From positions 1,550,001 to 1,614,000 of the forward strand of contig AP025582.1 in assembly GCA_022846075.1 (NCBI GenBank): DNA of 64,000 nt, given 5' to 3'. The position numbers and the translations under genes were made by a program. Under the pieces are notes generated by a model. It made no database searches and was not told the origin of the DNA. It was given only the letters and a program-made list of their open reading frames with translations. The stretch comes from Oscillospiraceae bacterium. Lineage in GTDB: Bacteria; Bacillota; Clostridia; Oscillospirales; Oscillospiraceae. Positions 1 to 64,000 of this stretch are shown here, in pieces; position 1 is the stretch's first letter, and every line of letters begins with the position of its first letter.

Positions 1-717
1 TGGGCCGGGCGGTTCCCGGAGGAGGAGACAGCCCAAAGGCGGCTCCTTCGGGGGCTGATGAACCTTCGTCCGCCCCTGCCCCCGCGGCCGGGCTTTCTGG
101 GACGGCAGGACGCGCTGCTGTCCGCCGAGCGAGGGGCCAAGGGCGTTGTGGATGTCCTCGGCCTGCCCGCTGTGCCGGGGGAACCCCGGCTGTGCCTGTG
201 GCGGGGGGACATCACCCGGCTGGGGGCGGATGCCATCGTCAACGCCGCCAATCCGGCCCTGCTGGGGTGCTTTTATCCCAACCACGGCTGTATCGACAAC
301 GCCATCCACTCGGCCGCCGGGATCCAGCTCCGGCTGGCCTGCCGGGAGCTGATGGAGGCCCAGGGCCACCCGGAGCCCACGGGACGGGCCAAGGTGACGC
401 CGGGGTTTAATCTGCCTGCCCGGTATGTCCTCCACACGGTGGGACCCATTGTGGAGAGGGAGGTGGCCCGAGGGGACCGGGAGGCGCTGGCGGGCTGTTA
501 CCGGGCCTGCCTGGACGCCGCCGGAGGAGCGGGGTGGGAAAGCGTGGCCTTTTGCTGTATCTCCACCGGGGAGTACCGCTTTCCCGGCCGGGAAGCGGCC
601 CGGATCGCTGTGGACACGGTCCGGGCGCTGCTGCCCCGGTATCCAAACATCAAGCGGGTGATCTTCGATGTGTTCCGAGAGGAGGACGAGGCCCTCTACC
701 ATGAGCTTTTGTACTGA
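1..717 (+). CDS. Zinc-type macrodomain protein-ADP-ribose hydrolase, 5'-truncated by window edge
   Basis: Predicted hydrolase that removes ADP-ribose from proteins. The frame is open from base 1 (19 codons before the ATG at 58, including an RRLLRGLMN stretch that is typical of this family's N-terminal part), so the real start probably lies outside the window. Counting from that ATG, the macro fold is visible as GDIT (50-53), NAAN (62-65) and a Cys/His-rich loop CFYPNHGCIDNAIH (71-84). This loop is the signature of the zinc-dependent macrodomains that accompany class M sirtuins. The 3' end overlaps the sirtuin gene by 17 bases, so the two are very likely co-translated. The pairing suggests one enzyme adds and the other removes the modification. 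Confidence 0.88.
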   Translation, partial: WAGRFPEEETAQRRLLRGLMNLRPPLPPRPGFLGRQDALLSAERGAKGVVDVLGLPAVPGEPRLCLWRGDITRLGADAIVNAANPALLGCFYPNHGCIDNAIHSAAGIQLRLACRELMEAQGHPEPTGRAKVTPGFNLPARYVLHTVGPIVEREVARGDREALAGCYRACLDAAGGAGWESVAFCCISTGEYRFPGREAARIAVDTVRALLPRYPNIKRVIFDVFREEDEALYHELLY

Positions 718-1543
718 GCTGGAGAAAGCGGCCGAAGTCCTGGAACGGTCGGAGGCCGTGGTGGTGGGGGCGGGGTCCGGCCTGTCCGCCTCCGCCGGGC
801 TCACCTATGACGGGCCCCGGTTCCAGGAACACTTCGCCGACTTTATTGCCCGCTATCACGTTACCGACATGTATTCGGCGGGGTTTTATCCCTATCCCAC
901 CCAGGAGGAATACTGGGCCTACTGGAGCCGCCATATCTGGTGGAACCGCTATGCCCAGGGCGGGGGAGCGGTCTACGGCCGCCTGCTGGAGCTGGTGGGA
1001 AAAAGGGATTACTTTATCCTTACCACCAACGTGGACCACTGCTTCCAGCGGGCGGGCTTTGACAAAAAGCGGCTCTTTTACACCCAGGGAGATTACGGGC
1101 TGTTTCAATGCGCCAAGCCCTGCCACGGTAAGACCTACGACAACCGGGCGGCCGTGGCGCGGATGGTAAAGGAGCAGAGGGACCTGCGGGTGCCGCCGGA
1201 GTTGGTGCCCCGGTGCCCGGTGTGCGGCGGGCCCATGATGCCGAACCTGAGGTGCGACGGGCGGTTTGTGGAGGACGAGGGCTGGCGCGCGGCCCAGGAG
1301 CGATGCCGGGATTTCCTCCGCCGGCACTTGAGGGGCAGGATCGTCTTTCTGGAGCTGGGGGTGGGGAACAACACCCCCGGTATCATCAAGTACCCCTTCT
1401 GGCGGATGACGGCGGACAATTCCTCGGCGTGGTATATCTGTGTCAACCAGGGGCAGGCCTGGGCCCCGGAGGTCATCCGGACACAGAGCGTATGCCTGGA
1501 TGGAGACATCGGAACAGTGCTGGAAAAAATGGGAGGAGGATAG
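701..1543 (+). CDS. Class M sirtuin (SirTM), protein ADP-ribosyltransferase
   Basis: A 280-aa sirtuin-fold, NAD-dependent enzyme. The Rossmann motif GAGSGLSASAG lies at 23-33, and TTNVD at 108-112 supplies the conserved Asn110. The usual deacetylase histidine is absent: the equivalent position reads TQGDYG with Gln129. The zinc-ribbon cysteines are Cys137, Cys141, Cys172 and Cys175. Loss of His with an Asn/Gln pair is the hallmark of SirTM enzymes, which transfer ADP-ribose rather than deacetylate. The ATG at 701 is used because it sits inside the end of the macrodomain gene. In staphylococci and streptococci SirTM targets a lipoylated GcvH-like protein. No GcvH-L or LplA gene follows here, but upstream genes cannot be seen. 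Confidence 0.9.
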   Translation: MSFCTELEKAAEVLERSEAVVVGAGSGLSASAGLTYDGPRFQEHFADFIARYHVTDMYSAGFYPYPTQEEYWAYWSRHIWWNRYAQGGGAVYGRLLELVGKRDYFILTTNVDHCFQRAGFDKKRLFYTQGDYGLFQCAKPCHGKTYDNRAAVARMVKEQRDLRVPPELVPRCPVCGGPMMPNLRCDGRFVEDEGWRAAQERCRDFLRRHLRGRIVFLELGVGNNTPGIIKYPFWRMTADNSSAWYICVNQGQAWAPEVIRTQSVCLDGDIGTVLEKMGGG

Positions 1544-1545
1544 TT

Positions 1546-1875
1546 GTGAGCAGAGAAAAGAAGCTGTTTCTTCCCACGGCTGGAAGTGGAGCGGAAGAGG
1601 AGAGGACGGCGCCCCAAGAGGTGGTCGGGGATGCCCCCTGCCCCTGCTGCGGGTGCCTGACCATCCCCAACCACGGGGACGCCCTGGCCTATATCTGCCC
1701 GGTGTGTGCCTGGGAGATCGATCTGTTTCTCCGCTCGGACTGGGAGCCCAGCGACCAAAATCACGGCTTGACCCTGGCCGAGGCGAGAAAGAACTACGCC
1801 GCAATGGGGGCCTCCGACCCCAGGTTAAAAAAGTTTTACAGGCCGCCCAAGGACCAAGAGCGACCGGAGCGGTGA
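1546..1875 (+). CDS. CPCC-type cysteine-rich small protein
   Basis: A 109-aa protein starting at GTG, two bases after the sirtuin stop and preceded by GGGAGGAGG. The core carries CPCCGCLTIP followed by YICPVCAWEID and a stretch rich in D, N and P. This matches the Cys_rich_CPCC domain, a putative metal-binding knuckle of unknown function. The first 30 residues look disordered. Close spacing suggests co-transcription with the macrodomain/sirtuin pair, but no functional link is established. Confidence 0.75.
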   Translation: MSREKKLFLPTAGSGAEEERTAPQEVVGDAPCPCCGCLTIPNHGDALAYICPVCAWEIDLFLRSDWEPSDQNHGLTLAEARKNYAAMGASDPRLKKFYRPPKDQERPER

Positions 1876-1925
1876 AAACGGGGACCGATTTTACGAAAGC
1901 TGGTTTAAACCTCCAATAAAAGGGA

Positions 1926-1964
1926 AAAATGGACACACCTGACATAGAAAGGTGTGTCCATTTT
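1926..1964 (+). terminator. 15-bp perfect hairpin, terminator-like, overlapping the spoIIR start
   Basis: Bases 1926-1940 pair perfectly with 1950-1964 around a 9-base loop. An A-tract is on the left arm and TTTT on the right, as in a Rho-independent terminator for the upstream operon. The right arm contains AAAGGTG, the only plausible Shine-Dalgarno for spoIIR, and the first bases of that gene. It may therefore end one transcript and, when transcribed through, hide the spoIIR ribosome binding site. Confidence 0.7.
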
Positions 1965-2580
1965 GGTACATGAGAAAAAGAACCGGTTTTGCCGGTGGGA
2001 GCTTGCCCTGCTGCTGGGCGTGGCTTTTGCCTCTCTGATGGGGACCTGGCTGTCCGGCCAGCAGGCGGCGCTGACCGAACAGGTGGTGCGGCTCCACGTG
2101 GTGGGCGCCTCCGACTCCGCCGAGGATCAGATGGTGAAGCTCCGGGTGCGGGACGCGGTGCTGGAAGAGGCCGGGCCTTGGCTGGAGGGGATCACCGACC
2201 AGACCCAGGCCCAGGTCATCCTGGCCGAGCATCTGGAAGAGCTGGCCCGGGCCGGGGCGGAGGCGGCGGGGAACTCGGTGTCCGTCACCGCCCAGGTGGA
2301 GGAGGACGCCTGGTTCCCCACGAAGCGGTACACGGATTTCTCCCTTCCCGCGGGGCGGTACACCGCGCTGAAGATCACCCTGGGAGAGGGAGAGGGCCGG
2401 AACTGGTGGTGCGTCGTGTTCCCGCCCCTGTGCCTGGGCTCGGTCACCGAGACGGTGGCCCAGCGGGCGGGCAGTTTCTCCGACGGCCAGGTGAAGATGA
2501 TTACCGGGGAGGACGAGGGCTATCTGGTGAAATTCCGGGCTCTGGAGCTCTGGAACGAGCTGACGGAGAAGCTGGGCTAA
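1963..2580 (+). CDS. spoIIR: Stage II sporulation protein R
   Basis: Signal protein made in the forespore under sigma-F. It triggers SpoIIGA processing of pro-sigma-E in the mother cell. The protein is about 205 aa, with an N-terminal membrane/export segment (ELALLLGVAFASLMGTWLS) and the conserved VVRLHVVGASDSAEDQ block just after it. TTG at 1963 is preferred because AAAGGTG lies 8 bases upstream. GTG at 1954 is also in frame but would touch that Shine-Dalgarno. The last four bases overlap the convergent peptidase gene. Family assignment is strong; the start is uncertain. Confidence 0.88.
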   Translation: MVHEKKNRFCRWELALLLGVAFASLMGTWLSGQQAALTEQVVRLHVVGASDSAEDQMVKLRVRDAVLEEAGPWLEGITDQTQAQVILAEHLEELARAGAEAAGNSVSVTAQVEEDAWFPTKRYTDFSLPAGRYTALKITLGEGEGRNWWCVVFPPLCLGSVTETVAQRAGSFSDGQVKMITGEDEGYLVKFRALELWNELTEKLG

Positions 2581-3620
2581 GTTCCCGGCCTCCACAGGTC
2601 GGGCAGGGCGTAGACGGTTTTTCCGCTCCAGCCTGTGACGGTGTGGGCGGTAAAGAGGCAGTTCAGAACGGCCTCCTCCGTACACTCGGCGGCGGCGCGG
2701 AAGGGCAGGTCCAATTTGTTCTCATGGAAGGCGGTCACCGTTCGGGTGGCCGCCTTTTCTCTCGGGTCAAAGGAATTGGCGGTGGAGAAGGCCAGAAATA
2801 CCTCGCCGCTGCCCTGGCCGATAAAGGAGCCAAGGCGGGCCAGGCCCACGGAGGCCCGGCGGGCTACCCGGCCCAGCTGGCGGCTGTCCAGAGGCAGGTC
2901 GGTGGCCAGAAGGACGATACAGGAGCCTACGTCGGACGCCTTGGCGGCCTTGGCCGCCTCGATGGCAGACCCAACCTTTGTTCCGCCGATGGTGAGGTCG
3001 CGGAGCCTTCCGTGATTGGCCAGGACCAGGGCCCCCAGAGTATACTGCCGGCCGTCCATTTCCAGGATCCGGGAGGCGGAGCCCACGCCGCCCTTGAGGC
3101 CGTGGCACACCATGCCGGTTCCGGCGCCCACATCCCCTTCGTCGAAATCAGGTGAGGCGGCGGCCAGGGCGGAGAATACCTGCTCGGCGCCCACCGCCCG
3201 GCGCTGGATGTGGTTGAGCCCGGCGTCGTTGCACTCACAGACCACGGGATTCACCGAGGCCATGGGGACCCCCTCGGCCTCACAGCGGGTGAGCATGTAC
3301 TCCACCATGGCGTCGTGGACCAGGCCCACGTTGAGGGTGTTGGTGAGGGCGATGGGGGTCTCCAGCGAGCCCAGCTCCTCCACCTGGACAAGGCCGGCCG
3401 TCTTGCCGAAGCCGTTCAGCACGAAGGCGGCGGCGGGCAGCTTATGGACGAAAGGGTTCTCCGGGCAGGGGAGGACCACCGTGACCCCGGTCTTGTGCTC
3501 GGGGGTGTCCACGGTGCAGTGTCCCACGGTGACGCCGGGGACGTCGGTGAGCTTATTCCGGGGGCCGGTGGGGAGTTCCCCGACAGTAAGGCCGTGATCT
3601 CGGGCGCGGAGCTGGTACAT
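2577..3620 (-). CDS. P1 family (DmpA-like, S58) self-processing peptidase
   Basis: A 347-aa N-terminal nucleophile aminopeptidase/amidase. The DVGSCIVLLATDLPL block, with Gly-Ser at about 232-233, matches the DmpA autoproteolysis site where Ser becomes the new N-terminal nucleophile. NHGRLRDLTI and the N-terminal LTDVPGVTVGH also fit the family. Three ATGs are adjacent; the third (3620) has the best distance (7 bases) from GGGGG. The gene lies 12 bases downstream of the alpha/beta hydrolase and probably shares its promoter. The true substrate is unknown. Confidence 0.85.
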   Translation of the reverse strand: MYQLRARDHGLTVGELPTGPRNKLTDVPGVTVGHCTVDTPEHKTGVTVVLPCPENPFVHKLPAAAFVLNGFGKTAGLVQVEELGSLETPIALTNTLNVGLVHDAMVEYMLTRCEAEGVPMASVNPVVCECNDAGLNHIQRRAVGAEQVFSALAAASPDFDEGDVGAGTGMVCHGLKGGVGSASRILEMDGRQYTLGALVLANHGRLRDLTIGGTKVGSAIEAAKAAKASDVGSCIVLLATDLPLDSRQLGRVARRASVGLARLGSFIGQGSGEVFLAFSTANSFDPREKAATRTVTAFHENKLDLPFRAAAECTEEAVLNCLFTAHTVTGWSGKTVYALPDLWRPGT

Positions 3621-3632
3621 CATCATTCCCCC

Positions 3633-4397
3633 TTACGAATTCAGAAAATCCAGGCTGAGGCGGTAGAAGTCGTCTGAACTGGAGAACATGGCGGGATGGC
3701 CGCCGCTGGGAAAAAGGTAAAGTGAGCCGTGGCCGATTTGAGTAAGAAGGTTTTGATAGGTTTTCTCCATGTAGCCGGGAGCCATAGAGAGGAGAAACTC
3801 GTCCTCCAGGCTGCCGGTGAGGAGAATATCGGTTCTTAATTCAGAGAGTGGACGGTGAAAAAAGCGCCCGATTTCCTTATGGTGGCGGAGGACGGCGGCG
3901 GTGTCGTTGTCCACCACGCCCTCCCAGTCCTCGCCGTGCATATAACGGAAAAACTGTCGGGCGTTTTCATCCTGCTTGGAGGCCTCACGTTCCTCCGCCA
4001 GATAGGAGGTGACGGCTTCCAGGGAGTGGTCACCCTCGAAACTGTCAGCAATGACCTTCCTCACGAGTTCCGGGGCCTCCAGGGCCACGTTGATAGCCGT
4101 CAGAGCGCCGCCGCTGGTGCCGATGAGATGGGCGGGCCCCAGGTCCAGGGCCCGGAGAAGGGCAATGACCTGCCGGGCTTCCTCAAACCAGAGGTCGGTG
4201 GGAAATTCCGAAAGCCGATCAGAGGCGCCGTGGCCCAGGAAGTCCGGGCAAATGACGCGGAAGCTGGCGGCGTAGCGCTGGGCGGTGCCGTAGAACATGT
4301 TGGAAGAGGCGGCGTTGCCGTGGAGGAGCAGGAGAGGCGTTCCGGCGCCCTGGTCGGTATAATGAAGCCGGTGTCCCAGATAGCAAAACTCAGGCAT
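3633..4397 (-). CDS. Alpha/beta hydrolase
   Basis: A 254-aa single-domain alpha/beta hydrolase. LLLLHGNAA forms the oxyanion region, the nucleophile elbow is GTSGG with Ser95, and GGHPAMF near the C-terminus likely supplies the catalytic His. The start ATG is preceded by AAAGGGGGAA. There is no signal peptide, so a cytoplasmic esterase or related hydrolase is expected. Substrate specificity cannot be read from the sequence. It is the first gene of a two-gene unit with the P1 peptidase. Confidence 0.82.
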   Translation of the reverse strand: MPEFCYLGHRLHYTDQGAGTPLLLLHGNAASSNMFYGTAQRYAASFRVICPDFLGHGASDRLSEFPTDLWFEEARQVIALLRALDLGPAHLIGTSGGALTAINVALEAPELVRKVIADSFEGDHSLEAVTSYLAEEREASKQDENARQFFRYMHGEDWEGVVDNDTAAVLRHHKEIGRFFHRPLSELRTDILLTGSLEDEFLLSMAPGYMEKTYQNLLTQIGHGSLYLFPSGGHPAMFSSSDDFYRLSLDFLNS

Positions 4398-4421
4398 TTG
4401 GATTCCCCCTTTATTGAAGTT

Positions 4422-4450
4422 ATCCTATCATAGTGGTGAGTGCTTGGCAA
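4422..4450 (-). promoter_or_regulatory. Sigma-A-type promoter of hydrolase-peptidase unit
   Basis: On the minus strand TTGCCA (4445-4450) and TAGGAT (4422-4427) are separated by 17 bases, just upstream of the hydrolase start. Confidence 0.6.
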
Positions 4451-4523
4451 GGGGAGCGGTCCGCGGCGGTATTATGATGGAAAAGAGGGCGGCGGCCAGG
4501 TGAAATTATAGTCGGAATGACGC

Positions 4524-4551
4524 TTGCGTTTTTGATCCCAGCCTTTATAAT
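4524..4551 (+). promoter_or_regulatory. Sigma-A-type promoter of MATE gene
   Basis: TTGCGT (4524-4529), a 16-base spacer and a perfect TATAAT (4546-4551). Transcription would start near 4558, which argues against the upstream GTG at 4560 and for the start at 4587. Confidence 0.65.
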
Positions 4552-4586
4552 TTCCCTATGTGTTTTTTCGGAGAGAGGGTGCCCAC

Positions 4587-5915
4587 GTGAAGAAGAGGGA
4601 AAACAATATTTTGGCCCTGAGCTGGCCTATTTTTATTGAGCTGCTCCTCCAAATGCTGGTAGGCAATGCCGACCAGATCATGGTGGGCTGGCGGGATCCC
4701 GGAGGAGTGGGGGCCATCGGCAACGCCAATCAGGTGACAAATCTGGTGCTTCTGGTATTCTCCGTGGTGTGTACCGCCTCCATGATCCTGATTTCCCAGT
4801 ACATCGGCGCCAAGGACACCGCCAAGGTCAACCGGACCTATACAGTGGCCCTGGTGACCAACATCGTGTTCGGGCTTCTGGTGAGTTTGGTCCTGATCCT
4901 CGGTTGCGGCGGCATTTTCCGGCTCATGGGGGTCCATGAGGAGATTTTCGAGAAAACCTGCGGCTATATGCGGGTCATCGGGGTGGGGATGGTGTTCCAG
5001 GCGGTCTACCTCACCTTCACCGCCTTTTTCCGCAGCAGCCAGATGATGAAGGAGACCATGCTCATATCGGTGTTGATGAACTGCCTGAACATCGGGGGCA
5101 ACGCCGTCCTCATCAACGGCCTGGGGCCCGTTCCCGCCCTGGGGGTGCTGGGGGCGGCGGTGTCCAGCGACCTCTCCCGGCTCATCGGGGTGGTGGTCAT
5201 CGCCCTCCTTTTCCGCCGGAAGTTCGGACCGGTGGTCAAGATGAGCGATCTGCGGCCTTTCCCGGCCGAGCAGTTCGGGCGGCTGCTGGCCATCGGCATC
5301 CCAACCGGCGGGGAATCGGTGTCCTACAACCTGTCCCAAATCTGCATCCAGACCATCTGCAACCGCTTTGCCCAGTTCGTGGTGAATACCCGGGTGTACG
5401 CCAATATGTTTGCCAATGTTACTTACCTCTTTGGCGCGGCGCTGTCCCAGGCCGCCCAGGTGGTGGTGGCCAGACTCATGGGCGGGGGAGACGTACCCGC
5501 CACCAGGAAGAGCGTGCGGCTGGCCCTCTTAGGCTCCGTCGGAGTGTCTCTGGCGGTATCCATCCTGCTCTACCTCTTCGCCGGGCCGGTCTACTCCCTT
5601 TTCACCAGGGACCCCGACATCATTGCCCTGGCCAAGATCATTATGCTCATCGAGATCCCGTTGGAGGTGGGGCGGGCGGTGAACATGACCATGTGCCGTG
5701 TGCTCCAGGCCTGCGGAGATATCCGCTACCCCATTCTCCTGTGTGTGATTTTCGCCTGGGTCATGGGGGTGGGCGGGAGCTGGCTCTTCGGTGTGCGGTT
5801 TGGCCTGGGCCTTCCCGGGCTGTGGATCGCCATGGCGCTGGACGAGTGTATCCGGGCGGTGCTGTTCCTGTGGCGCTGGTGGTCGGGGGCCTGGCAGAGC
5901 AAACATGTATTATGA
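4587..5915 (+). CDS. MATE family multidrug/metabolite exporter
   Basis: A 442-aa membrane protein with about 12 predicted hydrophobic segments and the MATE opening LALSWPIFIELLLQML. It shows two repeated halves, each with the family's NxxPxxG-like turns. MATE proteins are cation-coupled antiporters of drugs or toxic organic cations. GTG at 4587 is chosen for the GAGAGAGG 8 bases upstream and for the position of the promoter. It appears to be monocistronic. The transported compound is unknown. Confidence 0.87.
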   Translation: MKKRENNILALSWPIFIELLLQMLVGNADQIMVGWRDPGGVGAIGNANQVTNLVLLVFSVVCTASMILISQYIGAKDTAKVNRTYTVALVTNIVFGLLVSLVLILGCGGIFRLMGVHEEIFEKTCGYMRVIGVGMVFQAVYLTFTAFFRSSQMMKETMLISVLMNCLNIGGNAVLINGLGPVPALGVLGAAVSSDLSRLIGVVVIALLFRRKFGPVVKMSDLRPFPAEQFGRLLAIGIPTGGESVSYNLSQICIQTICNRFAQFVVNTRVYANMFANVTYLFGAALSQAAQVVVARLMGGGDVPATRKSVRLALLGSVGVSLAVSILLYLFAGPVYSLFTRDPDIIALAKIIMLIEIPLEVGRAVNMTMCRVLQACGDIRYPILLCVIFAWVMGVGGSWLFGVRFGLGLPGLWIAMALDECIRAVLFLWRWWSGAWQSKHVL

Positions 5916-5933
5916 AAGTTATGTGTGCCTGGA

Positions 5934-5962
5934 TTGCAAAAACCGGGTGAGTATGTTATACT
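5934..5962 (+). promoter_or_regulatory. Extended -10 promoter of holA
   Basis: TTGCAA (5934-5939), a 17-base spacer and TATACT (5957-5962), with TG one base before the -10 (TGTTATACT). It lies 30 bases before the holA start. Confidence 0.7.
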
Positions 5963-5993
5963 AAGACCACTGCGCGGCATGAGGAGGCAGGCC

Positions 5994-7031
5994 ATGGCTT
6001 TCAAGAAAAAAACAGATGATTCCGCCTATCGGGATCTGAAGAAGGATATCACCGCCGGAAGCATCGGGAACCTATACATCCTTCACGGCGAGGAAGTCTA
6101 CCTCCGGGAGTATTACCTGGGAAAAATGAAGGAGGCTCTTCTCACCGGGGGGCTGGACGACTTCAATTTTCACACGCTGGGGGCCAAGGATTTCTCCATC
6201 CACAAACTGCGGGAGCTGGTGGACGCCATGCCCATGATGAGCGAGCGCACACTGGTGGTGGTCTCCGACTACGATATCTATAAGGGGGATAAGGAGGCCA
6301 TGGCCGATCTCCTGTCCGACCTGCCCGACTACGTGTGCCTGGTGTTCGTCTACGACGTCATTGAATACAAGGCGGACAACCGGGCGAAGCTGGCCAAGAT
6401 CGTCAAGGAGAAGGGCCGGGTGGTGGATTTCGCCCGCCAGGACCAGGGGGATCTGACCGACTGGATCGCCCGGCGGTTCCGGGCCCTGGGCCACGACATC
6501 AGCACCGACGACGCCCGGTATCTGATCTTCCTATGCGGGGATCTGATGACGGGGCTCATCTCCGAGATCGGCAAGATCGGCTCCTACGCCAAGGAGAAGC
6601 GGGTCACCCGGAGGGACATCGACGCCGTGGCCACTCCCCAGCTGGACGCGGTGGTGTTCCAGCTCACCGACGCCATCGCCGCGGGGGACTTCGACAAGGC
6701 CTTCTCCGTTTTGGGGGATCTCCTGCATATGCAGGAGGCCCCCATCAAGCTGCTGTCCATTCTGGGGCGGCAGATTCGGCAGCTCTACACCGCCCGGCTG
6801 GCCATTGAGAACGGCAAGGGGGCCAAGTGGCTCATGGAGCTGTGGGGCCTGCGGTCGGCCTACCCGGCGGAAAAGCTGGTCCAGTCGGCCCGGAAGTTTT
6901 CCCTGGAGTGGTGCCGCAGGGCGGTGCTCCGCTGTGAGGAGATCGATCTGGCCATGAAGTCCACCGGTGCCGACGCCGAGGAGCTGCTTACCGGGCTCCT
7001 CCTGGAGCTGGCGGCCAAAAAGGCGTCTTGA
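5994..7031 (+). CDS. holA: DNA polymerase III subunit delta
   Basis: A 345-aa clamp-loader subunit that opens the beta sliding clamp. The order of conserved blocks is typical: NLYILHGEEVYLREYY near the N-terminus, then LRELVDAMPMMSERTLVVVSDYD, and a C-terminal helical collar region (LLSILGRQIRQLYTAR). It has a degenerate AAA+ fold. ATG at 5994 follows GAGGAGGCAG. The DUF4914 gene starts 21 bases downstream, so transcription probably continues into it. Confidence 0.92.
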   Translation: MAFKKKTDDSAYRDLKKDITAGSIGNLYILHGEEVYLREYYLGKMKEALLTGGLDDFNFHTLGAKDFSIHKLRELVDAMPMMSERTLVVVSDYDIYKGDKEAMADLLSDLPDYVCLVFVYDVIEYKADNRAKLAKIVKEKGRVVDFARQDQGDLTDWIARRFRALGHDISTDDARYLIFLCGDLMTGLISEIGKIGSYAKEKRVTRRDIDAVATPQLDAVVFQLTDAIAAGDFDKAFSVLGDLLHMQEAPIKLLSILGRQIRQLYTARLAIENGKGAKWLMELWGLRSAYPAEKLVQSARKFSLEWCRRAVLRCEEIDLAMKSTGADAEELLTGLLLELAAKKAS

Positions 7032-7052
7032 CAGAAAGCGAGGTCATGGATT

Positions 7053-8927
7053 TTGAATATATTGATGGAACGGTTCCATTTTCCTGAGGAGCTCTCCCTG
7101 GTGGTGGAGCACAGCCCCAGCGTCATCGTGCCCGAGAGCAAGGAGACCCTTTTCGAGCTGATTTTCGGCAATAAGCGCACCGACAAGATCGAGGTGGGCT
7201 ACGAGATCGAGGGGAAACTGGTGAAGGAGGCCAACGTGGTCCGCTGCCGGAACGGGGCGGTGGTGAACTACGCGGAGGACTATATGCGCCGCCGGGACCC
7301 GGACAGCATGCGGGTGGCCGACGAGCTGCCCACCGACAAGCCCCGGTTTGAGGAGGTATATGGCTACCCCTTCTCCGAGGCGAGGGGAGAGACCATGCGC
7401 TGGCTGGCCACCCAGGAGCTTATTTTGGTGCCCTTCAAGGCCGGCGGGTACGATTACGGCTATGAAGCGGTGCTGGTGTGCCCCCGAAACGCCGCCTTTT
7501 TCGCCTTTGCCCTCTCCCAGCTCCAGGCATTCATCAACATCCGGGAGGCGGAGAGCTTCACCCCCCGGGCCATCATTTACGTGGCACCCCCCTTCCGGCA
7601 CACCCGCTTTAACGGCAAACAGGTGGTGGTACATAGCCGGCAAGAGGGCCTCCACGAGATCTTCTCCTACAATCTCTACCCCGGCCCCTCCGCCAAGAAG
7701 GGGGTTTACAGCGTGCTGCTGGACATCGGGGAGCAGGAGGGATGGGTCACCGCCCACGCCTCCGCCGCCCGGATCATCACCCCCTATGAAAACGAGATGG
7801 TGATGATGCACGAGGGGGCTTCCGGCGGCGGCAAGAGCGAGCTGCTCCAGGACGTGCGCCGGGAGGAGGACGGCCGGGTGCTGGTGGGGGAGAACACCGT
7901 CACCGGCACCAGGCACTATATCAGCATGAGCGATACCTGTACCATCGAGCCGGTCACCGACGACATGGCCATCTGCCACCCCAGCTTCCAGCCCGCCAAC
8001 GGCAAGCTGGCCCTGGCGGACGGGGAGGACGGCTGGTTCGTGCGGGTGGACGGCATCACCGAGTATGGCAGCGACCCCACCTATGAGCGCATCTCTATCC
8101 ACACCAAAGAGCCCCTCATCTTCTTCAACCTCCAAGGGGTGCCCCGGGCCACCTGCCTTTTGTGGGAACACGCCCTGGACTCCGATGGCTCCACCTGCCC
8201 CAACCCCAGGGTCATCATCCCCCGCCGGATGATCGACCGGGTGGTAAAGACGCCGGTGGAGGTGGACGTGCGCAGCTTCGGGGTGCGGATGCCCCCCGCC
8301 ACGGCGGAAAAGCCCAGCTACGGCATCGTGGGGCTCATGCACATCCTGCCCCCGGCCTTGGCCTGGCTGTGGCGGCTGGTGGCGCCCAGAGGATACAATA
8401 ACCCCAGCATCAGCTCCGACGCGCCCCTGGCCAGCGAGGGGGTGGGCTCCTATTGGCCCTTTGCCACCGGTAAGCGGGTGGAGCAGGCCAACCTCCTGCT
8501 GGGGCAGATCATGGACTGCTCCGCCACCCGGTACGTGCTCATCCCCAACCAGCATATCGGCATCTACAAGATCGGCTTCTCCGCCGAGTGGATCGCCCGG
8601 GAGTACCTGGCCCGCCGGGGCGGCGTGAATATGCGCATGGACCGGCTGGTCCCCGCCCGGTGCCCCATCCTGGGGTACAGCCTCAAGGAGATGAAGGTGG
8701 ACGGACAGTACTTGTCCCCTAAATTCCTGCGTCCTGAGCTGCAGGAGCGGCTGGGGACGGCGGGCTATGACACCGGAGCCGGGATTTTGAACGATTTCTT
8801 CGCCCGGGAGCTGGCGGTTTACGACACCCCGGAGCTTCACCCGGTGGGACGGCAGATCATCGAGTGCTTCCGGCAGGGCGGCACGGTGGAGGACTACTGC
8901 CGCATCCTGCCCCTGGGGCTGGAATAA
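7053..8927 (+). CDS. DUF4914-like protein with P-loop
   Basis: A 624-aa soluble protein resembling the DUF4914 family, function unknown. It has a clear glycine-rich nucleotide-binding loop, EGASGGGKSE, at about 254-263, reminiscent of the PEP carboxykinase/HPr kinase class of P-loops. No membrane segment is evident. The start is probably TTG at 7053, with GAGGT 8 bases upstream; the next ATG (7065) has no ribosome binding site. It sits between holA and an RNase M5-like gene whose start is one base after its stop, so the latter two are probably co-translated. The family name rests on pattern recognition only. Confidence 0.6.
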   Translation: MNILMERFHFPEELSLVVEHSPSVIVPESKETLFELIFGNKRTDKIEVGYEIEGKLVKEANVVRCRNGAVVNYAEDYMRRRDPDSMRVADELPTDKPRFEEVYGYPFSEARGETMRWLATQELILVPFKAGGYDYGYEAVLVCPRNAAFFAFALSQLQAFINIREAESFTPRAIIYVAPPFRHTRFNGKQVVVHSRQEGLHEIFSYNLYPGPSAKKGVYSVLLDIGEQEGWVTAHASAARIITPYENEMVMMHEGASGGGKSELLQDVRREEDGRVLVGENTVTGTRHYISMSDTCTIEPVTDDMAICHPSFQPANGKLALADGEDGWFVRVDGITEYGSDPTYERISIHTKEPLIFFNLQGVPRATCLLWEHALDSDGSTCPNPRVIIPRRMIDRVVKTPVEVDVRSFGVRMPPATAEKPSYGIVGLMHILPPALAWLWRLVAPRGYNNPSISSDAPLASEGVGSYWPFATGKRVEQANLLLGQIMDCSATRYVLIPNQHIGIYKIGFSAEWIAREYLARRGGVNMRMDRLVPARCPILGYSLKEMKVDGQYLSPKFLRPELQERLGTAGYDTGAGILNDFFARELAVYDTPELHPVGRQIIECFRQGGTVEDYCRILPLGLE

Positions 8928-8928
8928 G

Positions 8929-9525
8929 ATGTTTCGCATCAAAGAGGCCATCGTGGTGGAGGGGCGGTACGACAAGAATACCCTCTCCCAGCTGGTGGAC
9001 ACCGTGATTTTGGAGACCTCCGGCTTTGCCATCTTCCAGGACACTGAGCGGCTGGTGCTGCTGCGGCGGCTGGCCCAGGCCCGGGGGCTCATCGTGCTCA
9101 CCGACTCCGACGGGGCGGGGTTCGTGATTCGGAACTATCTTAAGGGGGCCATCGACCCGGCCCTGGTGAAGCACGCCTATATCCCCGACCGCTACGGCAA
9201 GGAAAGGCGCAAGCGCCGGCCGGGCAAAGAGGGGAAGCTGGGAGTGGAGGGGATGCCTCCCCAAGTGCTGGAGCAGACCCTCCGGCAGGCGGGGGCCACC
9301 TTCCTGGACGAGGCGGGAGAGACGCCCCCCCCCAGACGGGCCATCACCAAGGCCGACCTCTATGCCTCTGGGCTCTCCGGAGGGGAGGGCTCCGCCCAGC
9401 GGCGCCGGGAGCTGCTGAAAACGCTGGATCTGCCGGAACATTTGAGCCCCAACGCCCTGCTGGTGGTGCTCAACGCCCTCTACGGATACGAGGAGTTGGC
9501 GGAGCGGGGGTTTCTGCGGGTATAA
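8929..9525 (+). CDS. RNase M5-like Toprim domain protein
   Basis: A 198-aa protein. The Toprim catalytic residues are in place: VEGRYD with Glu11, and DSDGAG with Asp59 and Asp61. These are followed by KLGVEG (about 103-108), as in ribonuclease M5, which matures 5S rRNA. The C-terminal half resembles the DUF4093 extension. The usual rnmV neighbour ksgA is not here; instead the gene is coupled to the DUF4914 gene (one-base gap). It may be a paralogue rather than the true 5S maturase, so no symbol is given. Confidence 0.7.
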   Translation: MFRIKEAIVVEGRYDKNTLSQLVDTVILETSGFAIFQDTERLVLLRRLAQARGLIVLTDSDGAGFVIRNYLKGAIDPALVKHAYIPDRYGKERRKRRPGKEGKLGVEGMPPQVLEQTLRQAGATFLDEAGETPPPRRAITKADLYASGLSGGEGSAQRRRELLKTLDLPEHLSPNALLVVLNALYGYEELAERGFLRV

Positions 9526-9539
9526 GGATGTGAACGAGT

Positions 9540-10070
9540 TTGTCTGAACTGAAATGGAAACGGCTGCTCTCCTGCCAGGACGAGTGGTATCCCGCCGCCC
9601 GGGCGCTCTATGAAAAGAGCTTTCCCCACCACGAGCAGAGGACGCCTCAGTCTCAGAGGGCGGCGCTGGAGTGCGGGGACTACCACTTCGACCTGATCTT
9701 TCAGGACGGACGGTTTGTGGGGGAGCTGCTCTACTGGGATACCCCGGCGTTTTCCTATGTGGAGCATTTCTGCATGGAGCCGTCGGTGCGGGGCCAGGGG
9801 TTGGGGCAGAAGGCCCTGGCGCTGCTGGCGGATCGGGTCGGGCCGGTGATCCTGGAGATTGACCCGCCGGCGGACGAGATATCCCGCCGCCGGAAGGGGT
9901 TTTATGAGCGCTGCGGCTTCCGGGAGAACCCTTATGACCACCGGCATCCGCCCTATCATCCGGGCAATGAGCCCCACCCGCTGCGGATCATGTCCTATCC
10001 CGCCGCGCTGGACCCGGCGGGCTGCGCCCGCTTTCAGGAATACCTGGAACAGCGGGTCATGGGACGGTAA
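9540..10070 (+). CDS. GNAT family N-acetyltransferase
   Basis: A 176-aa acetyl-CoA-dependent transferase. The acetyl-CoA loop is VRGQGLGQKAL and a later YERCGFRENPY forms the family's C-terminal strand-turn. The start is TTG at 9540, with a weak AAGGATG upstream. It follows the Toprim gene by 14 bases and could be the last gene of the holA unit. The substrate is unknown. Confidence 0.78.
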   Translation: MSELKWKRLLSCQDEWYPAARALYEKSFPHHEQRTPQSQRAALECGDYHFDLIFQDGRFVGELLYWDTPAFSYVEHFCMEPSVRGQGLGQKALALLADRVGPVILEIDPPADEISRRRKGFYERCGFRENPYDHRHPPYHPGNEPHPLRIMSYPAALDPAGCARFQEYLEQRVMGR

Positions 10071-10115
10071 ATGTTTGCCCTTGGCGGTTTTCAGAGCCGT
10101 TTTTGATCTTTCCGC

Positions 10116-10144
10116 TTGCTATTCCAAGGCGAATAGAGTATCAT
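10116..10144 (+). promoter_or_regulatory. Promoter of riboswitch-folT unit
   Basis: TTGCTA (10116-10121) and TATCAT (10139-10144), separated by 17 bases and placed just before the aptamer. Confidence 0.6.
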
Positions 10145-10156
10145 GAATCCAGAAAA

Positions 10157-10329
10157 GGCAGAGTAGGGATCAGCGTGTTGAGTGCCGGCGGGACGGGGAG
10201 TTGTCCGCCGGACGAAGTGCGTAGACACGCCGCAGTGCTGATCCCGCATCCCGCTGCCGCATAGGGCGGCGAATACGTCCTCCTCTGTGCGGTATTTCCG
10301 AAAGGACTGCCGAATACACAAAGGAGGAC
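10157..10329 (+). promoter_or_regulatory. Tetrahydrofolate (THF) riboswitch with translational platform
   Basis: The aptamer spans 10157-10258. The terminal stem pairs GGCA (10157-10160) with TGCC (10255-10258). P2 pairs 10166-10174 with 10237-10245, and GTGT (10175-10178) pairs with ACAC (10225-10228). A long hairpin lies around 10185-10211. The conserved GAGTAG and the internal-loop sequences match the THF class. The platform is translational: 10277-10289 is complementary at 12 of 13 positions to 10317-10329, which contains the folT AAAGGAGG. Folate binding should thus favour hiding the ribosome binding site. Confidence 0.88.
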
Positions 10330-10334
10330 TTTTT

Positions 10335-10946
10335 ATGTCCATTTGGGAAGAAACGCAGTATTCCTCACCCCTTTCCGCCGGGTATTGGCGCGCCGCGGCC
10401 GCCGATTTCCGAAAGCCCCGCGTTCTGGCCTTTGCCGCCCTGATGATCGCCGCCTGCGTGGCCCTGTCCTACATCCCCTCCATCCCCATCGGAGACGGAG
10501 GGGTCCGGGTGACCTGGGGCTTTTTGGCCCGGAGCTTATGCGGTTTGGTGGGGGGACCGGTGACGGCCCTGGTTTTCGGCTTTGCCGAGGACACTATCTC
10601 CTTTTTCATCCACCCAACCGGGGCCTATTTCCCGGGCTATGCCCTTACCACTATGCTGGGCACTATGATCTATGCCCTGTTCCTCTATCGGACCAAGGTA
10701 ACGGTAGTGCGGATCTTTTGGGCCAAACTGTGCACCAATGTCCTCAACGTGGTGCTGGGCTCCCTGTGGAGCGCCATTTTGTACAGCAAGGGATATCTTT
10801 ACTACATGACCACCAGCCTGGTCAAAAACGTGGTAATGCTGCCGGTGCAGACCGCCATGCTCTGCTTCCTTCTCGCCGCCCTGCTACCCATCCTCGGGCG
10901 AATGGGGTTTATTCCCGGCGGACAACGGCTGCGGTTTTACCGCTAG
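10335..10946 (+). CDS. folT: Folate ECF transporter S component
   Basis: A 203-aa membrane protein with about six hydrophobic segments, of the energy-coupling-factor substrate-binding type. It should capture folate and dock on a shared EcfAA'T module encoded elsewhere. The folate assignment rests on the THF riboswitch directly upstream plus S-component features such as WGFLARSLCGLVGGPVTALVFGFAED. ATG at 10335 has AAAGGAGG ahead of it; the earlier in-frame ATG at 10287 lies inside the riboswitch platform. It is a single-gene unit ended by a strong terminator. Confidence 0.85.
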   Translation: MSIWEETQYSSPLSAGYWRAAAADFRKPRVLAFAALMIAACVALSYIPSIPIGDGGVRVTWGFLARSLCGLVGGPVTALVFGFAEDTISFFIHPTGAYFPGYALTTMLGTMIYALFLYRTKVTVVRIFWAKLCTNVLNVVLGSLWSAILYSKGYLYYMTTSLVKNVVMLPVQTAMLCFLLAALLPILGRMGFIPGGQRLRFYR

Positions 10947-10950
10947 AAAA

Positions 10951-10982
10951 GAAGCCCCGTGAGCGTCAGCCCACGGGGCTTC
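10951..10982. terminator. Bidirectional terminator between folT and membrane protein gene
   Basis: GAAGCCCCGTG (10951-10961) pairs with CACGGGGCTTC (10972-10982). An A-run on the left serves the minus-strand gene; the right side has TCTTC. Confidence 0.75.
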
Positions 10983-10987
10983 TTCAT

Positions 10988-13000
10988 TTACGGAGTGATC
11001 CAGTCCGGCACCTGGTAGAGGGAGGCGTAATCCGGGTAGAGCGCGATGAGCCGTCGGGAAATGGAGAAGTAGTCCTCCGCCGTCCAGTCCTGGACGCGCT
11101 GGTAAATGCGGACAAGGGCGCCGTTTTCCAGCAAAAAGGTGTCGGGCAGGGGGGCGTAGGCCGTGCCCGGGCCGGTGTGCTCCAGGAGGTCGTGGACCAG
11201 AAGGGCCAGGACCTCTTGGTTTTCCTCCCCCAGGTGGGTCTGCACCGGGTCGCCCACAATGAGGTAGTCGGCCTGGGCGGTGTTCCAGTTGAAGGCATCC
11301 CGCTTGTCCACGGTGCCGTGGTACTGGATGACGGTCCGGGTCTCCGGCTCCGGCAGGTTCAGGGAGGCGTAAAGGCTGGTGAGGGTCTCGGTGTTGAGGG
11401 TAAAGGAGGAAGCCAGCACCACGGCCGTGTGTGGCTCCTCTTCCGACAGGCCGTTCACATAGTCGGCCAGGGCCAGAAGAGCGTCGATATCTGCGCGGCG
11501 GGGACCGTAGACCGTAAAAGAGGGGAGAAGATCAGGGGCGGCAATCTCTCCGATGGAGGCGGGCTGGGCCTTTGGGATCAAACAGTTGAGCGTGGTCGCC
11601 GCCGCCAGGAGGGCGCAGAGGAGGGGGGCGGCGGTAAGGATACAGTTGGCGGCCAGCAGAGCCAGAGCGGGCAGGTAGAGGAGCAGGTGTTGCTGGCCGT
11701 GGGACTGGACCGCGACGAAGGCCAGGAAACAGACTGCCAGCTGAACGAGCCCCAAGGCCAGTTTGGGCCTGGCTTCTTTTTGGACCAAGGATACCAGGGC
11801 ACTGAGGAGAAAGACCGCCAGCAAGGCCAGGCCGAAGTACCGGCAGAAGAGGAGGGCGTCACTCTTCAGGCCAAGGTCATAGGCGGAGTAGAGGTCGCCG
11901 TAATCGGTGCCCAGCACCTTGTCCAGTAGAAAACGGTAGGTGAAGGTGAGGGCACAGACGGCGCAGGAAGCGAAGAGGGCGGCGAAGTCCGCCCATTTTT
12001 TACGCTCGAAAATCACCTTGACCACCAGGGCCGCCACACCGAAGGAGGCGGCAAAGAAGAAAAAGTACCGGCGCAGCAGGAAGGTGCCCACCAGCAGGGC
12101 TCCGGCAAAAATTCCCCGGCTGACGGCGGGCCGGTCGCTGGTATAGATGACATAGGCCCAGATGCCTAGTCCCGCGGCGGCCACATCCACGTAGCCCACC
12201 AGACCAATATAGGTGAGCATGGGGAAAAGTCCCGCCAGGGCGAGCCCGCCCCATTTTTTGTCCTTCGCCAGCGCCGCCAGACCCCAGAGGCCTGGGAGCG
12301 TGTACAGGTTGGAGACGGCAAACACAAACACCGCCCGGCTGCCGCCCAAAAGGCGCATGAGGAGAGAGATGGGGAAGGCCAGCAGGTGGTTATAGTCCAG
12401 GGTGAGGGTGGTCTCCAGGATGCCCCGGAGATGGGCGTAGCCGAAGGGCTCCGCCGCCAGAGTGCGGGCGATGGCCCAGTATCCGGCGTTGTCCCAGACG
12501 TAGACGGTGCGGGAGGTGAGAACATAGACGGCCGTAAGGGCATTGAGGGCCAGGAACAGGATCAGCATTTGTCTCCAGCTCACCTGCCCCAGCCCCAGAA
12601 GATCCTTTCTGGCCCGGATGAGGGCCAGAACAATGACGGCGAAGACAGCGCCACTCCCGGCATGGCAGAGGAGGCGGAAGAAAGGGGCGGCGAGGAGCAG
12701 TCCCCCAGATTCCAGCATGGCGTAGCTGATATCGAAACACCCGCCCAATAGAAAGGCCAGACCTCCGGCCAATGCATTCTGCCAGGGAGTGCGGAAGGGA
12801 AGGCAAAGCCGCTTCACAAGGTCTAATTTGGCGCAGAGGGCGATCAGAAGGGCGGAGAGGACCAGGGCGGAAACCCCCATGACCACACCGGGGAGGCGCC
12901 CACCCAGGGCGGTCCAGAGACGGACCAGAAGCCAACTGCCCAGACAGGGAAAGACCGCCGCCCGGGCAAGCCAGCGGGCGGCGGAGTTTTTTTGAAGCAT
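10988..13000 (-). CDS. Polytopic membrane protein, GT-C glycosyltransferase-like
   Basis: A 670-aa protein with 10 or more hydrophobic segments and a soluble C-terminal domain of about 150 residues (from about DLLPSFTVYGP). The VYVWDNAGYWAIARTL segment resembles the acidic loop (D..Y) of GT-C/ArnT-like enzymes that use polyprenyl-phosphate sugars. The start has GAGGTGAT ahead. It stands alone between terminators. Function is inferred from topology and one motif; a substrate cannot be named. Confidence 0.5.
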   Translation of the reverse strand: MLQKNSAARWLARAAVFPCLGSWLLVRLWTALGGRLPGVVMGVSALVLSALLIALCAKLDLVKRLCLPFRTPWQNALAGGLAFLLGGCFDISYAMLESGGLLLAAPFFRLLCHAGSGAVFAVIVLALIRARKDLLGLGQVSWRQMLILFLALNALTAVYVLTSRTVYVWDNAGYWAIARTLAAEPFGYAHLRGILETTLTLDYNHLLAFPISLLMRLLGGSRAVFVFAVSNLYTLPGLWGLAALAKDKKWGGLALAGLFPMLTYIGLVGYVDVAAAGLGIWAYVIYTSDRPAVSRGIFAGALLVGTFLLRRYFFFFAASFGVAALVVKVIFERKKWADFAALFASCAVCALTFTYRFLLDKVLGTDYGDLYSAYDLGLKSDALLFCRYFGLALLAVFLLSALVSLVQKEARPKLALGLVQLAVCFLAFVAVQSHGQQHLLLYLPALALLAANCILTAAPLLCALLAAATTLNCLIPKAQPASIGEIAAPDLLPSFTVYGPRRADIDALLALADYVNGLSEEEPHTAVVLASSFTLNTETLTSLYASLNLPEPETRTVIQYHGTVDKRDAFNWNTAQADYLIVGDPVQTHLGEENQEVLALLVHDLLEHTGPGTAYAPLPDTFLLENGALVRIYQRVQDWTAEDYFSISRRLIALYPDYASLYQVPDWITP

Positions 13001-13050
13001 TTTATCACCTCGGATATGGGGCCCGGAGGCCAGGTCACCGCAGCGTTCAG

Positions 13051-13103
13051 AAAACTTGCCGGCGGCAAGTTTTTAGCGCAGGCTGCCCGGCTATGCCGGG
13101 CAG
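13051..13103 (-). terminator. Tandem hairpins after the HIT gene
   Basis: Hairpin 1 pairs 13083-13090 with 13096-13103. Hairpin 2 pairs AAAACTTGCC (13051-13060) with GGCAAGTTTT (13064-13073). On the minus strand hairpin 2 comes last and ends in TTTT, consistent with termination of the cupin-HIT transcript. Confidence 0.65.
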
Positions 13104-13127
13104 GTCTTACTTATGCAAGGAAACAAC

Positions 13128-13466
13128 TTAGCCTGGAGGCCAGGACATATCCCGCCCGGACAATACATGGAAATGCAGATGGTGGACGCTCTGACCGGCC
13201 TGGTCGCCGATATTGGAAACCACCCGGTAGCTCTCCAGACCCAACTCCTCGGCCAGCTTGGCGATGACGGCGAAGATGTGGCCCACGGTGGCCTGGTTGG
13301 CCCCGGAGACCTGGGACACCGATTGGATATGCTCCTTGGGAATAACCAGAAAGTGAGTGGGAGCCTGGGGGTCGATGTCATAGAAGGCGTAGCACAGGTC
13401 GTCCTCGTATACCTTTTTGGAGGGGATATTCCCGGCGATGATCTTGCAGAACAGGCAGTCGTTCAT
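13128..13466 (-). CDS. HIT family hydrolase (HinT-like)
   Basis: A 112-aa histidine-triad protein. The N-terminal CLFCKIIAG and the triad HHLHFH (about 95-100) match HinT-like nucleoside phosphoramidases. The normal length for the family is about 110-120 aa. ATG follows AAGAAAGGAG. It is the second gene of a two-gene unit, 15 bases after the cupin gene. Confidence 0.9.
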   Translation of the reverse strand: MNDCLFCKIIAGNIPSKKVYEDDLCYAFYDIDPQAPTHFLVIPKEHIQSVSQVSGANQATVGHIFAVIAKLAEELGLESYRVVSNIGDQAGQSVHHLHFHVLSGRDMSWPPG

Positions 13467-13481
13467 AAGAGGGCTCCTTTC

Positions 13482-13811
13482 TTATTGTTCCGGCACCACG
13501 GCGAAGAATTCCAGATCCTCGTCGCTGTCGTTGAGGAAGGTGTGGGCGTGGCCCTTGGGGCAGTAGTGGCAGGACCCGGCGGTCACGGGCTCGCTCACGC
13601 CGTCACAGATGATGGTCCCGGCACCGCTCAGGATATAGATGATCTCGCTGTTGGTGTCGTGGGTGTGCAGGCCAATGGAGGCGCCGGGGATCAGCGTGCC
13701 TCGCATGATCTTACACATATCGTCGGTAAACGTATGGACCCGAAATTCTTTTTCTCCACCCTTCATATTGGGGATGGTGGCCATTGGGATAGAGGCAAAG
13801 TCGATCAGCAT
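13482..13811 (-). CDS. Small cupin domain protein
   Basis: A 109-aa single-cupin beta barrel. The metal-binding motif GLHTHDTNSEIIYILSG (H-x-H...E) and the later H in GHAHTF are complete. Such proteins may be isomerases, dioxygenases or small-molecule sensors; none can be chosen from sequence. ATG is preceded by AAAAGGAG, and the HIT gene follows. Confidence 0.8.
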   Translation of the reverse strand: MLIDFASIPMATIPNMKGGEKEFRVHTFTDDMCKIMRGTLIPGASIGLHTHDTNSEIIYILSGAGTIICDGVSEPVTAGSCHYCPKGHAHTFLNDSDEDLEFFAVVPEQ

Positions 13812-13838
13812 GAAAACCGCTCCTTTTCTCTTTTTCTC

Positions 13839-13867
13839 ATTTTATACCAGGGCAGGGGAGAAGGCAA
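13839..13867 (-). promoter_or_regulatory. Promoter of cupin-HIT unit
   Basis: Minus strand TTGCCT (13862-13867), a 17-base spacer and TAAAAT (13839-13844). Confidence 0.55.
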
Positions 13868-13876
13868 GCCCCAATG

Positions 13877-13911
13877 CAGGGGAGGGACCGCCAGCCGGCG
13901 GCCCCTCCCTG
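13877..13911 (-). terminator. Terminator-like hairpin after the alaS unit
   Basis: 13877-13892 pairs, with a small bulge, with 13897-13911 just after the DUF4250 stop. No long U-run follows on the minus strand, so strength is uncertain. Confidence 0.5.
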
Positions 13912-13917
13912 TAAAAT

Positions 13918-14091
13918 TCAGCGAAATTGATTTTGGCTTTTGTCGTAGTGAAAGCCTGCGGCCCCCAGCTTTGCGGACAGCTCCGACGGAGACATGCCGT
14001 GGTCGTCACACAGGGCGTCCAGGGTGGGGAAGTGGTCCCGAAGTTGGGTGTTGACGAAGCTGAGGAGGATGAAGGGGGCCTGGGGCAGCAT
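13918..14091 (-). CDS. DUF4250 small protein
   Basis: A 57-aa gene. It begins MLPQAPFILLSFVN and contains LRDHFPTLDALCDDHGMS and a final KSQNQFR. This matches the small DUF4250 family common in Clostridia, which has no known function. The ATG lies three bases after the stop of the upstream gene and has GGGGAGGG ahead. It is the last gene of the alaS unit, so it should respond to the alanine T-box. Confidence 0.75.
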   Translation of the reverse strand: MLPQAPFILLSFVNTQLRDHFPTLDALCDDHGMSPSELSAKLGAAGFHYDKSQNQFR

Positions 14092-14094
14092 AGC

Positions 14095-14634
14095 TCAGCC
14101 CTCCCCGACGGGGCGGTCCAGCCCCAGTGCGTCATAGTATTCGTCGGAGAAGGCCAGACAGGACGGGTCAAAGGACGCTTGCAGGGCTTTCACCCGATGG
14201 AAGGGGTCCGCCGGGCCCGTTTGGAAAGCCGCCGCCAAGATGTTCAGCGCCCGGGACTTCTCCTCCTTGCCGGGGCCGTCAGCCTGGGCGTCCTCCACCA
14301 AGAGGGCGCGGAACGGAGCTTCCGCCAGCCAGGCGATTTGGGAGAGGGGGCTGGCGCTCCGGCAGTAGAGCAAATAGGACACAAACGTCCGCATATCCTG
14401 GGCCACGGGGAGAGCGTAGGTCCCCGGCTCACCCATGGACGGATCCACGCAGAAGACCCGCTGGTCGTCCGGCATGAGGACAAAGTGGATTCCATCCACC
14501 CCAAGGGTGCCCACCAGCTCCGCCCCCAGAGGTGTACAGAAGTAGGACATATCCTCCCAGCCCTGCCACATCAATCCAACGGACTCAAAGTCGAGTTTCA
14601 GCCCATGGAGCCGGGCCAAATCGTCTCTCGCCAC
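14095..14634 (-). CDS. Hypothetical protein in alaS operon
   Basis: A 179-aa soluble protein that I do not recognise. It is acidic and rich in aromatic residues, with GVDGIHFVLMPDDQRVFCVDPSMGEPGTYALPVA as its most regular stretch (beta-rich). It has no membrane segment or obvious catalytic motif. It starts at GTG three bases after alaS and is followed after three bases by DUF4250, so all three are almost certainly one message. A role linked to alanine or tRNA status is possible but not shown. Confidence 0.6.
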   Translation of the reverse strand: MARDDLARLHGLKLDFESVGLMWQGWEDMSYFCTPLGAELVGTLGVDGIHFVLMPDDQRVFCVDPSMGEPGTYALPVAQDMRTFVSYLLYCRSASPLSQIAWLAEAPFRALLVEDAQADGPGKEEKSRALNILAAAFQTGPADPFHRVKALQASFDPSCLAFSDEYYDALGLDRPVGEG

Positions 14635-14637
14635 AGC

Positions 14638-17316
14638 TTACAGTCCCAGCTTTCCCGCCACGAAGTCGTCCACAGTGGCCAGGGCGTCATCCAGCTTGAG
14701 GACGTCGGTGCCGCCGCCCATAGCGGAGTCGGGCTTGCCGCCGCCCTTGCCGCCGCAGATGGCGGTGACCGACCTGATGATGTCGCCGGCCTTGATGCCC
14801 TTGGCGATGGCGTCCTTGCCGCAGACCGCCAGGAAGGTGATCTTGCCGCCGTTGACCGCGGAGAGGACGGCCACCACGTTGGGGGCCTTGTCCCGGAGGA
14901 AGTCGCCCATTTTGCGCAGGCGGTCGGCGTCAGCGTCGGGGAGAGTGCCGGTGAGGACCTTCAGCTCGCCCACATCCTTGGCGCCCATGAGGAAGTGGCC
15001 CGCCTCATTGACCGCCTCTTTGGCCTGGAAGGCCTCCACGGTGTGGCGGAGGGTCTTGACCTCCTCCATGGTCTGCTGGGCCCGCTCCCGGATCTCAAAG
15101 GGCTTGGCCTTGAGGACCGCGGCGGCCTCGAAGATCATGTCCTGGTTGCGGTTGAGGGTCTCCAGGGTGAGAAGGCCGGTGGTGGCCTCGATCCGGCGTA
15201 CGCCGGAGGCCACGGAGAACTCGCTGTCGATGTGGAAGACCCCTACCTTGGCGGTGTTGTCCAGATGGGTGCCGCCACAGAACTCCACGGAGTAGCCGTG
15301 GCCCATGTCCACCACCCGGACGGTGTCGCCGTACTTTTCGCCGAAGAGGGCGATGGCGCCCCGCTGCTTGGCCGCCTCAATGGGCAGCACGTCGGTGTGG
15401 ACCTCGTAGCCCTCCAGGATGGCCTCATTCACCTGACGGCTGACCTCGGAGAGCTCCTCAGGGGTCAGGGCGGAGAAATGGGTGAAGTCGAAGCGCAGGC
15501 GGTCGGGCTCCACCAGGGAGCCGGCCTGCTGGACGTGGGCGCCCAGGACGGTGCGCAGGACCTTATCCAGCAGATGGGTGGCGGAGTGGGCCCGCTGAAT
15601 GGCCTTGCGGCGCTTCCCATCCACCGTGGAGGAGACGGCGTCGCCCACCTTCAGGGCCCCGGAGAGGACCTTGCCGTAGTGCATATACTTGCCGCCCTTG
15701 TTCTTCTGCACGTCGGTGACCTGGAACCTGGCGTCCCCGCAGGTGATAACGCCCTGGTCGGCCACCTGGCCGCCCATCTCGGCGTAGAAGGGGGTCTGGT
15801 CCAGCACCAGAATGGCGTCGGCGCCCTCCAGAACGCCGTCCCGGAGCTCCTCCTCGGCCACGATGGCCAAAATTTTGCCCGGGCAGTTTTCCAAGTTGGC
15901 GGCGTCATAGCCCACGAACTTGGTCTCCGGCATATCCTTGCCGAACTCGATGCCGGCCCAGCCCAGGTCGCCCAGGGCCTCCCGGGCCCGGCGGGCCCGC
16001 TCCTTCTGCTCCTGCATGAGCTGGCGGAAGGCGGCCTCGTCCACGGCCATGCCCTGCTCGGCCACCATCTCGGTGGTCAGGTCGATGGGGAAGCCGTAGG
16101 TGTCGTAGAGCTTAAAGGCGTCGGTGCCGGAAAAAGTCTTTTCGCCCTTGGCCTTGTGCTCTTCCAGCATGTCGTTGAAGATCCGCAGGCCGCCGTCGAT
16201 GGTGCGGGCAAAGTTCTCTTCCTCCACCCGGATGACCTTGGTGATATAGTCCTGCCGTTCCCGCAGCTCGGGGTAGTGGCCCTCGTTTTCGCCGATGACA
16301 GTGGCGCAGACCTCAAAGAGGAAGGGCTCGTTGACGCCCAAGAGCTTGCCGTGGCGGGCGGCCCGGCGGAGAAGGCGGCGCAGGACGTAGCCCCGGCCCT
16401 CGTTGGAGGGGAGGACGCCGTCGCAGATCATGAAGGTGGCGGAGCGGATGTGGTCGGTGATGACCCGGAGGGACACGTCCCGCTCCCGGCTCTGGCCGTA
16501 GCTGGCGCCGGTGATGTCGGTGACCTTCTTGGTGATGTTCATGACGGTGTCCACGTCGAAAAGGGAGTCCACGTCCTGGCACACCACGGCCAGCCGCTCC
16601 AGGCCCATGCCGGTGTCGATGTTCTTCTGCTTGAGCTCCTCGTAGTGGCCCTCGCCGTCGTTGTTGAACTGGGAGAAGACCACGTTCCAGACTTCCATGT
16701 AGCGGTCGCACTCACAGCCTACGGTGCAGCCGGGCTGGCCGCAGCCGTACTTCTCGCCCCGGTCATAGTAGATCTCGGAGCAGGGGCCGCAGGGGCCGGA
16801 GCCGTGCTCCCAGAAGTTGTCCTCCTTGCCGAATTTGAAGATGCGCTCGGCGGGGATGCCGATCTCCTTGTTCCAGATCTCGAAGGCCTCGTCGTCGGCG
16901 GGAGTGGTCTCGTTTCCGGCAAAGACGGAGGGATAGAGGCGGTCGGGGTCCAGGCCCACCCACTCGGGGGAGGTCAAAAACTCCCAGGCCCAGTGGATGG
17001 CGTCACGCTTGAAGTAGTCGCCGAAAGAGAAGTTGCCCAGCATCTCGAAATAGGTGCCGTGGCGGGCGGTGTGGCCGATGTTCTCGATGTCGCCGGTGCG
17101 GATGCACTTCTGGCAGGTGCAGACCCGGTGGCGGGGGGGCTCCTGTTCCCCGGTGAACCAGGGCTTCATGGGGGCCATGCCGGAGTTGATGAGGAGCAGG
17201 GAGGCGTCGTTCTGGGGGATCAGGGAGAAGCTGGGCAGGCGCAGGTGGCCCTTGGTCTCAAAAAACTTGAGGAACATCTCTCGAAGCTCGTTGACGCCGT
17301 ACTGTTTGGGTGCCAT
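14638..17316 (-). CDS. alaS: Alanyl-tRNA synthetase
   Basis: An 892-aa class II synthetase charging tRNA-Ala. The catalytic domain opens with ELREMFLKFFETKGHLRLPS and has FKFGKEDNFWEHGSGPCGPCSEI. The editing domain shows HSATH at about 577 and CGGTH at about 679, the zinc-binding HxxxH/CxxxH pair. The C-terminal glycine-rich GGKGGGKPDSAMGGGT completes a full-length enzyme. The T-box leader directly upstream couples expression to uncharged tRNA-Ala. Confidence 0.97.
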   Translation of the reverse strand: MAPKQYGVNELREMFLKFFETKGHLRLPSFSLIPQNDASLLLINSGMAPMKPWFTGEQEPPRHRVCTCQKCIRTGDIENIGHTARHGTYFEMLGNFSFGDYFKRDAIHWAWEFLTSPEWVGLDPDRLYPSVFAGNETTPADDEAFEIWNKEIGIPAERIFKFGKEDNFWEHGSGPCGPCSEIYYDRGEKYGCGQPGCTVGCECDRYMEVWNVVFSQFNNDGEGHYEELKQKNIDTGMGLERLAVVCQDVDSLFDVDTVMNITKKVTDITGASYGQSRERDVSLRVITDHIRSATFMICDGVLPSNEGRGYVLRRLLRRAARHGKLLGVNEPFLFEVCATVIGENEGHYPELRERQDYITKVIRVEEENFARTIDGGLRIFNDMLEEHKAKGEKTFSGTDAFKLYDTYGFPIDLTTEMVAEQGMAVDEAAFRQLMQEQKERARRAREALGDLGWAGIEFGKDMPETKFVGYDAANLENCPGKILAIVAEEELRDGVLEGADAILVLDQTPFYAEMGGQVADQGVITCGDARFQVTDVQKNKGGKYMHYGKVLSGALKVGDAVSSTVDGKRRKAIQRAHSATHLLDKVLRTVLGAHVQQAGSLVEPDRLRFDFTHFSALTPEELSEVSRQVNEAILEGYEVHTDVLPIEAAKQRGAIALFGEKYGDTVRVVDMGHGYSVEFCGGTHLDNTAKVGVFHIDSEFSVASGVRRIEATTGLLTLETLNRNQDMIFEAAAVLKAKPFEIRERAQQTMEEVKTLRHTVEAFQAKEAVNEAGHFLMGAKDVGELKVLTGTLPDADADRLRKMGDFLRDKAPNVVAVLSAVNGGKITFLAVCGKDAIAKGIKAGDIIRSVTAICGGKGGGKPDSAMGGGTDVLKLDDALATVDDFVAGKLGL

Positions 17317-17339
17317 GGGAATTACCTCCTAATTTTCTG

Positions 17340-17579
17340 GGGTGGGCAAACAAAAAACGCCCCGCCCCTGGGGATTCAGGGGCGAAGCGTATCCTCCGCG
17401 GTACCACCCTGATTTGCCTGGTAACAGGCATCTCATTGGCATCTGATAACGGGGATGGGCCGTCCCGGTCTCCCGGGCCGCTCGGAAGTGGCGCTGGCAG
17501 GGCAAACCGAGGGGCTCACACCATCTCCCTCTCGCTTGAGGCCGCGGGCTGTCATTGGTTTCGTCACAGCGGTTTTGCG
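17340..17579 (-). promoter_or_regulatory. T-box leader (alanine) of alaS operon
   Basis: The minus strand carries the conserved T-box sequence GGGTGGTACCGCGG (17396-17409), which binds the tRNA acceptor end. It is followed by a strong terminator: 17351-17390 forms a GC stem ending in TTTTTT. Upstream are Stem I elements, including an AGAGGGAGATGG/GTGAGC kink-turn-like region. Alanine specifier candidates are the two GCC triplets at 17490-17492 and 17496-17498 (minus strand). Uncharged tRNA-Ala should favour read-through. Confidence 0.88.
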
Positions 17580-17585
17580 TCCATA

Positions 17586-17613
17586 ATTGTATCACAATTT
17601 TAGTGGTTGTCAA
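17586..17613 (-). promoter_or_regulatory. Promoter of T-box-alaS
   Basis: Minus strand TTGACA (17608-17613), a 16-base spacer and TACAAT (17586-17591). Transcription would begin near 17579, giving a leader of about 260 bases. Confidence 0.75.
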
Positions 17614-17677
17614 GGGGCGGCGGACTTGCGGGAGGCGGACGCTTATGATATGATCAATAAACCATAGAGGATTTGTG

Positions 17678-18112
17678 ATGGAAAGCGGGGGGAGCGGGTT
17701 GAAAATGCCGGAGGGGAAGATTGACGGGAACTGGTTCGCCCCCTGCGGAATGAACTGCCTCGTCTGTTATAAGCACTGCTGTCATAAAAAGCCCTGCGCG
17801 GGCTGCCTGAATTGTGACGAGGGAAAGCCGGAACACTGCCGCAAGTGTAAGATCAAGAGCTGTACGGCGGAGAAAGGGGTCCGGCTCTGTTATCAATGCG
17901 GGGTCTTTCCCTGTAAGCTGATCAAAAATCTGGAGAAAAGCTATCGCACCAGATACCGGGTGAGTTTGGTGCGCAACAGCGAATTTGTGCGGGAAAGGGG
18001 ACTGAACGCCTTCATGGAAGGGCAGAGGGAGGCCTATACCTGCCCGGTTTGCGGCGGCATCATTTCTCTGCACGATGCGCGGTGCGGCGAGTGCGGGGCC
18101 AAGAGGGAATAA
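17678..18112 (+). CDS. DUF3795 cysteine-rich protein
   Basis: A 144-aa protein with at least 18 cysteines in spaced pairs: FAPCGMNCLVC, CCHKKPCAGC, CRKCKIKSC, LCYQCGVFPC, then a separate zinc-ribbon end (CPVCGG...CGECG). The first part is the DUF3795 pattern, probably metal or Fe-S binding, function unknown. ATG at 17678 has AGAGG 7 bases upstream; ATG at 17705 (MPEGK...) behind GGGGGGAG is an alternative. A second DUF3795 gene lies at 57163. Confidence 0.72.
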   Translation: MESGGSGLKMPEGKIDGNWFAPCGMNCLVCYKHCCHKKPCAGCLNCDEGKPEHCRKCKIKSCTAEKGVRLCYQCGVFPCKLIKNLEKSYRTRYRVSLVRNSEFVRERGLNAFMEGQREAYTCPVCGGIISLHDARCGECGAKRE

Positions 18113-18117
18113 ACGGC

Positions 18118-18160
18118 AAAAAAGAGCGGGGCCTTTTTAAGGCTCCGCTCTTTTTTGACT
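18118..18160. terminator. Bidirectional terminator, partly coding
   Basis: A long hairpin with an AAAAAAGAGCGG left arm and a CCGCTCTTTTTT right arm ends the DUF3795 gene. Its right half also encodes the last residues of the opposing acyltransferase gene. Confidence 0.8.
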
Positions 18161-19264
18161 ACTTTTTTTACGGGAAAAAAGTGCGAACAAATTGGAGCTC
18201 TTGCAGGCGGCGGAGAAGGTCTGCCCGGTGAAGGCGTAGCAGATGCCGGGGATGGAGGAGAGGACCACCGACGCCAGGATGCAGAAAAGGGTCACCGCCA
18301 GATAGAAGAAAATCTGTTGGCCGATATTGCCGGGGCCCAGGGTGCCCAGGAAGTGGGTCCACAGCTTTTCCCCGGTGCCGATGGCCAGGGGGTGGAGCAG
18401 GTAGACCGAGAAGGAGACCCCGGCCAGCATGGGAAGGAGTTTCCCTTTCTCCTCCTTGCCCCGCAGGCAGGACTTGGCCAGCAGGAACATGGCGGAGGAG
18501 AGGATCATGGTAAAGAGGGTCAGATAATTGGTGAACCGGTCGGAGTACATCATATGGGCGTAGGTGTCCCACCGGGTGCCCAGGACGCTGACGGCGATCA
18601 TGACGGCGATGACGCCGATCAGCACTTTTTTCGGCGGGATCCGCTGGATCCGCTCCAGGTAGGCCCCCAGGAGGAAATAGCCCAGATAGCCCCCCACCAT
18701 ATTGAGATTCAGGGTCCAGTGCTCGGTGAAGGTCAGTTCCCAAGCGGCGGGGACGAAGGAGCGGACCGTGTAGAGTCCCAAGGTGAGGATGACCCAAAGC
18801 CCCATCATATAGGTCCAATGGGACTGGGAGAGATTGTCCGTCATCTTTTTCAGCAGGGGAGAGAGCAGATACATGGGGATGAGGGCGTAGAGGAACCAGT
18901 AGGGGACCGAGACGGGGGTGTTGAGCAAGCGCAGGGCCTTTTCCAGGGCCCCGGCGGCGTTGCCCCGGACCACGCTGTAAAGGAGGGTGAGGGCGGACCA
19001 GCAGAGGAGGGGCACCAGGACCTTGGGGATCCGGCGGCGGAACAGCTGGGAGAGGTCGGCGGTCTTTTCCTCGCTGAAGAGGAGGGAGCCCGACATCATG
19101 AAAAAGAGGGGCACCGCCGGAGTGGCGAAGGCCACGAGAACGTTGGAAAAGTTCCACAGGGAGACGTAGTCCAAACTCCGAAGGGCGCCCGCCGCCGTGT
19201 GGAGGTAGACCACCCCCAGCATGGAAAGGACCCGGAGCACGTCATAGTCGTAACGGCGTTTCAT
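18137..19264 (-). CDS. Acyltransferase 3 family membrane protein
   Basis: A 375-aa protein with about 10 hydrophobic segments. The N-terminal YDVLRVLSMLGVVYLHTA carries the conserved R and H of the family. FFMMSGSLLF and the late FSVYLLHPL block also match. These enzymes move acyl groups (often O-acetyl) onto surface sugars or peptidoglycan. The ATG overlaps the U32 peptidase stop by four bases (ATGA), so it is the last gene of the mltG unit. That neighbourhood is compatible with a cell-wall substrate. Confidence 0.8.
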   Translation of the reverse strand: MKRRYDYDVLRVLSMLGVVYLHTAAGALRSLDYVSLWNFSNVLVAFATPAVPLFFMMSGSLLFSEEKTADLSQLFRRRIPKVLVPLLCWSALTLLYSVVRGNAAGALEKALRLLNTPVSVPYWFLYALIPMYLLSPLLKKMTDNLSQSHWTYMMGLWVILTLGLYTVRSFVPAAWELTFTEHWTLNLNMVGGYLGYFLLGAYLERIQRIPPKKVLIGVIAVMIAVSVLGTRWDTYAHMMYSDRFTNYLTLFTMILSSAMFLLAKSCLRGKEEKGKLLPMLAGVSFSVYLLHPLAIGTGEKLWTHFLGTLGPGNIGQQIFFYLAVTLFCILASVVLSSIPGICYAFTGQTFSAACKSSNLFALFSRKKSSQKRAEP

Positions 19265-20475
19265 CCCTTGGCCACCTCCCGGCGGAGAATGGAGAGCGGG
19301 GGCGCCTGACAGGGGAGGGTGAGCCGCAGAGGCATCTGGGGCGTGCGGGCCTCCTCCAGAGGCGTGCCGCCGCCGTCAGCCAGGTCGTCCGCTGTAAAGG
19401 GAATAGGCTTGATCCCAGGCCCCACCAGCTCCAAAGCCGCTCCCCGCTGGAATTTATTCCGCAGGGAGAGGAGGGCTTTGCCGTCGGAGGCGCAGGAGGT
19501 GACGATGGCGCTGACCTGCCAGTCCCGGATATACCGGGCGTCCCCGGTGTACTGCTCGGGGTGGCCGTAGTAAAACCCCTCGGAGTAAGGCCGGTGGCTC
19601 ACTTTGTCCAGCTCGGAACGCCAGACCGGGTCCAGAGGCTCCCCGGCCAGGGCGGCGTCCACGGCGTGGCGGTAGGCGCCGGTGACCACGGCGGCGTAAT
19701 AGGCGCTCTTGGCCCGCCCCTCGATCTTCAGGCTGTCCAGCCCGGCGGCGAGGAGCTCAGGCACGTGGTCGATCATGCGCATGTCCTTGGAGTTGAAGAT
19801 ATAGGTGCCCCGCTCATCTTCCTCCACGGGAAAAAACTCGCCGGGACGCTGCTCCTCCATGAGGGCGTACTTGTAGCGGCAGGGCTGGGCACAGGCGCCC
19901 CGGGAGGCGTCCCGGCCGGACATATAGTTGGACAAGACGCACCGGCCGGAGTAGCTGACACACATGGCCCCGTGGACAAAGGCCTCCAGCTCCAACGCCT
20001 GGGGCGTTTTGGCCCGGATGGCGGATATCTCGTCCAGGGTGAGCTCCCGGGCCAGAATGACCCGGCTGGCGCCCAGGTTGTGCCAGGCCGCGGCCGCCTG
20101 GTAATTGGTGACGCTGGCCTGGGTGGAGATGTGGACCTTTACCTTGGGGGCGTATCGTTTGGCCAGAGACAGAACCCCCACATCCCCTACGATGACAGCC
20201 GAGACCCCGATCTCCTGGAGATATGCCAGGTACTCAGGCAGCGCGTCGATCTCATCGTTACGGGGCATGGTGTTGCAGGTGACGTGGACGGCCACGCCGT
20301 GGGCGGAGCAGAAGTCCGCCGCCTCTTTCAGCTCGTCTTGGGAGAAGTTCCCGGCGAAGGAGCGCATGCCGTATTGCCGGCCCGCCAGGTAGACCGCGTC
20401 GGCCCCATAGGCCACCGACATTCTCAGCCGCTCCATGTCGCCGGCGGGGGAGAGCAGTTCCAGTTTCTTGGCCAT
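19261..20475 (-). CDS. U32 family peptidase / tRNA hydroxylation-type protein
   Basis: A 404-aa protein opening with LELLSPAGDMERLRMSVAYGADAVYLAG. The U32 signature EAFVHGAMCVSYSGRC is at about 164-179, and Cys172, Cys179, Cys195 and Cys199 could hold a 4Fe-4S cluster. Relatives (TrhP/RlhA type) hydroxylate RNA using prephenate, while older work called them collagenases. It starts two bases after mltG; the mltG-U32 neighbourhood is common in Clostridia. Confidence 0.87.
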   Translation of the reverse strand: MAKKLELLSPAGDMERLRMSVAYGADAVYLAGRQYGMRSFAGNFSQDELKEAADFCSAHGVAVHVTCNTMPRNDEIDALPEYLAYLQEIGVSAVIVGDVGVLSLAKRYAPKVKVHISTQASVTNYQAAAAWHNLGASRVILARELTLDEISAIRAKTPQALELEAFVHGAMCVSYSGRCVLSNYMSGRDASRGACAQPCRYKYALMEEQRPGEFFPVEEDERGTYIFNSKDMRMIDHVPELLAAGLDSLKIEGRAKSAYYAAVVTGAYRHAVDAALAGEPLDPVWRSELDKVSHRPYSEGFYYGHPEQYTGDARYIRDWQVSAIVTSCASDGKALLSLRNKFQRGAALELVGPGIKPIPFTADDLADGGGTPLEEARTPQMPLRLTLPCQAPPLSILRREVAKG

Positions 20476-20477
20476 GA

Positions 20478-21611
20478 TTAGTTCCCCAGCGTGGCCTTGT
20501 AGGCTTCAAACTCGGCATTGGTGCGGAAAAAGTGGTGCAGGCCGTCGCTGCCCACCACGTAATAGTAATTCTTGGTGTTCTCCGGGTTGAAGGCGGCGTT
20601 GATGGAGACCATGCCGGGGCTTGCGATGGGGCCGGGAGGCAGGCCCTTGTTCCGATAGGTGTTGTAGGGGCTGTCCACATTCTGGTAATCCGCCTGGGTC
20701 ACGGTCCGTCCGGTGACATAGGCGATGGCCGCGTCGATCTGGAGATAGCCCACCGTCTCGTAGCTGGGGTTGTTGAGCCGGTTATAAATGACGGAGGCGA
20801 TCTTAGCCTGGTCGGTGCCGTCGGTCTCCTTCTCAATGAGGGAGGCGATGGTGACCATCTGGTGGACGGTATAGCCCATGTCGGCGGCCTTTTGGCGCAT
20901 CTCGTCGGTGAACTGCTGGTCAAAGCGGAGGATCATTTTGTTGAGGACCTGGACGGCCTCGTCCTCGCCGCCGCCCATATAGAACTCATAGGTGTCGGGG
21001 AAGAGGTAGCCTTCCAGCCGGTGGTAGTCTCCCAGCTCCAGCACACCCTGAAGGAAGGAGTACTTGAAGTCGTGGTTGGCGGCCACCTCCTGCAGAGTCT
21101 CCACCGTGGAGACTCCCCGCTCCTCCAGGAGCGCGAAGATCTGATCCAGCGTGTAGCCCTCCGGGATGGTGATGGAGGCGGTCATCCGGCTGCCCGAGCT
21201 GGAGGACATGGAGTTGATGAGGGCGTTATAGTCCATGTCGGTGTTCAGCTCGTAGGTGCCCGGGGTGATCTTGTTTTTCTGTTCCACCTTGGTGAAGGCG
21301 CAGAAAAGTTTGAAGAGCAGCTTGTTGTCGATGAGGCCGCTGTCATGGAGAAGGTCGGCCACGTCGTTCAAAGAGGCGTCCTTTTCCACGGTAATAACGG
21401 CGGAGGCCGGAGCCTTGTTCAGGGCCAGCACGTCGCCCGCCCACATCCAGCCAAGGCCCGCCAGAAGGGCGGACACCGCGATGACCGTAAGGATATAGAG
21501 CAGGGGATTCATCCGTTTGCGCCGCCTGCGGCGGGGGGCTGTCCTGGGCTGGGACGAACCGGCGGAGCGCCGGGGCTGCTGAGGCCCATGTTCACGAGAT
21601 TCTTGAGGCAT
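20478..21611 (-). CDS. mltG: Endolytic murein transglycosylase
   Basis: A 377-aa cell-wall enzyme that cuts nascent glycan strands. It has a basic, disordered N-terminus (RRRRRKR), one transmembrane helix (LLYILTVIAVSALLAGLGWMW), a LysM-like region and the YceG domain. The catalytic Glu lies in ASLIEKET at about residue 259, and LPPGPIASPG is conserved. ATG at 21611 has TAGGAG 8 bases upstream; an ATG at 21629 lies before it and is less likely. Confidence 0.9.
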   Translation of the reverse strand: MPQESREHGPQQPRRSAGSSQPRTAPRRRRRKRMNPLLYILTVIAVSALLAGLGWMWAGDVLALNKAPASAVITVEKDASLNDVADLLHDSGLIDNKLLFKLFCAFTKVEQKNKITPGTYELNTDMDYNALINSMSSSSGSRMTASITIPEGYTLDQIFALLEERGVSTVETLQEVAANHDFKYSFLQGVLELGDYHRLEGYLFPDTYEFYMGGGEDEAVQVLNKMILRFDQQFTDEMRQKAADMGYTVHQMVTIASLIEKETDGTDQAKIASVIYNRLNNPSYETVGYLQIDAAIAYVTGRTVTQADYQNVDSPYNTYRNKGLPPGPIASPGMVSINAAFNPENTKNYYYVVGSDGLHHFFRTNAEFEAYKATLGN

Positions 21612-21739
21612 AGGGTCAACTCCTAACATTTTGGCTCATCCGCCCCGTAACCACAAAAGAGAGGGGCGCATAGTATATTGCGGATGGCGACGGTGGAAAA
21701 AACCGCCAGCCGCCAAATAAACAATGAGGTGAAGATTTT

Positions 21740-21928
21740 ATGTGCTGTGGTAACAACGGTTGGGGCGGCGGCTGCTGCTGGATCATCCTGATCATCATCA
21801 TCATCTGCTGCTGCTGTGGTGGCGGTAGCTGGGGCGGCAACAGCTGCGGGTGCGGCTGTAGCTGCGGCGGATGCGGCTGTGGCTGCAACAACAACTGCGG
21901 CTGTGGCTGCAACGACGGCTGCTGCTGA
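21740..21928 (+). CDS. Cys/Gly-rich low-complexity peptide (chorion HCB-13-like)
   Basis: A 62-aa peptide with about 20 cysteines and 19 glycines, split by a hydrophobic stretch of isoleucines (WIILIIIII) that is followed by four cysteines. Similar proteins in gut Firmicutes are annotated by resemblance to silkmoth chorion high-cysteine protein. It has a good ribosome binding site, GAGGTGA, 8 bases upstream, which argues for a real gene rather than a repeat artefact. It is convergent with the 5-FCL gene, with a four-base gap. Metal binding or spore/surface use are guesses. Confidence 0.7.
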   Translation: MCCGNNGWGGGCCWIILIIIIICCCCGGGSWGGNSCGCGCSCGGCGCGCNNNCGCGCNDGCC

Positions 21929-21932
21929 AAAG

Positions 21933-22541
21933 CTACATCGGAAGCGGGGCGAAAGCCCCGCTTCTCTCCGCACGGTCCGGGGACAAGCTCCGGGTCTCCG
22001 TGACCACCAGTTGTACGGGGACATCATGGGGCTGGGTGGGAATCTCGTCCCGGAGCAGCGCGTCCCGGCATAGGGCCACGGTAAAACCCTGAAATCCGGC
22101 CAGGTAGCGGTCGTAATAGCCGCCCCCCTGGCCCAGGCGGTAGCCCCGCCTATCACACAGCAGGTTGGGGACGAGGATGAGGGCAGCAGCCTCCCGGGCC
22201 AGGATGGGGCAGGACATGTCCGGCTCCGGGATGCCGAAGGGGCCGGGCGTGAGATGCTCTTTGCCCCGATAGACCCGGGACTCCATCCGCCGCCCGGGGA
22301 GGCAGCGGGGCAGGGCAACGGTCTTTCCGAGGGCGAGAAGGGGCTCCAGCAGAGCGCCGGTGTCCGGCTCCGTCCCCGTGCCATAAAACAGAAGAAGGGA
22401 GGGAGCGGCCTCTACCTGGGGAAGGGAGAGAAAGCGTGCCAATAAAAGATGGTCGCTTTTCCGCCGGTCGATACCTGTATTGTAAAATTCCTTGACAGAG
22501 GCACGGAGAGCGGCCTTTTCAGCCGTGATAGTGGACGGCAT
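21933..22541 (-). CDS. 5-formyltetrahydrofolate cyclo-ligase
   Basis: A 202-aa enzyme converting 5-formyl-THF to 5,10-methenyl-THF with ATP. The diagnostic phosphate-binding block YRLGQGGGYYDRYL is present, with an N-terminal basic helix (KSDHLLLARFL). Length is normal. It starts inside the DJ-1 gene (23-base overlap) behind AGGTGAG, so it is co-translated with it. A GAAA-loop hairpin (21943-21964) is embedded in its last codons. Confidence 0.92.
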   Translation of the reverse strand: MPSTITAEKAALRASVKEFYNTGIDRRKSDHLLLARFLSLPQVEAAPSLLLFYGTGTEPDTGALLEPLLALGKTVALPRCLPGRRMESRVYRGKEHLTPGPFGIPEPDMSCPILAREAAALILVPNLLCDRRGYRLGQGGGYYDRYLAGFQGFTVALCRDALLRDEIPTQPHDVPVQLVVTETRSLSPDRAERSGAFAPLPM

Positions 22542-23064
22542 GTCTCACCTGCTCGGCGGCGGCTTTCCCCTTCAGGATCTCCACCAGCTTGAGGCCGAAA
22601 AGGAAGGTGGAGCCGCAGGCCTCTCCGGTGATGATGCGGCCGTCCACCACCACGGGGGTGCCTTTCTGGAATACGGCGGAGCCCATCTGGTCCTCCATGC
22701 CGGGATAGCACACCGCCCGGCGGCGGTCCAGAAGGCCCATGCCCGCCAGGATGGTGGGGGCGGCGCAGATGGCGGCCAGATAGATGCCCTTGTCATAGAC
22801 CTTTTGGATGAGGGCCGTGGCAAAAAGATCCATCTCAATGGACTCCACCCCGCCCAGGCCGCCGGGGAGGATCAGCATTTCCAAGCCCTCCACATCGATC
22901 TCCGCCAAAGTTTTGTCGGCCTTGACGGTGACGCCGTGGGAGCTTGTGACCTCCTGGCCGGTCAGACTGGTGAGCGCCACCTCCACCCCGGCCCGCCGGA
23001 GCAGGTCGGCGGTGATGAGGGCCTCGGCTTCCTCAAATCCCTCACCCAACATGATACATACCAT
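22519..23064 (-). CDS. DJ-1/PfpI family protein
   Basis: A 181-aa protein of the DJ-1 glyoxalase III/deglycase-like family. The nucleophile elbow is AAICAAPTIL with Cys100, and the conserved acidic partner lies in GFEEAEA near residue 11. ATG follows GAGGAGGGA. It lies between tmk and 5-FCL in a four-gene unit. It likely acts on reactive carbonyls or thiazole-related metabolism (YajL/ThiJ relatives); the exact role is undetermined. Confidence 0.85.
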   Translation of the reverse strand: MVCIMLGEGFEEAEALITADLLRRAGVEVALTSLTGQEVTSSHGVTVKADKTLAEIDVEGLEMLILPGGLGGVESIEMDLFATALIQKVYDKGIYLAAICAAPTILAGMGLLDRRRAVCYPGMEDQMGSAVFQKGTPVVVDGRIITGEACGSTFLFGLKLVEILKGKAAAEQVRHAVHYHG

Positions 23065-23082
23065 AAAACGTCCCTCCTCACA

Positions 23083-23766
23083 TCACTGTAAAGTGGAAAT
23101 GCTTTGCCCTAAAGCTGCCCAAATCTCTTGGTGGATATCCTCTATGGAGCGGACCCGGCCCTGGGCGTCGACACAGGAGATCCGCTTCCAGCCGTAGTGT
23201 TCGGCGGCCCGGAGGGCGGTTTGGCGGCAGAGGGTCAGGTAGTCCTGGTCCACCTCGTGGATATCGCCCCTGGTGTTGGTCTCGGCCTCCCGGGTTCGGA
23301 GCAGGCGCACAGCTTCTTGGGTGGGCATGTCCAGATAAAAAACCAGGTCCGGTTCGGGCAGGCCCAGCTTGTGGTATTCGAAGTCAAAAAGCCAGTCGAA
23401 GAAGGCTGGCTGGTCCGCCGGGGAGACCTTGCCCCCCTGGTGGATGGCGTTGGAGGTGGTGTACCGGTCGGAGAGGATGAGGGTCCCGGCCCGGTAGTCG
23501 TCTCCCCAGTCCTTTTTCCAGGCGGCGTACCGGTCCACGGCGTAGAAGGTGGAGGCGGCGTAAGGGTTCACGTCGGAGGGGTGGGAGCCAAACTCGCCGT
23601 TCAAATACATTTTGAGCAGGGCGGAGGAGGGCTCCTGGTACTGGGGGAAGATCAGGCGGCGGAAGGGGGTGCCGCCGGTCTGAAGGCGGTCGCACAGCAG
23701 TTTGAACTGGGTGGATTTCCCCGAACCGTCGGTGCCCTCAAAGACGATGAGCGTTCCTTTTTTCAT
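23083..23766 (-). CDS. tmk: Thymidylate kinase
   Basis: A 227-aa kinase for dTMP to dTDP. The P-loop GTDGSGKST is at 11-19, the lid-side LSDRYTTSNAIHQG carries the DR(Y) motif, and the substrate region FPQYQEPSSALL is present. It is slightly longer than bacterial Tmk (about 205-215 aa), resembling a clostridial subfamily. It starts one base after the glycosyltransferase stop. Confidence 0.92.
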   Translation of the reverse strand: MKKGTLIVFEGTDGSGKSTQFKLLCDRLQTGGTPFRRLIFPQYQEPSSALLKMYLNGEFGSHPSDVNPYAASTFYAVDRYAAWKKDWGDDYRAGTLILSDRYTTSNAIHQGGKVSPADQPAFFDWLFDFEYHKLGLPEPDLVFYLDMPTQEAVRLLRTREAETNTRGDIHEVDQDYLTLCRQTALRAAEHYGWKRISCVDAQGRVRSIEDIHQEIWAALGQSISTLQ

Positions 23767-23767
23767 T

Positions 23768-24490
23768 TCATTTCCCTCCCAGGCGGGCGCCCATAGCGTC
23801 CACCAAGATCAGGGGAAGCTTGGCCATCCGGCCAAAGCGGCTGGGCTCCTTTATCAGGCGGTAAAGCCACTCCATTCCGGCCTTCTGCCAGGCCTCGGGG
23901 GCCCGCTCCACGGTCCCGGCGAACACATCCAGGCTGCCGCCCAGGCCCACCGCCAGCTTGACCCCCGTCTCCGGGCCGTACTGGACCATCCAATGCTCCT
24001 GCTTGGGCGCGCCCAGGCAGGTGAAGAGGACATTGGCCTTGGCGGCTTTGATCTCCTCCACCACCGGGGCGTCCTCCTGAAAGTATCCGTCGTGGGTGCC
24101 GCAGATGAGAAGGCCGGGGTGGGCCTTGCGCAGGTTCTCGGCCGCCTGCTCCGCCACGCCGGGCTTGGCCCCCAGGAGAAAGAGGGATGCCCCGGTGTGG
24201 GCCATGCGGGAGAGGAGCCCCTGGGCGAAATCGATGCCGGGCACCCGCCCTTTGAGGGGGCGGCCCAGGATCTTGGCGGCGTATGCCACGCCGACCCCAT
24301 CGGCCAGAGCCAGATCGGCGGCGTTGAGGATCCGGCGGAAGGCCTCGTCCTTTTTTGCGGCAAGGATAAACTCGGGGTTGGGAGTGACGGCGTAATGGAA
24401 GCCCTCGCTCTCGGACAAAGCCGTACCGGCGGCGACCGCCTCAGCCAGCGTAAGGTCGTCGATACCGACGCCCAAAATATCAGTTTTCAA
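23768..24490 (-). CDS. WecG/TagA/CpsF family glycosyltransferase
   Basis: A 240-aa membrane-associated glycosyltransferase (GT26). Conserved features are TPNPEFILAA, LADGVGVAYAAK, LFLLGAKPGVAEQA and the C-terminal PSRFGRMAKLP. Members add ManNAc(A) to undecaprenyl-PP-GlcNAc during wall teichoic acid or surface polysaccharide synthesis. The start is TTG with TAGGAGG 7 bases upstream. It is the first gene of the unit with tmk, DJ-1 and 5-FCL; no other teichoic acid gene is nearby. Confidence 0.85.
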   Translation of the reverse strand: MKTDILGVGIDDLTLAEAVAAGTALSESEGFHYAVTPNPEFILAAKKDEAFRRILNAADLALADGVGVAYAAKILGRPLKGRVPGIDFAQGLLSRMAHTGASLFLLGAKPGVAEQAAENLRKAHPGLLICGTHDGYFQEDAPVVEEIKAAKANVLFTCLGAPKQEHWMVQYGPETGVKLAVGLGGSLDVFAGTVERAPEAWQKAGMEWLYRLIKEPSRFGRMAKLPLILVDAMGARLGGK

Positions 24491-24578
24491 ATGGATGCCT
24501 CCTAGGGTAGGGAATCACAGGTTGTATTAGTGTATCACAATATGGGAGAAAAGTCCATGGAAACAGGGGAGAGGGAAC

Positions 24579-25112
24579 TCAGCTTTCCCGTACCACAGAG
24601 AAGAGAAGGTGGGGCATATCCATCCCGTAGTAATGCTTCACCAGGGTGCCGTGGGCTGTCATCCCGTTTCGCCTGGCCACGGCCTGGGAGGGAAGGTTGC
24701 TGTCCCGGATGATGGAGTACACCTCGGCGGCTTTGAGGACCGTGAAGGCGTAATCTTTGCAGGCGACGGCGGCCTCAGTGGCGTAACCGTGGTGCCAAAA
24801 AGCCTTTTGAAACAGGTAGCCCACTTCCAGGACGGAACCCCTGCCGCTGTTCTGCATGGTGAGCCCGCACTGGCCGATCATCTCGCCGGTCTCCTTCAAA
24901 ATCACCGCCCACAGCCCGAAGCCGTATTCCCGATAGCGCTGGAGCTGCCGGTCCAGCCATTCCTGCACCTCGGCGCTGCTGAAGGCGTGCTCGTAGGCGT
25001 ACATGACCTCTTCATCCTGAAGGATCTTGCTTAAGCCCGGAAAATCAGCTTGGGACATCTCCCGAAGGATGAGCCGGTCCGTCTCCAGGATGATTTGGGC
25101 GCCGCCGTCCAT
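24579..25112 (-). CDS. GNAT acetyltransferase (RimJ/RimL type)
   Basis: A 177-aa acetyltransferase. LETDRLILREMSQADFPGL is the typical N-terminus of the RimJ/RimL-like branch. FQKAFWHHGYATEAAVACKDYAF is the acetyl-CoA binding region, and NLPSQAVARRNGM is the conserved C-terminal block. The ATG overlaps the racemase stop by one base (TAATG), so translation is coupled. The target (protein N-terminus or small amine) is unknown. Confidence 0.82.
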   Translation of the reverse strand: MDGGAQIILETDRLILREMSQADFPGLSKILQDEEVMYAYEHAFSSAEVQEWLDRQLQRYREYGFGLWAVILKETGEMIGQCGLTMQNSGRGSVLEVGYLFQKAFWHHGYATEAAVACKDYAFTVLKAAEVYSIIRDSNLPSQAVARRNGMTAHGTLVKHYYGMDMPHLLFSVVRES

Positions 25113-25801
25113 TATGACAAAGCCAGCTCCACGGCCCGGGCGGCGTGGATAAGGGTGGTGTCAAAGACGGGAAGAGCCGTGTCACTCTGCTGGATGAGAA
25201 GGCCGATCTCGGTGCAGCCCAGGATGACCCCCTGGGCCCCCTGCCGGGACAAGCCGTCTATAATGCGGAGAAATTCCCGCTTTGATCCATCCTCAAGGCG
25301 GCCCAGACACAGCTCGTCGAAGATGACGTGGTTGACCAATTCGATGTCGGCCGCTTCGGGAATCAGGACCCGGACCCCGGCCTGGATAAGCCGCTCCTTA
25401 TAAAAATCCTGACACATGGTGTATTTCGTGCCCAGGAGGGCCACAGTATCGATGCCGGCCGCCTTCAGAGCGCCGGCGGTGGCGTCGGCGATATGGAGGA
25501 GAGGCACATGGAGCCTGGCTTGGACCTGGGGGGCCACCTTGTGCATGGTGTTGGTGCAGATCAAAATAAAGTCGGCCCCCGCCCCTTCCAGGCGGAGGGC
25601 GGCGTCGGAAAGGAGCTCGGCGCTCCGCTCCCAATCACCCCGGGACTGGCATTCCTCGATGGGCTGGAAATCCACGCTGTATAAAAGGATCTGAGCCGAA
25701 TGGAGCCCGCCCAGCTTTTCCTTGACCAGACGGTTGATGATCTGATAGTAAGTGACGGTGCTCTCCCAGCTCATACCGCCGATGAGGCCGATGGTTTTCA
25801 T
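25112..25801 (-). CDS. Aspartate/glutamate racemase family protein
   Basis: A 229-aa cofactor-independent racemase. The N-terminus IGLIGGMSWESTVTYYQ is typical of aspartate racemases. The two catalytic cysteines lie in CTNTMH (Cys82) and GCTEIGLL near residue 196. ATG follows AAGGAG. Aspartate is the most likely substrate by similarity; amino acid specificity is not proven. Confidence 0.87.
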   Translation of the reverse strand: MKTIGLIGGMSWESTVTYYQIINRLVKEKLGGLHSAQILLYSVDFQPIEECQSRGDWERSAELLSDAALRLEGAGADFILICTNTMHKVAPQVQARLHVPLLHIADATAGALKAAGIDTVALLGTKYTMCQDFYKERLIQAGVRVLIPEAADIELVNHVIFDELCLGRLEDGSKREFLRIIDGLSRQGAQGVILGCTEIGLLIQQSDTALPVFDTTLIHAARAVELALS

Positions 25802-25847
25802 CCGTACCGCTCCTTCTTTTCAAAGATGATGTTTTGATTTCCTGTCC

Positions 25848-25876
25848 AGTTTAATCCAAGGACCTTGTCCCGTCAA
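25848..25876 (-). promoter_or_regulatory. Promoter of racemase-GNAT unit
   Basis: Minus strand TTGACG (25871-25876), a 17-base spacer and TAAACT (25848-25853). Confidence 0.6.
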
Positions 25877-25899
25877 TGAAATCTTAGGCATTTTCATGG

Positions 25900-25960
25900 T
25901 TGACATTTGAAGGGGAGGTGAGTATAATAACGCATATAATTTAGCACCACAAAGTGCTAA
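25900..25960 (+). promoter_or_regulatory. Consensus promoter plus inverted repeat of ABC importer operon
   Basis: TTGACA (25900-25905), a 17-base spacer and TATAAT (25923-25928), all matching consensus. Immediately downstream TTAGCAC (25941-25947) and GTGCTAA (25954-25960) form an inverted repeat with a 6-base loop, overlapping the expected start region and likely an operator or RNA stem. Confidence 0.8.
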
Positions 25961-25981
25961 AGCACATGGGAGGAAAATGAA

Positions 25982-27007
25982 ATGAAGAATCGCAAACTGA
26001 TGGCTCTGGGGCTGTCCGTGGCTCTGACCCTGTCCCTGGCCGCCTGCGGCGGCGGGACCACTGAGACCAAATCGCCTGAGGAGTCCAAACCCGCCGAGTC
26101 TGCGGCCGCCGAGAGCGCTCCCGCCGCGGCCCAGTACGTGGTGGGCATCTGCCAGCTAGCCCCTCATCCGGCGCTGGACGCCGCCACCCAGGGTTTTAAG
26201 GACGCTGTGGAGGAGGCCCTGCCCGGCCAGGTGGAATTTAAGGAGGGCAACGCCGCCGGCGACAGCCCCACCTGTTCCACCATCATTAACGGCTTCGTCT
26301 CCGCCAACGTGGACTTGATCATGGCCAACGCAACCCCCGCCCTGAATGCCGCCGCCTCCGCCACCGGCGATATCCCCGTGCTGGGCACCTCCGTTACCGA
26401 GTACGGTGTGGCCCTGGGCATCGAGGGCTTCACCGGCACCGTGGGCACCAACGTGTCCGGCACCTCCGACCTGGCCCCCCTGGACCAGCAGGCCGCCATG
26501 ATCAAGGAGTGGTTCCCCGACGCCCAGACCGTGGGCCTGCTCTACTGCTCCGCCGAGCCCAACAGCCAGTACCAGGTGGACGAGGTCCAGAAGGCCTTGG
26601 AGGGCCTGGGCTTCACCTGCACCCAGTACTCCTTCTCCGACACCAACGACATGGCCTCCGTCACCCAGAAGGCCGCCGACAACAGTGAGATCCTCTACGT
26701 TCCCACCGACAATACCGTGGCCAACAACACCGGCATCGTGGACAACATCTGCCACGGCAAGATCCCCGTCTTTACCGGTGAGGAGGGTATCTGCGCCGGC
26801 TGCGGCGTGGCCACCCTGTCCATCAGTTACTACGACCTGGGTGTGACCACCGGCAAGATGGCCGTCAAGATCCTCACCGGCGAGTCCAACGTGGCCGAGA
26901 TGCCCATTGAATACGCCCCCCAGTTCACCAAGAAGTATAACGAGGCCATCTGTGCCGATCTGGGCCTGACGGTCCCCGAAGGCTACGAAGCCATTGCCGC
27001 GCAGTAA
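25982..27007 (+). CDS. ABC importer substrate-binding lipoprotein (TrpX-like)
   Basis: A 341-aa lipoprotein. The signal peptide ends in LSLAACGGG, with Cys22 predicted to be lipid-modified, followed by a Ser/Glu/Ala-rich linker and a type I periplasmic-binding fold (YVVGICQLAPHPALDAATQGF). This family is associated with tryptophan/tyrosine-type uptake (TrpXYZ), but the ligand here is inferred. ATG at 25982 follows GGGAGGAAAATGAA. Permease and ATPase genes follow. Codon use is strongly biased, suggesting high expression. Confidence 0.87.
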   Translation: MKNRKLMALGLSVALTLSLAACGGGTTETKSPEESKPAESAAAESAPAAAQYVVGICQLAPHPALDAATQGFKDAVEEALPGQVEFKEGNAAGDSPTCSTIINGFVSANVDLIMANATPALNAAASATGDIPVLGTSVTEYGVALGIEGFTGTVGTNVSGTSDLAPLDQQAAMIKEWFPDAQTVGLLYCSAEPNSQYQVDEVQKALEGLGFTCTQYSFSDTNDMASVTQKAADNSEILYVPTDNTVANNTGIVDNICHGKIPVFTGEEGICAGCGVATLSISYYDLGVTTGKMAVKILTGESNVAEMPIEYAPQFTKKYNEAICADLGLTVPEGYEAIAAQ

Positions 27008-27023
27008 TCCTCAAGATCCTCCG

Positions 27024-27055
27024 GCAGCGGAAAAGGGGCTTCCCTTTTCCGCTGC
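27024..27055 (+). terminator. 14-bp hairpin between binding protein and permease genes
   Basis: 27024-27037 pairs perfectly with 27042-27055 around GCTT, followed by TTCTT. It is likely a partial terminator or mRNA-stabilising stem that lets the binding protein be made in excess over the permease. Confidence 0.7.
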
Positions 27056-27112
27056 TTCTTGCTATACTTAACTCGTATACGCTTCTATTTTGATGGGGGG
27101 AACATCCTGATT

Positions 27113-28063
27113 ATGCTGGATTTTATCAACGCATTGCCGGGCGCCGTATCCCAGGGCCTTATTTGGGGCATTATGGCCATCGGCGTCTTTATCACCTATA
27201 AGATCCTGGACGTGGCCGATCTGACCGTGGACGGCTCCTTCTGCACCGGCGGCGCGGTCTTCGTCATGCTTTTTACCGGCGGGTTCAACATCTGGGTGGC
27301 CCTGCTGGCGGCGGTGCTGGCGGGTATGCTGGCCGGACTGGTCACCGGACTGCTCCATACCTTGTGCGGCATCCCCGCCATCCTGTCGGGTATCCTGACC
27401 CAGCTGGCCCTCTATTCCGTGAATATGGCGATTATGGGGATGAAGGCCAGCGTGTCCATCAACGTCACAAACCCTGAGACCCTGGACAGCCTGCTGGTTT
27501 CCCTGCGCTTTGTGCAGGACGTGGCCAAGGGGACCCGGCCCTTCTACCGCCACCCCATTTTCGTGGTGGGGCTGTTCACCGTGGCCGTTATTGCCCTGCT
27601 CTACTGGTTCTTCGGCACGGAGCTGGGCTCCTCCCTCCGGGCCACCGGCTCCAACCCCAACATGGCCCGGGCTCAGGGCATCAACACCGACTTCACCAAG
27701 GTGCTGGGCCTGGTTATCTCCAACGGCCTGGTGGCCCTGTCCGGCGCGCTGATGGTCCAGTACAGCAGTGCTTGCGAGATCAATATGGGCCGGGGCGCCA
27801 TCGTCATCGGCCTGGCCGCCGTCATCATCGGCGAGGTGACCTTCGGCAGCGTCTTCCGCAATTTCGCCCTCAAGCTGCTGGCGGTGTCCATCGGCGGCAT
27901 CCTCTATTATATCGTCATCCAGGCGGTGCTTTCCATGGGCATGAATTCCAACTACCTCAAGCTCCTCTCCGCCGCCGTGGTGGCCGTATTCCTGTCCATT
28001 CCCTATTGGAAGGGCAAGTATTTCTCCAAGCCCGCGAAGAAGGAGGCGGCCCGCCATGCTTGA
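27113..28063 (+). CDS. ABC importer permease (TrpY-like)
   Basis: A 316-aa membrane protein with about eight hydrophobic segments, of the branched-chain/sugar permease superfamily. Visible markers are the N-terminal GLIWGIMAIGVFITYKILDVADLTVDGSF and the cytoplasmic coupling region GSSLRATGSNPNMARAQGIN. ATG at 27113 is chosen; GGGGGG lies 12 bases upstream, a long spacing. The 3' end overlaps the ATPase gene by eight bases. Confidence 0.85.
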   Translation: MLDFINALPGAVSQGLIWGIMAIGVFITYKILDVADLTVDGSFCTGGAVFVMLFTGGFNIWVALLAAVLAGMLAGLVTGLLHTLCGIPAILSGILTQLALYSVNMAIMGMKASVSINVTNPETLDSLLVSLRFVQDVAKGTRPFYRHPIFVVGLFTVAVIALLYWFFGTELGSSLRATGSNPNMARAQGINTDFTKVLGLVISNGLVALSGALMVQYSSACEINMGRGAIVIGLAAVIIGEVTFGSVFRNFALKLLAVSIGGILYYIVIQAVLSMGMNSNYLKLLSAAVVAVFLSIPYWKGKYFSKPAKKEAARHA

Positions 28064-28850
28064 GATCAAGAACATCTGGAAAACCTTCAACGCCGGCACC
28101 GTCAATGAAAAGGCGGCTCTCCAGGGCGTGAGCCTGACCCTGGGTGACGGGGATTTTATCACGGTCATCGGCGGCAACGGCGCGGGCAAGTCCACCCTGA
28201 TGAACGCCGTGGCCGGAGTCTACCCGGTGGACGAGGGCACCATCACCATCGACGGCACCGACGTGACCAAGCTCCCCGAGCACAAGCGGGCACCCTTCAT
28301 CGGCCGGGTGTTCCAGGACCCCATGATGGGTACCGCCGCCACCATGCAGATCGAGGAGAACCTGGCCCTGGCCGCCCGCCGCGGCCAGCCCAGAGGGCTT
28401 GGCTGGGCCATCACCAAGCAGGAGCGGGAGCGTTACAGGGAGCTTCTAAAGACCCTGGACCTGGGCCTGGAGGACCGGCTGACTTCTAAGGTTGGCCTCC
28501 TCTCCGGCGGCCAGCGGCAGGCATTGACCCTGCTGATGGCCACGCTGAAAAAGCCCAAGCTCCTCCTCCTGGACGAGCACACCGCCGCGCTGGACCCCAA
28601 GACGGCGGACAAGGTGCTGGACACCACCGAGCGGATCATCCAGCGGGACAAGCTGACCACCCTGATGATCACCCATAATATGCGGGACGCCATCGCCCAC
28701 GGAAACCGGCTCATCATGATGTATGAGGGCCGGGTGGCCATCGACGTGGCCGGCGAGGAGAAAAAGAAGCTGACCGTGGAGGGACTTCTGGAGATGTTCA
28801 GCAAAGTCAGCGGCTCCACCGAGGCGGACGACAAGCTGCTTCTTTCGTAG
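28056..28850 (+). CDS. ABC importer ATP-binding protein (TrpZ-like)
   Basis: A 264-aa ATPase. Walker A is GGNGAGKST, the Q-loop is VFQDPMMGT, the signature is LSGGQRQ, Walker B is LLLLDEHTAALD and the switch His lies in MITHNMRDA. It powers uptake with the upstream binding protein and permease. It is the last gene before a very strong terminator. Confidence 0.93.
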   Translation: MLEIKNIWKTFNAGTVNEKAALQGVSLTLGDGDFITVIGGNGAGKSTLMNAVAGVYPVDEGTITIDGTDVTKLPEHKRAPFIGRVFQDPMMGTAATMQIEENLALAARRGQPRGLGWAITKQERERYRELLKTLDLGLEDRLTSKVGLLSGGQRQALTLLMATLKKPKLLLLDEHTAALDPKTADKVLDTTERIIQRDKLTTLMITHNMRDAIAHGNRLIMMYEGRVAIDVAGEEKKKLTVEGLLEMFSKVSGSTEADDKLLLS

Positions 28851-28860
28851 CGTAAGAAGA

Positions 28861-28897
28861 AAAAAGGACGGGCCTTTTTGGAAGGCCCGTCCTTTTT
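28861..28897 (+). terminator. Terminator of ABC importer operon
   Basis: A 16-bp perfect stem (28861-28876 with 28882-28897) with a five-base loop and a flanking T-run. Confidence 0.9.
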
Positions 28898-29012
28898 CCC
28901 GTTCTTTCCGGCTGCGAAAAGCGTAAAATCTTGGAGCAGTATTCATAAATTAGAAACATCTTTGTGGTATTCTTTCAACACGAATCAAACTTTATTTAAA
29001 GGAGGGGAGCGC

Positions 29013-30380
29013 ATGGCAAGCAATCCCAACTATTGTGACCTGATCCCGGAGGTGCGGGCCTTATCGGCAGACGCCAGGAAGCACAGCCGCATCAACGCGG
29101 GAGACTACGAAAAGTATGACGTGAAGCGAGGGCTCAGAGACCTGAACGGCAAAGGCGTCCTGGCGGGGCTGACCGAGATCTCCGACATCCACGCCAAGGA
29201 CAAGCTCCCCGACGGCACCGAGGTCCCCTGCGAGGGCAAGCTCTATTTCCGCGGCGTCGACGTGGAGGCGCTGGTGGCCGGCTCTCTGAAGGAGGGGCGC
29301 TTCGGGTTTGAGGAGAGCGCCTATCTGTTGATGATGGGCCATTTGCCCGACAGCCGGGAGCTGGAGGAGTTTCGAAAACTGCTGGGCTATTACCGCTCCC
29401 TGCCCAACAACTTTGTGCGGGACGTGATCTTGAAAGCGCCCAGTGGGGACATTATGAATTCCCTGGCCCGCAGTGTGCTCAACCTGGCCGCCTATGACGA
29501 CCGGGCCGATGACATCTCCCTGCCCAACGTGACCCGCCAGTGCCTTCAGCTAATTTCCGTGTTTCCGCTGCTGTCGGTCTACGGCTATCAGGCCTACCAG
29601 TATAAGGGGGGCAGCAGCCTTTATATCCACGCTCCCAGGCCGGAGCTTTCCACGGCGGAGAATATTTTGCACCTTCTCCGGCCAGACTCCAAATACAGCT
29701 ATTGGGAAGCCCACGTGCTGGATATCTGCCTCATTCTCCACGCCGAGCATGGCGGCGGCAACAACTCCACCTTTACCACCCACGTGGTGACCTCCTCCGG
29801 GACGGATACTTATTCCTGCATGGCGGCCGCCCTGGCCTCCCTGAAGGGGCCCCGGCACGGCGGCGCCAACATCAAAGTGGTGCGGATGTTTGAGGACCTG
29901 AAAAAGCAGGTGCGGGACTGGAAGGACGAGGACGAGGTGCGCCGCTATCTCCAGGCTTTGCTGGATAAGAAGGCCTTTGACAAGGCCGGGCTCATCTACG
30001 GTATGGGCCACGCCGTCTATTCCATCTCCGATCCCCGGGCCAACCTGCTGCGCGCCTTTGTGGAGAAGCTCTCCAGCGAGAAGGGACGGGAGGAAGAGTA
30101 TCAGCTTTACTCCCTGGTGGAACGGCTGGGGCCCGAGGTCATCTCGGGGGAGCGGAAAATGTATAAGGGCGTGTCGGCCAACGTAGACTTTTATTCCGGC
30201 TTTGTCTACCACATGCTGGACCTCCCGCTGGAGCTGTACACCCCCATTTTTGCCATCGCCAGGATCGCGGGCTGGAGCGCCCACCGGATCGAGGAGCTCA
30301 TCAATATGGGTAAAATCATCCGGCCCGCCTATCAATATGTAGGAAATCACCGGGAATATAGACCCCTGTCAGAGCGCTGA
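29013..30380 (+). CDS. Citrate synthase
   Basis: A 455-aa enzyme condensing acetyl-CoA and oxaloacetate. Catalytic blocks are AEHGGGNNSTFTTHVV (first His), YGMGHAVYSISDPR (second His) and SANVDFYSGFVY (Asp). GPRHGGANIKVV is the CoA-binding region. ATG at 29013 follows AAAGGAGGGG. In such anaerobes it feeds 2-oxoglutarate for glutamate; gdhA lies 5 kb downstream. It is longer than classical GltA (about 430 aa), with an extended N-terminus typical of a clostridial type. A Re- or methylcitrate-type activity is less likely. Confidence 0.9.
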   Translation: MASNPNYCDLIPEVRALSADARKHSRINAGDYEKYDVKRGLRDLNGKGVLAGLTEISDIHAKDKLPDGTEVPCEGKLYFRGVDVEALVAGSLKEGRFGFEESAYLLMMGHLPDSRELEEFRKLLGYYRSLPNNFVRDVILKAPSGDIMNSLARSVLNLAAYDDRADDISLPNVTRQCLQLISVFPLLSVYGYQAYQYKGGSSLYIHAPRPELSTAENILHLLRPDSKYSYWEAHVLDICLILHAEHGGGNNSTFTTHVVTSSGTDTYSCMAAALASLKGPRHGGANIKVVRMFEDLKKQVRDWKDEDEVRRYLQALLDKKAFDKAGLIYGMGHAVYSISDPRANLLRAFVEKLSSEKGREEEYQLYSLVERLGPEVISGERKMYKGVSANVDFYSGFVYHMLDLPLELYTPIFAIARIAGWSAHRIEELINMGKIIRPAYQYVGNHREYRPLSER

Positions 30381-30407
30381 CAGAAAATATATAAGGAGGA
30401 ATCAAGT

Positions 30408-30782
30408 ATGAAATTCTATATCTGTGCTCACTGCGGCAACATCGTTACCTTCCTTCGGGATACCGGAGTGCCTGTGATCTGCTGCGGAGAGCCCATGAAG
30501 GAGCTGGTCCCCGGCGTGGTTGACGCCGCCACGGAGAAGCACGTCCCCGTCGTGGAGACCGAGGGCGACGTGGTCACCGTGAAGGTGGGCGAGGTGGAGC
30601 ATCCCATGATCCCCGAGCACTATATCCAGTGGATCGTGTTGGAGACGGAGCGGGGCTACCAGCAGCGGGCCCTGCGGCCGGAGGAGCCGCCCCGCGCGGT
30701 GTTTGCCCTGGCCCCTGGAGATCGGGCGGTGGCCGCCTACGAGTTCTGCAATCTCCACGGCCTTTGGAAGAAAGAGCTGTAA
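30408..30782 (+). CDS. Desulfoferrodoxin (superoxide reductase)
   Basis: A 124-aa two-iron protein reducing superoxide to peroxide without oxygen release. The desulforedoxin centre uses Cys6, Cys9, Cys25 and Cys26. The superoxide reductase centre has EKHVPV, EHPM and EHYI histidines and CNLHGLW near the C-terminus. GGAGG lies ahead of the ATG. It follows citrate synthase by 27 bases and could share its message. A second copy is at 54438. Confidence 0.92.
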   Translation: MKFYICAHCGNIVTFLRDTGVPVICCGEPMKELVPGVVDAATEKHVPVVETEGDVVTVKVGEVEHPMIPEHYIQWIVLETERGYQQRALRPEEPPRAVFALAPGDRAVAAYEFCNLHGLWKKEL

Positions 30783-30793
30783 TCAGAAGAAAT

Positions 30794-30824
30794 AACGCCC
30801 CCGGGAACCTGTCCCGGGGGCGTT
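30794..30824. terminator. Terminator after desulfoferrodoxin
   Basis: AACGCCCCCGGGA (30794-30806) pairs with TCCCGGGGGCGTT (30812-30824), followed by TT. Confidence 0.85.
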
Positions 30825-30868
30825 TTGTACGCCTGAGGGACCTGTTTCCGGGGGCAAAGTGTGTTTTC

Positions 30869-32005
30869 TTATTTAAGGGCCTGGGCCACCTTGTCCAGCG
30901 TGGCGGTGTGGAGCTGGTCCACCAGATGGGTGTAGATGCGTCCCGTGGTGGCGGGGGTGGAGTGGCCCAGTGCCTTGCCGATGTCGAAGAGGGGGGCGCC
31001 CTGGGCGGAGGCCACGGTGGCGAAGGTGTGCCGCAGGCCGTGGAGGGTGAGGGGCGGCAGCTCGTCGTGGGAGCGGATGAACTTGGTGAAGGCCAGGGAG
31101 AGGGAGTTGGGGGAGAAGGGGACGCCGCTTTTGTCCACGGCCACCAGCCCGCTGTTGGGCCAGGCGGGGCCCATGGCCAGCCTGTGCTCGTTCTGGCGAC
31201 CCCGCTCCTGGCGGAGCAGGCGGTAGATGTCGTCCCCCATGTGGAGGACCCGGGCGGAGGAGCGGTTCTTGGTCTCCTTGTCGATGACCCGGGCCCCGGC
31301 CACGGTGCGGGCGGCCCGGATGTGGATCTTCCGCAGCTGGAAATCCACGCTTTCCCAGCGCAGGCCGCAGATTTCCTCCCGCCGCAGGCCCAGGCTTCCG
31401 GCCAGATGGACCACCACCTCCAGCCAGTGGCCCTCCACCAGTTGGTAGAGCCGCTTGAGGTTTTCCGAGGTATAGTACCGGGTCTCCTTGGGGATGACCC
31501 TGGGGGGCTCCACCCGCTCGGTGGGGCAGCGGGGGATCAAGTCCTGCCGGAGGGCTGCGTGCAGGGCGGCGGAGAGAAGGTCGTGGTGCCGCCGCACCGT
31601 GTTGGCGGAGAGTCCCTTTTCCCGCATCAGCTCGGCGTAATAGCGCTGCAGATCCTTGGGTGAGACCTTTTGGAGGGGGATGTGGCCCATGGCGGGGGAG
31701 AGGTGGTTGACGATGATCTTCCGGTAGCCGTACACGGTGGTTTCCGCCCGGTTGGGGATGATGATCTCTTCCATCCAGACGTCCAACCACTGGTCCAGGG
31801 TCATGTCCACCGGGATGATGGCCTCCGCCTGGGCCTTCTTGGCCAGGAATTCGTTGCGGGCCTTTCGGGCGGCGGTAAGGGTGGGGAAGGTGCGGTATTG
31901 CCGCAGCCTCCGGCCATCCTCGTCCCGGCCCAGGTCCATGTAGAGGTAGTAGACGTTGCGCTGGTCATCATAAGAGATGCCCCGTTCATACTGCTTTCTG
32001 CTCAT
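30869..32005 (-). CDS. Stand-alone tyrosine recombinase/integrase
   Basis: A 378-aa integrase with the usual order: an N-terminal AP2-like arm-binding part (YYLYMDLGRDEDGRRLR), a SAM-like core-binding domain (TLDQWLDVWMEE...) and a catalytic domain. Catalytic residues are Arg in LGLRREEICGLRW, HGLRHTFAT (H-x-x-R), LGHS and the nucleophile Tyr in TGRIYTH. ATG at 32005 has AAAGGAG upstream. It resembles Tn916/phage-type integrases. No excisionase, phage gene or attachment repeat was seen next to it. Confidence 0.88.
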   Translation of the reverse strand: MSRKQYERGISYDDQRNVYYLYMDLGRDEDGRRLRQYRTFPTLTAARKARNEFLAKKAQAEAIIPVDMTLDQWLDVWMEEIIIPNRAETTVYGYRKIIVNHLSPAMGHIPLQKVSPKDLQRYYAELMREKGLSANTVRRHHDLLSAALHAALRQDLIPRCPTERVEPPRVIPKETRYYTSENLKRLYQLVEGHWLEVVVHLAGSLGLRREEICGLRWESVDFQLRKIHIRAARTVAGARVIDKETKNRSSARVLHMGDDIYRLLRQERGRQNEHRLAMGPAWPNSGLVAVDKSGVPFSPNSLSLAFTKFIRSHDELPPLTLHGLRHTFATVASAQGAPLFDIGKALGHSTPATTGRIYTHLVDQLHTATLDKVAQALK

Positions 32006-32081
32006 TTCTCTTTCTCCTTTCAGCAGTTCGACCATATTCGACAAGTAAAAAGCCTACCATGACGGAGAGAAAATGAGTAGA

Positions 32082-32125
32082 AAAATCTCCCCTTGCTCCT
32101 AGAATCTGGAGCAAGGGGAGATTTT
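32082..32125 (-). terminator. Terminator of FAD oxidoreductase gene
   Basis: An 18-bp perfect stem (32082-32099 with 32108-32125), loop of eight bases, with a T-tract on the minus strand. Confidence 0.88.
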
Positions 32126-32146
32126 ATACATCGATGGGAAAACGGA

Positions 32147-33724
32147 TCAGTTTGCGCAGACCGCCTCGGCCACCCGGATCCCGTCCACGGCGGCGGAGGT
32201 GATGCCCCCGGCGTAGCCGGCCCCCTCACCGCAGGGGTAGAGGCCCCGGAGGAGGGACTGGAACCCCTCGTCCCGGGGGAGGCGCACCGGGGAGGAGGAA
32301 CGGGTCTCCACCCCGGTCATGACGGCGGCAGGGTCGGCGAAGCCGTGGAGCTTGCGGTCAAAGACAGGCAGGGCGGCGCGGAGCGTGTCCGTCACGTATC
32401 CGGGGAGACAGTCCTCCAGGCTGCCGGGGACCACGCCGGGGCGGTAGGTGGGGGAGATCCCTGACAGGGAGAAAGAGGCCCGGCCAGCCAGGAAATCCCC
32501 CACGCTTTGCCCTGGGGCCAGGAAGGCGCCTCCGGAGGAGGAGGAGGCCAGACGCTCCCACCGCTCCTGGAAGGCGATGCCGTCCAGGGCGCCAGGGCCG
32601 AAGTCGGCGGGGGAGACCCCCACCAGGAAGCCGCCGTTGATGTTGGCCCCGTCCCGGGCCCGCAGGCTCATGCCGTTGGTGACCACGCCCCCCTGCTCCG
32701 AGGCGGCGGCCACCACCTGGCCGCCGGGACAGACGCAAAAGGTGAAGGCGGAGCGGCCGCCGGGCAGGTGGCAGGACAGCTTGTAGTCCGCCGGGGGGAG
32801 CTTTTCCCAGGCGGGGCCGTACTGGGCCGCCGAGACGGCCTCCTGACTGTGTTCGATCCGGCAGCCGATGGCGAAGGGCTTGGCCTCCATGGGGACTCCT
32901 GCCGCCTGAAGCATCCGGAAGGTGTCCCGGGCGGAGTGGCCGGGAGAGAGGACCAGGGCGTCGCAGTCCAGGCGGTAAGGCCCTTCCCCGGCGGTCACCT
33001 GGATCCCGGTGAGATGCCCGTCCCGGATCTCCAGACCGGTGAGTTGGTGGCCGAAGCGGACGTCGCACCCCAAGGCGATGAGCTCCCGGCGGATGCTTTT
33101 CACTACCTCCCGGAGAAGGTCGGTGCCCACGTGGGGTTTCTGCTGCCAGAGGATATCCTCCGGGGCGCCGTGCGTTACGAATTCCTCCAGGACGGCGGTG
33201 ATGCGCCTATCATGGGTGCCGGTGTTCAGCTTGCCGTCGGAAAAGGTGCCCGCGCCCCCTTCGCCGAACTGGACGTTGGAGGCGGGGTCCAGGGGCCCTC
33301 CGGACCAGAAGCGCTCCACGTCCGCCGCCCGCTCCTCCACCGGGCGTCCCCGCTCCAGGACGATGGGGGCAAGCCCGGCCCGGGCCAGAAACAGGGCGGC
33401 AAACAGCCCCGCGGGGCCCATGCCCACCACCACGGGAGGCAGGGGGGAGGCACGGCGGACCTGGGGGAACACATAGGGCTCAGGGGCCCAGAGGGACACA
33501 TTGGGGTCGTGGATACGGGAGAGCAGCCGGGCCTCATCCGCCGCCTCCACCCCCACTGCGCACACATAGCGCACATCCTGCTTCTTCCGGGCGTCCACGG
33601 AGCGGCGCAGAAGGAGCACCCTGTCCAGGGAGGCGGGGGAGACCCCCAGCAGCTTCGCCGCCCTGCGGGCCAGATCCTCGGGCATATAGTCCAGGGGGAG
33701 GGAGAGATTTTGTATCTTGATCAT
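32147..33724 (-). CDS. FAD-dependent dehydrogenase (COG2509-like)
   Basis: A 525-aa flavoprotein. A small N-terminal domain of about 90 residues precedes the FAD-binding Rossmann motif VVVGMGPAGLFAALFLARAG. VQFGEGGAGTFSDGKLNTG and the C-terminal GLYPCGEGAGYAGGITSAAVDG are family hallmarks. Its role is unknown, perhaps an oxidoreductase on quinone-like or unsaturated substrates. ATG at 33724 is preferred; GTG at 33733 is also possible. Monocistronic. Confidence 0.85.
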   Translation of the reverse strand: MIKIQNLSLPLDYMPEDLARRAAKLLGVSPASLDRVLLLRRSVDARKKQDVRYVCAVGVEAADEARLLSRIHDPNVSLWAPEPYVFPQVRRASPLPPVVVGMGPAGLFAALFLARAGLAPIVLERGRPVEERAADVERFWSGGPLDPASNVQFGEGGAGTFSDGKLNTGTHDRRITAVLEEFVTHGAPEDILWQQKPHVGTDLLREVVKSIRRELIALGCDVRFGHQLTGLEIRDGHLTGIQVTAGEGPYRLDCDALVLSPGHSARDTFRMLQAAGVPMEAKPFAIGCRIEHSQEAVSAAQYGPAWEKLPPADYKLSCHLPGGRSAFTFCVCPGGQVVAAASEQGGVVTNGMSLRARDGANINGGFLVGVSPADFGPGALDGIAFQERWERLASSSSGGAFLAPGQSVGDFLAGRASFSLSGISPTYRPGVVPGSLEDCLPGYVTDTLRAALPVFDRKLHGFADPAAVMTGVETRSSSPVRLPRDEGFQSLLRGLYPCGEGAGYAGGITSAAVDGIRVAEAVCAN

Positions 33725-33810
33725 GTAAATCACCGCTTTTCAGTGTACCATAGTTTGCCCCGTCGGACAACGCGGAAAATGACGAATCAAAAAGAATTAA
33801 ACTACACCTG

Positions 33811-33838
33811 TTGATTTTCTTTGAAACTGTGTTATAAT
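33811..33838 (+). promoter_or_regulatory. Promoter of radical SAM gene
   Basis: TTGATT (33811-33816), a 16-base spacer and TATAAT (33833-33838). Confidence 0.75.
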
Positions 33839-33923
33839 AATGATTAAGCAAGGTTATCAACATGCTGTCCCATACATAAATTACCAAGAGTGGCACGCTG
33901 AAAAAAGAATGGAGCTGAATACG

Positions 33924-35300
33924 ATGGGAGTAATGGATAAAGCCAAGCAGGCGGCTCTGGCCGCCGCGGTCAACGGGGCCTTGGGATACCTGGAAAAAGA
34001 CCCGGAAGAGAACCTTCCCAAGCTGATGGAACTGGTGGACCGTCTTTCTCCGGACGGCTGGTACGAGGGCCAACGGGGCGCCGTGCGCAGCGCCATTCAG
34101 AACAAGGACAACTGGTACGACCTCATTCTGCGGGTGTACGATCTGGACCCGGAGGTGCGCAAGGTCTTTTTCCGGAACTTTATCGTCAACGCCAGCCTGA
34201 AGGGCACCGGGATCCAGCAGGAGGTGGCCCATCGGGAGAACTGCAACGTGCCCTGGGCGGTGCTGCTGGACCCCACGTCGGCCTGTAACCTCCACTGCAC
34301 CGGCTGCTGGGCGGCGGAGTACGGAAATAAGCTCAACCTGACGCTGGAGGACATGGATTCCATCATCAGCCAGGGCAAAGAGCTGGGCATCTACATGTAC
34401 ATCTATACCGGCGGCGAGCCCTTGGTGCGGAAGGCCGACCTGATCAAGCTGTGTGAGATGCACCCAGACTGCGAATTCCTCTCCTTCACCAACGCGACCC
34501 TTATCGACGAGGCCTTCTGCCAGGATTTGCTGCGGGTGAAGAATTTTATTCCCGCCATCTCTCTGGAGGGCTTTGAGGAGGCCAACGACAGCCGGCGGGG
34601 CGAGGGCGTCTATGACAAGGTCACCACCGCCATGCGCCTCCTGAAGGATCACAAACTGCCCTTCGGCATCTCGGCCTGCTATACCAGCGTCAACTGCGAG
34701 GACATCACCAGCGAGGCCTTCTTCGACCAGCTCATCGACCTGGGGGCCCTGTTCACCTGGTTTTTCCACTACATGCCCGTGGGCAACGACGCGGCGCTGT
34801 CCCTGCTGCCCAGCCCGGAGCAGCGGGAGATGGTGTACCACCGCATCCGCCAGTTCCGGGGGAGCAAGGCCCTGTTTACGCTGGACTTCCAAAACGACGC
34901 CGAGTACATCGGCGGCTGCATCGCCGGCGGGCGGGAGTATCTGCACATCAACGCCAACGGGGACGTGGACCCCTGCGTGTTCATTCATTATTCCAATGCC
35001 AATATCCACGACTGCACACTGCTGGAGGCGCTGAAGAGCCCCATTTTCATGGCCTACCACGACAACCAGCCCTTCAATGACAACATGCTCCGGCCCTGCC
35101 CCATGCTGGAGAATCCGGAGCGGCTGCGCCAGCTTGTGAAGGAAACGGGAGCCAAGTCCACCGACATGCAGTCTCCCGAGAGTGCTGACCACCTCTGTGA
35201 CAAGTGCGAGCAGTACGCAGCCTGCTGGAAGCCCACGGCGGAAAAGCTGTGGAGCGAGACGCTGGAGAAAAAGGCGGCCGCGGCTTCGGGACGGAAATAA
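33924..35300 (+). CDS. Radical SAM protein with C-terminal cysteine domain
   Basis: A 458-aa protein. The radical SAM cluster motif CNLHCTGC gives Cys121, Cys125 and Cys128. GGEPLVRK is the SAM-binding GGE block. The N-terminal 100 residues are helical and the C-terminus carries further cysteines (GGCIAGG, DPCVF, CDKCEQYAACW), which may hold auxiliary clusters as in SPASM-type enzymes. The start is set at 33924 because the promoter predicts transcription from about 33845. No peptide substrate gene is adjacent, so its target is unknown. Confidence 0.83.
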   Translation: MGVMDKAKQAALAAAVNGALGYLEKDPEENLPKLMELVDRLSPDGWYEGQRGAVRSAIQNKDNWYDLILRVYDLDPEVRKVFFRNFIVNASLKGTGIQQEVAHRENCNVPWAVLLDPTSACNLHCTGCWAAEYGNKLNLTLEDMDSIISQGKELGIYMYIYTGGEPLVRKADLIKLCEMHPDCEFLSFTNATLIDEAFCQDLLRVKNFIPAISLEGFEEANDSRRGEGVYDKVTTAMRLLKDHKLPFGISACYTSVNCEDITSEAFFDQLIDLGALFTWFFHYMPVGNDAALSLLPSPEQREMVYHRIRQFRGSKALFTLDFQNDAEYIGGCIAGGREYLHINANGDVDPCVFIHYSNANIHDCTLLEALKSPIFMAYHDNQPFNDNMLRPCPMLENPERLRQLVKETGAKSTDMQSPESADHLCDKCEQYAACWKPTAEKLWSETLEKKAAAASGRK

Positions 35301-35310
35301 CCTACATAAG

Positions 35311-35341
35311 AAAGACCCGGCGGTGTTGCCGCCGGGTCTTT
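35311..35341 (+). terminator. Terminator of radical SAM gene
   Basis: AAAGACCCGGCGG (35311-35323) pairs with CCGCCGGGTCTTT (35329-35341), then TTT. Confidence 0.9.
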
Positions 35342-35410
35342 TTGTAATTGCCGACAAGAGAGAAAAGCCTCAAATATGAAATTTTGGAATGCTGTTGATG
35401 CAGATTTCTA

Positions 35411-35439
35411 TTGCGCATTCCCGTGTTGAAGGGTATAAT
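35411..35439 (+). promoter_or_regulatory. Promoter of gdhA
   Basis: TTGCGC (35411-35416), 17 bases, TATAAT (35434-35439). A leader of about 85 bases follows that can form a GGCGGG/CCCGCC stem near 35485-35507. Confidence 0.75.
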
Positions 35440-35493
35440 GAGGACAATCTTTCAGACGAAATGAAAGTGGCAGGGATAAATCTGGCGGGATAG

Positions 35494-36876
<1,383 letters not shown>

Positions 36877-36930
36877 CGCTTCAAAATCAATAAGCGATCC
36901 TGCTCTTAGAACCAAGTACAAGACAATAAT

Positions 36931-36962
36931 AAGGAGGGGCGCCCTAACGGGCGCCCCTCCTT
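36931..36962. terminator. Bidirectional terminator between gdhA and ackA
   Basis: A 14-bp stem (36931-36944 with 36949-36962) with TAAC loop; serves convergent genes. Confidence 0.9.
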
Positions 36963-36979
36963 TGACATTTAGTATCAGA

Positions 36980-38179
36980 TCAATGCTTGCCCACGATCTC
37001 AGCGGTGTCGGTGGCGATCATCAGCTCTTCATCGGTGGGGATGAGGAGGACCTTCACCTTGGAGTCGGCGGCGGAGATAACGGTCTCCTTGCCCCGGGTG
37101 TTGTTGGCTTCGGCATCCATCTTCACGCCCATGAACTCCAGGCCGGAGGCCACGGCCATCCGGGTGGCGGCGTCGTTCTCGCCCACGCCGGCGGTAAAGA
37201 CGATGGCATCCACTCCGCCCATGGCGGCGGCATAGGCGCCGATGAGCTTCTTCACGTTGTACTGGAAGCTCTCCAGCGCCAGCTCGGCCCGGTGGTTGCC
37301 GCCCTTGGCGGCGTCCTCCAGATCACGGAAGTCGGAGGACACGCCGGAGATGCCCAGCACGCCGGACTTCTTGTTGAGGATGTTCAGCATCTCCTTGATG
37401 TCCATGCCGTACTTGGTCATCAGGTACTCCAGGATGCCGGCGTCCAGATCGCCGGAACGGGTGCCCATGGGCAGGCCGGCCAGGGGGGTGAAGCCCATGG
37501 AGGTGTCCACGCTCTTGCCGCCGTCCACGGCGGCCACGGAGGAGCCGTTGCCCAGGTGGCAGGTGATGATCTTCACATCCTCGGCCTTCTTGCCCAGCAT
37601 GGCGGCGGCCCGGGCGGTGACATAGCGGTGGGAGGTGCCGTGGAAGCCGTAGCGGCGGACCTTGTCCTTCTCGTAATACTCATAGGGAAGGGCATAGAGG
37701 TAGGCCTTCTCAGGCATGGTCTGATGAAAGGCGGTGTCGAACACGGCCACCATGGGCACGCCGGGCATGACCTTCTGGCAGGCCTGGATGCCGGTGATGT
37801 TGGCGGGGTTGTGGAGAGGAGCCAGGGGGATGCACTCCTCCAGGGCCTTCATCACGTCGTCGGTGATGAGGGCGGAGGCGGCGAACTTCTCCCCGCCATG
37901 CACCACCCGGTGGCCCACGGCGTCGATTTCCTTCACGTCCTTGATGACGCCGTGCTCGGGGGAGACCAGGGCGTCCAGCACAGAGGCGATGGCCTCGGAG
38001 TGGGTGGGCATGGGGATCTCGAATTCCTTCTTCAGGTCCTTGGAGGGGACCTTGTGGGTCAGACGGCCGTCGATGCCGATGCGCTCGCACAGGCCCTTGG
38101 CCAGCACGTCGTGGCTGGCGGAGTCCATGAGCTGATACTTCAGGGAGGAGCTGCCGGCGTTGATGACGAGGATCTTCAT
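36980..38179 (-). CDS. ackA: Acetate kinase
   Basis: A 399-aa ASKHA-fold kinase making ATP and acetate from acetyl phosphate. The N-terminal [17 protein letters not shown], then [38 protein letters not shown] and [22 protein letters not shown] are all diagnostic. ATG has GAAGGAGAG upstream. No pta gene is adjacent. A Rex-like operator in the leader suggests control by NADH/NAD ratio. Confidence 0.97.
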
Positions 38180-38237
38180 TGGTTCTTCTCTCCTTCAAAA
38201 TAAAAATGTTCCCGATACTTGTGATTCCATCAAAAAT

Positions 38238-38255
38238 GTGTTAAATTCTTAACAA
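38238..38255 (-). promoter_or_regulatory. Rex-like operator in ackA leader
   Basis: The plus strand reads GTGTTAAATTCTTAACAA. It contains the perfect palindrome TGTTAA-ATTC-TTAACA and matches the clostridial Rex consensus TTGTTAANNNNTTAACAA at all but one fixed position. It lies 20-37 bases downstream of the predicted ackA transcription start, where a repressor would block elongation. Confidence 0.7.
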
Positions 38256-38281
38256 GATAGGGACAAAAACTCAACGTTTTT

Positions 38282-38309
38282 ATTGTATCACTTTTTGGAA
38301 AAAGAACAA
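38282..38309 (-). promoter_or_regulatory. Promoter of ackA
   Basis: Minus strand TTGTTC (38304-38309), a 16-base spacer and TACAAT (38282-38287). Confidence 0.55.
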
Positions 38310-38364
38310 CTCCTTTTTCCGTGCAAAAGAACGCGGAAAGAGTGGGCGTATTTGGAGGAAAGTC

Positions 38365-39546
38365 ATGAAAGCAGTGGGCATCGTCGCGGAATATAACCCC
38401 TTCCACCTGGGTCATGCCCACCACATCGCCGAGACACGCCGGCGTTTGGGCGGGGAGACGCCGGTGGTGTGCGTCATGTCCGGCAGCTGGGTCCAGCGGG
38501 GGGAGTGCGCCCTGACGGACAAGTGGACCCGGGCGGCCCTGGCGCTGGCAGGGGGAGCCGACCTGGTGCTGGAACTGCCCCTGCCCTGGGCCATCTCCTC
38601 TGCCGAGGGCTTTGCCCGGGGGGCGGTGGCCACGCTGGAGGCTACCGGTGTGGTGGATACCATCTCCTTTGGAAGCGAGAGCGGCGACCTGGAGGCCCTC
38701 AAACATCTGGCGGAAGTCCTGGAGGGGGAGGAATACCGGGACGCGCTACGGGTGGAGATGGGCAAGGGGATCTCCTTTGCGGCGGCCCGGGAAAAAGCCG
38801 CCCAGCGCTGCGTGGGAAAAGAGGCGGCGCTGCTGAACAGCCCCAACGACAGCCTGGGGGTGGAATACCTGCGGGCGGCGGGCAAAGGACTGGCCACCAT
38901 GGCCATTTTACGGCAAGGGGTTTTCCATGACAGCGATTGCCCCGCAAATGGTTTTGCCTCCGCCTCCACGCTGCGTGCTCTGGCCGGGCAGGGGCGGTGG
39001 GAGGAGCTGGAGCGCTGGACGCCGCCGGGGACCCGGGCCGCGCTGGAGCGGGCCGGGTCGGCGGATATGGAGCGGATCCAGCGGGCGGTCCTGGCCCGGC
39101 TGAGGCAGATGGACGAGAGGGACTTCTCCCGGCTTCCCGACAGCGGGGCGGCGGAAGGTCTGCCCGCCCGGCTGATGCGGGCGGCGGGAAAGGCCGGGAG
39201 CCTGGAGGAGTTTTATGAGCTGGCGAAGACCAAGCGGTACGCCCATGCCCGGATCCGGCGGCTGGCCCTGTGGGCCTTTTTGGGGCTGACCGCTGCCGAC
39301 CGCCCCGCCGGACCTTCCTATCTCCGGGTGCTGGGGATGAACGGCAGGGGAAAGGCCCTGCTGCGGGAGATGAAAGTTCGGGCGGCGGTGCCCGTCCTGA
39401 CAAAGACGGCCCATGTGCGGGAGCTGGACGAGGCGGCCCGGCGGCTTTTTGCGCTGGAATGCCGGGGGACCGACCTCTATGGGCTGTGTTTTGAGACAGT
39501 AAGGCCCGGCGGTATGGATTATACCGCCGGGCCCGTAGTGGTGTGA
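38365..39546 (+). CDS. tmcAL: tRNA(Met) cytidine acetate ligase
   Basis: A 393-aa nucleotidyltransferase-superfamily enzyme that uses acetate and ATP to make N4-acetylcytidine at the tRNA-Met wobble base. The HIGH-like motif VGIVAEYNPFHLGHAHH opens the protein. MSGSWVQRGE and GADLVLELP follow, and the C-terminal half is helical. Its need for acetate fits the neighbouring acetate kinase gene, though they are divergent. ATG follows GGAGGAAAG. Confidence 0.9.
   Translation: MKAVGIVAEYNPFHLGHAHHIAETRRRLGGETPVVCVMSGSWVQRGECALTDKWTRAALALAGGADLVLELPLPWAISSAEGFARGAVATLEATGVVDTISFGSESGDLEALKHLAEVLEGEEYRDALRVEMGKGISFAAAREKAAQRCVGKEAALLNSPNDSLGVEYLRAAGKGLATMAILRQGVFHDSDCPANGFASASTLRALAGQGRWEELERWTPPGTRAALERAGSADMERIQRAVLARLRQMDERDFSRLPDSGAAEGLPARLMRAAGKAGSLEEFYELAKTKRYAHARIRRLALWAFLGLTAADRPAGPSYLRVLGMNGRGKALLREMKVRAAVPVLTKTAHVRELDEAARRLFALECRGTDLYGLCFETVRPGGMDYTAGPVVV
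39503..39533. terminator. Hairpin embedded in tmcAL 3' coding end
   Basis: GGCCCGGCGGTAT (39503-39515) pairs with ATACCGCCGGGCC (39521-39533), loop GGATT. It lies within the last 15 codons of tmcAL and immediately after the opposing VTT gene. It has no U-run on either side, so it may be a weak terminator or a 3'-end stabiliser. Confidence 0.5.
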
Positions 39547-39547
39547 T

Positions 39548-40237
39548 TTATTTTTTGAGGCGCCTGAGGACGGCCTCCTCGAACCGGTCGCCATACTTCA
39601 TGGCCCAGAGGAACAGGGCCAGTCCGCCGAGGCCCAGCAGGACCATGCCCCACAGCGGGATGGAGAGGGCGGAACCGCCCAGGGCAGAGGCCACCAACAG
39701 CCCCCAGGGCCGGGCGACGGCCACCAGGACCAGGAACCGGCGAAAGGGCACGTCGGTGAGGCCCGCCATGATGCAGATGAGGTCGTCGGGGAAGAAGGGG
39801 AAGAGGAAGGCCAGAAAGAGGAACACATCCCGCTTGCGGCGGATGACCTCGCCGTACTTCTCCAGATTCCGGCGGCTGATGAACCGCTCGGCAAAGGGCC
39901 TGCCCAGGGTCCGGCCCAGTTGAAAGACGATGACGGAGCCCAAAGTGACCGCCCCGGCGGTGAGCAGGAAGGCCGGAAGGGTGCCGAAGAGGAGGCCTCC
40001 AACGGCCGCGGTGAGGTTGCTGGGAATGGGAGCCAGGATGACCGAGGCCAGCTGGATGGCGAAAAAGACGAAGTGAGAATAGGGTGTAAAACGTTCGATG
40101 TACCGGCGCAGCTCCCCTGGGGAGCCGATGGCGGAGAAAAAGCCGGAGCTCCAGAGTAGAAAGACGAGAAGAGCCAGAAGGACCAGCGTGATCACCAGGG
40201 TCACCCCCCATGTGATCCGCTCTTTGTCGGCTTTCAT
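39548..40237 (-). CDS. VTT domain (TVP38/TMEM64-type) membrane protein
   Basis: A 229-aa membrane protein with about six hydrophobic segments. It carries the VTT core, including the G-rich segment GGLLFGTLPAFLLTAGAVTLGSVIVFQLGR and FPFFPDDLICIMAGLTDV. Relatives (DedA/TVP38) are linked to lipid scrambling or undecaprenyl-phosphate recycling. ATG at 40237 follows AGAGGTGA with a six-base gap. Monocistronic; specific substrate unknown. Confidence 0.83.
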   Translation of the reverse strand: MKADKERITWGVTLVITLVLLALLVFLLWSSGFFSAIGSPGELRRYIERFTPYSHFVFFAIQLASVILAPIPSNLTAAVGGLLFGTLPAFLLTAGAVTLGSVIVFQLGRTLGRPFAERFISRRNLEKYGEVIRRKRDVFLFLAFLFPFFPDDLICIMAGLTDVPFRRFLVLVAVARPWGLLVASALGGSALSIPLWGMVLLGLGGLALFLWAMKYGDRFEEAVLRRLKK

Positions 40238-40356
40238 TCGCGTCACCTCTTTTCCTGTGTTCTATGGAACAGGATAACACGTTCCCCGGCGCAAATCCAT
40301 CATCAAATCCAGACGTTTTTCTTAAAAAAGGCGAAAGAAAAAAGGGTACAAAAAAG

Positions 40357-40379
40357 CCACACCTGGCACCAAGGTGTGG
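40357..40379 (-). terminator. Terminator of the 27-codon gene
   Basis: CCACACCT (40357-40364) pairs with AGGTGTGG (40372-40379). On the minus strand the stem is followed by CTTTTTTG, a proper U-tract. Confidence 0.75.
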
Positions 40380-40409
40380 TTACTTCTTTGCCGTGGAATG
40401 TTTTGTTGT

Positions 40410-40493
40410 TTACCGCTGGCTGGGGATCACGGTCCCGCCGGAGAAGATCATGTCGTCCACGTCTCCCGTGCGGTGCTTGTTCTCATAAGTCAT
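40410..40493 (-). CDS. Putative 27-aa microprotein
   Basis: A short ORF in the roughly 400-base gap between the VTT gene and fbp. It begins MTYENKHRTGD, continues through VDDMIFSGG and ends TVIPSQR before TAA. It has a near-perfect ribosome binding site (AAAGGAGGA, 7 bases from the ATG), its own sigma-A-type promoter (40525-40553) and its own terminator (40357-40379). All parts of a dedicated gene are therefore present. The peptide is polar, with no membrane segment or cysteines, and I do not recognise it. Confidence 0.6.
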   Translation of the reverse strand: MTYENKHRTGDVDDMIFSGGTVIPSQR

Positions 40494-40524
40494 AGCAGTT
40501 CCTCCTTTCTTTTGGACTGACCTT

Positions 40525-40553
40525 AGTATAGGCCCTTCCAAGATCAAAATCAA
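40525..40553 (-). promoter_or_regulatory. Promoter of the 27-codon gene
   Basis: Minus strand TTGATT (40548-40553), a 17-base spacer and TATACT (40525-40530). The predicted leader is about 25 bases. Confidence 0.72.
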
Positions 40554-40615
40554 GGGGATTTTGGTAATATTATATAAATGTAATGTAAATCTTTTGTGAA
40601 TAACGTAGAAAAAAG

Positions 40616-40643
40616 AAAGGGGCGAGCCACAACTCGCCCCTTT
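40616..40643 (-). terminator. Terminator of fbp
   Basis: AAAGGGGCGAG (40616-40626) pairs with CTCGCCCCTTT (40633-40643), followed on the minus strand by a T-rich tract. Confidence 0.88.
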
Positions 40644-40646
40644 ACA

Positions 40647-42599
40647 TTATTCATTCTGCTCCTTGATGACGCCCTCCCGATAGGCGGTGAGAAGGTCCTG
40701 GAGGCAGCTGATCTGTTCCCGGAGCTTGGCGCCGGTATCGGTATCGCCCACCAGCACCCGCTTGGGCACGGTCTCCACGATGCGCACACTGGGGGCGCTG
40801 TTGCGGGGATTGTCTTTGATCTGGCTGTAAGGCTTGTGCTGGGCCAGGGCCAGATGGTGGGAGTTGTAGATGAGGGTGTAGCCGCCGAAGCCGGTCTGCC
40901 GCTGATAGGCTTTGGAGATGCCGCCGTCAATGACGAAGAGGAGCCCGTCGCCCCGGATGGGGCTCTCGCCCTCCCGTTCCTTGACGGGGACGTGGCCGTT
41001 GACGATGTGGGAGTGGGCGGGATCCAGGCCGAATTCCCGCAGGATCATTTCGCAGACGGCGCGCTGCTGGACCTGGGTGTAGTAGGGATTGTAGATCTCT
41101 ACGTGGGTCTCCGGCTCGGCGATGAAATAGCGCTCAAAGGCGGCGATCTTGCTCTTGCCGAAGAGGGGGGACTTGGGTCCCATCCAAAGGTACCAGCACA
41201 GATCCACGGCGCTTTCCCGCTCCATAGAGCCCGCCGGGGCGTAGAAGGCGGCCCGGACCTTGGCGTCCAGGGCATCCAGATAGGCCCGCCCCGACAGGTA
41301 TTTGCCATCCAGAGAGATGGACTCAAAGGCCCCGTCCGCCGTCATGGGGATACAGCCGTGGTAGAGAAGGTTGCCGTTGACCACCTTGTACATCCCGCCG
41401 TGGGAAAGGAGGAACCGGATGTGCTTGCCCAGCAGATTGCTGTGCTGGAAAGAGGCGGTGAGCCGGTCCATCAGCTCTTGCTCCTCCTCTGAGAGCTTCA
41501 GAGGGTCGGCGGGGTCCACGGTGGGGAAGGAGCGGTCCAGCAGAGGATAGGTCCTGCCGTCCAGCTCCAGGGTCCCGGCGGAAAAGTCGATGTGGGAGAG
41601 GAGGACCCGGTCCTCCAGGCCGTATTCCGGGTGCCGGCGGAGCAGCTGCCCCTCCAGCTTCATCTCCATGATAAACATGGCTTTGTGCATCTTGGAGGCC
41701 AGGGCGGCGTCCACGGGGTCGAATTCGTTTTCGTCCAGGATGTGGGGGGCAAAGCGTTCACAGGGGTCGTCCCGGTAGACCTCGGCGGCGAACATGGACA
41801 AAGGCCGCAGATTGATGCCGTAGCCGTCCTCCAGCAGATCGAAGTTGTTGTAGCTCACGCCCCGCCGCAGGACGCTGGCCACGCAGGTCTGGTTGCCCAG
41901 GTAGGCGCCGATCCAGGTGATGTCGTGGTTGCCCCACTGGATGTCCACGTCGTGGAAACGGCGCAGCTCATCCAGGATGCGGTCGGCGTGGGGGCCGCGG
42001 TCGAAGATGTCGCCCAGGATATGCAGCATGTCCACGCTGCACTCCCGGATGAGGGAGCAGAACTGGATGATAAAGGCCTCCGAGGTGCCGGTGGTGACGA
42101 TGGAGCAGATGATCTCCTCGTAGTAGCGCTCCTTATTCTCCTCCGTGTCCGCGTGGAGGAGCTCGTCGATGACATAGGAGAAGTTGGGCGGGATCTTTTT
42201 ACGCACCTTGGAGCGGGTGTATTTGGAGGAGACCACCTTACAAACCTGCACCAGCCGGTAGATGGCGATACGGCACCAGTTATCATAGGCCTCGTCGTCC
42301 AGGTCACCGCGGAAACGGGCCAGGGTGTCGGCGGGGGAATAGATGAGCATGGCCAATTCCTCCCGCTCCTTGACGGAGACGGAACGGGAAAAGAGGTCCT
42401 CGATCTTGTCCCGGATGATGCCGGAGGCGCTGGAGAGCAGATAGCTGAAGGCGTCATACTCCCCATGGAGGTCACTGAAAAAGTACTCGGTGCCCTTGGG
42501 CAGGCAGCAGATGGCGTTCAGGTTGATGATCTCCGCCGAGGCGGAGAGGGCGGTGGGGTAGCTGCGGGACAGCAGGCGTAAGTAATGAAGGTCTGTCAT
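40647..42599 (-). CDS. fbp: Fructose-1,6-bisphosphatase class III
   Basis: A 650-aa gluconeogenic phosphatase found mainly in Firmicutes. It has a metallophosphatase core with FFSDLHGEYDAF, LHILGDIFDRGPHADRI and QWGNHDITWIGA, and later histidines in HIVNGHVPVKEREGESP. Length matches the class III family (about 640-670 aa). ATG at 42599 follows CGGAGGGC; a longer in-frame start at 42647 lacks support. Monocistronic with a strong terminator. Confidence 0.95.
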   Translation of the reverse strand: MTDLHYLRLLSRSYPTALSASAEIINLNAICCLPKGTEYFFSDLHGEYDAFSYLLSSASGIIRDKIEDLFSRSVSVKEREELAMLIYSPADTLARFRGDLDDEAYDNWCRIAIYRLVQVCKVVSSKYTRSKVRKKIPPNFSYVIDELLHADTEENKERYYEEIICSIVTTGTSEAFIIQFCSLIRECSVDMLHILGDIFDRGPHADRILDELRRFHDVDIQWGNHDITWIGAYLGNQTCVASVLRRGVSYNNFDLLEDGYGINLRPLSMFAAEVYRDDPCERFAPHILDENEFDPVDAALASKMHKAMFIMEMKLEGQLLRRHPEYGLEDRVLLSHIDFSAGTLELDGRTYPLLDRSFPTVDPADPLKLSEEEQELMDRLTASFQHSNLLGKHIRFLLSHGGMYKVVNGNLLYHGCIPMTADGAFESISLDGKYLSGRAYLDALDAKVRAAFYAPAGSMERESAVDLCWYLWMGPKSPLFGKSKIAAFERYFIAEPETHVEIYNPYYTQVQQRAVCEMILREFGLDPAHSHIVNGHVPVKEREGESPIRGDGLLFVIDGGISKAYQRQTGFGGYTLIYNSHHLALAQHKPYSQIKDNPRNSAPSVRIVETVPKRVLVGDTDTGAKLREQISCLQDLLTAYREGVIKEQNE

Positions 42600-42691
42600 G
42601 GGGAAAGCCCTCCGTTCCAGTTCTTGATGATTCCCAGTATAGCACAAATCAAAGGTAAAGTCAGCGAAAACAGAATGGAGAGTTCAAAAAT

Positions 42692-43576
42692 TCAGGCCTC
42701 TCCCGCCCAGCGGCGGCGGGGAAACAATTTCCGAAAACCGTCGGGCACCGGGGCGGTAAAGGAGAGCGTCTTGTGGTCTCTGGGATCGGTGAGGGTGAGC
42801 TGGTAGGCGTGGAGGGCCAGCCTTTTGATGGGATCGGTGGCGGCATCATACTTTTTGTCTCCCGCCACCGGGTGGCCCAGCTCCGAGAGGTGGGCCCGGA
42901 TCTGGTTTTTCCGGCCGGTCTCCAGCGCCACGTCCAAAAGGGCGTACTCCTTCCGCCGGGCCAGAACATGATATGTGGTCACGGCCTCCTTGCCCTCGTC
43001 CCCCTTGGCGGAATATACCTTGTGGAGAGAGTTCTCCTTGAGCTTAGAGCGGCAGGCGCCGCTGTCGGGCAGGTCGGTTCCTTCGACCACGGCCCAGTAG
43101 CCCCGCTTTTGGACCAGGCCGTTCCAGTTGTCCTGAAGGGACCGCTTCAGCCCCTCGTCCTTGGCGAAGAGGAGGACCCCCGAGGTGTCCCGGTCCAGCC
43201 GGTGGACGATAAAAAGCCGGGCCCGGTCGTCCCGCCCCCTGAGGTAGTCGTTGGTCATGCGGTATGCGGTGCGGAGCTTTTCCCGTTCGGTGGACACGGA
43301 CAGAAGCCCGGCGGGCTTATGGATGACGATCAGCCCCCCATCCTCGTAGAGGACGGGAAAGGGGAGGGCGGGGCCCCTGGACTGGGGCAGGACCGTTACC
43401 TGCTGGCCTGGCTCAAGGGGATGGTCGAACTTGGTCTGGGGGCGGCCGTCCACCAAGACCTGGCTCCGGGAGAGCAGGTGCTTGACACTGTTGCGGGACT
43501 GGCTGCCGATATGTTCCAGCAGAAAATCCAGAAGGAGAGCGGGCTGCTCCACCGGATAGGCGGTCTCTTTTTTCAT
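42692..43576 (-). CDS. RluA family pseudouridine synthase
   Basis: A 294-aa enzyme isomerising uridine in rRNA or tRNA. An S4-like N-terminal region (SVKHLLSRSQVLVDGRPQTKFDHPL) precedes the catalytic motif HRLDRDTSGVLLFAK with the nucleophilic Asp. GRKNQIRAHLSELGHPVAGDKKY is the second family block. ATG at 43576 has CGGAGGAA upstream. RluC/RluD-type by architecture; exact target unknown. Confidence 0.9.
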   Translation of the reverse strand: MKKETAYPVEQPALLLDFLLEHIGSQSRNSVKHLLSRSQVLVDGRPQTKFDHPLEPGQQVTVLPQSRGPALPFPVLYEDGGLIVIHKPAGLLSVSTEREKLRTAYRMTNDYLRGRDDRARLFIVHRLDRDTSGVLLFAKDEGLKRSLQDNWNGLVQKRGYWAVVEGTDLPDSGACRSKLKENSLHKVYSAKGDEGKEAVTTYHVLARRKEYALLDVALETGRKNQIRAHLSELGHPVAGDKKYDAATDPIKRLALHAYQLTLTDPRDHKTLSFTAPVPDGFRKLFPRRRWAGEA

Positions 43577-43625
43577 ATGTTCCTCCGATGCCGGCAAAAG
43601 ACGGCGGTTTGATAAAAGGATTATA

Positions 43626-44177
43626 TCACACTTTCGCCGCCGGTTCCTCCTTTGATTTCAAACGGAGCCATTTCTCCAGCCGGCGGCGGGGGAGGAGGAG
43701 GTTGACCAGCAGGGAGATGAGGACGCCCACGCCGGTGTCCAGCATGCGGGCCAGGGCGTAATCGATATGGTTGGCTGGGGTGTTGAAAAGGATGATGCAC
43801 AGCACCACGCCCCCGGGCTGTACGGCCCCCGGCCAGCGGAAAAAGACGGACAGGGTGACCAGGACGATCACGCCGAGAAACAGCAGCGGCAGCCGGAAAT
43901 AGTAGTTTCCCTCCGGGGCGATGCGGTGTTCCAGCTCAAACAGTCCCAGTCCCAGGAAGCCGCCGATAATGGTGCCGATGAGGCGGTTCCCGCCGTTGCG
44001 CCAGGAGTCCTCCATGTCGCTGCCCAAGCCGAACACGGCGCCGATGCAGGCGAAGGTGGGGTTTCGTCCGGGGAGAAAGAGATATAAAAACGCAGTTAGA
44101 GTGGCAGCCAGGGCGGTCTTGATGCTCCGAAGGCCCAGACCCGGAAACGGGGCGTGGGCAGGCCTGTGTTCTTCCAT
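43626..44177 (-). CDS. FUSC/aromatic acid exporter-like membrane protein
   Basis: A 183-aa protein with five or so hydrophobic segments. GLRSIKTALAATLTAFLYLFL and NRLIGTIIGGFLGLGLFE match the N-terminal membrane domain of the FUSC/ArAE family. The soluble C-terminal domain of larger members is absent. Function, possibly export of organic acids, is inferred only. Confidence 0.72.
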   Translation of the reverse strand: MEEHRPAHAPFPGLGLRSIKTALAATLTAFLYLFLPGRNPTFACIGAVFGLGSDMEDSWRNGGNRLIGTIIGGFLGLGLFELEHRIAPEGNYYFRLPLLFLGVIVLVTLSVFFRWPGAVQPGGVVLCIILFNTPANHIDYALARMLDTGVGVLISLLVNLLLPRRRLEKWLRLKSKEEPAAKV

Positions 44178-44335
44178 AGGAAATCGCTCGCTTTCTCAGT
44201 TGTGAAGTGCAGGGCGCATTTTCCATATGGTACCATAAATGCATGGGGAAGGAAAGGTATAAACCTGCCAAATATATCATAAAAAAGGGGGAATATGGGT
44301 TTCGGAATGACAGGTGTTTTGTTCTGAAAACAGAT

Positions 44336-44367
44336 CGAAGGCCGCCGGGCTATCCCGGCGGCCTTCG
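44336..44367 (-). terminator. Terminator of BtuFCD-type operon
   Basis: A 14-bp stem (44336-44349 with 44354-44367), loop CTAT, just after the ATPase stop. Confidence 0.8.
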
Positions 44368-44372
44368 ATGGA

Positions 44373-45137
44373 TCAGGGCATGGAGACGGTACGGAAACGG
44401 TAGAGGCTGTCTGGCCGGTCGTCCGGCCGGACGGAGGCGCCGAAGGCACGGCTCAGCGCCGGATGGGCGCACAGCTCGAAGGGAGGGCCCTCCGCCGTCA
44501 ACACCCCGCCGTCCAGCAGCTTGAGGGAGCCGGCGCAGGAGAAGGCCTGGGGCAGATCGTGGGCCACCATGATGATGGTCCGGCCCGAGCGGTGCAGATC
44601 CTCCAGCAACGCCAGCAGCTCCAGCTGGTGGCGGATGTCCAGGTAGGTGCAGGGCTCATCCAGCAGGATGGCGCGGGCGTCCTGAGCCACCACCATGGCC
44701 AGGTAGACCCGCTGCCGCTCTCCGCCGGACAGCTCTCTCAGCCGACGACCCAGCAGCGGGGCGCAGCCGGTCCGCTCCGCCGCCTCTTCCACGAGAGTCC
44801 GGTCTTTGGCGGTGAGGGTCTTGGAGAAGCCCAGGTGGGGGAACCGGCCGTGGGAGATGAGGGTGCGCACGTCGATATCGGGGATGGGCCGGGACTGGGG
44901 GAGATAGGCCAGCTGCTCCGCCCGGGCCCTCCGGGACAGGCCGCTCAGGTCCACGCCCCCCACTCGGACCGTCCCGGTGTAGGGAGACAGGCCCGCCATG
45001 GCCCGCAAAAGGGTGGACTTCCCCCCGCCGTTGGGGCCGATGATGCAGGTGAACCCGCCGTCGGGGAAGACGGTGGTGACGTCCGACAGGGCGGGGGTGC
45101 CGCCGTAGGAGACGCAGATATGTTCCAGCTCGATCAC
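44373..45137 (-). CDS. Iron-chelate/cobalamin-type ABC importer ATPase
   Basis: A 254-aa ATPase of the FepC/BtuD branch. Walker A is GPNGGGKST, the signature is LSGGERQRV, Walker B is AILLDEPCTYLD and the switch is MVAHDLPQAF. GTG at 45137 overlaps the permease stop by four bases (GTGA) and removes an unlikely 12-residue extension. Last gene of a three-gene importer. Confidence 0.9.
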   Translation of the reverse strand: MIELEHICVSYGGTPALSDVTTVFPDGGFTCIIGPNGGGKSTLLRAMAGLSPYTGTVRVGGVDLSGLSRRARAEQLAYLPQSRPIPDIDVRTLISHGRFPHLGFSKTLTAKDRTLVEEAAERTGCAPLLGRRLRELSGGERQRVYLAMVVAQDARAILLDEPCTYLDIRHQLELLALLEDLHRSGRTIIMVAHDLPQAFSCAGSLKLLDGGVLTAEGPPFELCAHPALSRAFGASVRPDDRPDSLYRFRTVSMP

Positions 45138-46162
45138 AGTGCCAGCCTCCTTTTGCGCCCCAGCAGGAGCCACAGAAAGAAGGGGGCCCCCAGGAAAGAG
45201 AGCAGGATACCCACGGGCAGCTCATAGGGTGCGAAGAGGAGCCGGGACAGGGTGTCGCACAGCAGCAGAAAGATGGCGCCCACCACGGCGGAAAAGGGGG
45301 TGAGCCAGCGGTAGTCGTTCCCCAGCAAAAAGCGGAGGGCGTGGGGCACCAGCAGGCCCACAAAGCTCAAAAGCCCTCCGATGCTCACGGCGCAGGCGGC
45401 CAGCAGGGCGGCGCAGAGAAGGGCCAGGAACCGGCACAGTCCCACCCGCAGCCCCAGGGAGGCGGCCACCTCATCCCCCAGCAGCAGCACGTTCAGCCGT
45501 CCTGACAGGAGGACTGCCCCGGCCAGGCCCAGGAGAAGGAGGGGGAGCACGCTTCGGAAGGAGGGGATCACCACGCCGCCGAAGCCGCCGATGGAAAAGC
45601 TGGAGCGGTCCATCACCGCCTCGGGCCGGAAGGTGACCAGCGCGTCGCTGGCGGCGGAGAGGAGGCTTGTGATGGCGACCCCGGCCAGGACGATGGTCAT
45701 TCTGCTCCCGCCGGTGCTCCTAGCCAGGCCGTAAACCAGCATGGCGGAGAGAAACGCCCCCAGAAAGGCCGAAACCGTGCGGGCGGAGAGGGAGAGGGGG
45801 AAGAGAACGCCGGACAGGATCACGAAGAACCCGGCCCCGGCGTTGACGCCGATGGTGGAGGGGGCGGCCAGGGCGTTGCCCAGGGCCACCTGGAGCAGGA
45901 GGCCGGACACGGCCAGAGCCCCGCCGCACAGGCAGGCGGCGGCGGCCCGGGGCAAGCGGGCGTAGGCCAGGATGTTCTTCGCCGCCGTTCCGATGTCGCG
46001 GTCCAGCATCCAGCCCAAAACCTGATCCGGCCCCACCCCGGAAGGGCCCAGGCACAGGGACAGGAGAAACAGGCAGCAGGCGGCCGCCAGGCACAGGGCC
46101 AGCAGGAGGGGGTTACGATTCCGGGTAAGTCTCCGGCCAGAGGATGTGGAGCAGGTATTCAT
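45134..46162 (-). CDS. Iron-chelate/cobalamin-type ABC importer permease
   Basis: A 342-aa BtuC/FecCD permease with about ten hydrophobic segments. LARLPRAAAACLCGGALAVSGLLLQ-type opening, NPLAAPSTIGVNAGA-like block and LSFVGLLVPHALRFLLGNDYR, which contacts the ATPase, are visible. ATG at 46162 has GGGGAG six bases upstream and overlaps the 3' end of the binding-protein gene by 50 bases, an unusually long overlap. Confidence 0.9.
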   Translation of the reverse strand: MNTCSTSSGRRLTRNRNPLLLALCLAAACCLFLLSLCLGPSGVGPDQVLGWMLDRDIGTAAKNILAYARLPRAAAACLCGGALAVSGLLLQVALGNALAAPSTIGVNAGAGFFVILSGVLFPLSLSARTVSAFLGAFLSAMLVYGLARSTGGSRMTIVLAGVAITSLLSAASDALVTFRPEAVMDRSSFSIGGFGGVVIPSFRSVLPLLLLGLAGAVLLSGRLNVLLLGDEVAASLGLRVGLCRFLALLCAALLAACAVSIGGLLSFVGLLVPHALRFLLGNDYRWLTPFSAVVGAIFLLLCDTLSRLLFAPYELPVGILLSFLGAPFFLWLLLGRKRRLAL

Positions 46163-47081
46163 AGGCTTCTCCCCATTTCGCGTTGGGCTTGTAGTGGAAC
46201 AGCTCTTTGGGCAGGATGTAAAAATGTCCGGCCTGGACGGCGGAGAGGCCATCCCAGGCGGGGTTGGAGCGGAGGGTGCGGTCCAGCTCGTCGATGGCGG
46301 CCTGCTCGTCCCCCATGGTGACCACGAAGATGAAGTCCGGGTCGGCGCTCACGATGGCCTCCATGCTAAGCTCCTCCAAGGTGGAGTTGCCGTCGGCCAC
46401 GTTGACCACGCCCACGTCGGCCAGGATGTCGCAGGCAACGTTATCCCGGGCCTTCACCTTCACCCCGCTGGAATAGGCCCGCAGGTAGAGGGCGGTGGGG
46501 GGCGTCTCCCCGGCGGGGACCCGGACCCGCAGACCGTCGATCTGGCCCTGAACGGCGATGCCGTTTTGCTCGTAGAGATCTTTCCGGCCGGTGAGGGCGG
46601 TGAAGTCCCCCAAGACCTTCAGATAGTCGGAAAACTGCTCCACCTTGGCGGCGTAACAGGGGATGCCGCCTTCCGTCAGGAGGGCGGCGGCCTCCACATG
46701 GCCCTCGATATCGGCGGAGGTGATGACCAGGTCCGGCTCCAGAGCCAGGATGGCCTCTACTGAAGGCTTTTTGATGGTACCCACGATGGCGGCGTCTCCC
46801 ACGTCCAGACCCCGCTCATTCACCGCGTCGTCGGTGGTCCCGGCCAGGACGCCCCCCGCCAGGAGCCAGATCTCGGCCATGGAGGAGGAGAGTCCAACCA
46901 CGGTTTTGGGCGGGGCCGCCAGGGTGACGGTCTGCCCCGTGGAGTCGGTGAGGGTGATGGGGGCGTTCGCCGCCCCAGCGGGGGAGGGGGAAGGAGAGGC
47001 CGCCGGCGTTGCGGAGGGGGGAGGGGTGCAGCCGGAGAGCAGGAGCAGGAGCGCAAGGAGCGCGGGAAGGGTTCTTTTCAC
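46113..47081 (-). CDS. Iron-chelate/cobalamin-type substrate-binding lipoprotein
   Basis: A 322-aa lipoprotein with lipobox LLSGC (Cys18), a Pro/Ser/Ala linker and a type III binding fold (PKTVVGLSSSMAEIWLLAGG, VEAILALEPDLVITS). The ligand could be cobalamin, heme or a ferric chelate. Its position directly downstream of siroheme-dependent asrC on the same strand hints at iron or tetrapyrrole supply, but a terminator separates them. Confidence 0.87.
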   Translation of the reverse strand: MKRTLPALLALLLLLSGCTPPPSATPAASPSPSPAGAANAPITLTDSTGQTVTLAAPPKTVVGLSSSMAEIWLLAGGVLAGTTDDAVNERGLDVGDAAIVGTIKKPSVEAILALEPDLVITSADIEGHVEAAALLTEGGIPCYAAKVEQFSDYLKVLGDFTALTGRKDLYEQNGIAVQGQIDGLRVRVPAGETPPTALYLRAYSSGVKVKARDNVACDILADVGVVNVADGNSTLEELSMEAIVSADPDFIFVVTMGDEQAAIDELDRTLRSNPAWDGLSAVQAGHFYILPKELFHYKPNAKWGEAYEYLLHILWPETYPES

Positions 47082-47111
47082 AGAGGGGTCCTCCTAATCG
47101 ACAAAAAATCG

Positions 47112-47143
47112 CCGGGGCCCGGTCCCGCCGGACCGGACCTCGG
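47112..47143 (-). terminator. Terminator of asrABC
   Basis: 47112-47125 pairs with 47130-47143 (one mismatch), followed on the minus strand by CGATTTTTTG. Confidence 0.8.
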
Positions 47144-47156
47144 CGCCGCTGAACTG

Positions 47157-48227
47157 TTATTCGCCGGCAGGCCCGGCGGAGTGGTGCATGGACATGGGCT
47201 TGACGTTGAAGTTGGAGCGGTACTCCGTCTCATGCCAGAAGATATCCTCGGCCACCAGGCACTCGGGGTTGAGTTCCACCCCGTCCAGAATGATCTCCTT
47301 GAACTTCTTGTAGCCCGCCCGGTCGATGAGGTGCCCGCCGTGGAGGTACTCGGGCTTGTAGTCCATGACCCAGGCGGAGAACTTCTGCCAGTTTTTGAGG
47401 ACTCCCAGCACCACGTCCTCGGTGGCCCAGTTGAGGAACATCTTGCCCGTGCGGGGGGTCTGGCGGCCGGTACGTCCCCCCAGGATGACCCGGTAGAATT
47501 TGGCCTCCTGCCGGGTCCACGCGCTGGCGGGGCAGGCCCGGACGCACTCGCCGCAGCCCACGCAGCAGCAGGGGTCCTTCTCAATCTTGCCGGTGTCCTG
47601 GTTGAGGGAGAGGACCCGGGTGGCGCCGTGCTCGCAGGCGGTGACACAGGCCCCGCAGCCGATGCACCGCTCGGGGTGGTAAGTCATGCGGGCCACGCCG
47701 ATGATGCCGAAGTCGCACAGGTGGGCCTTGTTGCAGTCGTTGGGGCAGCCGGCGATATTGATCTTGATGTGGTAGTGACTGGGGAAGATGATGGGCTCGA
47801 TCTTCCGGGCCAACTCGAAGGTGTTGCAGTTGCCGCAGATGCAGTGGTAGTTGCCCACACAGGCGGTGATGTTCCGGGCGCCGATGGTGGGGTAGCCGCT
47901 CTTGGGGTCCCAGGGCTGGGGCTCATGGGCCACGGTGTCCATGTCCACGCCGCACAGCTCCTCGTCCACCTCCTGGATATAGTCCTTCAGATAGGCGTTG
48001 ACGGCGGGGATGTCCTCGTATTTGATGCCGGTGATGTCGAAGGTCTGGCGGGTGCCGAAGTGGAAGTTCCCGTCCCCCCAGGTCTTGGCGATGTGCTCGA
48101 TGGTGGAGAGGTACTTGGCGTCCACCATGCCGCCGGGGACCCGCATCTGGAGCATGAACTCGCCGGGGACCTTGGACTGGCGGAAGCAGTTGAGCCGCAG
48201 CTTTTTGATATTGATGTCGTGATTCAT
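47157..48227 (-). CDS. asrC: Anaerobic sulfite reductase subunit C
   Basis: A 356-aa catalytic subunit reducing sulfite to sulfide. The siroheme/4Fe-4S ligands are in CICGNCNTFELARK and NIAGCPNDCNKAHLCD. Two ferredoxin clusters follow: CIGCGACVTACEH and CVGCGECVRACP. ATG at 48227 (MNHDINIKKL) is chosen, with GGAGGGG nearby; an ATG five codons earlier is possible. It forms a unit with asrB (14-base gap) and asrA. Confidence 0.95.
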   Translation of the reverse strand: MNHDINIKKLRLNCFRQSKVPGEFMLQMRVPGGMVDAKYLSTIEHIAKTWGDGNFHFGTRQTFDITGIKYEDIPAVNAYLKDYIQEVDEELCGVDMDTVAHEPQPWDPKSGYPTIGARNITACVGNYHCICGNCNTFELARKIEPIIFPSHYHIKINIAGCPNDCNKAHLCDFGIIGVARMTYHPERCIGCGACVTACEHGATRVLSLNQDTGKIEKDPCCCVGCGECVRACPASAWTRQEAKFYRVILGGRTGRQTPRTGKMFLNWATEDVVLGVLKNWQKFSAWVMDYKPEYLHGGHLIDRAGYKKFKEIILDGVELNPECLVAEDIFWHETEYRSNFNVKPMSMHHSAGPAGE

Positions 48228-48241
48228 TCTCTGCCCCTCCA

Positions 48242-49033
48242 TCAGTCCACCAGGTCCCGGGCTGCGGTGTAGGGAAACACCGGCCCGTCCAGGCAGACAT
48301 AGACCTCGTCGATGCGGCAGTGGCCGCATTTGCCCACCGCGCAGGACATCTTCCGCTCGAAGCTCATCCACATTTTGTCCGGGTCGGCCCCGCATTTGAC
48401 CAGCTCCAGGCCGGTGAACTTCATCATGGGTGGCGGGCCTACCACCACGACGGCGTAGCTGCCGCCGAACCGGTCGAAGGGGATCTCCTTGACAAACTCG
48501 GTGACGAAGCCGGTGCGCCAGCCCTCCTTGTGGTCGGTGTCCAGGGCATAGGTGGTGTGGAACTTCTTTTCCCACTCCTCCAGCTCGTGTTGAAAGACGA
48601 TGCCCTCCTCGTTTTTGAAGCCGCAGATGAGGTGTACGTCCTCCACCAGGCCGGGCTCATCGGCGCAGGCCCGGAGCAGGGAGCGGACGGGGGCCAGGCC
48701 GGTGCCGCCGGTGATGACCACCAGATGCTTGCCCCGGAACTGATCCAGGGGCCAGCCCTTGCCGTAGGGGCCCCGGAGGAAGAGGGTGTCCCCCGCCTCT
48801 TTCTGAAAGATCACGTTGGTGACCTTGCCCACGCTGCGGATGGTAAACTCCAGCCAGCCATCCCCCTGGGCGGAGACGGAAATGGGGGCCTCCCCCACCT
48901 TGGGGATGGAGAGCTGCATGAACTGGCCGTGCTGGGGGTTGGCGTCGGTGGCCACCCGGAAGGTCCACTCGTGGGCGCTCTCCTTCTTTACGCTGAGGAT
49001 GGTGCAGGGCTGGGGCTGAACAGGATTTTTCAT
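48242..49033 (-). CDS. asrB: Anaerobic sulfite reductase subunit B
   Basis: A 263-aa FAD/NAD(P)H electron-entry subunit of the dihydroorotate dehydrogenase electron-transfer type. VVITGGTGLAPVRSLL binds nucleotide, and CAVGKCGHCRID with the later VCLDGPVF supplies a 2Fe-2S site. ATG at 49033 follows AAGGACGGTGA. It starts five bases after asrA ends. Confidence 0.94.
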   Translation of the reverse strand: MKNPVQPQPCTILSVKKESAHEWTFRVATDANPQHGQFMQLSIPKVGEAPISVSAQGDGWLEFTIRSVGKVTNVIFQKEAGDTLFLRGPYGKGWPLDQFRGKHLVVITGGTGLAPVRSLLRACADEPGLVEDVHLICGFKNEEGIVFQHELEEWEKKFHTTYALDTDHKEGWRTGFVTEFVKEIPFDRFGGSYAVVVVGPPPMMKFTGLELVKCGADPDKMWMSFERKMSCAVGKCGHCRIDEVYVCLDGPVFPYTAARDLVD

Positions 49034-49038
49034 GGGGC

Positions 49039-50082
49039 TCACCGTCCTTCCTTGGCCAGATCGGCCTTGATCTCGTCCACGGCGGCGTTGACCTTGTTCA
49101 CCGTGGCGGAGAGGGAAATCAACTCCGGGCAGCGGTGGGTGCAGCGGCCGCAGCCCACGCACATGTGGCTGTCCCCGAAGCGGGCTTTGTAGTCGTGGAA
49201 CTTGTGGAGCACCTTGTAGCGCATCCGGTCCCCGGCGGTGGAGCGGAACTCCTTCTGCCCGGCCATCTGGTCGAAGCCGGCGATCTGGCAGGAGGCGGAC
49301 ACCCGCCGGCGCTCGCCCACCTCCGGGTTGTCGCCGTAGCAGACATCCCGGGTGGTGAAGCAGGTACAGGTGGAGCAGGCCACGGTGCAGCTGCCGCAGG
49401 AGATGCACCGCTTGTCGAACTCCTTCCACATGGGGTGCTTTTTCAAGGCCTGGCGTACCGCCTTGTCGGAGAGGTCGGGGATCTCCACCTTCAGCTCGTT
49501 CTCCTCCACGAAGGCGGGTATGTATTCCCCCTGGGGCATTCCGCCGAAGTAGGGGGCGAAGGCGGGATCGGCCACCTGGACGGATACGCCGTCGTGGGAG
49601 AATCGGAGGGCCAGGGCGTAGTCGTCGGTTTTATTGGTGCCCATGGAGACGCAGAAGCAGGTGTCGTCCCCGCCGCCGCACTCCATCATGGCGAAATGGA
49701 CCTGTTCCCGCATCCGCTGGTAGTAGAAGTCGTCGTACCCGCCGTTTCCGGCGTAAATTTTGGCCTGGATGTGCTGGGCGTTGATGTCGCAGGGCCGGGC
49801 CAGGATCAGAATGGGCTTGGTGGGCCCCTTGCTGGCGCGGTACTCATCCTCTGTGAAGTAGAAGATGGCCTGCTGGATGGGGGAGAGGACCTCCTTGGCG
49901 GGATAGTCCGATTTAACCTCCCACACGATGTCCCCGAACCGCTCTACCTCGGCGTAACGGATCACGTCGGTGTCGGAATAGCGGCCCTGTTTGGGGAACC
50001 GCTTGGGGGCGTATACGCGGTAGTCTTTTCGCAAAGCGCTCAGCACTTGGTCAGCCTGGGCGGCGTTCAGGCAATAGCCCAT
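49039..50082 (-). CDS. asrA: Anaerobic sulfite reductase subunit A
   Basis: A 347-aa Fe-S electron carrier. Two 4Fe-4S motifs, CISCGSCTVACSTC and CVGCGRCTHRCP, occur in the C-terminal half. ATG at 50082 has GGAGGT 7 bases upstream and gives exactly the length known for Salmonella AsrA; the upstream ATG at 50112 would add ten residues. First gene of asrABC. Confidence 0.94.
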   Translation of the reverse strand: MGYCLNAAQADQVLSALRKDYRVYAPKRFPKQGRYSDTDVIRYAEVERFGDIVWEVKSDYPAKEVLSPIQQAIFYFTEDEYRASKGPTKPILILARPCDINAQHIQAKIYAGNGGYDDFYYQRMREQVHFAMMECGGGDDTCFCVSMGTNKTDDYALALRFSHDGVSVQVADPAFAPYFGGMPQGEYIPAFVEENELKVEIPDLSDKAVRQALKKHPMWKEFDKRCISCGSCTVACSTCTCFTTRDVCYGDNPEVGERRRVSASCQIAGFDQMAGQKEFRSTAGDRMRYKVLHKFHDYKARFGDSHMCVGCGRCTHRCPELISLSATVNKVNAAVDEIKADLAKEGR

Positions 50083-50142
50083 CCTGCAAACCTCCATATT
50101 TGTCAATTCCAATGAGTCCCATTTTTCTGTTTTGGTACGCTC

Positions 50143-50196
50143 ATTCTAGCATAGGACCAGTATCAAGAAAAATTAGGGTTTGTTATTGTCCAATAA
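50143..50196 (-). promoter_or_regulatory. asrABC promoter with upstream palindrome
   Basis: On the minus strand an extended -10, TGCTAGAAT (-10 at 50143-50148), lacks a good -35. About 40 bases further upstream the perfect palindrome TTATTG-TC-CAATAA (50183-50196) is centred near -53. This arrangement suits a LysR-type activator such as the adjacent regulator. Confidence 0.55.
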
Positions 50197-50216
50197 TATT
50201 TTGTGATTGATAGAAA

Positions 50217-50245
50217 GATGCCCCGGGCTCTTTGCCCGGGGCATC
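50217..50245 (-). terminator. Terminator of LysR gene
   Basis: GATGCCCCGGGC (50217-50228) pairs with GCCCGGGGCATC (50234-50245), then CTTTCT on the minus strand. Confidence 0.75.
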
Positions 50246-50249
50246 TCCT

Positions 50250-51134
50250 TTATTGATTTCCGCACAGCTCGGAGAAGAATTGGCGGAATTCCGCCGCGAA
50301 GGCGCTGCCTTTTCTCCAGAGGAAGGTGAATTCGTGCTCCACGTGAAAATCGGACAATGGCACCTCCCGCAGGGTCCCGGCGGCCAACTCCCGCTCCGCC
50401 GCCCGGCGGTAGAGAAAGGTGATGCCGCAGTCGGCCTTGACCAACTCCTTGATGATGGTCAGATCGCTGATTTCGATGACGTGGCGGAAATCGGCGGGGC
50501 GGAAGTTGCGCTCCTCCAGCACCCGCACCAGCACCTCCCGGGAGCCGGAGCCCGGGTTTCGGAGAATGAGAGTTTCCCCAAACAGGCCCTCCAGGTGAAG
50601 CGGCGCGGGAGGAAGGGGGTGCTCCGCCGCGCAGACGCACACGTAGGGCTCTGTGGTCCAGGGGATGAAATCGTATTCGTCCTTGTGAAAGTACCCCTCC
50701 ACCAGGGCAAAGTCCAGGCGGCCCTCGTCCAGCTCATGGAGCAGGAGCCGGGTGTTCTCCACAAGAAAGTGGACGTCGACCTCGGGGTGGCGCTTCAGAT
50801 ATGCGGCAAGCCTCTGGGGAAGCGCATAGGTTCCGATGGTGAGCGTGGCGCCGAAGCGGAGGGAGCGGGCCCCCTCCCGGCGGGCGGCAAAGTCCCGCTT
50901 GAGTTTTTCCTCGTCATGGAGCATGGCGACTGCGGCATCCCGCAGCATAGCCCCCTCGGCGGTCAGGGCCAGCTGTTTGTTGTGGTAAGTAAACAGTTTG
51001 GCTCCATAGTGCTCCTGGAGATATTGGATGTGCTGGGTAACGGCGGGCTGGGTGACGTTCAGCTTTTCCGCCGCGCGGGTATAGTTGAGACAGCGGCAGA
51101 CCTCCAAGAATGTCTCCATCCGAAAATCCAACAC
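50250..51134 (-). CDS. LysR family transcriptional regulator
   Basis: A 294-aa regulator. The winged-helix motif is CLNYTRAAEKLNVTQPAVTQHIQYLQEHYGAKLF near the N-terminus, and the C-terminal half is a two-lobe effector domain. Translation probably starts at GTG 51134 behind GGGGAGG. It lies upstream of asrABC on the same strand and is the natural candidate regulator, possibly CysB/CysL-like in sensing a sulfur metabolite. That link is positional inference. Confidence 0.87.
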   Translation of the reverse strand: MLDFRMETFLEVCRCLNYTRAAEKLNVTQPAVTQHIQYLQEHYGAKLFTYHNKQLALTAEGAMLRDAAVAMLHDEEKLKRDFAARREGARSLRFGATLTIGTYALPQRLAAYLKRHPEVDVHFLVENTRLLLHELDEGRLDFALVEGYFHKDEYDFIPWTTEPYVCVCAAEHPLPPAPLHLEGLFGETLILRNPGSGSREVLVRVLEERNFRPADFRHVIEISDLTIIKELVKADCGITFLYRRAAERELAAGTLREVPLSDFHVEHEFTFLWRKGSAFAAEFRQFFSELCGNQ

Positions 51135-51159
51135 AGGCAGACGCCTCCCCTCTGGAAAC

Positions 51160-51188
51160 AGTATAGCGGGTTTGGAGGGCCAAGTCAA
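51160..51188 (-). promoter_or_regulatory. Promoter of LysR gene
   Basis: Minus strand TTGACT (51183-51188), 17 bases, TATACT (51160-51165). Confidence 0.7.
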
Positions 51189-51294
51189 AAAATGATGCGT
51201 GTCAAATATGAAAATCCCCAAACCATCCCAATCAGGCAGTTGTTGGAATGGCAGCGGCAGAAGGGCACCGAAACCTGGATGCTTTCTATAATGG

Positions 51295-51335
51295 TGATAT
51301 CATCACAGAGGCGCATCCGCCCCCGTGCTATATTA
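51295..51335 (+). promoter_or_regulatory. Crp/Fnr-type site and class II promoter, copy 1 (ferredoxin unit)
   Basis: GTGAT-ATC-ATCAC (51295-51307, centre 51301) precedes an extended -10, TGCTATATT (-10 at 51330-51335). No -35 consensus is present. The centre is 29 bases before the -10, i.e. about -41, as for a class II activator. TATAAT at 51288-51293 could be a second promoter that the same protein would repress. Confidence 0.65.
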
Positions 51336-51361
51336 TTTTCATCCTGTTTTGGAGGTTTGGT

Positions 51362-51574
51362 ATGGAACTCAAGATCAAAAAAGGGCGAAGGGCCTTTGTT
51401 GACACGGACTGCTGCGTTGCCTGTGGCTGCTGCAAGAAGGTGTGCCCCACGGGGGCCATTGAGATATGGCGGGGAGTAGCGGCGCAGGTGGACCTGGAGA
51501 AGTGCGTAGGCTGCGGCAAATGTACGAAAGAGTGCCCCGCAAGCGTGATCACCATTCAGGAGGCGGCCATATGA
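51362..51574 (+). CDS. 2[4Fe-4S] ferredoxin
   Basis: A 70-aa electron carrier with two cluster motifs, CCVACGCCKKVCP and CVGCGKCTKECP. ATG at 51362 follows TGGAGGTTTGGT. Its stop overlaps the next start (ATGA), so it is co-translated with the membrane Fe-S protein and probably passes electrons to or from it. Confidence 0.88.
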   Translation: MELKIKKGRRAFVDTDCCVACGCCKKVCPTGAIEIWRGVAAQVDLEKCVGCGKCTKECPASVITIQEAAI

Positions 51575-52146
51575 AAAAGCGTTGGTATGACTATCTTTGG
51601 ATCGTGTCCCTGGCCTATCTGATCCTGGGTTTCTTCAATATTTTATTTGCCTGGGCCGGTCTCTTGTGCTTTTTTATTCCCCTGCTCATCTCTGTGACCA
51701 GGGGGACGAAGGCGTACTGCAACCACTACTGTGGCCGGGGACAGCTCTTCAGCCTGCTGGGCGGCCGGTTTGGCCTGTCCCGTAAAAAAGATGTCCCCGG
51801 ATGGATGAAAAGCAAATGGTTCCGCTATGGATTCCTGATCTTCTTTTTCGCTATGTTCTTCCTTATGCTGTGGAATACCTATCTGGTTTTTGCCGGCTCG
51901 GCAGATTTGAAGCAGGTGGTGACGCTGCTGTGGACCTTTAAGCTGCCCTGGCAGTGGGCATACCACGGAACCTTGTTTCATCCGGGCGTGGCCCAATTCG
52001 CCTTTGGCTTCTACAGCGTCATGCTGACCTCCACCGTCCTCGGTTTTCTGACGATGGTGCTGTTTAAACCCCGGAGCTGGTGTGTCTACTGCCCGATGGG
52101 GACCATGACGCAGCTGATCTGCAAAGTAAAAACGGCGTCTGAATAA
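51571..52146 (+). CDS. Membrane 4Fe-4S-binding protein (NapH/polyferredoxin-like)
   Basis: A 191-aa protein with about five hydrophobic segments. Cys-rich loops are CNHYCGRGQLFS (about 50-61) and CVYCPMGTMTQ near the C-terminus, the pattern of NapH/NosR/CcoG-like quinol- or membrane-linked Fe-S proteins. The extra C-terminal ferredoxin domain of larger members is missing; the upstream soluble ferredoxin may replace it. ATG overlaps the ferredoxin stop. Confidence 0.8.
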   Translation: MKKRWYDYLWIVSLAYLILGFFNILFAWAGLLCFFIPLLISVTRGTKAYCNHYCGRGQLFSLLGGRFGLSRKKDVPGWMKSKWFRYGFLIFFFAMFFLMLWNTYLVFAGSADLKQVVTLLWTFKLPWQWAYHGTLFHPGVAQFAFGFYSVMLTSTVLGFLTMVLFKPRSWCVYCPMGTMTQLICKVKTASE

Positions 52147-52150
52147 ACCG

Positions 52151-52187
52151 GCCGCTCCCGCCTGGTCTTATGCCAAGAGGGAGCGGC
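52151..52187 (+). terminator. Weak terminator-like hairpin
   Basis: GCCGCTCCC (52151-52159) pairs with GGGAGCGGC (52179-52187) around a 19-base loop; no U-run. Confidence 0.4.
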
Positions 52188-52242
52188 TTACGGCAGCGGC
52201 CCTCGGAGGGCGCATAGGAACTGGGGCCATGATTACCTAAAT

Positions 52243-52283
52243 GTGACAATGTCACGGAAAGCCTGAGCCAAGTCAGGTATTAT
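52243..52283 (+). promoter_or_regulatory. Crp/Fnr-type site and class II promoter, copy 2 (thioredoxin unit)
   Basis: GTGAC-AAT-GTCAC (52243-52255, centre 52249), followed by GGAAA, then -10 TATTAT (52278-52283). The spacing from centre to -10 is 29 bases, identical to copies 1 and 3. Confidence 0.68.
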
Positions 52284-52319
52284 GAATCCAGAAAACACAA
52301 GGAACAGGAGGGCAAGAAC

Positions 52320-52625
52320 ATGTCTGCGATCCATATCCATAAAAACAACTTTCACGCCGAGGTCATTGATTCTGATAAGCCCGTCTTGCTGGACTTCTGG
52401 GCCCCCTGGTGCGGCCCCTGCCGGATGGTCGGGCCGCTGGTGGAGGAGATTGCCGGGGAGCGCGCCGACATCAAAGTGGGCAAGGTCAATGTGGATGAAG
52501 AGCGGGAGCTGGCCGCACGGTTTCAAATCACCAGTATTCCCACGCTGATGGTCTTCAAGAAGGGAAAAATCGTCAGCCAGGCCATGGGGGCCAGACCCAA
52601 GCAGCAGATCCTCGCCATGCTTTGA
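52320..52625 (+). CDS. Thioredoxin
   Basis: A 101-aa thiol-disulfide protein with the canonical active site FWAPWCGPC (Cys31 and Cys34) and the cis-Pro in TSIPTLMVF. ATG has AGGAGGG upstream. First gene of a unit with the DsrE-like and CoA-binding-like genes, under a Crp/Fnr-type site. Confidence 0.94.
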   Translation: MSAIHIHKNNFHAEVIDSDKPVLLDFWAPWCGPCRMVGPLVEEIAGERADIKVGKVNVDEERELAARFQITSIPTLMVFKKGKIVSQAMGARPKQQILAML

Positions 52626-52669
52626 GCGCCGGGCAGCGGATATTAACGTTATTTAAGGAGTTGAGCGGA

Positions 52670-53041
52670 ATGAAGCAAACTGATTTTGTGGTCACCCTTT
52701 TTGAGGGGAAAGAAAATCCGAACAATCTGACCGTGGCGGTGGTCATGGGGGTCAATGCGCTGAAACAGGGGCACAGCGCCAGCATCATCCTCATGGTGGA
52801 CGCCGTGGCGCTGGGTCAGCCGGACGCCGCGAAGGGCGTGGACATTGGAGCCCCCTTCCCGGAGGCGGGCGGCCAGTTGGAGGAGTTCCTGCGGCTGGGT
52901 GGTCAGGTGTGTATCTGCAACGCCTGCATGGAACACAACGGCTTTACGGCGGAGCAGATGGACAAACGCTATGTGCTGATCAACGCGCCCGATGTGGTGA
53001 GCCTGCTGATGGGGGCGAAGGGCTCCCTGCAGATCACGTAA
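52670..53041 (+). CDS. DsrE-like sulfur-relay family protein
   Basis: A 123-aa protein of the DsrE/DsrF fold: KENPNNLTVAVVMGVNALKQGHSASIILMVDAVAL is the typical beta-alpha-beta core. The likely active cysteines are in QVCICNACMEHNG. DsrE-type proteins pass persulfide sulfur between partners. ATG at 52670 follows AAGGAGTTGAGCGGA. The thioredoxin just upstream could reduce or desulfurate it. Confidence 0.8.
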   Translation: MKQTDFVVTLFEGKENPNNLTVAVVMGVNALKQGHSASIILMVDAVALGQPDAAKGVDIGAPFPEAGGQLEEFLRLGGQVCICNACMEHNGFTAEQMDKRYVLINAPDVVSLLMGAKGSLQIT

Positions 53042-53071
53042 ACCACAGGAAGAAAAACAGGGGGGAACAGA

Positions 53072-53431
53072 ATGGAATTGCCGCAAGTCATGGAACAAAA
53101 ATCCTTTGTCATCGTGGGAGATACGCTGAACGAGGAGAAGTACGCCAGCAAGATCAAGCGGGCGATGATGGAGCATGGTTATCAGGTCCAATGCGTTGGA
53201 AAGGAACTGCGGTCCATCAACGACGTCTCCGGCGAGATTGACATTATCGACCTGTGCATCCGGGCGGACAAGGGGCTAGCGCTGCTTCAGGAATGCCAAA
53301 AGGCTTTTAAAAGCGTGGTCATTCAGCCGGGAGCCTCCAGCGAGGCGCTTATTCAGTACCTCAATGAGCACAACATCCCGTACATAGACGGATGCCTCCT
53401 CGTGGGGTTGAAGCTGTATCAATCGCAATAA
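53072..53431 (+). CDS. CoA-binding-like domain protein
   Basis: A 119-aa Rossmann-type protein like YccU/CoA-binding 2 proteins: SFVIVGDTLNEEKYASKIKRAMMEHGYQV at the start, VVIQPGASSEALIQYLNEHNIP and a closing GCLLVGL. The ligand could be CoA or a related thiol; the function is unknown. Last gene of the thioredoxin-DsrE unit. The gap that follows (53432-53520) holds an imperfect AAAGCAC/GTGCTTT stem. Confidence 0.72.
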   Translation: MELPQVMEQKSFVIVGDTLNEEKYASKIKRAMMEHGYQVQCVGKELRSINDVSGEIDIIDLCIRADKGLALLQECQKAFKSVVIQPGASSEALIQYLNEHNIPYIDGCLLVGLKLYQSQ

Positions 53432-53520
53432 GAAAAGCACCAGGCGCCGCCTGTGCAGCATCCAGTGCTTTCCTGTGAGGTGAGCGGCCGGGATGGAACA
53501 GCAGCCTCACCCTGTGTGTC

Positions 53521-54180
53521 CTATTTTCCGGCCAATCGTTCAAGCCGTTTTGTGTCTACGATTTCCACAGTCCCCCGGGCCAGGCTCACCATGCCTTCGT
53601 TTTGAAAATAGCGGAGCATCCGGGTGACCACTTCCCGGGCGTTGCCCAGGTGATTGCCAATGACCTCGTGGGTGATTTTCAGGCAGTTTGTCCCTTCAAT
53701 GACCGCTTCCTCCAGCAGGAAGGCGGCAAGCCGCCGGTCAAAACTCTTCCACATGATCTGCTCAATGAGCCACATGACCTCGGAAAACCGTGAGGCCATG
53801 ATCTCATTGGTGTAATTGGCCATCGGCGCCGACTGCTCCATCACCTGCTGGTAGACCTGCGCCGGGATGACCCAAAACTGCGAATCCTTCTCCGCCTCAA
53901 TGGTGATCTCAAACTGTATGCTCCGCATCATGCAGGACGCGGAAAACAGGCAGACGTCCCGTTCAAACAGCCGGTAGATCGTGATCTCCCTGCCTTCGTC
54001 TGAGAGAATGTACGCTCGGAGCTGACCGGAGGAGATCAGCAAAAGGCCCAGGCAGTCCGTGGACCCGTTATGGATGACCGTGCCCTTTTTGACATCCTGG
54101 CGGACAGCGGACCCGGTAAGCATAGACTGCTGTTGTGCCGTCATTTGATCCCAGACTGGAAAATAACTTGAGATATCCAA
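53521..54180 (-). CDS. Crp/Fnr family transcriptional regulator
   Basis: A 219-aa regulator with an N-terminal cyclic-nucleotide-like beta-roll, a dimer helix (about 110-140) and a C-terminal helix-turn-helix. The recognition helix reads NAREVVTRMLRYF. The R-E-x-x-x-R spacing equals that of CRP, which reads GTGA half-sites. There is no N-terminal Fnr cysteine cluster, but Cys43, Cys77 and Cys83 in the effector domain could sense redox state. TTG at 54180 follows AGGAGGTG by 8 bases and gives the family's usual length. It is flanked by the three units that carry matching sites. Confidence 0.88.
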   Translation of the reverse strand: MDISSYFPVWDQMTAQQQSMLTGSAVRQDVKKGTVIHNGSTDCLGLLLISSGQLRAYILSDEGREITIYRLFERDVCLFSASCMMRSIQFEITIEAEKDSQFWVIPAQVYQQVMEQSAPMANYTNEIMASRFSEVMWLIEQIMWKSFDRRLAAFLLEEAVIEGTNCLKITHEVIGNHLGNAREVVTRMLRYFQNEGMVSLARGTVEIVDTKRLERLAGK

Positions 54181-54207
54181 CTCGGCCGCACCTCCTAAAC
54201 GCGCATT

Positions 54208-54236
54208 ATTATAGGTTGTATCAAGGTATCTGTCAA
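54208..54236 (-). promoter_or_regulatory. Consensus promoter of Crp/Fnr regulator
   Basis: Minus strand TTGACA (54231-54236), 17 bases, TATAAT (54208-54213), both perfect. CTGTCA at 54230 and TGACAG at 54252 and 54272 form spaced inverted repeats upstream, possibly for autoregulation. Confidence 0.8.
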
Positions 54237-54437
54237 TTATCCATTGACGTATGACAGAAAAGTTGCTATTCTGACAGGGAAAATAGAAAAGAAAATATGT
54301 GTTCAGGTAATCCGGGGCCGGCAGGTGGGGAAACAAGTGTCCCCGCAGGCAAAGAAGTCCCGGCAGTTATGAACAAACGAGATAAAATAGTCCGCTTGAA
54401 AAAAGACGGCTTATAAAAATAATTTGGAGGTATCACT

Positions 54438-54812
54438 ATGGAACAGAAATTCTACATCTGCGAGCACTGCGGAAACATCATTGCGATGGTCAGAGACAAG
54501 GGCGTGCCTGTTATGTGCTGCGGCCAGAAAATGACGGAGATCATTCCCGGCACCACTGACGCCGCCCAGGAAAAGCACGTGCCTGTTTATCAGGTGGAGG
54601 GGGGCAAGGTCCATGTCACGGTAGGCGCGGTGGAGCATCCCATGACCCCGGAGCACTATATTGAGTGGGTGTCGCTCCAGACCAAGCAGGGCAATCAACG
54701 CAAGGCCCTGAAGCCCGGCGAGTCTCCGAAGGTATGCTTCTCCATTTGTGAGGGAGACGAGGTGGAAGCCGTCTACGCCTACTGCAATCTGCACAGCCTT
54801 TGGAAGGCCTGA
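54438..54812 (+). CDS. Desulfoferrodoxin, second copy
   Basis: A 124-aa superoxide reductase. Desulforedoxin site: Cys8, Cys11, Cys27 and Cys28. Catalytic iron site: EKHVPV, EHPM, EHYI and CNLHSLW. It is clearly paralogous to the gene at 30408 but with a different N-terminus (MEQKFYIC). ATG follows TTTGGAGG. No GTGAY-type site was found in its roughly 100-base leader; it seems to be transcribed alone. Confidence 0.92.
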   Translation: MEQKFYICEHCGNIIAMVRDKGVPVMCCGQKMTEIIPGTTDAAQEKHVPVYQVEGGKVHVTVGAVEHPMTPEHYIEWVSLQTKQGNQRKALKPGESPKVCFSICEGDEVEAVYAYCNLHSLWKA

Positions 54813-54878
54813 ACTGAAGCCCAAACCATTACCGCTGATATCTTCGCGGAGAATGATAGACATACAAATGCTCAGACA

Positions 54879-54911
54879 GACTGCCGTGGAGAGGAGAACT
54901 CCACGGCGGTC
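54879..54911 (+). terminator. Terminator of second desulfoferrodoxin
   Basis: GACTGCCGTGGAG (54879-54891) pairs with CTCCACGGCGGTC (54899-54911), then TTTTTT. Confidence 0.88.
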
Positions 54912-54923
54912 TTTTTTATCTAT

Positions 54924-54964
54924 GTGATAATATCACGGAAAAACCGGCGAAAAGAGAATATATT
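54924..54964 (+). promoter_or_regulatory. Crp/Fnr-type site and class II promoter, copy 3 (Trx-TrxB unit)
   Basis: GTGAT-AAT-ATCAC (54924-54936, centre 54930), followed by GGAAA as in copy 2, then -10 TATATT (54959-54964). The centre to -10 distance is again 29 bases. Confidence 0.68.
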
Positions 54965-54996
54965 AAAGACAACAAAAGAAAAAGGAGTTGTGCTCT

Positions 54997-56265
54997 ATGG
55001 CGATTTTGCAAATGAATCATGAAAGCTATAAAAAATATATTGCCGAGTCGGACAAGCCTGTGCTGGTGGAGTTCTGGGCGCCGTGGTGCACCTATTGCCG
55101 CCGCCTGGCTCCGGCGCTGGAGCAGGTTGCGAAGGAGTATGAGGATACTCTGCTCATTGGCCAGGTCAATATCGACGATGAGCCGGAACTGGAGGAAGAA
55201 GAGCAAATTGAGGTGGTCCCCACTCTGCTGCTCTATCAGAACGGCCAGCTCCTGGACTCTATCGTGGCGCCGGAATCCAAGCCGCAGCTGGAAGAATTTA
55301 TCAAGGGATCTCTGAGCAGGCGGGAAACCAGGCAGGAAGAGTCCGGACATATCTATGACATGATCGTTGTGGGCGGCGGTCCCGGAGGATATACGGCGGC
55401 GCTGTACGCGGCCAGAGCCGGTCTTGATACCATCGTCCTGGAAAAGCTGTCCGTTGGGGGGCAGATGGCCCTGACGGAGCAGATCGACAATTACCCCGGC
55501 TTTGAGGACGGTGTGGACGGCTTCACCCTGGGTGAAAAAATGCGGCGGGGCGCAGAGCGGTTCGGAGTAGAGAGCCGGACGACAGAGGTGCTGTCCTTTG
55601 ATTTTTCCAATCAGGTAAAGGCCGTGGAGACCAGTGAGGGGACGCTGCGGGGCAAAACGGTGGTGCTCGCCACCGGGGCCAGCCCCAGGGAATTGGGCCT
55701 GGCCGGGGAGCGGGAACTGGTGAGAAAAGGTGTCAACTACTGCGCCGCTTGTGACGGCATGTTCTACAAGGGGAAAACGGTGGTCGTCGTAGGGGGCGGC
55801 AATACGGCCGCGGCGGATGCCCTCATCCTCTCCCGCATCTGCGAGAAAGTGATCCTCGTCCACCGGCGGGACACGCTGCGGGCCACGAAAATTTACCACG
55901 CCCCCCTGATGGAGGCGAAGAACGTGGAATTCCGCTGGGACAGCGCGGTGACAGAGCTGCTGTCCGACGAAAAGGTGAACGGTGTCCGGCTGCGGAACCT
56001 GAAAACCGGAGAGGAAAGCGTCGTGGCCTGTGACGGCGTATTCGTCAGCGTGGGGAGGAAGCCCGCCACGGAACTGGTAAAGGGAAAAATTGAGCTGGAT
56101 CCCTCTGGCTATGTGGTTGCCGATGAGTCTACCCGCACCAGCGTCCCGGGCGTGTTCGCCGTGGGGGACGTGCGCACCAAGGCGCTGCGGCAGGTGGTGA
56201 CCGCCGTGTCCGACGGCGCCGTGGCGGTCCATTACGCGGAAGAATACCTGGCGGGGGGTATGTGA
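54997..56265 (+). CDS. Thioredoxin-thioredoxin reductase fusion
   Basis: A 422-aa two-domain protein. The N-terminal thioredoxin fold (about 1-105) has the unusual active site WCTYC and cis-Pro in VVPTLLLY. A short charged linker leads to a full thioredoxin reductase: FAD motif VVGGGPGGYTAALYAARAG, redox pair CAACDG, NADPH motif VVVGGGNTAAADA and C-terminal VFAVGDVR. Fusion lets the reductase feed its own thioredoxin domain. ATG at 54997 follows AAAGGAG. Monocistronic, with terminator. Confidence 0.92.
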   Translation: MAILQMNHESYKKYIAESDKPVLVEFWAPWCTYCRRLAPALEQVAKEYEDTLLIGQVNIDDEPELEEEEQIEVVPTLLLYQNGQLLDSIVAPESKPQLEEFIKGSLSRRETRQEESGHIYDMIVVGGGPGGYTAALYAARAGLDTIVLEKLSVGGQMALTEQIDNYPGFEDGVDGFTLGEKMRRGAERFGVESRTTEVLSFDFSNQVKAVETSEGTLRGKTVVLATGASPRELGLAGERELVRKGVNYCAACDGMFYKGKTVVVVGGGNTAAADALILSRICEKVILVHRRDTLRATKIYHAPLMEAKNVEFRWDSAVTELLSDEKVNGVRLRNLKTGEESVVACDGVFVSVGRKPATELVKGKIELDPSGYVVADESTRTSVPGVFAVGDVRTKALRQVVTAVSDGAVAVHYAEEYLAGGM

Positions 56266-56313
56266 AATATTGCTGTCTTGTCTTCCTAAATCCGCATAGA
56301 TACAAATGCAACA

Positions 56314-56343
56314 AAAGACCGCTGACGAAAGTCAGCGGTCTTT
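56314..56343 (+). terminator. Terminator of Trx-TrxB fusion
   Basis: AAAGACCGCTGAC (56314-56326) pairs with GTCAGCGGTCTTT (56331-56343) around GAAA. Confidence 0.88.
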
Positions 56344-56396
56344 ACCGTAGTCGGAGTGTAATTTTAGGGTTTGAAAAAGAAAGAGATATTTTTATT

Positions 56397-56867
56397 TTAG
56401 TCGTAAATTTTACTTGGAATATACTCTTTGGCGGAGAGTGTATTCCCGTAACAATAAACCCCATATAGGCGTATCTTCAAGTGCTTCAACGCCCAGTTAT
56501 CATGGAGCATCCGGATACATTTATCGATTTCACATTATGGAACAGCTATTCCATAAATATAATTGTTTTTTGTGGAATCTACTTTAATCCGTAGGATAAT
56601 CTGAGAAATAGCCCAACGAAAATTTGTGTTAAAGGCAGATTTCATCGCTGCCCCATCAGAACGTTTATTGCCTTTTGCTTCAATAAAATACCAATTTCCG
56701 TTTCCATGGTCATTTTCAAATTTGAATACCAGATCAATGCCATGTTGTTTGGAACTGGCAGCCGCTTTTGTGATTAAACGTTTTCGTTTTGTCTGACCCT
56801 TTTGGCTCAAGTAGTTTTCAACACCCTTGATGACTTCGTCTTCGGATAAATAATCCTGATTTACCAT
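56397..56867 (-). pseudogene. PD-(D/E)xK nuclease-like protein interrupted by an in-frame stop
   Basis: Translation from ATG 56867 (AAGGAG 8 bases upstream) runs 110 codons to TAA at 56535-56537. The same frame then stays open for 45 more codons to TAA at 56397-56399 and reads like a genuine C-terminus (WALKHLKIRLYGVYCYGNT, EYIPSKIYD). The first part has GIDLVFKFEND...WYFIEAKGN, a D...ExK nuclease-type core. The region is AT-rich unlike its neighbours, suggesting recent transfer. One base change (for example GAA or CAA to TAA) would explain the break. Confidence 0.68.
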
Positions 56868-56958
56868 ATCAAACTCCTTGGTAGCGTGGTGTAGTATTGT
56901 CATCATATCATAATACAAAAGAAAAATCGACAAATCCTATAAAAGAATTTGCCGATTT

Positions 56959-57035
56959 TGGTCGGAGTGGCGGGATTCGAACCCGCGGCCTCTTGGTCCC
57001 GAACCAAGCGCGATACCAAGCTTCGCCACACCCCG
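56959..57035 (-). tRNA. tRNA-Pro (anticodon CGG)
   Basis: A 77-base tRNA with CCA encoded. The acceptor CGGGGTG pairs with CACTCCG (one G-U). The anticodon arm CTTGG-TTCGGGA-CCAAG gives CGG, reading CCG codons, which are common in this GC-rich genome. The T-loop is TTCGAAT. The 3' side of the flanking region is the AT-rich interrupted gene. Confidence 0.96.
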
Positions 57036-57051
57036 TTAAAACGCAAAAGTA

Positions 57052-57080
57052 ATTATATCGGCAAACAAATGGAATGTCAA
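57052..57080 (-). promoter_or_regulatory. Consensus promoter of tRNA-Pro
   Basis: Minus strand TTGACA (57075-57080), 17 bases, TATAAT (57052-57057). TGTCAA (57075-57080) with TTGACA (57087-57092) also forms an inverted repeat. Confidence 0.85.
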
Positions 57081-57162
57081 GCCAAATTGACAATGGGGCC
57101 CGTCGTTTTGGGGATTGCGGACCTAACTCTTATATAGTAAGATGAAGCAAAGGGGTGATGGT

Positions 57163-57726
57163 GTGAAGGGGTTTGAACGAGATGATTTGTGGTTTTCCCT
57201 GTGCGGGCTGAACTGTGGGCTATGCCCCATGCGGTTGGACCGGTACTGCCCTGGCTGCGGCGGGGGAGCCGGGAACCAATCCTGCGCCATCGCGAGGTGC
57301 GGCATGGAGCATGGGGGCGTGGCCTACTGCTTTCAGTGCGGCAGCTTCCCCTGCGGAAAATACGAGGGGCTGGATGAATACGATTCCTTTATCTCCCACA
57401 GAAACAGGAGGAAAGATTTTGAAACGGCCCGGAAAATCGGGGTGGATGCCTACCGTGAAATCCAGACCAGAAAAGCGGAGATTTTGAAACTGTTGCTGGA
57501 TCGGTACAATGACGGGCGAAAGAAACGCTTTTTCTGCTTCGCCGTCAATCTCTTGGAGCTGGACGATCTGGAGCGTGCTTTGGAACAGCTTTTGACCCGG
57601 AATATGCCGGAGGGGGAGACAGATAAGGAACGGGCCGCTTACGCCGCCGGCCTGCTTCAGAAAGCGGCGGACCGGAAGAGCATTGATTTAAAGCCACGCG
57701 GGAAACCCAGAGAAAAAAAGCGGTGA
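57163..57726 (+). CDS. DUF3795 family protein, second copy
   Basis: A 187-aa protein. The N-terminal half has the DUF3795 cysteine pattern FSLCGLNCGLCPMRLDRYCPGC, then CAIARC and YCFQCGSFPCGKY. The C-terminal half is helical and charged without cysteines, unlike the copy at 17678. GTG at 57163 has AAAGGGGTG just upstream and removes a weak seven-residue extension. Function unknown, probably metal-binding. Confidence 0.75.
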   Translation: MKGFERDDLWFSLCGLNCGLCPMRLDRYCPGCGGGAGNQSCAIARCGMEHGGVAYCFQCGSFPCGKYEGLDEYDSFISHRNRRKDFETARKIGVDAYREIQTRKAEILKLLLDRYNDGRKKRFFCFAVNLLELDDLERALEQLLTRNMPEGETDKERAAYAAGLLQKAADRKSIDLKPRGKPREKKR

Positions 57727-57731
57727 AAGCA

Positions 57732-57761
57732 GGAGGCTGTCTCGTGTATGGGACAGCCTCC
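57732..57761 (+). terminator. Terminator-like hairpin after DUF3795
   Basis: GGAGGCTGTC (57732-57741) pairs with GACAGCCTCC (57752-57761); no clear U-run. Confidence 0.45.
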
Positions 57762-57829
57762 CGACGTTTGAGTACATAAAGCCGCTGCCAGCCGCATACA
57801 GTGTCCCAGGATTAAAGGGGTGGACTTGT

Positions 57830-58789
57830 ATGGAAAAGACGGCGGGACGGGCTGAGATAGGCCGGCGGGTATATCGCAGAAGCAGAGGGAAGCGGGCGGA
57901 GCTGGGGGAGCGGGAGAAACGGCGGCTCATACAGCTGGCGGCCTGTCTGGCGCTGTTTTTGGCCGTGTTTTTTGCCAAGGGAGCGGACAAGCTAGCGGGC
58001 CTGCGGGCCGACTTGTCCTCCGCCATCAGCGCCGACATGGATTTCCAGGCTGTGTTTGCCGACCTGGGCTGGTCCATCGCCTCGGGCCAGCCAGTGGGGG
58101 AGACCTTGAACGATCTTTGGACCGACGTATTCCTGCCCACGGAAAAGGCGGCTCCCGCATCCTGGAGGGAGGGGCCTCTCTACCAGTCGTCTCTGGAGAC
58201 CCTGTCCCGCCGGGACGCGGTTCCGGTCATGGCCCTGATGGGTCTGGAACCGGAGGGGGGCCACGCCGACCCCATGGCGTCAAGCGGCGCCCCCGCCGTA
58301 CCGGAGCCTGAGCCGGAACCGGCAGTGGTCCACGTGGACTATACCGGCCCAACTCTGCCGGACAACACCACGATGGACCGCTATGCCCTCAACGTGGGGG
58401 AGACGGTGACGCCGGTGATGGGGGTGCTGTCCTCTGATTTCGGCTGGCGGGAGCATCCCATCGACGGGGGAGAAAAATTCCACTGCGGCGTGGATCTGGC
58501 CGTGGATACCGGCACGACGGTGAAGGCTTTCGCTGACGGGACAGTGGACTATATCGGCGAGAGCGATGTCTATGGAAAGTATCTCCAGATCAGGCATGCC
58601 AATGGGGTGACGTCCTTCTATGCCCATTGCAGCAAGCTGTGCGTCCAACAGGGACAGACGGTGGCGGCGGGGGATAAGGTGGCCGAGTCGGGGGCCACCG
58701 GACATGTGACGGGGCCCCACCTCCACTTTGAACTTAAGATCAACGGGGTGCGCCTGGAGCCCCTCTATTATATTGAGACCCGTTCATGA
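57830..58789 (+). CDS. M23/LytM-domain membrane protein, SpoIVFA-like
   Basis: A 319-aa protein: basic N-terminus, one transmembrane helix (LIQLAACLALFLAVFFA at about 33-49), a variable linker, then a LytM domain with FHCGVDLA (HxxxD) and HLHFEL (HxH), so all zinc ligands are present. Its gene overlaps an M50 protease gene by four bases. This pairing is that of spoIVFA-spoIVFB, where SpoIVFA anchors and inhibits the pro-sigma-K protease in the outer forespore membrane. The role is inferred from architecture and synteny. Confidence 0.75.
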   Translation: MEKTAGRAEIGRRVYRRSRGKRAELGEREKRRLIQLAACLALFLAVFFAKGADKLAGLRADLSSAISADMDFQAVFADLGWSIASGQPVGETLNDLWTDVFLPTEKAAPASWREGPLYQSSLETLSRRDAVPVMALMGLEPEGGHADPMASSGAPAVPEPEPEPAVVHVDYTGPTLPDNTTMDRYALNVGETVTPVMGVLSSDFGWREHPIDGGEKFHCGVDLAVDTGTTVKAFADGTVDYIGESDVYGKYLQIRHANGVTSFYAHCSKLCVQQGQTVAAGDKVAESGATGHVTGPHLHFELKINGVRLEPLYYIETRS

Positions 58790-59391
58790 CGCTGGGACGG
58801 GTGGAGGTGGGGGGCGGCTTCCTGCTGTGCGCCGCCCTCCTTTATTATTTGGATGGAGAGGGGATCGTCCTTTGGGCGCTTATGTCCTGCGCCCTTCATG
58901 AACTGGGGCATCTGGCGGCTATCCGGCTGCTGGGCGGACGGGTCGTCAAGCTCCGGCTGACCTGTGCTGGGGCGGAGCTGCGGCTTTCCGCCGCCCGGCC
59001 CCTGCCGCCGGGCAGAATGATGGCGGCGGCATTGGCCGGTCCGGCTGTCAATCTGGCGCTGGCCGTGGGGACGGCCCGCCTGGCCCGGCTGGGCTTTGGA
59101 GAACGGCTCTATCTGTTTGCAGGGCTCAATCTGGGGCTGGCCTGCTTCAACCTGCTGCCCGTCCAATGGCTGGACGGTGGGCGGGCTCTGGCGGCGGGGC
59201 TGACACTGCTGTGGTCGGAGCGGCTTGGAAAGCAGGTGGTGGCTGCCTGTACCGCGGCTCTGGTGGCGGCGCTTCTGGCAGTGGGGGCCCTCCTGCTCTG
59301 GGAGAGCGAAGGTCGGAATTTTACGCTGCTTATCGCCGGCCTTTGGATGGCCGGTATGGCAGGACGTGCCAAACGGGCGGAAATCTTTTAA
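58786..59391 (+). CDS. M50 site-2 protease, SpoIVFB-like
   Basis: A 201-aa intramembrane metalloprotease. The zinc motif HELGH (about 38-42) and the second motif NLLPVQWLDGG supply His, His and Asp. There are about five or six membrane segments. The CBS domain of Bacillus SpoIVFB is absent, giving a minimal form. Predicted job: release of active sigma-K late in sporulation. ATG overlaps the upstream stop (ATGA). Confidence 0.8.
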   Translation: MTLGRVEVGGGFLLCAALLYYLDGEGIVLWALMSCALHELGHLAAIRLLGGRVVKLRLTCAGAELRLSAARPLPPGRMMAAALAGPAVNLALAVGTARLARLGFGERLYLFAGLNLGLACFNLLPVQWLDGGRALAAGLTLLWSERLGKQVVAACTAALVAALLAVGALLLWESEGRNFTLLIAGLWMAGMAGRAKRAEIF

Positions 59392-59419
59392 AAAAGAGAT
59401 CCTATCCTGAAAATTTTGC

Positions 59420-59448
59420 TTGCATCAGAGAAATCCTTGTGATAAAAT
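59420..59448 (+). promoter_or_regulatory. Promoter of rplS
   Basis: TTGCAT (59420-59425), 17 bases, TAAAAT (59443-59448). Confidence 0.65.
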
Positions 59449-59455
59449 ACCTTAG

Positions 59456-59546
59456 TCTCAATAAAGGGTGTTCCGCTGCGGTGCCATCTGGAAAATGGAT
59501 GGCGAAAAGGCCGGAATGAACGCCTATAAACTAGGAGGAAAAACAA
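59456..59546 (+). ncRNA. Structured leader of rplS (L19-leader-like)
   Basis: The roughly 90-base 5' UTR contains short stems: CCGCTGCGG near 59471, CCATC/GATGG around 59485-59502, and GGCGTTCATTCC-type complementarity between GGTGTTCC and GGAATGAACGCC. Such compact structure directly before rplS resembles known L19 autoregulatory leaders. The assignment is by position and general form. Confidence 0.5.
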
Positions 59547-59888
59547 ATGGATCTGATGCAGGCTTTTACCGCCAAGTACGTCAAGGCTGAGCCCCCCGTG
59601 GCCAACGTGGGCGACACCGTGCGTGTCCACGTGAAGATCAAGGAAGGCAGCCGTGAGCGTGTCCAGGTGTTCGAGGGCACCGTGATCGCCAAAAAGCATG
59701 GCGGCATCGATGAGAGCATCACCGTGCGCCGCGTTTCCTACGGCGTCGGTGTGGAGAAGGTGTTCCCCATTCACGCTCCCTCTGTGGAGAAGATCGAGCT
59801 GGTGCGCAAGGGTAAGGTCCGCCGGGCCAAGCTCTACTTCCTGCGCGACCGCGTGGGCAAGGGCGCCAAGCTCAAGGAGAAGCTGTAA
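59547..59888 (+). CDS. rplS: 50S ribosomal protein L19
   Basis: A 113-aa large-subunit protein located at the interface with 30[56 protein letters not shown] and RRAKLYFLR are diagnostic. ATG follows TAGGAGG. It has its own promoter and terminator. The usual downstream neighbours rbgA and rnhB follow; trmD and rimM are not next to it. Confidence 0.98.
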
Positions 59889-59900
59889 GAACCATACGGA

Positions 59901-59924
59901 AAAGGAGCGGGAAACCGCTCCTTT
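59901..59924 (+). terminator. Terminator of rplS
   Basis: AAAGGAGCGG (59901-59910) pairs with CCGCTCCTTT (59915-59924), loop GAAA, then TTT. Confidence 0.92.
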
Positions 59925-60044
59925 TTTGTTGCCCTGGGCCGTGAACGGCCTTTTCAAAAGGCAAAAAGTTGTGTATAATATATTAAATATGCCCATCCAG
60001 AGGGCTGGTCCAAATCAGAGCGTTGACAAAGGAGCGTGGGGGAA

Positions 60045-60926
60045 GTGAATATTCAGTGGTATCCCGGCCATATGACCAAGACCCGGCGGCAGATCGAGGC
60101 CGACCTGGGGCAGGTGGATATGGTGGCGGAGATCGTGGACGCCCGCATCCCCATCTCCTCCCGGAACCCAGACATCGACGCCCTGGTGGGCGTAAAGCCC
60201 CGGCTCATCGTCCTCAACCGGGCCGACCAGGCCGACCCGGCGGGGAACCGGGCGTGGGCCCAGGCCTTCCAGACCCAGGGCCACGCCGTGCTGGAGACTG
60301 ACGCCAAGACGGGCAAAGGGGTTTCCCGGTTCTCCGCCGTCTCCAAGGAGCTTCTGCGGGAGCAGATCGAGCGGTGGCGGGCCAAGGGCCAGGTGGGGCG
60401 CCCCGTCCGGGCCATGGTGGTGGGGGTGCCCAACGTGGGCAAGTCCACCTTTATCAATCAGGTGGCCAAGCGGAAATCCGCCAAGGCGGGGGACCGGCCC
60501 GGCGTCACCCGGGGCAAGCAGTGGGTGACGGTGGACGCCGGCCTCTCCCTGCTGGACACGCCGGGTATCCTCTGGCCCAAGTTTGAGGATGAGCGGGTGG
60601 GCCGCCATCTGGCCTATACCGGGGCGGTGAAGGACGACATCATGGACGTGGAGACTTTGGCCTGCCACCTGATGGATGACCTGGCCCGGCGCTACCCAAG
60701 CGCCCTGCGGGAACGGTATAAGCTGGAGCTGCTCCAGCGGCAGGAGGAGCAGGACGCCGTGGCTTACGGCTATGAGCTTTTGAGGGCAGGAGCCGGGAAG
60801 CGGGGCTTCCTCATTTCGGGGGGCGAGGCGGACACGGAACGCATGGCCCGCATCCTGTTGGATGAGTTCAGAGGCGGCAAGCTAGGTAACTTTACACTGG
60901 AACTGCCCCAGGAGATGGAAAAATGA
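60045..60926 (+). CDS. rbgA: Ribosome biogenesis GTPase RbgA (YlqF)
   Basis: A 293-aa circularly permuted GTPase needed for late 50S assembly. G-motifs appear in permuted order: LNRADQAD (G4), then GVPNVGKST (G1) and LLDTPGIL (G3). The N-terminus IQWYPGHMTKTRRQI is the family signature, which favours GTG 60045 over GTG 60036; AAAGGAG lies about 10 bases upstream. The stop overlaps rnhB (ATGA). Confidence 0.94.
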   Translation: MNIQWYPGHMTKTRRQIEADLGQVDMVAEIVDARIPISSRNPDIDALVGVKPRLIVLNRADQADPAGNRAWAQAFQTQGHAVLETDAKTGKGVSRFSAVSKELLREQIERWRAKGQVGRPVRAMVVGVPNVGKSTFINQVAKRKSAKAGDRPGVTRGKQWVTVDAGLSLLDTPGILWPKFEDERVGRHLAYTGAVKDDIMDVETLACHLMDDLARRYPSALRERYKLELLQRQEEQDAVAYGYELLRAGAGKRGFLISGGEADTERMARILLDEFRGGKLGNFTLELPQEMEK

Positions 60927-61537
60927 GCCTCTGGGAGCTGGAGGAGCGCTGCTGGGCTCAGGGCCGCAGTCTGGTCTGCGGCGCCGATGAGGCGGGGGCC
61001 GGGCCCTTGGCCGGGCCGGTCTACGCCGCCGCCGTCATTCTGCCCCGGCATCTGGAGCTGATGTGGCTCAACGATTCCAAGCAGGTGACCCCCAAACGGC
61101 GGAAGATCCTGTTTGAGGAGATCAAGGCCCAGGCGGTGGCCTGGGCGGTGGCCTCGGTGGATGAGGGGACCATCGACGACATCAATATTCTAAACGCCCG
61201 GCTCCTGGCTATGGAACGGGCCATCCGGGCGCTGGAGCCCGCCCCGGACTATGCCCTTATCGACGGAAACCGTGACAAGTGGATTACCTTGCCCCATGAA
61301 ACGGCCGTGAAAGGGGACAGCCGCAGCGCCAGCATCGCCGCGGCGTCTATCTTGGCTAAGGTGAGCCGGGACCGGTATATGGAGGAGATGGCGAGGCAGT
61401 ACCCGGAATACCAGTTTGAGCGGCATAAGGGCTACCCCACCAAGCTCCATTATGAAATGCTCAAAAAATATGGGCCCAGCCCTATTCATCGCAGGAGCTT
61501 TTTAAAAAAATTTTACGCCGGGGAGGCGGGGACTTGA
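60923..61537 (+). CDS. rnhB: Ribonuclease HII
   Basis: A 204-aa enzyme cutting RNA in RNA/DNA hybrids and single misincorporated ribonucleotides. GADEAGAGPLAGPV gives the catalytic Asp-Glu pair, LNDSKQVTPKRR and ALIDGNRDK follow, and SRSASIAAASILAKVSRD is diagnostic. It overlaps rbgA and the next gene by four bases each. Confidence 0.95.
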   Translation: MSLWELEERCWAQGRSLVCGADEAGAGPLAGPVYAAAVILPRHLELMWLNDSKQVTPKRRKILFEEIKAQAVAWAVASVDEGTIDDINILNARLLAMERAIRALEPAPDYALIDGNRDKWITLPHETAVKGDSRSASIAAASILAKVSRDRYMEEMARQYPEYQFERHKGYPTKLHYEMLKKYGPSPIHRRSFLKKFYAGEAGT

Positions 61538-61956
61538 TGCAGGCTTTGGTACATATTGCCCTGGTGGTCCGGGATTACGACGAGGCCATAGAGTTCTACA
61601 CGAGAAAGCTCCACTTCACGCTTCTGGAAGATACCTATCAGCCCGAGCAGGACAAACGCTGGGTGGTGGTGGCGCCTCCCGGTTCCAATGGGACCACCAT
61701 TTTGCTGGCGCGGGCTTCCCAACCGGAGCAGGAGCCTTTCATCGGCCACCAGTGCGGCGGCCGGGTCTTTCTCTTCCTGGGGACCGACGATTTTCAGCGG
61801 GATTATCAAGACCTGCTGAGCCAGGGGGTGGAGTTTGTCCGCCCGCCCAAGGAGGCCGACTACGGTACTGTGGCGGTCTTTCGGGACCTGTATGGGAACC
61901 TCTGGGATCTGGTGGAATTCAAGCCGGGCCACCCCATGGCCGGGCGGGTTTGGTGA
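61534..61956 (+). CDS. VOC/glyoxalase-superfamily protein
   Basis: A 140-aa vicinal-oxygen-chelate fold: HIALVVRDYDEAIEFYTRKLHFTLLED, then FRDLYGNLWDLVEF at the C-terminus, where metal-ligand type residues (H...E) occur. Glyoxalase, dioxygenase or resistance functions are all possible. It is co-translated with rnhB and yraN by four-base overlaps (ATGA, GTGA). Confidence 0.82.
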   Translation: MMQALVHIALVVRDYDEAIEFYTRKLHFTLLEDTYQPEQDKRWVVVAPPGSNGTTILLARASQPEQEPFIGHQCGGRVFLFLGTDDFQRDYQDLLSQGVEFVRPPKEADYGTVAVFRDLYGNLWDLVEFKPGHPMAGRVW

Positions 61957-62321
61957 GCGGGGAGGACCGGTGGCTCCTGGGCCGCTGGGGGGAGGCCTTG
62001 GTGGCCGCGGACCTGCGTGGAAAGGGCTTTGACCTTGTGGCCGCCGGCTGGCACTGCCGGATGGGGGAGATCGACCTGATCGCCTCCGATGGGCGATACC
62101 TCTGTTTTGTGGAGGTCAAGCTGCGCAAGAATGCCCGTTTTGCCCAGGCACGGGAGGCGGTGGACCGGCGCAAGCAGGAGAAGCTGCGCCTTGCCGCCCA
62201 GCTCTATCTGGCGGAAAACCCCACCTGGCTCCAGCCTCGGTTTGATGTGGCGGAGGTCTACGCCCCGGAGGGTACCGCCACCCGCCAGCCCAAAATCCAA
62301 TATATAGAGGACGCGTTTTGA
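61953..62321 (+). CDS. YraN family (UPF0102) endonuclease-like protein
   Basis: A 122-aa protein with a PD-(D/E)xK core: GRWGEALVAADLRGKGF, GEIDLIASDGRYLCFVEVK, then KLRLAAQLYL. Members are predicted nucleases often next to rnhB, as here. GTG at 61953 overlaps the VOC stop. Cellular role not established. Confidence 0.87.
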   Translation: MSGEDRWLLGRWGEALVAADLRGKGFDLVAAGWHCRMGEIDLIASDGRYLCFVEVKLRKNARFAQAREAVDRRKQEKLRLAAQLYLAENPTWLQPRFDVAEVYAPEGTATRQPKIQYIEDAF

Positions 62322-63256
62322 TGAGAGTTTTCGACGGACACTGTGATACCATTCTCCGTTGTTATGAAACCGGCGGGGGATTTCGGAAAAACGAGGGACA
62401 TTTAGACCTGGAGCGGATGGGAAGGTATGAGAATTACGCCCAGTTCTTTGCCATCTTCGCCTCAAAAGAGGAGGCCGGGGGCAAGCCGCTGTTCCAGATC
62501 TTCCAGGAGGAGTACGCCCTCTTCCACCGGGAGATGTCGGCCAACGCCGGCCTGGTGGTCCACTGCCGGACGGCCCAGGAAGCGGAGGCGGCCTGGAAAA
62601 GGGGGCGGGCCGCCGCCTTTCTCTCCGTGGAGGGGGCCGAGCTGCTGGACTGCGACCTCCACAAGCTGGAGCGGGCCTGCGAGCTGGGAGTCCGGGCGGT
62701 GAACCTGACCTGGAACTACGAAAACACCCTCTCGGGCAGCAACGCCGAGGGGGCCGGCAAGGGACTCACCGAACAGGGAAGGGCCTTCGTGGAGCGGATG
62801 CAGGGCCTTGGGATGCTGGTGGACGTGTCCCACCTGTCAGACCCGGGCTTCTGGGACGTGATGGCATTGGCGAAAAAGCCGGTCATTGCCAGCCATTTCA
62901 ACGCCAGGGCCCTCTGCGGGCACAAACGGAACTTGACCGACGCGCAATTTACTGCCATAATAGGCAATCATGGAGTGGCGGGTCTCAATATGTGCCCTGA
63001 TTTTCTGGGGGAGGAGCCGGACCAGGACAGAGTGGTGGCCCATATCGAGCACTGGTTTTCCCTGGGGGGAGAGAAAAACGTCTCCCTGGGGGGAGACTGG
63101 GATGGGATCGCCAGCACCCCCCGAGACATCCGGGGCATCCAGGATCTCGATTCCCTGGCCCAGCGGCTCCTGCGGATGAATTATCGAGAGGAACAGGTTA
63201 GGGACCTGTTTTGCAATAACTTGATGAGGGTTGTGAGAGAAGTATGTACTATGTAA
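62321..63256 (+). CDS. Membrane dipeptidase family (M19) protein
   Basis: A 311-aa metal-dependent dipeptidase. FDGHCDT supplies the HxD pair, LSVEGAE the bridging Glu, MLVDVSHLSD and ASHFNAR further histidines, and LGGDWDG the closing Asp. It has no signal peptide, so it is probably cytoplasmic, acting on dipeptides or cyclic substrates. ATG overlaps the yraN stop by one base (TGATG); its 3' end overlaps thrC by 13 bases. Confidence 0.88.
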   Translation: MRVFDGHCDTILRCYETGGGFRKNEGHLDLERMGRYENYAQFFAIFASKEEAGGKPLFQIFQEEYALFHREMSANAGLVVHCRTAQEAEAAWKRGRAAAFLSVEGAELLDCDLHKLERACELGVRAVNLTWNYENTLSGSNAEGAGKGLTEQGRAFVERMQGLGMLVDVSHLSDPGFWDVMALAKKPVIASHFNARALCGHKRNLTDAQFTAIIGNHGVAGLNMCPDFLGEEPDQDRVVAHIEHWFSLGGEKNVSLGGDWDGIASTPRDIRGIQDLDSLAQRLLRMNYREEQVRDLFCNNLMRVVREVCTM

Positions 63257-64000
63257 GCACCAGAGACAAGCTGAGAAAGACCCCGGTGGCGGGGGCCATC
63301 GCCTATGGTCTGGCGCCCGACGGCGGCCTCTATACCCCGGAGGCCATCCCGACCCTGGCCGGAAACGCCCTGAACACCCTCAAGAGCATGACCTATCAGC
63401 AGCGGGCGGTCTATCTGATGAGCATATATTTGGACAGCTATTCCGCCTCTGAGCTGGCCGGCTTCTGTTCCCGTGCCTACGGGCCGGAAAAGTTCGACGA
63501 CGCCCGGGTGGCTCCGGTCCGCACGGTGGACGAGACGACCTATGCCCTGGAGCTGTGGCACGGGCCCACCTGCGCCTTTAAGGATCTCGCCCTTCAAATG
63601 CTGCCCTACCTGCTTACCGCCGCCCTTCAGAAGGAGGGGGAGCGGAAAACCGCCTGCATCCTGGTGGCCACCTCCGGCGATACCGGCAAGGGGGCCCTGG
63701 AGGGTTTCAAGGACGTGGCGGGCACCCGCATCCTGGTGTTTTATCCCAAGGACGGGGTCTCCGCCATCCAGGAGCTTCAGATGAACACCCAGGAGGGCGC
63801 CAACGTGGGCGTCTGTTCCGTGGTGGGCAATTTTGACGACGCACAGACCGGAGTGAAGCGGATCTTTTCCGACCCGGAGCTGCGGGAGGAGCTGGCCCAG
63901 CGGGGGTTCTTCCTCTCCTCGGCCAACTCCATCAACTGGGGCCGGGTACTGCCCCAGATCGTCTACTATGTCTCCGCCTACTGCGACCTCATGAGGGACG
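63244..64000 (+). CDS. thrC: Threonine synthase, 3'-truncated by window edge
   Basis: The first 252 codons of a PLP enzyme converting O-phosphohomoserine to threonine. MYYVSTRD and GLAPDGGLYTPE at the start, HGPTCAFKDLALQ with the PLP-binding Lys, ATSGDTGKGALEGF for the phosphate of PLP, and NSINWGRVLPQIVYY are all family marks. ATG lies inside the dipeptidase 3' end with GAGAGAAG upstream. The frame is open at base 64000. Confidence 0.94.
   Translation, partial: MYYVSTRDKLRKTPVAGAIAYGLAPDGGLYTPEAIPTLAGNALNTLKSMTYQQRAVYLMSIYLDSYSASELAGFCSRAYGPEKFDDARVAPVRTVDETTYALELWHGPTCAFKDLALQMLPYLLTAALQKEGERKTACILVATSGDTGKGALEGFKDVAGTRILVFYPKDGVSAIQELQMNTQEGANVGVCSVVGNFDDAQTGVKRIFSDPELREELAQRGFFLSSANSINWGRVLPQIVYYVSAYCDLMRD

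Follow-up and report, generated by a model that had tools for sequence, protein, structure and literature searches.

Operators with a five-base spacer suggest a local class II regulon of a three-cysteine Crp/Fnr regulator at redox gene promoters

In the analysed window, the whole stretch of 64 kb, three redox units are very probably activated in class II fashion by the three-cysteine Crp/Fnr regulator encoded at 53521..54180, through operators with a five-base spacer (N5) and most likely in response to a thiol signal. By sequence and comparison we established the site, its spacing, the phasing of the -10 and the CA initiator, the link with the regulator, the link with redox and sulfur genes and the conservation of the cysteines; what we infer from them is that the protein physically binds the site, that it activates and does not repress, and which signal it answers.

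Results

Operators and promoters in the window

The pattern GTGAYNNNRTCAC matched three times in the 64 kb, against 0.10 expected, and none of 100 shuffles reached three matches. Apart from the regulator gene, all features described here lie on the forward strand. The operators, found by pattern match, were scored with a matrix derived from other genomes. Operator 1 (GTGATATCATCAC, 51294..51306, centre 51300), the weakest of the three (28.5 bits), is followed by AGAG (51307..51310), a weaker version of the RGAA motif that occupies -34 to -31, by the -10 hexamer TATATT (51329..51334) and by a predicted transcription start at 51341. The genes behind it encode a 2x[4Fe-4S] ferredoxin of 70 aa (51362..51574; Pfam Fer4) and an Fe-S protein of 191 aa (51571..52146; Pfam Fer4_5) with a membrane location predicted from its sequence. 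A LysR gene adjoins this operator. Operator 2 (GTGACAATGTCAC, 52243..52255, centre 52249; 41.0 bits) has GGAA in the RGAA slot (52256..52259), the -10 TATTAT (52278..52283) and a predicted start at 52290, and precedes the genes for a thioredoxin (101 aa, 52320..52625; TIGR01068 above cut-off), a DsrE-like protein (123 aa, 52670..53041; a weak Pfam DsrE match, its 19.5 bits falling short of the 22.7 cut-off) and a CoA-binding domain protein (119 aa, 53072..53431; Pfam CoA_binding_2). Operator 3 (GTGATAATATCAC, 54924..54936, centre 54930; 47.7 bits) again has GGAA (54937..54940), with the -10 TATATT (54959..54964), a predicted start at 54971 and the gene for a thioredoxin-thioredoxin reductase (TrxB) fusion of 422 aa (54997..56265; Pfam and TIGR01292). 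The RGAA elements and the starts, each the A of a CA, were assigned from the family logo and the window sequence, and the -10 hexamers by comparison with TATAAT.

At all three sites the -10 begins 29 bases from the operator centre (51300 to 51329, 52249 to 52278 and 54930 to 54959), exactly as a first-pass annotation made from the sequence alone had claimed. All three palindromes that it listed exist, those at 52243-52255 and 54924-54936 with the correct coordinates and the first at 51294-51306 instead of 51295-51307. Its view that a -35 is lacking needs qualifying, as RGAA is conserved at -34 to -31 in relatives and is present as GGAA at window sites 2 and 3. Besides the three operators, the matrix scan of the 64-kb window gave nothing above 8 bits, and the top score over 10 resampled windows was -0.9.

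Spacing and phasing at orthologous loci

At 80 orthologous regulators (the best 80 of at least 590 relatives), GTGA and TCAC were separated by five bases in 111 matches, spread over 66 of the 80 loci, versus 4 matches with N4 and 14 with N6. Other spacers gave 44 (k=0), 28 (k=3) and 30 (k=9) matches; the unrelated control TGGA/TCCA matched 48 times at k=5, over 31 loci of the 80-locus set, and 64 times at k=11. Relative to the N5 centre, TANNNT stood at +29 in 80 oriented readings of this set, with 16 for the runner-up. The closest group (A50) of an evenly drawn sample showed the same preference, with 42 N5 sites in 35 of 50 loci, 2 for N4 and 6 for N6. Among the 72 three-cysteine loci of the even sample, 35, about half, had a strict phased site, and the matrix search recovered 7 of the 24 A50 loci without one. 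In group B, N5 was barely above other spacers (5 versus up to 4), a strict phased site was found in 5 of 18 loci and the matrix was passed by 6 of 18; given this scarcity and the weak N5 excess, many family members may recognise a different site or work at other places. No N5 site occurred in 19 loci of other Crp/Fnr proteins, which together span 65 kb.

The class sample took in 87 of 90 matches, leaving out the window's own locus, G113 and G323. The 80-locus set and the even sample overlap in contigs (e.g. L092/L180 and L074/L182), and identical sites were dropped from the logo and the target count. One locus, L023, has a regulator of 27% identity without C77 and C83, together with one N6 site. 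Its use as a contrasting N6 paralogue was discarded: it is a single anecdote, and a search with the L023 protein led with places already among the class-sample matches.

A motif search near regulator orthologues in related genomes had been proposed in the first-pass annotation, and both site and phasing proved to be conserved at orthologous promoters. The annotation had also taken the five-base spacer for an unusual operator subtype; N5 is indeed conserved at orthologous regulators, but it is not peculiar to this genome and marks a broader three-cysteine subfamily. Its central proposal, that this Crp/Fnr regulator governs a set of neighbouring promoters of class II geometry, is supported as a prediction by N5 conservation, +29 phasing, the CA initiator, the restriction of strict phased sites in this genome to the three in the window, and co-occurrence.

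Promoter logo

A logo was made of 99 non-redundant sites selected on GTGA/TCAC and TANNNT at +29, so that those columns are 100% by construction; selection did not touch Y/R, RGAA, CA or the inner bases of the -10. It showed RGAA at -34 to -31 and, as initiator, CA (C 60% at +40, A 85% at +41), which together with the +29 phasing puts the operator centre at -41. The -35 region is poor (CRGAAN) and overlapped by the operator. We considered RGAA as a piece of the symmetric operator, which is disfavoured because the logo is asymmetric. Geometry and logo together give the arrangement of a class II promoter, with a centre near a predicted -41 and a poor, overlapped -35.

The regulator

The regulator (219 aa, 53521..54180, reverse strand; Pfam HTH_Crp_2 and cNMP_binding) carries C43, C77 and C83 and a recognition helix reading AREVVTR. 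It belongs to the Crp/Fnr superfamily, with PF00027, PF13545 and PF00325 above cut-offs and PDB 3DV8 as both top sequence match (E 5.8e-101) and top fold match (66% identity, TM-score 0.57). The AlphaFold model has a pLDDT of 80 and a pTM of 0.56, with residues 78-88 below 50. The protein falls outside the cAMP-dependent CRP proteins (NCBIfam CRP 38.9 bits against a cut-off of 266; operator N5, not N6) and outside the O2-responsive 4Fe-4S FNR proteins (NCBIfam Fnr 41.9 bits against 228; no cysteine before C43). Groups A80, A50 and B together give 148 loci, with double counting of a few; all 148 have C43 and C83, and 147 have C77. The recognition residues R182 and E183 were found in all 148 and R187 in 146. 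Presumably the conserved cysteines sit where the cAMP cassette lies in CRP. From these data we defined a 3DV8-type three-cysteine subfamily by C43, C77 and C83 plus an N5 operator phased at +29; the window regulator belongs to it, having both the cysteines and the phased N5 sites. Locus L243 has a phased site but a lysine at the C83 position.

Co-occurrence and target genes

The promoter pattern was found in 34 of 82 genomes with the regulator versus 5 of 209 without it (p ~1e-16, kinship ignored). Over the 291 genomes, the true pattern matched in 39, 5 of which lack the regulator, and the reversed pattern in 9. Even where the regulator is present, some matches look fortuitous.

Behind 111 of the 121 unique sites lies one of 19 reference genes, versus 128 of 1200 random positions, the reference genes having themselves been chosen from units behind such sites; the other 10 have no recognised gene behind them. 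The genes behind the sites encode thioredoxin, rhodanese, CoA-disulfide-reductase-rhodanese, TrxB, ferredoxin or similar proteins, most often thioredoxin, CoA-disulfide-reductase-rhodanese and rhodanese, and the units in relatives also include desulfoferrodoxin and rubrerythrin. The orthologue of the membrane Fe-S protein has an N5 site in two genomes with the regulator and none in two without; in G024 the site before this orthologue is phased.

Discussion

Mechanism and alternatives

In the proposed mechanism a regulator dimer would bind GTGAY-N3-RTCAC, with CRP-type half-sites and one base fewer between them, so that the half-site centres would lie 9 bp apart, not 10. An operator centred at -41 would overlap the poor -35, of which the RGAA core is kept, and in this position the dimer could act as a class II activator by recruiting RNA polymerase. 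It would then switch on three units together: ferredoxin/membrane Fe-S, thioredoxin-DsrE-CoA-binding and thioredoxin-TrxB. The signal would most likely be oxidation or persulfidation of the sensor-domain cysteines; cysteine conservation and target content are consistent with such thiol or persulfide sensing.

The same regulator and operator could also serve repression, with RNA polymerase blocked at the -35 and released on cysteine modification. The operator does overlap the -35 region and thiol-sensing repressors exist, such as CstR in E. faecalis (PMC9405070); however, the poor -35 and a centre tightly fixed at -41 are as expected of an activator, since a repressor would tolerate other operator positions, and we consider repression unlikely. 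That another factor occupies the palindromes, be it Rex, the neighbouring LysR protein or another Crp/Fnr paralogue, is very improbable. A LysR gene does lie beside operator 1 and the genome has three further Crp/Fnr matches, but the pattern co-occurs with the window-type regulator and N5 is absent from the 65 kb of 19 loci of other Crp/Fnr proteins. Rex sites have a six-base gap, unlike N5. Short inverted repeats are common, and the genome holds 22 other N5 palindromes; nevertheless, window enrichment, N5 bias, +29 phasing, the logo, the genome-wide -10 test and the matrix scores all run contrary to chance palindromes or terminator-like repeats, an explanation that we rejected as having a negligible probability, site and phasing being conserved at orthologous promoters.

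An alternative that concerns the signal only, and is judged separately from the others, is that the regulator senses oxygen or NO, or else a metal, heme or Fe-S cluster for which C43, C77 and C83 might be the ligands. Air or NO had been put forward in the first-pass annotation, desulfoferrodoxin, rubrerythrin and ferredoxin genes lie behind sites in relatives, and heme binding is reported for PgRsp, a Crp/Fnr protein for which 3DV8 served as modelling template (PMC6955866). On the other side, the commonest targets resemble the content of the persulfide-responsive cst-like operon of E. faecalis (PMC9405070). We give such a signal a sizeable minority chance, and retain the thiol signal as the most likely one.

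Relation to known systems

E. coli CRP reads a GTGA half-site by R-E-x-x-x-R and its class II operators are centred near -41; the window system shares half-site, motif and position, and differs in its N5 spacer, that of CRP being N6. In all Crp/Fnr operator consensuses known to us, the half-sites lie one helical turn apart (GTGA-N6-TCAC or equivalent). A literature search with imperfect Crp/Fnr keyword coverage turned up neither an N5 Crp/Fnr operator nor the window regulon. CstR is a dithiol repressor of the CsoR family, not a Crp/Fnr protein. It is described as a thiol sensor over rhodaneses and CoA persulfide reductase in the cst-like operon of Enterococcus faecalis (PMC9405070), enzymes like those commonest behind N5 sites. 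HcpR of Desulfovibrio is also a Crp/Fnr regulator predicted by comparative genomics with a GTGA half-site; it has the operator TTGTGA-N6-TCACAA and sulfate-reduction/hcp targets (PMC545781), and its N5 sites place the window regulator outside HcpR. PgRsp of Porphyromonas gingivalis, likened here by description only, is redox-linked, has not been assigned to a known Crp/Fnr family and was modelled on 3DV8, and differs in host, targets and reported heme binding (PMC6955866).

The recurrence of the arrangement beside related regulators in many anaerobes suggests that thioredoxin genes and genes for the handling of sulfur are under a switch not described before. More tentatively, and with slightly less than an even chance, a Crp/Fnr clade that has shifted from operator half-sites one 10-bp turn apart to half-sites 9 bp apart may be widespread in anaerobic Clostridia, with three thiols replacing the cAMP cassette as a sensor of sulfane sulfur (persulfide) or disulfide. 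Such a clade would be to Crp-type proteins what CstR is to its own family, and a main activator of thioredoxin, rhodanese and CoA-persulfide-reductase genes in gut anaerobes. A conserved five-base spacer would mean another dimer or DNA geometry in a textbook activator family, and the regulon would offer a way into the sensing and control of thiol and reactive-sulfur stress by anaerobes. PDB 3DV8, the putative Crp/Fnr regulator EUBREC_1222 of Eubacterium rectale from structural genomics, has been crystallised and is of the same family as the window regulator, so that docking, binding and footprinting can begin at once. Beyond the structure, we found in the literature only its use as a modelling template. 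The regulator of L091, a locus with three N5 sites, is nearly identical to the 3DV8 protein, with 4 differences over 216 aligned positions.

Sites elsewhere in the host genome

The promoter matrix (operator, RGAA, -10 and CA) directly finds candidate targets. Genome-wide, GTGA-N5-TCAC occurred at 25 sites and the reversed pattern at 9. With both strands read, the three window sites matched TATAAT at +29 in 5 of 6 bases and the rest of the 25 in at most 3 of 6. A wider strict regulon in the host was therefore rejected, as only 3 of the 25 N5 palindromes have a -10 at +29, all in the window. The half-pattern TCACNGAA-N17..19-TATNNT was found at 4 further places, two of them identical in sequence. 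Autoregulation in the window was likewise rejected, the regulator's own promoter having no matrix match above 8 bits. In some relatives, sites lie upstream of the regulator gene itself.

Operators and genes of the cluster

Direct reading of the window sequence bore out the three palindromes reported in the first-pass annotation; they lie at 51294-51306 (one base to the left of the annotated position), 52243-52255 and 54924-54936. In each case the first base of a TATA-like -10 lies 29 bases after the central base (+29). The window contained 3 matches to GTGAYNNNRTCAC, against 0.10 expected. GTGA-N5-TCAC (N5 site) occurs 25 times in the genome (3.23 Mb, one contig), and when all 25 sites were read on both strands only the three window sites had more than 3/6 matches to TATAAT at +29. 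A matrix built from other genomes gave these sites scores of 47.7, 41.0 and 28.5 bits, and a scan of the window with it found nothing else above 8 bits. An identical 33-base stretch, TCACAGAA to TATTGT, is present twice in the genome (L263 and L266, at 1067637 and 3110606 of G000) and is perhaps part of a repeated element.

In the cluster, unit 1 encodes a ferredoxin and a membrane Fe-S protein, unit 2 encodes thioredoxin, a protein with weak similarity to DsrE and a CoA-binding protein, and unit 3 encodes a thioredoxin-thioredoxin reductase fusion. The regulator, a Crp/Fnr protein of the PDB 3DV8 family (53521-54180, minus strand), is encoded on the opposite strand between units 2 and 3, and a desulfoferrodoxin gene without an N5 site of its own (54438-54812) is located between the regulator and unit 3.

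Conservation of the spacing

The motif was searched beside related regulators, a check proposed with the original claim, and the N5 spacing proved to be kept. In the 80 best of at least 590 relatives from a scan of genome contigs (orthologues 64-75% identical; 1.21 Mb), GTGA-Nk-TCAC with k=5 gave 111 sites at 66 of the 80 loci. The neighbouring spacers gave 4 (k=4) and 14 (k=6), other high counts were 44 (k=0), 30 (k=9) and 28 (k=3), and the reversed pair gave 6 at k=5. Raw spacer counts alone are no proof, because an unrelated control, TGGA/TCCA, was also high at these loci (48 at k=5, maximum 64 at k=11). A second sample, drawn independently of the contig scan, comprised 291 genomes of the class to which the window belongs, evidently Clostridia. 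Here the closest group (50 loci) had 42 sites with k=5 in 35 loci, compared with 11 for k=3, 6 for k=6 and 2 for k=4. Group B (18 loci) had 5 sites with k=5 and at most 4 with any other spacer, group C (19 loci) had 9 with k=5 and 5 with k=6, and no N5 site occurred at 19 loci encoding other Crp/Fnr proteins, 65 kb in all. L023 (genome G032, position 951), where a GTGA-N6-TCAC lies near a related regulator that is missing two of the subfamily's three conserved cysteines, may offer a natural contrast in spacing.

The pattern GTGAN5TCACRGAAN17-19TANNNT was present in 39 of the 291 genomes (reversed pattern, 9/291). Ignoring species kinship, it was found in 34/82 genomes with a regulator match (E 1e-20 or better) versus 5/209 without. 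Membrane Fe-S orthologues had an N5 site in G024 and G017, where the regulator is present, and none in G010 and G340, which are without it. The best match to the window regulator among 15 genomes of the same genus (G001-G015, several incomplete) had an E value of 8.5e-11, so none seems to carry an orthologue; either this species may have gained the cluster or other members of the genus may have lost it. Among relatives (L069, L071, L073, L076, L078, L082 and L096), the regulator cluster and adjoining redox genes share 94-99% DNA identity along stretches of 1-6 kb between contigs named Fusibacillus, Oscillibacter, Anaeromassilibacillus, Faecalicatena, Lachnospiraceae, Ruminococcaceae and Mogibacterium, which suggests that the genes were recently transferred horizontally, or that some assemblies are contaminated.

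Regulator cysteines and promoter geometry

C43 and C83 were kept in all 80 orthologues, 50/50 regulators of the closest group and 18/18 of group B; C77 was kept in 80/80, 49/50 and 18/18. C77 and C83 are located where CRP has its cAMP cassette, and the predicted structure model is least certain at residues 78-88 in this region. A strict phased site accompanied 35/72 class-sample regulators with all three cysteines versus 1/15 without (p 0.003), the single exception being L243, which keeps two of the three. In the matrix search 5/6 cysteine-bearing group C loci (L243 included), 6/18 group B loci and 7/24 loci of the closest group without a strict site scored, and 0/13 cysteine-poor group C loci and 0/20 other loci did so. 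R182 and E183 were kept in 148/148 loci of the 80-orthologue set, the closest group and group B together, and R187 in 146/148, which fits a GTGA half-site.

Around the 111 N5 sites, 80 oriented readings placed the start of TANNNT at +29; the runners-up were 28 (16), 34 (15) and 31 (14). The independent class sample also peaked at 29, with 34 such readings for group A, 5 for group B and 9 for group C. The logo of 99 non-redundant sites showed T at -9, Y and R within the half-sites, RGAA at +7 to +10 and CA at +40/+41; CA is at the corresponding place in 3/3 window promoters. Taking the A of CA as the predicted start, the operator centre would be at -41, the -10 would begin at -12, and RGAA would occupy -34 to -31, within a poor -35 hexamer separated from the -10 by 17 bp. 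The earlier statement that a -35 is lacking needs correction, since relatives' sites keep RGAA at this place.

At the level of sequence we regard the operator, its spacing and phasing, the promoter elements, the gene content and the cysteines as established. The regulator dimer would bind the 13-bp site, activate from -41 and respond via its cysteines. As the recognition residues suit the GTGA half-site, the shorter spacer would have to stem from the geometry of the dimer or of the DNA. To our knowledge, other Crp/Fnr operators have a six-base gap. The HcpR operator has six bases (PMC545781), whereas the putative operator of the window regulator has five. That Crp/Fnr proteins act at class II promoters is already known; our searches of the literature on Crp/Fnr operators found no description of an N5 operator that goes with a subfamily bearing three cysteines, and as far as they show this is a new variant.

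Putative target genes

From 154 loci, made up of the 80 of the contig scan and 74 of the evenly drawn class sample, 121 unique oriented sites were retained. One of 19 reference genes, themselves picked from units behind such sites, followed 111 of the 121, and 128/1200 random positions. The units contained thioredoxin (63), CoA-disulfide-reductase-rhodanese (49), rhodanese (45), TrxB (18), membrane Fe-S protein (16) and ferredoxin (14). The reductase-rhodanese scored 522 bits, slightly below the curated CoA-disulfide-reductase cut-off (578.8). Comparable enzymes of E. faecalis are, according to PMC9405070, controlled by CstR, a dithiol repressor that senses persulfide.

The DsrE-like and CoA-binding genes of the window (52670-53431, after thioredoxin) clustered with no protein of the relatives' units, and none were seen behind relatives' sites in the 121-site survey; rhodanese and reductase-rhodanese are often there instead. 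The stretch adjoining the cluster (47157-51140), which includes a LysR regulator gene, resembles an anaerobic sulfite reductase (asr) operon, a possible producer of sulfide next to the cluster.
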